From a virus, in IMG/VR virus record IMGVR_UViG_3300043446_003592, positions 1 to 21,215 of that record: a DNA stretch of 21,215 bases. One strand, 5' to 3'. A program made the position numbers and the translations under genes. Position 1 is the first letter of the stretch. The number at the start of each line of letters is the position of its first letter. Shown here in pieces: positions 1-21,215 of this stretch. The notes beneath the pieces are model-generated. The model searched no databases, was not told the origin of the DNA, and saw nothing but the letters and a program-made list of their open reading frames with translations.

Positions 1-4
1 ATCT

Positions 5-412
5 TCATATAAAAGTTTTATCAAGTATTTGCCCCAAATAAGGCCCCGTTTTAAATTCGTAAACAAGTGAATCTTTAACAGCTAAATAATTGTGGCCACC
101 TTCCAGTGTAATAGTAATGTCACCCGGACCAAGTGTTTCAACTTGAATTATCTGTTGGTCAATATCGTAATAAGTACATTCAACAATTCCTTCAATCACG
201 ACCCATGATTCCTGGGCAATTCTTGGCCCTGGTCCCGTCATGTTCCACATGTGTTGATGTGGCTTAAACGTTTTGTTTTCTTCAAGCTTTAAAGCTGCTA
301 CCTGAATAAAATGTTCAGCCGGAACAATGTCTGTTCTTCCCGTCATTTCTTCTTTTCTGAACACAATGTGCAAAAGCAAATCAGGTTCAATTTTGCTGTA
401 AACTTTTATCAT
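5..412 (-). CDS. Small cupin-fold protein
   Basis: This 135-residue protein has a single cupin barrel. Motif 1 appears as H52 and H54 (PHQH), with E69 in QESW and a glycine about six residues later. Motif 2 is the run GDITITLEGGH, residues 97-107, with H107 as the last likely metal ligand. A bound metal is expected from the family. The substrate cannot be read; cupins in glycan loci are often sugar isomerases or epimerases, or accessory proteins such as WbuC. The ATG at 412 overlaps the stop of the upstream glycosyltransferase by 4 nt (ATGA), so the two are probably translationally coupled. The TGA stop lies 5 bp from the window edge. The cupin fold is well supported. A role in making or modifying a sugar is inferred from its neighbours. 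Confidence 0.7.
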   Translation of the reverse strand: MIKVYSKIEPDLLLHIVFRKEEMTGRTDIVPAEHFIQVAALKLEENKTFKPHQHMWNMTGPGPRIAQESWVVIEGIVECTYYDIDQQIIQVETLGPGDITITLEGGHNYLAVKDSLVYEFKTGPYLGQILDKTFI

Positions 413-1149
413 CCTAAAAAATATTTAGCATTTAAATCCCTACGATCCAAAAACCTTTCAGGGCCACGGGTAACATAACCACCCCATTCGTCCATCATAC
501 TTCCGACATCCATTGCCTTTCCTCCCATATCCCGCCACCAATTGCAATAAATCTTTCCTATAACACCAGCCCCGACAAGCAGCAATTTACCCCTTGGGTC
601 AATCTTGTTCATCCATCCTTCAACCCGAATGAATTGGTCAGGGTAATGTGGCTTGCCTGAATAGCTGGTAAACTTCGCTTCGGGTGCTATGCAATACCAA
701 TTTACCTTTTCAATTTTGTACTTTTTTTTAAACCCTTCTTCCAGGTCCCTACAACCTATTATTGTAAGTTCTTCCAGTCCATTTAAAAATGAAAACCCTT
801 CTTTGGCAATGTCATAAGCAATGTCAATCGAACATCTTCTTTTGGTCACGTTTGGACAAAATTTGTCCACTGTTGTTTCTGCATGCCTCCAATTTGAACC
901 AAGACTTGCCAAGTTCTTATGCTTTGGAATGCCCAAAATGTTACATCCGTCAATGGCTTTTATTAAATTTTCCCTTATTTCTCTGGCATGTTCAATTGCT
1001 GGGCTAAATCCAAGCTGCCGTTTTAGAACATAGTCAAGCTGATCAGGATTTTGAAACCCATCCAAAACAATTTTTTCACCATCCCCAACCCTTATTAAAC
1101 TGACTGGTGCCGGCTGTTTAAATCTTTCAATAACTTCTTGTGTTGTCAC
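409..1149 (-). CDS. GT-D-type (DUF1792-like) glycosyltransferase
   Basis: The 246-residue product resembles the GT-D / DUF1792 glycosyltransferase family. Near the N-terminus SLIRVGDGE (residues 17-25) supplies the D-x-E metal and nucleotide-sugar motif (D23, E25). Near the C-terminus LVGAGVIGKIYC followed by GG.A.DVGSMMDEWGG matches the family's conserved glycine-rich segment. It likely transfers a sugar from a nucleotide-sugar donor in the cytoplasm; donor and acceptor are unknown. The start is a GTG at 1149 overlapping the stop of the upstream glycosyltransferase (GTGA), and its own stop overlaps the cupin start, so the three genes form one unit. In a phage-like window the acceptor could be a virion protein, modified DNA or a host surface glycan. 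The family call is fairly firm and the role is inferred. Confidence 0.75.
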   Translation of the reverse strand: MTTQEVIERFKQPAPVSLIRVGDGEKIVLDGFQNPDQLDYVLKRQLGFSPAIEHAREIRENLIKAIDGCNILGIPKHKNLASLGSNWRHAETTVDKFCPNVTKRRCSIDIAYDIAKEGFSFLNGLEELTIIGCRDLEEGFKKKYKIEKVNWYCIAPEAKFTSYSGKPHYPDQFIRVEGWMNKIDPRGKLLLVGAGVIGKIYCNWWRDMGGKAMDVGSMMDEWGGYVTRGPERFLDRRDLNAKYFLG

Positions 1150-1679
1150 AATAAATGGTTTTTAGAACCCGTTAATAATCTGTAAGTATGCCAAATGTAA
1201 ATGCCGTCCATACGTAAAACATCAACCCCTTTTTCCCTTATTCGATTTGTCCATTCGTTATCTACACCCAACAAATTTGGTGTGCCAGGTCGGTAAAGGT
1301 TTTCTTCTGTAAATGGATGCTTCAACCAAATATGTTTTGGAATAACCAACAAAAACCCACTGATTGGGCCATCAAGTTTGGTAACTGTCGAAACCTTTTG
1401 GTTTAATTTCAAATGTTCTTTGATGTCAGAACTTTGAATCATTGGGTAATATTGTCCTTCAGCTTTTGGATGAATCCGATTTGTCCGGCAAGTCAATACG
1501 GAATTAGGATATTGGTTTGCATATTCGCTGATTAAATGGCCGAAATCGTGAGTTAAAAACAATGTGTCACCATCTGTAAAACAAGCTGCATCACCGTCAG
1601 GAATAAGTTCCATTTCTTGGTTGTAAGCATGACCAAGATTTTTGTCAATCGAATATGGTGTTCTGAACCAAATTTTCAT
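1146..1679 (-). CDS. GT-A-like glycosyltransferase, short
   Basis: The protein is 177 residues from the ATG at 1679. The frame stays open to a GTG at 1700, but the ATG gives MKIWFRTPYS, which places the first beta strand of a GT-A fold at the N-terminus as expected. A FTDGDTLFLT stretch carries the D-x-D metal site, and a later region with GVDNEW and WHTYR resembles the acceptor side of family-2-like enzymes. At under 180 residues it is shorter than typical GT2 enzymes and may be a minimal catalytic domain. It is first in a three-gene run with the GT-D enzyme and the cupin, with stop/start overlap to the next gene. A partial promoter match lies about 65 nt upstream. Donor and acceptor are unknown. 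Confidence 0.6.
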   Translation of the reverse strand: MKIWFRTPYSIDKNLGHAYNQEMELIPDGDAACFTDGDTLFLTHDFGHLISEYANQYPNSVLTCRTNRIHPKAEGQYYPMIQSSDIKEHLKLNQKVSTVTKLDGPISGFLLVIPKHIWLKHPFTEENLYRPGTPNLLGVDNEWTNRIREKGVDVLRMDGIYIWHTYRLLTGSKNHLL

Positions 1680-1742
1680 AATAAATCCCAATGTAGACAC
1701 ATCGGGAAATTAATCCTAAAATTTAACGAAGAATGCACAAGA

Positions 1743-1750
1743 CAAAAGTA
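1743..1750 (-). promoter_or_regulatory. Possible -7 element before the glycosyltransferase unit
   Basis: On the minus strand TACTTTTG matches the Bacteroidetes -7 consensus TAnnTTTG exactly. It lies just after the terminator hairpin at 1758-1783 and 64 nt before the ATG at 1679, so it could restart transcription for the sugar genes. No TTG is found 17-23 nt upstream, so the match is half of a promoter only. Confidence 0.3.
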
Positions 1751-1752
1751 AA

Positions 1753-1783
1753 CAAAAACCCCGAAAATGGAAATTTCCGGGGT
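1753..1783 (-). terminator. Rho-independent terminator after the DUF5681-like gene
   Basis: ACCCCG (1758-1763) pairs with CGGGGT (1778-1783), followed by one A/C mismatch and four more A/T pairs around a GGAA tetraloop. Read on the minus strand the hairpin is followed by five T then GTTT, a typical U-tract. It lies 24 nt past the stop of the gene at 1807-2139 and separates it from the glycosyltransferases. The other strand has no comparable T-tract, so termination is expected mainly on the minus strand. Confidence 0.8.
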
Positions 1784-1806
1784 AACAATAATCAATGAAA
1801 CAACTT

Positions 1807-2139
1807 TTATTTTACTACCATGCCCGTTATTTGCTTTATGTCTATCTGTCCTGAATGCTCATTCATGTTGGTACTAATGGCTTTTCCTTCCAATCTGTCA
1901 AGTATTTCTTTGTAAGCTTTTTCATCTCCACCCAAAGCTTTCAACACCATTATCATATCCATTTGTTCCAAAATGGTAAATTCTTCATCATTACCGGTTA
2001 ACTCATTTTTGCGCTTTTGGGTTATTTCAAGCAAACGCAATAAACGAGTGCGGCTATTTTCAACGCCCTTTTTCCTTCCCTGATTAGCTGGCTGGTTAGT
2101 TGAACTAAATTGTGTGGCTTTATTTGGAAATTCACCCAT
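1807..2139 (-). CDS. DUF5681-like phage protein (possible small-terminase-like)
   Basis: This 110-residue protein has an N-terminal low-complexity stretch that ends in a basic GRKKG motif, then a helical region finishing with AYKEILDRLEGKA. This architecture resembles the DUF5681 family in phages and prophages, where the N-terminus reads like a GNPKGRPKG motif and the gene often lies near packaging genes. A DNA-binding or small-terminase-like role is therefore possible but not shown. The ATG at 2139 lies only 29 nt from the divergent ATG at 2169, so the two transcripts must start in or near each other's coding regions. A strong terminator follows the stop. No large terminase is visible in the window. 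Confidence 0.55.
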   Translation of the reverse strand: MGEFPNKATQFSSTNQPANQGRKKGVENSRTRLLRLLEITQKRKNELTGNDEEFTILEQMDMIMVLKALGGDEKAYKEILDRLEGKAISTNMNEHSGQIDIKQITGMVVK

Positions 2140-2168
2140 ACCGATTTTTAACCGTTTTTTGTAAAATT

Positions 2169-3197
2169 ATGAATTTAATTTTTTATAATTTAATTTTGGA
2201 CAAAAAAAAATTGTTCGCTTCCGAATACGCAAGACAATACCGTGATAAATACGGTTCCAAAATTTCTTCAGCTGCACTTGCAAGATTACTTAAAAAAGAT
2301 TTCCCACTAATATTTAAAGATGCTGAAAATGCAAGGTTTGTTTTACGATACATTGAAGGGAAAGCCGGTTCAAAGAATAGGAAAAAAATTATTAATAAAT
2401 CCGAATACATGCAAGAAGAACGAACGTCCAACCCTTATGGACTGCCCGAATTCGTAAATGAAGAACGAAAGCCAATAACACTTCCAAAGCAATGCGATAA
2501 CATTTTGGTTTTGGCCGATCTTCATATTCCGTACAGCCATGCGCCAAGTATCAATAAAGCTTTTAAATATGGCCTAGACAAAGAAGTAAACACAATAATT
2601 TTATTGGGTGACGTACTTGATAATCACCACATTTCAAAATACCAATCTGACCCAAGCAAAAGAAATCAAAAGTTTGAATTTGACACTTGCAAAGCTTTTT
2701 TAGTTTCATTAAGAAAAACCTTTCCAAATGCTTTGATTTACTGGTTGAAGGGAAATCATGATGTTCGTTACGAACGCTGGTTACTAAATAAAGCACCCGA
2801 AATTTTTGGTGATCCTTATTATTTATTAGAAGAACGATTGAAATTAAATGAAGAAAAGGTTGTTTTAGTATCTGACAAAGTTCCAGTCATTGCTGGCAAA
2901 TTAACCTTTCACCATGGTCATTACATGTTCGGGGCCTATGGTCCAATAAATCCGGGTGTGAGCCTACACAACAAAGTAGGTACAGATATGATGGTCGGGC
3001 ATTTACATCGCCACGTTCAGCACCAGCACTTAAATTTGAGTGGCAAATTAAATTACTACATTTTGGGATGTTTGTCCGAAATTGGGCTTAATGTGGACTA
3101 TAATCCAATCGTTAACCAATACAGAAGGGGATTTGCCCACGTAATAATAAACAAAGATGGGTCTTACAAGGCCGATTTAATTGAAGGTGAAAATTAA
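2169..3197 (+). CDS. Calcineurin-like metallophosphoesterase with N-terminal helical domain
   Basis: The 342-residue protein shows all hallmark blocks of the calcineurin-like phosphoesterase fold in order: LADLH (D-x-H), LLGDVLDN (GD), KGNHD (GNH[DE]), FHHGH, and VGHLHRH (GHxH). These bind a di-metal centre for phosphoester hydrolysis. The first 85 or so residues form a separate helical region (SSAALARLLKKDFPLIF, then ARFVLRYIEGKAG) that resembles a winged-helix or nucleic-acid-binding module. The ATG at 2169 is preferred over upstream codons because those overlap the divergent gene. This is one of only two plus-strand genes in the window. Substrate is unknown; in phages such enzymes may act on nucleic acids or nucleotides. 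Its end overlaps the next gene by 11-17 nt. Confidence 0.85.
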   Translation: MNLIFYNLILDKKKLFASEYARQYRDKYGSKISSAALARLLKKDFPLIFKDAENARFVLRYIEGKAGSKNRKKIINKSEYMQEERTSNPYGLPEFVNEERKPITLPKQCDNILVLADLHIPYSHAPSINKAFKYGLDKEVNTIILLGDVLDNHHISKYQSDPSKRNQKFEFDTCKAFLVSLRKTFPNALIYWLKGNHDVRYERWLLNKAPEIFGDPYYLLEERLKLNEEKVVLVSDKVPVIAGKLTFHHGHYMFGAYGPINPGVSLHNKVGTDMMVGHLHRHVQHQHLNLSGKLNYYILGCLSEIGLNVDYNPIVNQYRRGFAHVIINKDGSYKADLIEGEN

Positions 3198-3423
3198 GGT
3201 TAAAAATAGAAAATTAGGTCAGCAAAAAGCCTGGGGCTTGGCACATAGTGGGCTGAATTTAATAGAACTTGACGTTCGATTAAAAGGCCGTAGGCATTTG
3301 CTTTACCTTATTCATGAAGCACTTCATATTATCCATCCCGAATGGTCGGAAACCAAGGTAATTAAAATATCTCGTCAAATGACCAAGTTATTGTGGTCCC
3401 AAAATTATAGACGAATTACTTGA
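3181..3423 (+). CDS. Tiny HExxH zincin-like protein
   Basis: This basic protein of about 80 residues carries LIHEALHIIHPEWSE: an HExxH zinc motif, a further HP, and a glutamate nearby that could be the third ligand. That pattern is shared by zincin metallopeptidases such as SprT- and ImmA/IrrE-like families, but the chain is much shorter than usual and may be only the helical active-site core. No ATG is available; the start is TTG 3181 or GTG 3187, both inside the end of the phosphoesterase gene, so translational coupling is likely. The gene ends 17 nt from the convergent nuclease-like gene, with no clear terminator between them. The zinc motif is seen directly; peptidase activity is inferred. 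Confidence 0.6.
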   Translation: MKVKIKVKNRKLGQQKAWGLAHSGLNLIELDVRLKGRRHLLYLIHEALHIIHPEWSETKVIKISRQMTKLLWSQNYRRIT

Positions 3424-3440
3424 CTTGAAGTAATGGCATG

Positions 3441-3971
3441 TTAAACTTTTTGTGAAAGTAATTCAAAAAACGAACGTAATTGTGAATTTTTGATTTCAAA
3501 TGAATCTGTTAAACGTTCAAAAGAAGTTCCGTCACTTCGGTAGGCAATCGACCCGGTAGGATAAAATGTCCTTTTTTCAACAAATTCTTGTTTAGTCAAC
3601 CATCCACAAATTGACAGCATTTTATCTGTTTTGTGATAAGATGCAAAAATGTAAAGATCAGGATTAAATTGGTCCTGGTAGGCAACAAAATTATTGATGT
3701 AGGAATCTTTAGGCATTGAATTTCTTCCAATTGTCTTAACGTCAATTTTTTTGCCCAAAAATTCAAAGTCGATTCCACCATCAGGGCCGTCTTCCAGCTG
3801 CATAAGTTCAGCCCCAAAAATCCAACGAACTGCATTTTCCCCAATTAATCCAGTAAGTTGTTGTTCCTTATTCCCGTTAAACTTTTTGCGCTGACCAAAG
3901 TTTTTATTATCAATTAAAATTTGACAATATTCAATTAATGTGTCGGGTATTTTAAGATTATAATATTTCAT
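3441..3971 (-). CDS. PD-(D/E)XK nuclease-like protein
   Basis: The 176-residue protein has the core of a PD-(D/E)XK nuclease: a helix with GLIGENAV (E45), then DGPDGGIDFEF (D68), then KKIDVKT with D77 and K79 as the D-x-K pair. The order E, D, D-x-K matches the restriction-endonuclease-like fold, which cuts DNA with bound magnesium. A downstream strand-rich region (PDLYIFASYH, SICGWLTKQEF) fits the rest of the fold. It could be a recombination, packaging or host-DNA-degrading nuclease, or an exclusion function; the sequence does not tell. Its ATG follows directly on the TAA of the upstream small gene, so they form one unit. The fold is moderately certain, the job unknown. Confidence 0.65.
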   Translation of the reverse strand: MKYYNLKIPDTLIEYCQILIDNKNFGQRKKFNGNKEQQLTGLIGENAVRWIFGAELMQLEDGPDGGIDFEFLGKKIDVKTIGRNSMPKDSYINNFVAYQDQFNPDLYIFASYHKTDKMLSICGWLTKQEFVEKRTFYPTGSIAYRSDGTSFERLTDSFEIKNSQLRSFFELLSQKV

Positions 3972-4232
3972 TTATCTTTGGTTTGTTGATTGATTTTCCA
4001 TAGGATTATTCCCCGGTTTATTCTTAAACTGGGGTTTTTCATTTTCAGCAAATAGTTCTTCAAATGTTTCAGTTGATGACCCGTGAAGATATTCCATCCC
4101 TTTTAAAAAGTAGAACATGCACTGGTTCTTTTCGTTCATTTTGGCCAAATTGTAAATTCTTGCATCAACTTCAAATTCGGGGTCGATATTTACAAGTGAG
4201 CAAATCATGTCGGTTGTTGATTGTGGGACCAT
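3972..4232 (-). CDS. Small hypothetical protein upstream of the nuclease
   Basis: An 86-residue soluble protein I do not recognise. The first 60 residues look helical and acidic; the last 20 or so are Asn/Pro/Gln-rich (GNNPMENQSTNQR) and probably disordered. There is no signal peptide or membrane segment. The stop codon is followed at once by the ATG of the PD-(D/E)XK gene, which argues for co-expression and perhaps an accessory or inhibitor role; that is inference only. A repeat-rich region of about 160 bp lies upstream and may control both genes. Confidence 0.55.
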   Translation of the reverse strand: MVPQSTTDMICSLVNIDPEFEVDARIYNLAKMNEKNQCMFYFLKGMEYLHGSSTETFEELFAENEKPQFKNKPGNNPMENQSTNQR

Positions 4233-4257
4233 GTTGTTTATTTTTATTTATAATTAA

Positions 4258-4333
4258 GTACTATTAGTACCGATATTGTATGATTTATCAACCATTATCG
4301 GCTATATTCCGATATAGTGAATGATTTATTACA
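4258..4333. promoter_or_regulatory. Repeat-rich control region upstream of the nuclease pair
   Basis: The non-coding stretch 4233-4393 holds several nested repeats. GTACTA-T-TAGTAC at 4258-4270 is a perfect 6+1+6 palindrome. CTATAT-TCCG-ATATAG at 4302-4317 is a perfect 6+4+6 inverted repeat. CCGATAT followed by ATGATTTAT occurs twice, at 4270-4288 and 4309-4329, and CCGATA recurs inverted at 4296-4301. Such clustering suggests operator or iteron-like binding sites for the minus-strand genes at 4232 and 3971. No full TTG/TAnnTTTG promoter is visible here. Confidence 0.4.
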
Positions 4334-4363
4334 TAAATCCTATCCGCCCATATTAGCATCATA

Positions 4364-4376
4364 TACGCATTGCGTA
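4364..4376. repeat. TACGC-ATT-GCGTA inverted repeat
   Basis: A 5+3+5 perfect inverted repeat whose CGCATTGCG core (4366-4374) is the same 9-mer that forms the palindromes inside the replication gene at 6305-6324 and 6484-6502. In DNA this AT-rich the shared GC-rich 9-mer is notable. Confidence 0.5.
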
Positions 4377-4393
4377 AAGCCATTAGTTATACG

Positions 4394-4912
4394 CTATTTT
4401 AAGGACACAAAGTTCAAATCCGAACTTAATCCACACCCAAAACAATACCAAGATGTTTGAAACCAAGCACCACTATTTTTTTCAGGCTTAAAATTAAAGC
4501 GTTTATTTGGTATCAGCATTTGAATACCATTTTTATCAAACATCTTTCCACGTTCAATTCCTTCTAATGTAGTTAAAGGAAGTAAAAACATAAAAGGCTT
4601 TTTCAAATCATAAGCACGTTTCAAAAATTTGTCCTTTAATGAATAAGGTGGGTTTGTTATTATCATATCATAATTTTCAGGTTCATATTTGAAAAAATCC
4701 TGCCCATCTTCAATATGCGAAGTAATTACATTGTAACCAACATCTTTCAATACTTTTACAATTTTACTTTCTTTAATTGCAGTACATTCCCAAATTGTTT
4801 TTACTTCTTTTGGTATGTGTTTCAGTATCATTTCAACTGCTTCTTCGGGTGTGTATAGTTCGTCAAACGCACCTCTTTTACTAAAATCTTTTTTCTGCTC
4901 TAATAAACTCAT
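4394..4912 (-). CDS. NPPY-type phage methyltransferase-like protein
   Basis: The 172-residue protein follows the compact phage adenine-methyltransferase-like layout: an N-terminal DELYTPEEAV segment, motif I region (TIWECTAIKESKI), an acidic motif near SHIEDGQDFF, then YDMIITNPPYS, the catalytic motif IV of N6-adenine methyltransferases, followed by PFMFLLPLTTLEG. Motif I lacks the usual glycines (AxGxG), so S-adenosylmethionine binding may be altered or lost. The C-terminus (GLSSDLNFVSLK) is encoded partly by one copy of a 16-bp direct repeat whose other copy lies 18-33 nt upstream of the ATG, so the gene sits inside a repeat-bounded unit. It may protect phage DNA from host restriction; a product misnamed nucleotidyltransferase in databases is also possible. 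Confidence 0.65.
   Translation of the reverse strand: MSLLEQKKDFSKRGAFDELYTPEEAVEMILKHIPKEVKTIWECTAIKESKIVKVLKDVGYNVITSHIEDGQDFFKYEPENYDMIITNPPYSLKDKFLKRAYDLKKPFMFLLPLTTLEGIERGKMFDKNGIQMLIPNKRFNFKPEKNSGAWFQTSWYCFGCGLSSDLNFVSLK
4397..4412. repeat. 16-bp direct repeat flanking the methyltransferase, copy 1
   Basis: TTTTAAGGACACAAAG covers the last codons of the methyltransferase gene and recurs just upstream of that gene's start (4930-4945). A GTTATACGC motif lies next to it at 4386-4394, inverted relative to GCGTATAAC at 4953-4961. Confidence 0.7.
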
Positions 4913-4929
4913 ATTTTTTATTTTTAATT

Positions 4930-4945
4930 TTTAAGGACACAAAGG
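4930..4945. repeat. 16-bp direct repeat flanking the methyltransferase, copy 2
   Basis: The second TTTTAAGGACACAAAG copy lies in the leader of the methyltransferase gene, 17 nt from its ATG. It is followed on the plus strand by GAAAAACA and then the GCGTATAAC edge of the attC-like hairpin. Confidence 0.7.
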
Positions 4946-4952
4946 AAAAACA

Positions 4953-5048
4953 GCGTATAACACGGTTTTGGCAAAAGTGGGCATAAACATCCTACAAACT
5001 TTGAGCATCCTACAAGCCCACCTTCGCCAAGCCCGAAACCGTTATGCG
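4953..5048 (-). repeat. attC-like imperfect hairpin element
   Basis: GCGTATAAC (4953-4961) and GTTATGCG (5041-5048) are inverted terminal boxes of a 96-bp imperfect palindrome. Further inward GGTTT pairs with AAACC, TGGC with GCCA, and GTGGGC (4977-4982) with GCCCAC (5016-5021), with unpaired bases on one arm as in integron attC sites. The apex contains a 10-bp direct repeat, CATCCTACAA, at 4988-4997 and 5006-5015. The outer boxes (GCATAAC / GTTATAC on the minus strand) resemble but do not fully match the attC core RYYYAAC / GTTRRRY. No integrase gene is in the window. It could instead be a MITE-like repeat or a structured terminator. Confidence 0.45.
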
Positions 5049-5102
5049 TAATTCATTATCAATAGCTTCATATAACCATTCTACTGCTGTTTGCTTTTCC
5101 AT
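5010..5102 (-). pseudogene. Truncated MEKQTAVEWL-type small ORF running into the attC-like element
   Basis: A 30-codon frame starts at ATG 5102 and reads MEKQTAVEWLYEAIDNEL before entering the hairpin element, where it ends at a TAG. The N-terminus matches a small protein common in Bacteroidetes phages, normally longer and ending in a helical, Lys/Glu-rich tail. Here the tail is replaced by residues encoded by the repeat (RITVSGLAKVGL). The boundary at the GTTATGCG box suggests the element joined or deleted within this gene. It lies 5 nt after the stop of the upstream gene. It may still yield a short peptide; function is unknown. Confidence 0.5.
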
Positions 5103-5107
5103 TTTAA

Positions 5108-5329
5108 TTATTTTTTCTTTTTTAAATCCCAAACTGTTTTTTTTATTGCATCCCACATTTCCGGCTGATCAGCTAATAACATTGCAATAAGACCAATTGA
5201 ATATTCATCCTTAAAATGACAATGAATGTCTTTTCCTTTTTTCATTCGTATTACAATCCAATGATCGGAATCCATTATCATTTCGTGAAGATTTGCATTC
5301 TCTAAATAGTCGACTTTTAAATTTTCCAT
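5108..5329 (-). CDS. Small hypothetical protein
   Basis: A 73-residue soluble protein that I do not recognise. It has an acidic N-terminal half (MENLKVDYLENANLHEMIMDSD), a strand-like WIVIRMKKGK segment and a helical, Lys-rich end (VWDLKKKK). There is no membrane segment. It lies 5 nt upstream of the truncated MEKQTAVEWL frame, in a run of small accessory genes. Its 64-bp leader holds four copies of a TWAAGTTTT motif, suggesting regulated expression. Coding status is supported by its packing and ordinary amino-acid composition only. Confidence 0.5.
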   Translation of the reverse strand: MENLKVDYLENANLHEMIMDSDHWIVIRMKKGKDIHCHFKDEYSIGLIAMLLADQPEMWDAIKKTVWDLKKKK

Positions 5330-5331
5330 CG

Positions 5332-5391
5332 TTAAGTTTTTTTATAAAATTAAAGTTTTATTTAAGTTTTCCAAGAAAATTGTAAAGTTTT
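5332..5391. promoter_or_regulatory. Four TWAAGTTTT repeats before the 73-residue gene
   Basis: The 64-bp gap 5330-5393 contains TTAAGTTTT at 5332-5340, TAAAGTTTT at 5351-5359, TTAAGTTTT at 5362-5370 and TAAAGTTTT at 5383-5391. Starts are 19, 11 and 21 bp apart, near one or two helical turns, as for tandem protein-binding sites. A minus-strand TTG, 19-nt spacer, TAATTTTA overlaps them and is one base short of the promoter consensus. Another TTAAGTTTT lies at 9802-9810 near the early promoter. Confidence 0.4.
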
Positions 5392-5393
5392 TT

Positions 5394-6035
5394 TTAACTT
5401 TTTTGGTATAAAAATTTGACATCATTTGCCAAACAGTAGTCAATAAACTGTTCAAACTGGTCAGGATGGTCAATAAAATGATCTTCGATTAATACATCTA
5501 CCCAAAAGGGAAGAAAAAGTGGTTTCTTTTTTCCGGACCTTTTTGCCTGATAAAATGCCTCTATTTGACCCCTTCTTTCATTCTTTATGTCTTCGTCCGA
5601 AAAAATTTGCGATTTAAGGCCATTTGCAGCCTTATTTTCGGCTTTTCTCTGAACTTCCGACCGCTGACCAAGGTAAGTGTTCAAAACCTCGTCAATTAGG
5701 CTTAAATTCATTTGCTTACCCCAATCGTTAATTCCTACCCCAAAAGCCCGAAATGCAAATTCGATTTCGGAAACGTTTAAAACGGGATAGCTTTCTGTAA
5801 GTTTTTTTTCAAATTGGTCAACCAAAATGACCATCATTTCTTTTTCCGGAATGGACCAACCGGTGATGACGTGAATGGTCAGCATGAGTTGAGCCACTGC
5901 CGTTCGTCTTTGAAATTTGTCCAATCGGTTAATTGCCGGTGCCGCTGTCGTCAGCTGATAAATCTTCTGTTCTTGCGGCTCGAAGTTCTTCAATAAGCTG
6001 GTAAGCTCCCCTGGATGCTTTTGAATGTTTGTCAT
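5394..6035 (-). CDS. Replication-associated protein, possible helicase-loader-like
   Basis: A 213-residue soluble, mostly helical protein. Residues 35-110 (RLDKFQRRTAVAQLM, then EKEMMVILVDQFEKKL, then VLNVSEIEFAFRAFGVG) followed by a LIDEVLNTYLGQRSE segment resemble small helical proteins next to YdaU- or DnaD-like genes in Bacteroidetes phages. There is no Walker A motif, so it is not a DnaC-type ATPase. The second half is basic and may contact DNA or the helicase. Its first 107 nt overlap the 3' end of the upstream replication gene in another frame, an unusually long overlap; a later ATG at 5885 would shorten it but would remove conserved-looking sequence. Function is inferred mainly from context. 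Confidence 0.5.
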   Translation of the reverse strand: MTNIQKHPGELTSLLKNFEPQEQKIYQLTTAAPAINRLDKFQRRTAVAQLMLTIHVITGWSIPEKEMMVILVDQFEKKLTESYPVLNVSEIEFAFRAFGVGINDWGKQMNLSLIDEVLNTYLGQRSEVQRKAENKAANGLKSQIFSDEDIKNERRGQIEAFYQAKRSGKKKPLFLPFWVDVLIEDHFIDHPDQFEQFIDYCLANDVKFLYQKS

Positions 6036-6651
6036 TTTTTTTGATTTTGTTTTTTAATGCCCAATAGGTGAAATGGTGATAAAGTTCTTTTTTGTTTTTG
6101 AAATCCAAAGACAATTCGATGGTCTGAATAAATTCTTTCTGCATTGCCTCCAGCTGATCCATTTTTAATCCCTTGTCAATGCAAAACTTTTCTTTCCATC
6201 TAAAATCGTTAAAAAAATTTTTTTTAGTAAAATTCCAATTTTCGTTTTCATTACTATTTTTATTTAAATCAATTATATTTTCATTTACATTTTCATTTTC
6301 AGAACGCATTGCGTTCGCAATGCGATCGCATACATCGTTATTTTTGTTTTTATTCCATCTCTTATTAGCTGATTGTCTTGCTTTTATGCCTTTTTCACTG
6401 CGCTTTTTCATCTCGATTTGAAGCCTTTCGTTGTAGCTTCCAAGGCCATCATGGGTGAATTTTTTAAAAACCGCATCACCGTTCGCAATGCGTTCGCATT
6501 GCATTCGCAGTTCTTCCGTTGGAATTCGGCCGTTGTGCTGGTGCTGAAGACATAACATTTTTATATATAAACCAATCTGTTCCAACGACATAAACGTTGT
6601 ACCAGTTAAAAAATCTGAACTATAAAAAAGAAATGCTGGGTCTTTGGACAT
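5929..6651 (-). CDS. YdaU/DUF1376-like phage replication protein
   Basis: The 240-residue protein begins MSKDPAFLFYSSDFLTG.TTFMS.EQIGLYIKMLC, the N-terminal winged-helix layout of YdaU/DUF1376-like replication proteins. An Asn/Lys-rich linker follows (residues 95-140), then a helical C-terminal domain (FCIDKGLKMDQLEAM, ELYHHFTYWALKNK) like those that bind DNA or recruit helicase. The frame opens upstream only through a TTG, so the ATG at 6651 is chosen; it lies 13 nt from a GGAGGG buried in a hairpin and directly after eight T. Two GC-rich palindromes lie within the coding sequence at 6305-6324 and 6484-6502, encoding CDRIANAMR and MQCERIANG, and could be an internal origin as in the lambda O gene. 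The 3' end overlaps the next gene by 107 nt. Confidence 0.7.
   Translation of the reverse strand: MSKDPAFLFYSSDFLTGTTFMSLEQIGLYIKMLCLQHQHNGRIPTEELRMQCERIANGDAVFKKFTHDGLGSYNERLQIEMKKRSEKGIKARQSANKRWNKNKNNDVCDRIANAMRSENENVNENIIDLNKNSNENENWNFTKKNFFNDFRWKEKFCIDKGLKMDQLEAMQKEFIQTIELSLDFKNKKELYHHFTYWALKNKIKKNDKHSKASRGAYQLIEELRAARTEDLSADDSGTGN
6305..6324. repeat. CGCATTGCG-TT-CGCAATGCG palindrome
   Basis: A perfect 9+2+9 inverted repeat inside the YdaU-like gene, overlapped by the palindrome GCGATCGC at 6322-6329. It is very GC-rich for the region and shares its 9-mer with 4366-4374 and, in inverted arrangement, with 6484-6502. Confidence 0.75.
6484..6502. repeat. CGCAATGCG-TT-CGCATTGC palindrome
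   Basis: Perfect 8+2+8 arms (6485-6492 and 6495-6502) in the same gene, with the two half-sites in reversed order relative to 6305-6324. A related CATTCGC follows at 6502-6508. Candidate initiator-binding site. Confidence 0.7.
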
Positions 6652-6741
6652 AAAAAAAATAAAGCCCTCCGGAATTAAGGTGAAGCAACCACCAAAATTC
6701 CTTTGGGCTAAAAAAAGTTTAAATGCCAAGTTGCTTTTGGC
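6652..6741 (-). promoter_or_regulatory. Structured mRNA leader with two complementary hairpin loops
   Basis: On the minus-strand RNA, hairpin 1 (6741-6725) is GCCAA, loop AAGCAAC, UUGGC. Hairpin 2 (6709-6663) is a 5-bp outer stem (AGCCC/GGGCU), a 3x3 internal loop, a 6-bp stem (GGAAUU/AAUUCC), a UU/UU loop, a 4-bp stem (GGUG/CACC) and a GUUGCUU loop. The two 7-nt loops are exact complements and could kiss. Hairpin 2 contains the GGAGGG of the following gene and is followed by UUUA and eight U up to the AUG at 6651, so it also looks like a terminator or attenuator. Confidence 0.6.
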
Positions 6742-6753
6742 CTTTCAAAATTA

Positions 6754-7179
6754 TTAAATTTCGCAAAAAATCAAAAAGTCAGACACCTTTTTTTGGAATT
6801 GATTATCCACAACACATTGGTTTTTTACAGCCTTTAAAATTCGGTAAGAAGTTGTTCGGTGCATACCAAAAAAATCTGCAATTTCATTTAAGTTAATGCC
6901 GACCAGGTGCATAACATATCGAATAATGTTCTTTACTTCCATTACATGGTAATAACGATAATCCTTAAAAAATAAATGTGAATCTTTGATTTTAAAAAAA
7001 ACAACAGCCTTTTCAAATATGTATTTAGCCGTGTACTTTTTGGGGGATTTTTCGTCAAGTAAATAACCGGCTTTAGTTCTCACCCATTCCGGAAGCTGAT
7101 TATGTTCCTTCGTTAATTCCTTTAAAAATAGGGTGATTTCCTTCCAATTTGCTTTTGGGGCAAACGAATTTATTTCCAT
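6754..7179 (-). CDS. DnaA domain IV-like DNA-binding protein
   Basis: The 141-residue protein ends in a helix-turn-helix region at about residues 93-120 (GINLNEIADFFGMHRTTSYRI, split here by LKAVKN) that resembles DnaA domain IV, where the second helix carries an HHTTV-like signature; here it reads MHRTTSY. The first 75 residues are basic and helical with no Walker motifs, so the AAA+ part of DnaA is absent. It probably binds DNA near the replication origin or acts as a regulator. Its start lies 80 nt inside the 3' end of the upstream small gene, and it is followed by the two-hairpin leader of the YdaU-like gene, so it may control or cooperate with that protein. DNA binding is fairly sure, its target unknown. 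Confidence 0.65.
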   Translation of the reverse strand: MEINSFAPKANWKEITLFLKELTKEHNQLPEWVRTKAGYLLDEKSPKKYTAKYIFEKAVVFFKIKDSHLFFKDYRYYHVMEVKNIIRYVMHLVGINLNEIADFFGMHRTTSYRILKAVKNQCVVDNQFQKKVSDFLIFCEI

Positions 7180-7327
7180 TGACTTCTACTATAAAAAGGT
7201 GATTGTCTTCATTAAAAGATAAAACGTCAACTTGCTGGCCTTTCAGCCCATAAATCTTGAAGTTATAGGATTTATGATCCTGATTTAACTTTGCTTTTAT
7301 AGGTGGAAATAATTTCTTCCAATTCAT
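7100..7327 (-). CDS. Small hypothetical protein overlapping both neighbours
   Basis: From ATG 7327 this gives 75 residues: MNWKKLFPPIKAKLN, then a beta-rich stretch with IYGLKGQQVDVLSF, HLFIVEVNGNKFVCP and KSKLEG. The regular strand pattern suggests a small SH3- or OB-like barrel rather than chance coding. An alternative ATG at 7363 adds 12 residues. It overlaps the end of ninG by 56 nt and the start of the DnaA-like gene by 80 nt, which is long even for a phage. No catalytic motif is visible and the function is unknown; the context is replication and recombination. Confidence 0.5.
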   Translation of the reverse strand: MNWKKLFPPIKAKLNQDHKSYNFKIYGLKGQQVDVLSFNEDNHLFIVEVNGNKFVCPKSKLEGNHPIFKGINEGT

Positions 7328-7658
7328 AAATTGCCCATTTTTTGATTTTTCTTTTTGATTCATAGTCAAGTAATTCAAGCCTTTCTTTACCGATTCTTTT
7401 TTCCAAGCTTTTCCGGTATTCGATTAAGTTGCCACTTAAAAAGTAATTGCAGCGCATGCACGAACCATGCACGTTGTCTTCATTAAACCTTAAATGGCTA
7501 AATGAACCAACTGAATAAAAATGTGAAGCATGTTCAATTTTATATTTGCCACATGCCACACATGGTTTTTCAGCATCCCGGAAACGAATAAAAGCATTAA
7601 AAGCTTTTTGTGCTTTTGCCAGTGTCTTTGGAAGACTGATGGCTTTCATTTTAGGCAT
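7272..7658 (-). CDS. ninG: NinG/Rap-type recombination protein
   Basis: The 128-residue protein matches the NinG family of lambda-like phages. After a short basic N-terminus it has KAFNAFIRFRDAEKPCVACG, then HASHFYS, a HLRFNEDNVHGSC.RCN segment and an SGNLIEYRKSL region. C33, C36, C67 and C70, with H43 and H46, form the expected zinc-binding, HNH-like core. Lambda NinG (Rap) is a structure-specific endonuclease that resolves recombination intermediates and supports the Red pathway. That fits the Bet-like gene a few hundred bp upstream. The length is shorter than lambda NinG, mainly by lacking part of the N-terminus. Start at ATG 7658 overlaps the preceding stop by 8 nt. Confidence 0.85.
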   Translation of the reverse strand: MPKMKAISLPKTLAKAQKAFNAFIRFRDAEKPCVACGKYKIEHASHFYSVGSFSHLRFNEDNVHGSCMRCNYFLSGNLIEYRKSLEKRIGKERLELLDYESKRKIKKWAIYELEEIISTYKSKVKSGS

Positions 7659-8019
7659 TCAATAAAGTTTTAAAATAAGACAATCGGGTTCGTAAACCAT
7701 CGTGTTGATGTACCGCTGAAGAATTAATTCTTTCAAATGAATTAACAAGGTAATTGTAATCCTTTGCGATTGATTTGATATAAATGTTTATTGTGGATGG
7801 GCTTAATTTTTCTTCAATTTGCCGTTCTAAAGCATTTATAATAGCTGTTGAAATGTATTCATCCTGAAGCTTTTTGGCAAGAGCCAGGCAATGCCCGGCC
7901 CTTGCGATCACAATTTCCATTTGCCCCATTCTTTCAAGTAGTTCAGCTGGTTCGTCAGATGGTTTTTCAATTAAAAAAGCTTGAAATTCTTCAGCCAATT
8001 TTTGCAATTCTTCTTTCAT
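7651..8019 (-). CDS. Hypothetical protein between the Bet companion and ninG
   Basis: A 122-residue, almost entirely helical, acidic protein with an early EELQKLAEEFQAFLIEK segment and an ending HQHDGLRTRLSYFKTLL. No enzyme motif, signal peptide or membrane segment is visible. The ATG at 8019 overlaps the stop of the upstream gene (ATGA), and its own stop overlaps the ninG start, so it is coupled within the recombination block. An accessory or structural role with Bet or NinG is possible but only inferred from position. I do not recognise a named family. Confidence 0.6.
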   Translation of the reverse strand: MKEELQKLAEEFQAFLIEKPSDEPAELLERMGQMEIVIARAGHCLALAKKLQDEYISTAIINALERQIEEKLSPSTINIYIKSIAKDYNYLVNSFERINSSAVHQHDGLRTRLSYFKTLLNA

Positions 8020-8480
8020 TTTGCAAGTGTGGTTTTAAAAGTTGAAGTGCTGGTCTTGGTTGGCCTATAAATTTGAATAAGTTCACCTTCTTTTGAAATA
8101 TGTGGGACACCTTCTTGTGGGATAGTTTTTAAAAAAGTTTCCCTTTCTGACATCTTTGCTTTTATTTCTTGAAACTTTTGATTCAATTCTATCCATTCGG
8201 GATCATTTGAATCCTGATAATTGTATTTGGTGCCAGCTTCAACCAATTCGATTTTGGTTCCGGTTGGGGTGGTTATTACTTTTCCATCCTTTTCTAATTC
8301 ATTCCTGACAATTTCAATAAAATCTTTGTTCTTTTTGATTTGGTCAATTAGAAATTCCATTCGGGAAAGAATTTCAACCGTTTCAATCGGTTTTCCAAAT
8401 TCAGATATTTCATTGACTGTTTTTTCGGCCAACTGAATTAAATCAGTTTTTGTGGCACTGGTAGTTACTTGTAAATTCAT
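8016..8480 (-). CDS. Bet-associated hypothetical protein
   Basis: A 154-residue protein with a helical N-terminal half (DLIQLAEKTVNEI, RMEFLIDQIKKNKDFIEIVRNELEK), a small beta hairpin (KVITTPTGTKIELVEAGTKYNYQ) and a second helix with IELNQKFQEIKAKMSERETFL. This layout, a helical scaffold around a TPTGTKIELVE-type hairpin, is frequent in proteins encoded next to RecT/Bet genes in phages of many hosts; the exact role is unknown. It starts 2 nt after the bet stop codon and overlaps the following gene by 4 nt. The Thr/Ser-rich C-terminal tail may be disordered. Confidence 0.6.
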   Translation of the reverse strand: MNLQVTTSATKTDLIQLAEKTVNEISEFGKPIETVEILSRMEFLIDQIKKNKDFIEIVRNELEKDGKVITTPTGTKIELVEAGTKYNYQDSNDPEWIELNQKFQEIKAKMSERETFLKTIPQEGVPHISKEGELIQIYRPTKTSTSTFKTTLAK

Positions 8481-8482
8481 GA

Positions 8483-9172
8483 TTATTGATTTTGATATTT
8501 TTCCAATCTTGTTTTAATTTGATTCAATTTTGTGGAACTTTCGGCAGCTTTTAAAGCCTCAAATGCTTTTTCTTTCAAGCCTTCTTCCATTTCTAAATCC
8601 ATAAGCTGACCAATCAAAAATTCACGATATTCTTCAATATCTTCTTTTTGTTGTCCAGCCTGGGCCATTTCTTCTGTCGTGTAAAGTCCTGATAAATCAA
8701 CCGGAAAAGCCTTACGAAGTGCAAGTGCTTCACTTACTTTACTAATCATTGTGTGTTTTAATGTCTTTTGAAGCCCCATCGGATTAGGATAATATTCTTT
8801 GTAAAATGCCACCCCGACACCGGCCGGATAACGTTGGCCATTGGGACCCCATTTATAAACCGTAGTGGTGCAAGATAAAATTTCACCCGATTGGTCATAT
8901 TTGAAAACGGGTTCATCTTGTCCGGCATACATTTTTGAACGTTCAGCAATGACCCGAAAGCCATCAATTGACGTTTGAACCGTCATTCGGCCCCCACGTT
9001 TGATGAAGTAAATCTGCCTGGTCAATGGGTCCAACCCGGTGCGTTCACATTGGTAAAGAAAGAATTTCAATTCGTCATCGGTTGCCCCTTGTGCGATTTG
9101 CGATTTAATTAAGTTGATCTGTTCGGAACTTAAAGTCAGGGCTTTTTCTGTTAAAATTGGTTTTGCGTACAT
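8483..9172 (-). CDS. bet: Bet/RecT-family single-strand annealing protein
   Basis: The 229-residue protein has the core of the RecT/Redbeta family, closest to lambda Bet: ATDDELKFFLYQCERTGLDP, then RQIYFIKRGGRMTVQTSIDGFR, and later GVGVAFYKEYY and LSGLYTTEEMAQA. These proteins form rings or filaments on single-stranded DNA and anneal complementary strands during phage recombination and replication. A helical C-terminal tail (about residues 175-229) is typical and may bind the host SSB or the partner nuclease. No exonuclease of the RecE or lambda Exo type is seen next to it, though a PD-(D/E)XK protein lies at 3441-3971. Start ATG 9172; the upstream membrane ORF overlaps it by 68 nt. Confidence 0.85.
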   Translation of the reverse strand: MYAKPILTEKALTLSSEQINLIKSQIAQGATDDELKFFLYQCERTGLDPLTRQIYFIKRGGRMTVQTSIDGFRVIAERSKMYAGQDEPVFKYDQSGEILSCTTTVYKWGPNGQRYPAGVGVAFYKEYYPNPMGLQKTLKHTMISKVSEALALRKAFPVDLSGLYTTEEMAQAGQQKEDIEEYREFLIGQLMDLEMEEGLKEKAFEALKAAESSTKLNQIKTRLEKYQNQ

Positions 9173-9302
9173 CGTTAACTTCTTTAGGTGATAAAATGAG
9201 GATTAAAATTAAAGGAATAAAAAGAATCGTCAAAACAGCCAGTAAAAATAACATGCTAATTAAAGTTGAAGTTACTTCCATTATTATTTTTAAGATTTTC
9301 AT
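9105..9302 (-). CDS. Small single-span membrane protein, tentative
   Basis: A 65-residue frame with one strong hydrophobic segment (about residues 10-37, with LISMLFLLAVLTILFIPLIL) and a basic C-terminal tail. It overlaps the start of bet by 68 nt and the end of the upstream gene by 47 nt (26 nt if it starts at ATG 9281). It fills the otherwise empty 83-bp gap between those genes. Small membrane proteins are common in early phage operons; function is unknown and the frame could be spurious because AT-rich DNA readily encodes hydrophobic residues. Confidence 0.4.
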   Translation of the reverse strand: MKILKIIMEVTSTLISMLFLLAVLTILFIPLILILILSPKEVNDVRKTNFNRKSPDFKFRTDQLN

Positions 9303-9459
9303 ATTCCTCTTTTTTTTCTTTTAAAATTGTTTCAAGTACACCGGCAGCGACCATTGGGTCGCCACCGATTTTTAGAAATTCAATAACTGGCTTTATTCTG
9401 CCTTGGTACTGAAGACAAATCGTTGCCAGCTTTTCGGCTTTTAATTTAAAGTACTCCAT
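9256..9459 (-). CDS. Small hypothetical early protein
   Basis: A 67-residue protein: a helical N-terminal two thirds (MEYFKLKAEKLATICLQYQG, then VIEFLKIGGDPMVAAGVLETIL) and an Asn-rich tail. No known family recognised. It overlaps the upstream gene by 14 nt and the membrane ORF downstream, fitting a compact early operon driven from the promoter near 9753-9781. The composition looks like real coding sequence; role unknown. Confidence 0.5.
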   Translation of the reverse strand: MEYFKLKAEKLATICLQYQGRIKPVIEFLKIGGDPMVAAGVLETILKEKKEEYENLKNNNGSNFNFN

Positions 9460-9646
9460 TTGATTGTTGTTTTAATGCGTCAAAAATTTGTTGATAAATG
9501 TCAATTTTCTGACCATTACCGTCAAGGTACTTTGAATAAGTAACGCCCGAAATTTTCAGGTCATGCAATGCTGTCCTGATCTTCTTTTTGTCTAATTGTG
9601 AAGCCACGTCATTAATTTGGTCCACAATGTGCTTTTTGAAATCCAT
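9446..9646 (-). CDS. Small helical protein, possible DNA-binding
   Basis: A 66-residue protein made of three or four helices. The segment KIRTALHDLKISGVTYSKYLDG followed by IDIYQQIFDALKQQ (quoted in two parts) reads like a small helix-turn-helix domain of the kind found in phage regulators, with the turn near SGVT, but the match is loose. It is among the first genes after the early promoter at 9753-9781, where a Cro-like or other regulatory protein would be expected. That role is an inference only. Confidence 0.5.
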   Translation of the reverse strand: MDFKKHIVDQINDVASQLDKKKIRTALHDLKISGVTYSKYLDGNGQKIDIYQQIFDALKQQSNGVL

Positions 9647-9663
9647 GTTTGTTGGTTTTTGGT

Positions 9664-9729
9664 TTAAAAATTATCTGCAAAACAGATTAAAAGACTTAAA
9701 ATAATGATTAAAATTTCTTCTTTCTTCAT
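9664..9729 (-). CDS. 21-residue membrane peptide ORF, tentative
   Basis: From ATG 9729 the frame reads MKKEEILIIILSLLICFADNF and stops, a charged start and one short hydrophobic segment. It is the first frame after the promoter at 9753-9781, 24 nt downstream of its -7 box. It might be a leader peptide or a small membrane protein; chance coding in AT-rich DNA is also likely. Confidence 0.25.
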   Translation of the reverse strand: MKKEEILIIILSLLICFADNF

Positions 9730-9752
9730 GGTGATTATTGTTTTTGTTGCAC

Positions 9753-9781
9753 CAAAAGTAAAAAAAAATTTAACTTTCAAA
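9753..9781 (-). promoter_or_regulatory. Bacteroidetes-type promoter of the early operon
   Basis: On the minus strand TTTG (9781-9778), a 17-nt AT-rich spacer, then TACTTTTG (9760-9753) match the Flavobacterium consensus TTG-N17-23-TAnnTTTG exactly. It points toward the small early genes, bet, ninG and the replication genes. A perfect TTTCAAA-GAATT-TTTGAAA dyad at 9775-9793 overlaps the upstream element and could be a repressor operator. The rest of the gap 9647-9888 is AT-rich; a weak 6-bp hairpin at about 9859-9878 (TAAGGC/GCCTCA) just past the endolysin gene may aid termination of the late transcript. Confidence 0.6.
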
Positions 9782-9888
9782 GAATTTTTGAAAAAAAAAT
9801 TTTAAGTTTTTTAATAAGGAATAAAGAAAGAAGTGCTAACAAGCCCAAAAATTGATTTTAAGGCCATTTTTAGCCTCATAGGGACATT

Positions 9889-10332
9889 TTATCCATTGTA
9901 AAGAGCAAAGTGCATCGGGTCTTTTCTGCCCTTCCAATCGCCACCCCAATAAAGCCCGGCAGCTTTCATAATGGCAATAAACCTGGGTGACCAAGCCGTT
10001 CCAATCCTTCCAAGGCCTTCTTTGGATGCATTTAAATCAATGGCCATGGCCCAGGCATGCAGACTTTTCATATTTCGGCCCCGAACAGAACGGTCAACAT
10101 AACAGCCGTCAAATGAAATTATTTCTTTGTGAAGATCAGCTTTTTCAAGATTTGTGAAAGCCAATTTAAGTTTGGATTTGAAATCCTTATTTATGAATAT
10201 CCTTTTAACCGGCTTTTCTAATTTAAGGAACCACGGAAATTCCGTCTGAACATCCCAAATTTCACAATGCCGTGATTTATAAATGTCATCCGGCAAACCA
10301 TATTTTAAAATGATTTGAGTTTGGGCCGTCAT
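9889..10332 (-). CDS. Endolysin, M15 (VanY-like) peptidase
   Basis: The 147-residue protein carries the zinc-binding pattern of peptidase family M15: SLHAWAMAIDLN gives H92 and D99, and DPMHFAL near the end gives D138 and H141. W129-G-G and W133 near GGDWKGRKDPMH are typical of phage L-alanyl-D-glutamate or D,D-peptidases. It should cut peptide cross-links or stems of peptidoglycan at lysis. There is no signal peptide, so release would need a holin; candidates lie just upstream. The start overlaps the preceding lipoprotein gene (ATGA) and it is the last gene of the late operon. The zinc family is clear; exact bond specificity is not. Confidence 0.85.
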   Translation of the reverse strand: MTAQTQIILKYGLPDDIYKSRHCEIWDVQTEFPWFLKLEKPVKRIFINKDFKSKLKLAFTNLEKADLHKEIISFDGCYVDRSVRGRNMKSLHAWAMAIDLNASKEGLGRIGTAWSPRFIAIMKAAGLYWGGDWKGRKDPMHFALYNG

Positions 10333-10784
10333 TTTTTGCGCTTAAGAATCAATAACAAAATTCCAAAGATTAAGGCCAATATACCCATCATTGAAAACTT
10401 TTTATTTGCCGTTTTATTATCGGCAATCAATTGGTCAACCTTCTGCTTGTAAACGTAAACCTTTGATGAATCTTCTATTGTTTGAACTATCTTGACCGTT
10501 TTAGTAATCGTTTTAACTTGTCCAGGGATATTTTTAACTTGAACGACATTCTTTGTTTTGACAACCGTGTCAAAAATGGTATTTTGGACGGTATCAATGA
10601 CTTCAATGAAATCATATTCAACGGTGATTACAGTGTCACTTTTTGTAATTAAGGGAAAAGTGACTTGGCAAATTTTGGCAACTTTTTCCGGGAATTTCTT
10701 TTCAGCCCTTGCCAGCTGTTTATCCACCTTTTGGGGTGAATAACAGCCGAACAAAGGAATCAATAACCAACTGAACTTTTTCAT
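10329..10784 (-). CDS. Lipoprotein with C-terminal membrane anchor, u-spanin candidate
   Basis: The 151-residue protein starts with a short signal ending in a lipobox (L11-F12-G13-C14), so C14 would be lipidated. Residues 40-110 are rich in alternating hydrophobic and Thr/Val residues and look beta-stranded; 110-130 are helical and charged. Residues about 132-147 (MMGILALIFGILLLIL) form a membrane span followed by KRKK. A lipidated N-terminus plus a C-terminal inner-membrane anchor is the architecture of unimolecular spanins such as phage T1 gp11, which fuse inner and outer membranes in the last step of lysis. It lies between the holin candidate and the endolysin, coupled to both by ATGA overlaps. 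F at the -2 position of the lipobox is unusual. Confidence 0.6.
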   Translation of the reverse strand: MKKFSWLLIPLFGCYSPQKVDKQLARAEKKFPEKVAKICQVTFPLITKSDTVITVEYDFIEVIDTVQNTIFDTVVKTKNVVQVKNIPGQVKTITKTVKIVQTIEDSSKVYVYKQKVDQLIADNKTANKKFSMMGILALIFGILLLILKRKK

Positions 10785-10993
10785 TTCAACAATTCGCCTT
10801 GGTTATTGGTAAGGAATTGTTTTAAAAGGTAAGCAACGCCAGCAGTAACAGCAGTCTGCCAAATACTAACCCAATCAAAAGAAAATGACCCTAATTTAAT
10901 GGCATCACTAATCATTACTAAAACAGCAGTAAAAACTGAAACAATTAATCCCTTTAAGAGATCAAATAAATTTAATTTAAATAAATCTGACAT
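10781..10993 (-). CDS. Holin-like small membrane protein
   Basis: A 70-residue protein with two hydrophobic segments (about residues 14-32, GLIVSVFTAVLVMISDAI, and 44-61, IWQTAVTAGVAYLLKQFL) and a charged tail. The size, two-span layout and position next to spanin-like and endolysin genes fit a class II-type holin that would permeabilise the inner membrane. Holins are too diverse for a motif-based proof, and the next gene also encodes a membrane protein that could share the role. Starts with ATG overlapping the preceding TAA (TAATG). Confidence 0.6.
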   Translation of the reverse strand: MSDLFKLNLFDLLKGLIVSVFTAVLVMISDAIKLGSFSFDWVSIWQTAVTAGVAYLLKQFLTNNQGELLK

Positions 10994-11244
10994 TATTTTG
11001 ATTTTAAAATGTTCTCCAAATTTATCACTTCCATTTCCAATTTCCGGTTGATATTTTTTAACGTGTTGACTTCCAATGTCAGTTCTTCAACCTTTGTGGT
11101 TAATTCTTCAGTGAATTTTGTCAAGACTTGCAAAGCCTTTTCCATCACCTTCATTTCAGCTGAAACAGCTTCAGCATTTTTTTTTCTGCTACTTAAAACA
11201 TAAGTTAATAAAACAAGGATTGCACCACCCAAAATTTCAACCAT
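10993..11244 (-). CDS. Membrane-anchored coiled-coil protein
   Basis: An 83-residue protein with an N-terminal membrane span (about residues 3-19, EILGGAILVLLTYVLSS), a basic RKK stop-transfer and then one long coiled coil (residues 24-80) with heptads such as VEELTLEVNTLKNINRKLEM. This N-in, coil-out form resembles inner-membrane spanin subunits or holin partners. It overlaps the upstream membrane gene by 8 nt and abuts the holin candidate downstream, so it belongs to the lysis block. If the lipoprotein downstream is a complete u-spanin, this protein may instead regulate or anchor the holin. Role inferred. Confidence 0.6.
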   Translation of the reverse strand: MVEILGGAILVLLTYVLSSRKKNAEAVSAEMKVMEKALQVLTKFTEELTTKVEELTLEVNTLKNINRKLEMEVINLENILKSK

Positions 11245-11446
11245 TTTCTTCTTCTTTTATAGTTTTCCAAAAAAATAAACCCCATGTGCCAATGATCGTT
11301 AATTTTAGAAGCCAGTTGGTTGTTATGTTAAATCCAACCTTGTATCCTTTTGCCATAAACAAAATGACTTCCGGATCGGTATTAACAGCTAAAAACATCA
11401 TAAAAATAGTTAATGTAATAGCAATCGCAAGTAAAATTTTTCTCAT
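11237..11446 (-). CDS. Two-span small membrane protein
   Basis: From ATG 11446 the product has 69 residues with two membrane spans (about residues 3-20, KILLAIAITLTIFMMFLAV, and 44-60, LLKLTIIGTWGLFFW) and a short acidic C-terminus. The ATG overlaps the stop of the upstream gene as ATGA; the longer open frame begins with TTG at 11476 and would overlap by 34 nt, so the shorter form is preferred. It is the first of four consecutive membrane-protein genes before the endolysin, and may be a holin or holin modulator. No family recognised. Confidence 0.55.
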   Translation of the reverse strand: MRKILLAIAITLTIFMMFLAVNTDPEVILFMAKGYKVGFNITTNWLLKLTIIGTWGLFFWKTIKEEENG

Positions 11447-11751
11447 AAGTTCAAGTTTGTGATAATATAATTCCAAATAATTTCATCAGATGTTCCCCAT
11501 TGTTGAACAATGTTTGAAGGAATTTCAATTGTTCCGGTAAAATAAAGCACTGCAACTTCCGGCAATGAATGTTCATTTCCTAATTCATCAATTTGTATTC
11601 CCGGGCTTTCCATTCCCAAAAGTTGATAATTTACTTTGCCACTTCCATCATCAAAATGGTAATCAAAGAAATTTGTCAATGCAAGAATTGTTGCATTTTT
11701 CTCACCATCTTGAGTAAATATTGGTTTTGGTTGAATTTGTCGTGTATTCAT
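11443..11751 (-). CDS. Hypothetical late protein after the fibre genes
   Basis: A 102-residue soluble protein with a repeated strand pattern (VNYQLLGMESPGI, PEVAVLYFTGTIEIP) and a helical end (VQQWGTSDEIIWNYIITNLNL). No known domain identified. It lies 1 nt after the fibre gene stop and is coupled by ATGA to the membrane proteins downstream, so it is either a small structural or fibre-assembly protein or the start of the lysis block. The amino-acid composition is that of an ordinary folded protein. Confidence 0.55.
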   Translation of the reverse strand: MNTRQIQPKPIFTQDGEKNATILALTNFFDYHFDDGSGKVNYQLLGMESPGIQIDELGNEHSLPEVAVLYFTGTIEIPSNIVQQWGTSDEIIWNYIITNLNL

Positions 11752-11752
11752 A

Positions 11753-13792
11753 TTAATAAAGATAAAGTGCCACTGAAGTATTTACATTGGCCGTTGTTGA
11801 CATAGTAATCGAACTTGGAAAAGATGTTTGTGAATTTAAAACAGCCGTTAATTTATTTGAATTTGTAAAATCCACTGTTGTCAAACCAGCATTCGCAAAG
11901 TTTTGACTTCCTATTGTTGGCGATGTTGGAACCGTAGCAAAACCACTTAATAAAGCAACGTAATAAATTCCAGGCGCAGCTGAATATGTTGAACTAAATG
12001 CTTTACTTGTCCAAATGTTGCTTAATCCCGTTTTGAAAATTGTTGAATCATTTGTTGAACTTGCAACAAGTGTTAATGTTCCGCCACTAACTGAATAAAG
12101 ACCAACACCATTATAATTGGCTTGGTTGTATGCTCCAACGATATTTTGGTACCATTTAACACCAGTGATGGTTGTGGTTTGATTTATATAATATGCAATC
12201 AATCTAATTTGACCATTGACTAAAGTTGTCGATCCGTTTGCCGTAGTAGGAACGGGAAGCGATAAATTAAGCCCTTTTATTGTTGAACCAAATGCTTGGT
12301 AGGCTTGTGTTAAATTCCAATCATAAGCTGTTGATGCAAGTTTACCATTTATACCCGAATAAACATTTGTTCGCATCGTGTCAGACCTATATTTTGTAAA
12401 ATATGTTGAACTGTCCGATGTGTTTAATTTACCATTTAATGTTGAATAAATATTGGTTCTTGCCGTGTCGGTTCTGTATTTAGTCTGATATGTTGCTGAA
12501 TCCGATTTATCAAGTTTTGTGTTTACCAATATAGTTTTAGCATAATTTGACAACATTGAAGCCGTATCAGATGGTTTAATATAACGGCTTCCAATTGCTG
12601 TCGTTGGGCTTACGTCATGCCATAAAGAATCCACCCGGCTAAACTGAAGTAAAGTTGAATCATTTGGAACAGCCGAAATTTTAATATCCGATAATTCATC
12701 CAATTGCCAACCATTTTGAATGTTTATTTGAATAGAACCAAATATTGGATGAGCTCGTGTAATTGACCCAAGTTTAACAATATGATTAGGTGCCAATGGC
12801 TTTGTGGTAGTAAATCCACCGGCAACAGTTGGACTTAAATAAACCAAATCCCCATCATTGTAGGTAGATGTTGGAAGGGATAAATTTCCAATATTTCCCA
12901 TTTGAATAGCTGTTCCTGAATTACTTGTGGCAATATCCGTTTCCACCAAAGCAAATGTTTTGTAACTGTTTTCCTCAACATCAGCTTTTGCCAGTGCTAT
13001 GGTTGGCAAATTGCTTGAATGACGGCCGTTAATATAAACAACACTTCCCTTGGTGATTGTACTTCCACTATTATTATAAACTTGTGTTGAAAGTCGTGTG
13101 GCTGAAGTTTCTGTTGAAGTAGTGCGAATAACAATGTCATTTGTCGTTCCGTCTTTTATAACCCTAATGGTTGAATCATTTAATCCGGTTACAGAGGAAA
13201 CCCATTTGTTTGCCGTGTCAGTTATATTTAATTTTAATCCTATAGAATTATAAATGTTGGTTCTTGCAGTATCGGAACGATATTTCGTTTGATAAATTGC
13301 GCTGTCTGACAAATTTAGCTTTGTATTTATGGCAGCATAAATGTTTAATCGAGATGTGTCACTTCGGTATAAACTATAATAAATTGAACTGTCTGATTTT
13401 CCCAACTTTGAATCGATACGGTTACTTAAAGAAGTCGTGTCCGTTGAACTAATTACAAAACTATTAAACCACTCACCATTTTTTTTAAAATAAACCCAAT
13501 TTTCAATTTTTTTAATACTGTCAATTTTATCATTTATTCGGTCACTTAAACTGGTACTATCAAATGAAGCACCTTCTAATTTTCTCCATTTTTTGTAATA
13601 AATGTAAAAAGTGGAATCAATCAAAATGACATATCCATCCGCTTTTTGTGGTGCAATAGTATCTGCAAATTTTGGAATGCTTAAAATTGAATCAGCTTTT
13701 AAACCACGATATTTATAATTGGAAGCCATCGGGACCCATGACTGACCATAAGCCACACCAATTAATAAAAAAAATGTAATTAAATATTTCAT
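11753..13792 (-). CDS. Tail-fibre-like protein with signal peptide and repeats
   Basis: The 679-residue protein starts with a Sec signal (MKYLITFFLLIGVAYG, cleavage before Q17). Residues 20-45 (PMASNYKYRGLKADS, IPKFADT) form a module shared with the next fibre protein upstream. Four full 29-residue repeats, in two tandem pairs (129-157, 158-186; 426-454, 455-483), follow KL..SDS..Y.TKYRSDT.RTNIY. Between the pairs, residues 235-365 (ITKGSVVYING, GDLVYLSPTVAGGFTTTK, IQINIQNGWQLDELSDI) form a beta domain common in Bacteroidetes phage fibres. The last 180 or so residues look like a jelly-roll tip and may bind the receptor. A secreted signal on a virion protein is odd. It lies 3 nt after the upstream fibre gene. 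Confidence 0.75.
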   Translation of the reverse strand: MKYLITFFLLIGVAYGQSWVPMASNYKYRGLKADSILSIPKFADTIAPQKADGYVILIDSTFYIYYKKWRKLEGASFDSTSLSDRINDKIDSIKKIENWVYFKKNGEWFNSFVISSTDTTSLSNRIDSKLGKSDSSIYYSLYRSDTSRLNIYAAINTKLNLSDSAIYQTKYRSDTARTNIYNSIGLKLNITDTANKWVSSVTGLNDSTIRVIKDGTTNDIVIRTTSTETSATRLSTQVYNNSGSTITKGSVVYINGRHSSNLPTIALAKADVEENSYKTFALVETDIATSNSGTAIQMGNIGNLSLPTSTYNDGDLVYLSPTVAGGFTTTKPLAPNHIVKLGSITRAHPIFGSIQINIQNGWQLDELSDIKISAVPNDSTLLQFSRVDSLWHDVSPTTAIGSRYIKPSDTASMLSNYAKTILVNTKLDKSDSATYQTKYRTDTARTNIYSTLNGKLNTSDSSTYFTKYRSDTMRTNVYSGINGKLASTAYDWNLTQAYQAFGSTIKGLNLSLPVPTTANGSTTLVNGQIRLIAYYINQTTTITGVKWYQNIVGAYNQANYNGVGLYSVSGGTLTLVASSTNDSTIFKTGLSNIWTSKAFSSTYSAAPGIYYVALLSGFATVPTSPTIGSQNFANAGLTTVDFTNSNKLTAVLNSQTSFPSSITMSTTANVNTSVALYLY

Positions 13793-13795
13793 ATT

Positions 13796-15439
13796 TTATA
13801 AAATATATCCAACCCAATCTTGGCCATTTGAAAACATTACAATCATTTTTTTAGAATATAAAACATCTAAAGTTGTTGATGCATCACCACGATCAATTGG
13901 ACCACCTCCAGAAATATCAATATTATTAGAAGCATCAAAATTTGTTAAAACAATCATTTGACCTGGTAAATCAGTAGCCAGTGGAAGGTGAATTTTATAA
14001 TTTCCAACATTATCGGTAAATGTATAAACCCCCGCATTGGTAATGTAATAATCAGAACCTAAAGCATCTAAATCAGTTTTAGTAGAATAATTTGCTAATA
14101 AATGACCATTTGATTTAGGAAATTTATATGTCACATTTTGGTTTAATTCATCCGTGTTTATTTTAGCATGTGCATCATTGCTATTCTTTTGAAAAACAAT
14201 TTGGTCATCCTGATCCGCTTTTCCTTCATGCCCTAAAATCACAACATTGTCAAATGTATTTACATTAGAATCTAATCTATTACCAATTATAATGGCATTG
14301 CTACCAGTATTTGAATAATTATTATTGTTTCCAATTTCAATGACATTATCAGCTGAATTTGCCCTTGCAGCATTTTTACCAATTCCAATTACATTTTGAC
14401 CTGAATTGCTGTTTGCTGCATTACTACCAATTCCAATTTGAAAGGATTTTGTATTGTTATATCCTGAATTATTACCAACAAATACATTATCTGAACCATC
14501 ATTACCTTTTCCAGCTGAATTACCAACAAAAACACAATTTTGAATTTGTGTTGCTGTACTCATATTTTTTCCAGCTTCTTTTCCTATTGCTACTAAATCA
14601 ATCGTATTAGCTGGTGAATTACTACCCGAACTGTCACCTATGCAAATATTATTTACATCCGTTAATGTATTACCAGCCCCACTTCCTTGGAAATTATTTC
14701 CATCAACCAAATCGTGATTGTAGTCCAAAACGTCTTGTAAACTAACCCCCGAAAGTGAACCAATGGCTTGTTTAAATATCCTTCCATTTGTCCCGATTGA
14801 AAGAATTGTGTCTTTTGTAGGCAAAGCAACTGGAAGCTTTGTAATAAATAAACTATCACTTTTTATTTTAGCCCTTGATCCTCTTAAAATAATCGAATCA
14901 GTTGAATTTAAATCGGTTACTAATGAATTTAAATTAATGTAATCAGCATTTGTTGTAAATGTATTAACATTTAAAAACTGAATAGTAAAACCATCCATGT
15001 CGGCATTTACACTTGAAGTTGCTATTCCGTCAATTCTATTAGGTGAATCAGTTCCACCACCACCAACGGAATCCTTGAAAGCAAATAACCACGTTCCGTT
15101 TTTCTTCATAAACACCGAATCAGAACGTCTTTTAATTGAATCTAAAAATTGAACAGCCGGATTCGCACCGTTACCAACATTGACATTATGTAGCCAAGCA
15201 TTTGCCGTTGAATTACGCATCCAAAAATCATTTTGTGTTCTTATTAAAGAACCTGGAATTGTGGCACACCTTTGGCCATTGGCTGTTGAAGTATCTACAA
15301 ATGAAGGGATTAAAAACAAGCTATCAACCCTTATTCCCTTAAACTTGTAATTTAAATTCATTGGGGTATAGGCTGGTTCTTGGGCAAAGCTTGTTAATGT
15401 TATATGCAACATTAACAGAATTAAAATTCTTTTCATCAT
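13796..15439 (-). CDS. Fibre-like protein with YadA-type head repeats and signal peptide
   Basis: The 547-residue protein has a Sec signal (MKRILILLMLHITLTSFAQ) and the N-terminal module shared with its neighbour (PMNLNYKFKGIRVDS, IPSFVDT). Residues 80-235 are beta-rich. Residues 263-405 are a run of repeats of the type N.V.IG.NA...NS, for example NVIGIGKNAARANSADN, as in the left-handed beta-roll heads of trimeric autotransporters such as YadA. The C-terminal 130 residues (NYKIHLPLATDLPGQMIVLT, DWVGYIL) resemble fibre ends. It is probably trimeric and involved in host binding. The ATG at 15439 overlaps the preceding stop; a second ATG follows at once. No C-terminal beta-barrel anchor is present, which argues against a true autotransporter. 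Confidence 0.7.
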   Translation of the reverse strand: MMKRILILLMLHITLTSFAQEPAYTPMNLNYKFKGIRVDSLFLIPSFVDTSTANGQRCATIPGSLIRTQNDFWMRNSTANAWLHNVNVGNGANPAVQFLDSIKRRSDSVFMKKNGTWLFAFKDSVGGGGTDSPNRIDGIATSSVNADMDGFTIQFLNVNTFTTNADYINLNSLVTDLNSTDSIILRGSRAKIKSDSLFITKLPVALPTKDTILSIGTNGRIFKQAIGSLSGVSLQDVLDYNHDLVDGNNFQGSGAGNTLTDVNNICIGDSSGSNSPANTIDLVAIGKEAGKNMSTATQIQNCVFVGNSAGKGNDGSDNVFVGNNSGYNNTKSFQIGIGSNAANSNSGQNVIGIGKNAARANSADNVIEIGNNNNYSNTGSNAIIIGNRLDSNVNTFDNVVILGHEGKADQDDQIVFQKNSNDAHAKINTDELNQNVTYKFPKSNGHLLANYSTKTDLDALGSDYYITNAGVYTFTDNVGNYKIHLPLATDLPGQMIVLTNFDASNNIDISGGGPIDRGDASTTLDVLYSKKMIVMFSNGQDWVGYIL

Positions 15440-16116
15440 ATATCTTGAAATAAAATGTAAACTTGTGTTCCGGCATCCAAAGGAATCGGAAGTTCAATCG
15501 TTCCTGATCCAGAACTAAATTTGGCTTCTTGGTCAACCGGTGTTCCCGATGTGATTATTTTGGACCGTCCAATTCCATCCACAACCACATCCAAAATTTC
15601 TTTTCCGATTAATTGGGCATTGGAAAAACTTGTTTCTCCTGAAACCCCTTCATATTCAAATCTTTTCACTTTTGCATTTGGATTTACTGGTGTAGGAACA
15701 AAAACACCCGTAAGTGGCCCCGTTCCCTTTAATTCCATGTTAAATGTGGCCATCCCTTGAAATTCACCCGTGTCGGAAACCGAAGTAATAATGGCCAAAC
15801 CTTCATCGGTGTAAACATTTCCGTCTTCGTCTGTTCTTTGGTATCTCAATAAAACTTTAACAAATCCGTATTGAAATGACCGAATATCCGGCAAACTCAA
15901 AGTATTTACTCCTTCCAAATAAATTAATCCTTCCAATGATGCGGTCCAATTCAATGCGACATATTCATAAGTCCGCCACGATCCTGAACCAGTGATTGAA
16001 GTTTCAATTGAATCAGCTGAAGTCGTTAAAGTGCAGCTTCTGCCACATGTCAAAAGCTTCCAAAGTCCACCATCAAAAATGTACAAAAGAACATTTTCAC
16101 CTTTAACTAAACTCAT
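15436..16116 (-). CDS. Tail-tube-like protein with C-terminal Ig-like domain
   Basis: The 226-residue protein has an N-terminal domain with features of phage tail tube proteins: short strands, then LTTSADSIETSITGSGSWR and a YVALNWTASLEGLI segment, which is the typical SADTI...W...EG pattern. The last 85 residues (FEYEGVSGETSFSNAQLIG, KEILDVVVDGIGRSKIITSG) form a separate beta domain of a kind appended to many Bacteroidetes phage structural proteins. It should polymerise as hexamers in the tail tube, or be a tube-like baseplate component. It is transcribed after the tape measure and large tail protein, while tube genes usually precede the tape measure, so a baseplate role is a real alternative. 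ATGA overlaps both sides. Confidence 0.6.
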   Translation of the reverse strand: MSLVKGENVLLYIFDGGLWKLLTCGRSCTLTTSADSIETSITGSGSWRTYEYVALNWTASLEGLIYLEGVNTLSLPDIRSFQYGFVKVLLRYQRTDEDGNVYTDEGLAIITSVSDTGEFQGMATFNMELKGTGPLTGVFVPTPVNPNAKVKRFEYEGVSGETSFSNAQLIGKEILDVVVDGIGRSKIITSGTPVDQEAKFSSGSGTIELPIPLDAGTQVYILFQDI

Positions 16117-18431
16117 TTTGAATTATAATTTATAACTGATTGAACGTCATCGTCAAGCACCCCATAATTCGTTACTTCCGCAATGTCATACAGTTCATAA
16201 AGTGTAAAATTAGCATCATTTTCTTTAAAATTCAGTTCTAATTTTCCGAAAACAAACCATTTATCAAGTATAAATTGTAATGAAATTAATGTGTGAGCAT
16301 AAAGAAAACTACCACCTTGAACAATTGGAAATGTTTTTCCCTCAAATTTTAATCTTGTAACCTTATTTTGAATAACATCTTGTCTTGTCATTATCTGACC
16401 AAGTGTTGATTCAAAATTAAAAAGTTCCCAACGTGTCATTCCAATATATCCACTTTGGCCGTTATAGTATTTCAAAATGCCTTTAACATCAAGTTTATTT
16501 GATGAATCAATCAAAATCGTTTCTTCTTTGCTATTCTTTATTTGGTCCCATTGGTAAGAATTAAATAATTTTTTAGCCATTAAAGTTGACCCACTTAAAA
16601 AAGGTTTAATTGTTACCTTGATGTCTTTAAATCTAAATTCTGTTACACCATCCGGAGTTGGAAAAAAATCCATTAAATTGAATAAATAAAATGTCAAATA
16701 ACCATCTTTTGGAGCTTTTGCTTTTACAGAAAATTGTACCCATCTTTCCCAAAATTCACCACTTGCGTTGGTAGTTTTATAAAACCATGAAGCCAAAGTT
16801 CCTGGGGTATAATCCCATGAAAACTGATCATCTTCTTCATTTTTTAACCAACCTACATTTCCCTGGTAATCAGTATGTTTTATACCCACATAACCTTCAA
16901 GTTTTGGGTGATAAGATGTTTCATTTCCACCTTGCCAACCATAAACATTGAATTGGAATTCATAAGTAAATTCATCACCTTCGTTTATTTTAACTGGCAA
17001 TGATTGAACACATTCATAAGATCCGCTATTAGTACCTGGCAATCTATTGATATAAATATATCTTTCAACTTCATTTCCATAAATATCTGAACGTGAAACA
17101 ATTGCCGTTTCAACTGTTGGCGCAGCCGGATTTAATGACCAATCAGCCAAATTGTATTTTCTTACAATTTCGGTTCCACTAGTTGTTTTTTGGTACATAG
17201 CCCCCAACTTTTGAAGATTGTTATTTTTAGGGCAATTTTCAAATGTGGAAATTTCAAAGATTTGTTGACTAAATTTCAAAGGCCTTTCAAGTGTTCGGTT
17301 TAATCCCGTTTCAATATCCGTTCCGTCACCGATTGTTCTTGTAGCTATTAATTGATTTGAAAATGCAAAATTGTAATTAGGATAACTGAATGTCTGACCA
17401 AATAAGCTGTTTCCGCTATCTTTTAAATCAAACCATCTTATTAATCTAAAAAGACCAGCCGATTGCATTATAGTAAAACGGAACGTTTTCATTATTGATT
17501 CCAAAACCTCATAACAAGAAAGCCAATTTTCGTTTCTTCTAAATGTGTCAATATCAACAAAAACATTTGAAAACAAATCATTTGAAGCAATGTGTGGGCT
17601 TGTCAAATTGTACCCAATAGAAAAGTTTAAATTTGTTCCCGTCATTGCCACACAAATCTTTATAACATCTTTTAATGAAATGACATTATTTGTGTCGTAT
17701 GGGGTGAAATAATAAAGAAAAGCTTGTCTTCCGGTAACTGAATAAGTGTTAATTGGTTCAGCCAATTGTAAAATTCTATTTACAAATGGCAATACTGGAT
17801 TGTGTGGTGGGTCTTTTTTACGGGTTATTCTATAAACACCGTTTATCAATCTTGCATTTTCAATTATTAGTGTATCATTTACAGCTGGATTTCCGGCAAG
17901 TGATGTCACATCCAAATAAGCATAAAAAACCGCACTTTCTGCAAAACTATTTAACCTACTCGTTACGGGTGTTATATTAAGGCCACCCAAAGAAGGAACA
18001 GATTGACAAGCTAAATTAAAAGGAATTTCCCGAAGTGTAGCCAAACCATCGGTAAATATTAATCTAAATTCATGGGTAAAATCAACTTGAATTTCAGTTA
18101 TTTCTTTTTGAAGTAAAAATCCAACAAATAATGTTACCCCGTTACATTCCAATTTTGCTTTAAATTCATCCTCATTTTTAGAATAAAAAGTTGAACTTGG
18201 CATTGTTCCGTTTAAGTTCAAAAGGTTTACTTCAAGTTCACAACCCTTTATTGCTGGGAATGCATTGTCATCTAAATATCTTATAACACACGGGTCTTTG
18301 GCAAAATTCAATCCCGATGGAATTAATGGGGTTTTTGAGTAAATGGTTAATTTGTAAGTTTCCGAACTTCCATTTCTTGTGAGTGAATCAAATTCACCAA
18401 CATAAGCTTCAAAATAATCGTTCCAATACAT
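16113..18431 (-). CDS. Large tail/baseplate protein
   Basis: A 772-residue, beta-rich protein directly downstream of the tape measure, where distal tail or tail-associated proteins are found. The N-terminal third includes CELEVNLLNLNGTMPSS, LFVGFLLQKEITEIQVDFTH and EFRLIFTDGLATLREIPF, which read like the hub domain seen in large tail proteins of Bacteroidetes phages. Middle segments (about 500-620) look like carbohydrate-binding-type beta sandwiches. No peptidase, lysozyme or lyase motif is visible. It likely forms the baseplate hub or links it to the fibres. The ATG shares a base with the tape-measure stop (TAATG), and the stop overlaps the next start. The tail assignment is good, exact position uncertain. 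Confidence 0.65.
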   Translation of the reverse strand: MYWNDYFEAYVGEFDSLTRNGSSETYKLTIYSKTPLIPSGLNFAKDPCVIRYLDDNAFPAIKGCELEVNLLNLNGTMPSSTFYSKNEDEFKAKLECNGVTLFVGFLLQKEITEIQVDFTHEFRLIFTDGLATLREIPFNLACQSVPSLGGLNITPVTSRLNSFAESAVFYAYLDVTSLAGNPAVNDTLIIENARLINGVYRITRKKDPPHNPVLPFVNRILQLAEPINTYSVTGRQAFLYYFTPYDTNNVISLKDVIKICVAMTGTNLNFSIGYNLTSPHIASNDLFSNVFVDIDTFRRNENWLSCYEVLESIMKTFRFTIMQSAGLFRLIRWFDLKDSGNSLFGQTFSYPNYNFAFSNQLIATRTIGDGTDIETGLNRTLERPLKFSQQIFEISTFENCPKNNNLQKLGAMYQKTTSGTEIVRKYNLADWSLNPAAPTVETAIVSRSDIYGNEVERYIYINRLPGTNSGSYECVQSLPVKINEGDEFTYEFQFNVYGWQGGNETSYHPKLEGYVGIKHTDYQGNVGWLKNEEDDQFSWDYTPGTLASWFYKTTNASGEFWERWVQFSVKAKAPKDGYLTFYLFNLMDFFPTPDGVTEFRFKDIKVTIKPFLSGSTLMAKKLFNSYQWDQIKNSKEETILIDSSNKLDVKGILKYYNGQSGYIGMTRWELFNFESTLGQIMTRQDVIQNKVTRLKFEGKTFPIVQGGSFLYAHTLISLQFILDKWFVFGKLELNFKENDANFTLYELYDIAEVTNYGVLDDDVQSVINYNSK

Positions 18432-21187
18432 TATGCACTTGTTTTATAACGTGAATCTGCCCTATTTAGAACCAATTTCAAATCTTGTCCACTTATTCTT
18501 GTTTCAGCAATAAACCCATTATTTGCATTAAAATCTTGTGTTATTGTTGGAATATTTGCAGCTTTTATTGATGGAAGAACTGGAAATGCCCGATTTACTA
18601 ATGCCCTTGATTCGGAAATTGTATCAGCTAAAAATTGTTTTTCCAATTCTTTATTCCCACCAGCCGCAGCCCGATTTACTAATGCCCTTGAATAAGATTT
18701 ACTTAATTCCTCTAATGATTGAGCTGTTTCATCAATTGATTCTGTAAAAGCTTCCGATGAATCTGCTAATTTATTTACCAAAGCCCTGGATGGTAATCCA
18801 TTGGCTAATTCTTGTAATGCTTCAATTGCACCACCTATTGAATCAGAAATCGTTGATGGATCATTTGAAACCAATCCACCTTCAGCCAATTTTAATGGAA
18901 TTTCGGGAACAACCCCACTATTCAAATTGTCAAAAAATGATGACCCATATTTTCTAACCGTAGATGCTTTTATTACATATTCACCATCCGATAACATGGC
19001 CGGAATACTATCTGATGTACTTGTTCCAGGTCCCCTTACTCTTCCTCCTCTCGCATATCCATTGCCTGAATCCAATTTCTTTTGAACGGATTTTTCAAGT
19101 GTTGCGCCAATAAGAGCAAGACCAACACCGGCTGCAATCGCCAGGATTGGATTTTTAAACAAAAGTTTTTTAAAGATGGCAACTTTCACACCAGCTGCAA
19201 TAAATTGTTTGCCAATTTCTTGTAAAGCCTTACCTATTGAAGAAAGACCTGACAACAAAGTATCTTTAAAAGAACCACCCGAAAAAATATCGACTAAACC
19301 ACTGGCAAATGTTGTCGCAAGATCAGCCAATGATCCACTAACAATGTCATTTATTTGTTTTGCAAATTCTTCAGCCGCTTTTAATCTGTCTTGATTTGAC
19401 TTGTCTTCTTTTGCTTTGTCAGTCTGATATTGCTTTAACTGTACCGGAATAATTAATTTTGTTGGTGCTTTGTCACTTACTTGGTTGGCATCTTCAATTA
19501 ATTTCTTTTGCTCCGAATAAAATTGCTTACGATTAAAAGAAATTGGAATGACTGGACGCTGAAATTTAAGAATAGACAATTGGTCATTTAATTCACTTAA
19601 CACATTATCACCCGGCTTTACTTTTAAATTAGTCCGCAGCTTTATTATAGCATCTTGAATTGTTTTTATTTTTTCCTCAAGAACATTGGCACCGGTAACG
19701 TCTGCTTTTATGTCTAAACCCGTTAAATTTTTCTTTAAATCTTCTAAAACTGATTTAACTGTTTCAACTTGGGTAGTTGCTTTTTTTCCTCCCGTTTTAT
19801 CACCACCAATTACCGCATCAACAATTCCACCGGCATTAAATGATTTTATAATATTTTTTGCCTGATTGTCAATGTCATCAACAGTTTTTATTGCTTCTGA
19901 ATTTCTTTCTTTTAATTTCTTTTGAAATAAATCAAAGGCACCTTCAAACTCTTTTGTTCCAGGTTTAAAAGCTGAAGCAAAACCCATGTTTAATGATATT
20001 GCATCGGCAGCACTTATCCCAGTTTTTTTTGCCCTTTCTAAAGTATCATTTAATGTATTAACTTGACTTAAAGCCTTCTGATATTTATCTGTTGAATATA
20101 ATTCTGTAATTTTTCCAACTGAAGCTTCAGCCCTTGCTTTGGCAATTATTGATTGGGTAAGTTCTTCATATTTTGTTTTGGCATTACCGGCAAGAATTGC
20201 TTCATTGCTTAAATTACCAAAATAAGCCGGGTAAAGTTTTTGAAGTTCATCAACAGCTTTATTTCTTGTTTTTAAACTTTCTGTTTGATCTTGTGAAACC
20301 TGATAAAGAATCCGCAATTTTGTGACTTCTTCAGCACTGTTTTTAGCAGCTTCAGCCGTTATGTCTTTGTAGTTTTCTAAATTTTTATTTGTAAAACCTA
20401 TGGCTTCAGAAATTTTACCCCAATTGGCAATCAATAAACCAAGGCCGACAGCAAACACACCAATTCCCGTTGCTATTAAAGCCGTTTTAAATACCCCTAA
20501 AGCCGCTGAACTTGCTGTTGTGGCAACTGCTGCTGTTTCTTGTGCAACTGCCATTCCTTCTGTCGCAACTGCACTTGTATTGGTTGCTGCTGAATTGGTA
20601 ATTTGGGCAGCTGAATTTGCAACCGTTGTTGCCGTGTCTTCAACCTTTTTAACAGAAACTATTCCCAATTGAAGGGCTAAAGCTTTAAACGCATCCTTAC
20701 TGGCAAGTATTTGGTTTAACCCTTGTGAAATAGCCAATGCCCCTTGAACCTTTGCCAATGCTTCGGCAACCTCTTTTGATTTAGTACCAAATAAAGCCTG
20801 AACACCCGTAATGGCTGTCAATGCACCAGTTGCCCCGCCAACAGCATTTGCAAAACCCTTGAATTTAGCATCCGGGTCGAAAGCATCCAAAACCAATTTT
20901 GAATCCTCAATGGCATCTTTTATTCCAGCCGCTTTTTGAGCTGCCGCTTTAGCTTGAACAGAAGTAACACCAAATTTTTCAATTACCCTTTGAAGTTCGG
21001 CTTGTGCTGCTCTAAATTGCTGATTTAATCGTTGAAATGGTTCGGGTTCAATATTGGAACCAAGTGGTTTTTGGCTGTTTACTTCTTTTGTTTTATCACC
21101 GATGTTTTTAACACCATCCTGAACTTGCTTTAATTTATTTAAACCGTCTTTTAAATCAACGGATATTGGAATCCTAATTTCAGCCAT
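18431..21187 (-). CDS. Tape measure protein
   Basis: The 918-residue protein has the length, Ala/Lys/Gln-rich helical composition and layout of a siphovirus tape measure protein, which sets tail length and is ejected into the host. Residues 1-220 are helical with coiled-coil segments; 225-255 (ALGVFKTALIATGIGVFAVG) are hydrophobic, and a second hydrophobic stretch lies near residue 675 (ILAIAAGVGLALIGATL). Residues 713-745 contain GGRVRGPGTSTSDSIPAML and DGEYVIKAS, a C-terminal motif widespread in tape measure proteins. After it come three SRALVN repeats (residues 800, 833, 860). It is the first gene of the visible late operon; only 28 bp of upstream sequence are present. Confidence 0.9.
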   Translation of the reverse strand: MAEIRIPISVDLKDGLNKLKQVQDGVKNIGDKTKEVNSQKPLGSNIEPEPFQRLNQQFRAAQAELQRVIEKFGVTSVQAKAAAQKAAGIKDAIEDSKLVLDAFDPDAKFKGFANAVGGATGALTAITGVQALFGTKSKEVAEALAKVQGALAISQGLNQILASKDAFKALALQLGIVSVKKVEDTATTVANSAAQITNSAATNTSAVATEGMAVAQETAAVATTASSAALGVFKTALIATGIGVFAVGLGLLIANWGKISEAIGFTNKNLENYKDITAEAAKNSAEEVTKLRILYQVSQDQTESLKTRNKAVDELQKLYPAYFGNLSNEAILAGNAKTKYEELTQSIIAKARAEASVGKITELYSTDKYQKALSQVNTLNDTLERAKKTGISAADAISLNMGFASAFKPGTKEFEGAFDLFQKKLKERNSEAIKTVDDIDNQAKNIIKSFNAGGIVDAVIGGDKTGGKKATTQVETVKSVLEDLKKNLTGLDIKADVTGANVLEEKIKTIQDAIIKLRTNLKVKPGDNVLSELNDQLSILKFQRPVIPISFNRKQFYSEQKKLIEDANQVSDKAPTKLIIPVQLKQYQTDKAKEDKSNQDRLKAAEEFAKQINDIVSGSLADLATTFASGLVDIFSGGSFKDTLLSGLSSIGKALQEIGKQFIAAGVKVAIFKKLLFKNPILAIAAGVGLALIGATLEKSVQKKLDSGNGYARGGRVRGPGTSTSDSIPAMLSDGEYVIKASTVRKYGSSFFDNLNSGVVPEIPLKLAEGGLVSNDPSTISDSIGGAIEALQELANGLPSRALVNKLADSSEAFTESIDETAQSLEELSKSYSRALVNRAAAGGNKELEKQFLADTISESRALVNRAFPVLPSIKAANIPTITQDFNANNGFIAETRISGQDLKLVLNRADSRYKTSA
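18588..18691. repeat. Exact 23-bp direct repeat inside the tape measure gene
   Basis: Positions 18588-18610 and 18669-18691 are identical over 23 bp, 81 bp (27 codons) apart, and encode two of the three SRALVNR motifs. The third motif (18773-18790) is diverged at the DNA level (identical peptide, different codons), so the two close copies look like a recent duplication. Confidence 0.7.
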
Positions 21188-21215
21188 TTTTTACTTTTTG
21201 ATGTTTAACAACCCT

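Follow-up and report, generated by a model that had tools for sequence, protein, structure and literature searches.

A leader RNA with kissing hairpin loops before phage replication operons, a candidate transcription attenuator

The window, a 21,215-base IMG/VR virus record, carries upstream of its replication gene a leader in which two hairpins, H1 and H2, have loops that are perfect 7-nt complements. Pairing between the two loops (the kiss) is very strongly supported by covariation among leaders of related phages. Comparison of DNA sequences, on which our evidence rests throughout, establishes a promoter motif, H1, the kiss, H2 and a U-tract, together with their order, their spacing and their near restriction to replication operons. 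The leader is probably, though far from certainly, a transcription attenuator that acts in cis on the phage replication operon from its 5' end. On a broader proposal our judgment is evenly balanced. It holds that these elements form an undescribed class of leader RNA, widespread among phages, whose definition is almost entirely one of geometry (a 5'-terminal hairpin, a 7-bp kiss to a terminator loop and a spacing of ~40 nt) rather than of sequence. Such a class would gate the replication operons of Bacteroidota-type phages by a self-contained competition between kiss and terminator, without a metabolite pocket, and would have H-type pseudoknot variants in further phages.

Leader anatomy in the window

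The leader occupies the 102-nt gap between an upstream ORF (6754-7179) and the replication gene (5929-6651) on the minus strand (Table 1). An earlier note had described in this gap two minus-strand hairpins whose 7-nt loops are perfect complements, and both are located where it placed them. H2 is composed of AGCCC/AAA/GGAAUU/UU/GGUG-GUUGCUU-CACC/UU/AAUUCC/GGA/GGGCU. Its internal loops are symmetric, 3x3 and 2x2. These loops, the GGAGGG inside H2 and the U-tract right before the AUG are all present as the note reported. Compared with shuffled versions, the leader of the window folds with a z of -2.81, 1 of 200 shuffles being equally good. Folding alone is weak evidence and the comparative evidence is decisive.

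Bacteroidota promoters have the consensus TTTG / TAnnTTTG (PMC7366714, PMC6847099), and the G of the -7 element is numbered -5 in F. johnsoniae (PMC6847099). In 26 of 31 elements, the distance from the end of a TAnnTTTG-type -7 element to H1 is 3-22 nt. Two relatives (L143 and L148) have the same register of promoter and predicted +1 as the window.

The Pfam match of the replication protein to DUF1376 is weak (E 6.5e-4, below the family cut-off). The protein also matches phrog_9327 with an E of 3.4e-9; PHROG 9327 and 6451 are annotated as primosomal protein. Relatives of RecT and NinG are found as same-strand neighbours. The upstream ORF shows a weak match to the DnaA C-terminal helix-turn-helix (E 0.012, below cut-off). 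A start at the in-frame TTG at 6729 further upstream, with H2 then part of the coding sequence, was considered and rejected, as protein conservation starts at the ATG.

Table 1 Features of the leader and replication gene in the window
Feature	Positions	Strand	Basis and remarks
-33 promoter element TTTG	6772..6775	-	Predicted; consensus TTTG/TAnnTTTG (PMC7366714, PMC6847099); -34 to -31 from predicted +1
-7 promoter element TAATTTTG	6746..6753	-	Sequence
Predicted transcription start, G6741, first base of H1	6741	-	Counted from G-5 of the -7 element, F. johnsoniae numbering
Hairpin H1, 5-bp stem GCCAA/UUGGC, 7-nt loop AAGCAAC (6736-6730)	6725..6741	-	Folding; conserved in relatives as hairpin and complementary loop
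H1-H2 linker, 15 nt, AUUUAAACUUUUUUU	6710..6724	-	Sequence
Hairpin H2, terminator-like, loop GUUGCUU (6689-6683)	6663..6709	-	Folding; loop complementary to H1 loop
U-tract UUUAUUUUUUUU at the foot of H2, adjoining the AUG (6651)	6652..6663	-	Sequence
Replication gene, 240 aa, DUF1376/YdaU-like	5929..6651	-	Pfam and PHROG matches

Covariation of the loops across phages

A tblastn search of IMG/VR with the replication protein alone identified no relative, and neither a hairpin DNA pattern nor blastn of the leader gave useful ones. Searches for RNA that are based on sequence are blind to an RNA that conserves its shape alone and is free to change its letters. A search with the neighbouring NinG led to the first relative, L002, which has a matching gene order and a replication protein 33% identical to that of the window. 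A two-row alignment of the replication protein then gave 80 loci, and a 14-row alignment gave 80 more viral loci and 68 genome loci. After deduplication, the comparison set comprises 168 replication genes with upstream sequence, many of the related contigs being partial metagenomic records. The type of promoter and the few identifiable relatives point to Bacteroidota as hosts. Cultured Flavobacterium elemo phages match the protein in its later part only, and no kissing leader was flagged in them.

The leader of L002 reads UCAG-GUCGCAU-CUGA, a linker, GGCUC AAA GG UUU AGGGAA-AUGCGAC-UUCCCU AUUU CC GGC GAGCC, then UAUUUUAUUUU and AUG. Its loop letters are unlike those of the window, yet its loops are again perfect complements. 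Annotation of the relatives yielded 41 different elements that use 26 distinct loop pairs. The kiss measures 7 bp in 30 of the 41, 8 bp in 8 and 6 bp in 3, and the two loop segments are spaced by 36-47 nt. In 22 non-redundant elements, Watson-Crick pairing at the kiss reaches 100% between own partners, as compared to a mean of 37% and a maximum of 58% between shuffled partners. Several pair types are observed at every kissing position and at every inner stem position of the same 22 elements. Complementarity is retained in relatives with wholly different loop letters, so that the loop-loop pairing proposed in the earlier note holds up under the check it had named, covariation over homologous phages. 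H1 loops frequently start with GU, and many linkers pass from an A-rich to a U-rich part ahead of GCCC.

Because the kiss had helped to select the annotated elements, an independent test of the loops was made. Leaders were chosen only by a U-rich end and a stem, and their loops were taken from ordinary folding, with kissing ignored. Of the 37 leaders, 17 have own loops that are complementary over a stretch of 6 nt or longer; with permuted partners, the mean is 0.73 and the maximum 6 in 20,000 permutations. The value of 17 of 37 is an underestimate, because folding closes extra pairs within some true loops (those of the window, L002, L094, L232, L240, L275, L308 and L266). Since the strict descriptor of the element was devised with the first examples already known, the permutation test of folding-defined loops serves as a check on it.

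Placement of the element and start context

Specificity was assessed by scanning the contigs of 25 of these phages and the window, 1.02 Mb over both strands. Of the 22 matches to the descriptor, 20 precede the replication gene; the other two precede an 81-aa gene situated just upstream of the replication gene and a DNA methyltransferase gene, respectively. A shuffled control gave 1 match in three rounds. Chance hairpins might be suspected, given that the window is AT-rich and that a pair of hairpins within 102 nt is by itself not unusual. With the permutation test, the fixed geometry and the specificity across contigs, this explanation is refuted and its probability is negligible.

In L093, L097, L277, L288, L136, L119 and L126, no leader directly precedes the replication gene and the element is placed instead at the head of the operon, before its first gene. 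Judged by this placement, the element belongs to the operon rather than to the replication gene as such, and its move to the first gene of the operon is as expected of transcription control. No kissing leader is found before many other replication genes, including nearly all of those from bacterial genomes. In L288, L136, L119 and L126, the first ORF after the leader encodes 168-175 aa and is homing-endonuclease-like by eye. A second kissing leader is located before a DNA methyltransferase gene (L150:760-850 in contig G012, and also L329). The same phage uses two loop pairs, CTAACGG/CCGTTAG before the methyltransferase gene and GTCGCCG/CGGCGAC before the replication gene.

A unit with its own promoter and a terminator-like end may also be read as a small RNA gene. 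A stable ~90-nt RNA, its ends locked by the kiss, would then act in trans, for instance on replication or on the host, and its place before the replication gene would serve dosage or joint expression, as for the two IsrK isoforms of a Salmonella prophage. In phages, IsrK and the P4 seqA/CI RNAs provide precedents for an RNA with a short and a read-through form (PMC4825925). Such a gene is nevertheless improbable. The element is kept ~20 nt or less ahead of the first gene in one type of operon and is nearly absent elsewhere in the contigs; its loop letters vary freely, with no constant trans target evident. It is harder still to believe that the inverted repeats act as DNA, either as origin hairpins or as binding sites of the replication protein, with loop complementarity as a by-product. 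The location beside the replication gene would suit this very doubtful role. The promoter immediately 5' of H1 and the U-tract on one strand only speak against it, as do loop letters that, unlike a protein site, are not conserved and the elements that precede other first genes of the operon or a methyltransferase gene.

The end of the leader has the anatomy of an intrinsic terminator, with a G+C-rich stem and a U-run directly after it, from which release of RNA polymerase is predicted. The distance from the stem end of H2 to the T-tract has a median of 0 nt (40 elements). The AUG is ~20 nt or less from the U-tract in nearly every element, 7-20 nt when counted from the U-tract start. In L101, L114, L288 and L119, where the AUG is 18-20 nt off, the U-tract remains at the stem and the region before the AUG is A-rich. 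In the other leaders, T is found at -1 to -3 in 82-94%. A favourable start context in Bacteroidota has A at -3 and -6 (PMC6847099). These positions carry A in 6% and 3% of cases with the element versus 51% and 48% in relatives without it. Loss of these two A residues argues that the U-tract is not there to aid translation, and the comparison fits a terminator that has replaced a good start context.

The earlier note assigned GGAGGG to the gene, which would make it a Shine-Dalgarno sequence. Because this motif is not conserved (GGCGAG in L002, GAUGGG in L148, absent also in L308, L154 and others), we reject a functional reading of it; Shine-Dalgarno sequences are naturally absent from Bacteroidota messages (PMC6847099). 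The view of the leader as regulatory for the replication gene is supported by the comparison. Of the switch in translation or termination that had been suggested, termination is the output now favoured and the part based on GGAGGG falls.

Control of translation is the best rival because the AUG is always near, and we consider it unlikely but worth weighing. The kissing H1-H2 fold would be a compact 5' UTR that sets ribosome access, by helping or by blocking. The U-tract might serve as a landing site for the ribosome or S1, and the replication protein possibly represses itself via the leader, as proteins do repress their own synthesis at leader pseudoknots. Long-range loop pairing controls initiator translation in IncI-type repZ, which provides a precedent, and the short distance to the AUG in nearly all elements also speaks for this view. 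Against it, the U-tract tracks H2 and not the AUG, and the A-rich start context returns when the AUG is 18-20 nt off. An unfavourable start context and the variability of GGAGGG weigh on the same side. Still, the AUG is nearer to the U-tract than a pure transcription attenuator needs, so that the leader may have a part in translation.

Proposed attenuation and comparison with known leaders

We infer that H2 terminates transcription and that the kiss counteracts termination rather than helps it. Transcription would start at the foot of H1 and H1 would therefore form first. The loop segment of H2 would emerge from the polymerase ahead of the 3' arm of H2, and at that stage it could form a helix of exactly 7 bp with the H1 loop. 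Immediately afterwards, the 3' arm and the U-tract would emerge. Complete closure of H2 would terminate transcription intrinsically, a few nucleotides short of the first AUG. A kiss that holds would hinder full closure, because the linker is only ~15 nt long, and the polymerase would read into the operon. With medians of 15 nt for the linker and 19 nt for the 5' arm of H2 (40 elements), the kiss and full closure of H2 likely strain each other. The output of replication protein would be set by the balance of kiss and terminator, which a ligand or a protein may tip; the replication protein itself is a candidate.

A close parallel is the guanidine-IV (mepA) riboswitch, where the loop of an upstream hairpin kisses the loop of the terminator hairpin and hinders complete closure of the terminator, leading to read-through (PMC11611296). 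By this analogy, we propose with moderate confidence that the kiss would correspond to read-through and closed H2 to stop. The sign could also be opposite, with the kiss stabilising H2 and favouring termination. H2 stems vary and several have internal loops, which makes the strength of the terminator uncertain. The kissing loop between upstream and terminator hairpins is common to both systems, the terminator function being deduced here from anatomy. Unlike guanidine-IV, the phage element has no conserved ligand core, its loop letters are free, it has no Rfam match and it precedes phage replication operons instead of exporters. Nothing resembling a ligand-binding conserved core was seen in the elements.

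The kiss is the only conserved long-range contact in the leader. A conserved antiterminator helix was looked for without success, since helices that the 5' region could form with either arm of H2 do not surpass those in swapped controls. The strand exchange imagined in the earlier note likewise finds no comparative support where the H2 stem is concerned.

Several plasmid systems are related in part. In IncI/IncB repZ, the leader contains a pseudoknot and uses sequestration of the Shine-Dalgarno sequence, a leader peptide and an antisense RNA. The parallel drawn with it beforehand stands as far as it concerns a replication initiator gene whose leader uses long-range loop pairing. The three parts that define the plasmid system were not found here: GGAGGG is not conserved, no conserved leader peptide was seen and an antisense promoter is not enriched. 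Moreover, both partners here are hairpin loops and the second hairpin has a terminator-type U-tract. Attenuators of the pIP501/pT181 type share with the element a terminator-like leader hairpin just before rep; they depend on an antisense RNA as well as on an antiterminator helix, and neither finds support here. In ColE1, 7-nt loops of RNA I and RNA II pair fully with one another in kissing complexes. The 7-nt kiss is thus shared, between two RNAs there and within one RNA here.

Binding of an RNA forces termination in pIP501/pT181 plasmid attenuation and in P4 and P1 c4 phage immunity. One may thus imagine antisense copy control or superinfection immunity, in which an RNA from the opposite strand, or processed from a related phage, would bind a loop and force termination. 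A leader of a replication gene, with a terminator-like hairpin before the gene and rapidly changing loops, is what this explanation would predict, and we give it only a slight probability. An antisense promoter was looked for, and only 6 of 41 leaders have an antisense -7-like motif close to the start, which is no enrichment. An integrase is found in 1 of 17 partial contigs, and the replication protein profile at E<=1e-20 in 2 of 396 GTDB Bacteroidota genomes, one being the genome on which the sample was centred. Lysogeny therefore looks uncommon. There is no c4 match in Rfam, and the internal partner would outcompete a partner in trans.

P4 seqA/CI, P1 c4 and Gifsy-1 IsrK are terminated or read-through phage leader RNAs that affect replication or early genes (PMC4825925). 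Like them, the element is a phage leader RNA. They differ in acting in trans, P4 and c4 in lysogeny; the pairing here is within one leader and most contigs are without integrase.

The leader of the window has no match in Rfam at E up to 5, and 20 loci have none at the gathering score, P1/P7 c4 antisense RNA (RF01695) included. Rfam thus lacks the element, although dozens of phage contigs carry it ahead of replication genes. In the open-licence PMC literature, no paper was found that describes a leader of this type. The comparison points to a cis-regulatory leader RNA of the loop-loop pairing sort, itself apparently undescribed. If the kiss controls termination, the leader would be a very small natural switch of ~90 nt with no evident ligand pocket, useful for the study of co-transcriptional folding. 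It would also represent control at the RNA level of replication genes in Bacteroidota phages, whose messages are without Shine-Dalgarno sequences.

Other leaders show related plans. At L010:1100-1205, a similar architecture (CCACCAT/ATGGTGG, T-tract) precedes a seemingly unrelated replication initiator-like protein. The leaders of L105 and L118 and of L179 and L185 also contain a terminator-like hairpin, the loop region of which pairs with a 5' segment, the pairings being TGGAACC/GGTTCCA, TGTAATCAACGAC/GTCGTTGGTTACG and GGTGAGGG/CTCTCACC. L110, L115, L116 and L117 have a variant plan 130 nt upstream of the replication gene, with two long interleaved helices (for example GCTCCTCAG/CTGGGGAGC and CCCACCATTAC/GTAGTGGTGGG). 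The arrangement is that of an H-type pseudoknot with a T-rich end before the ATG, and compensating changes are observed among the four.
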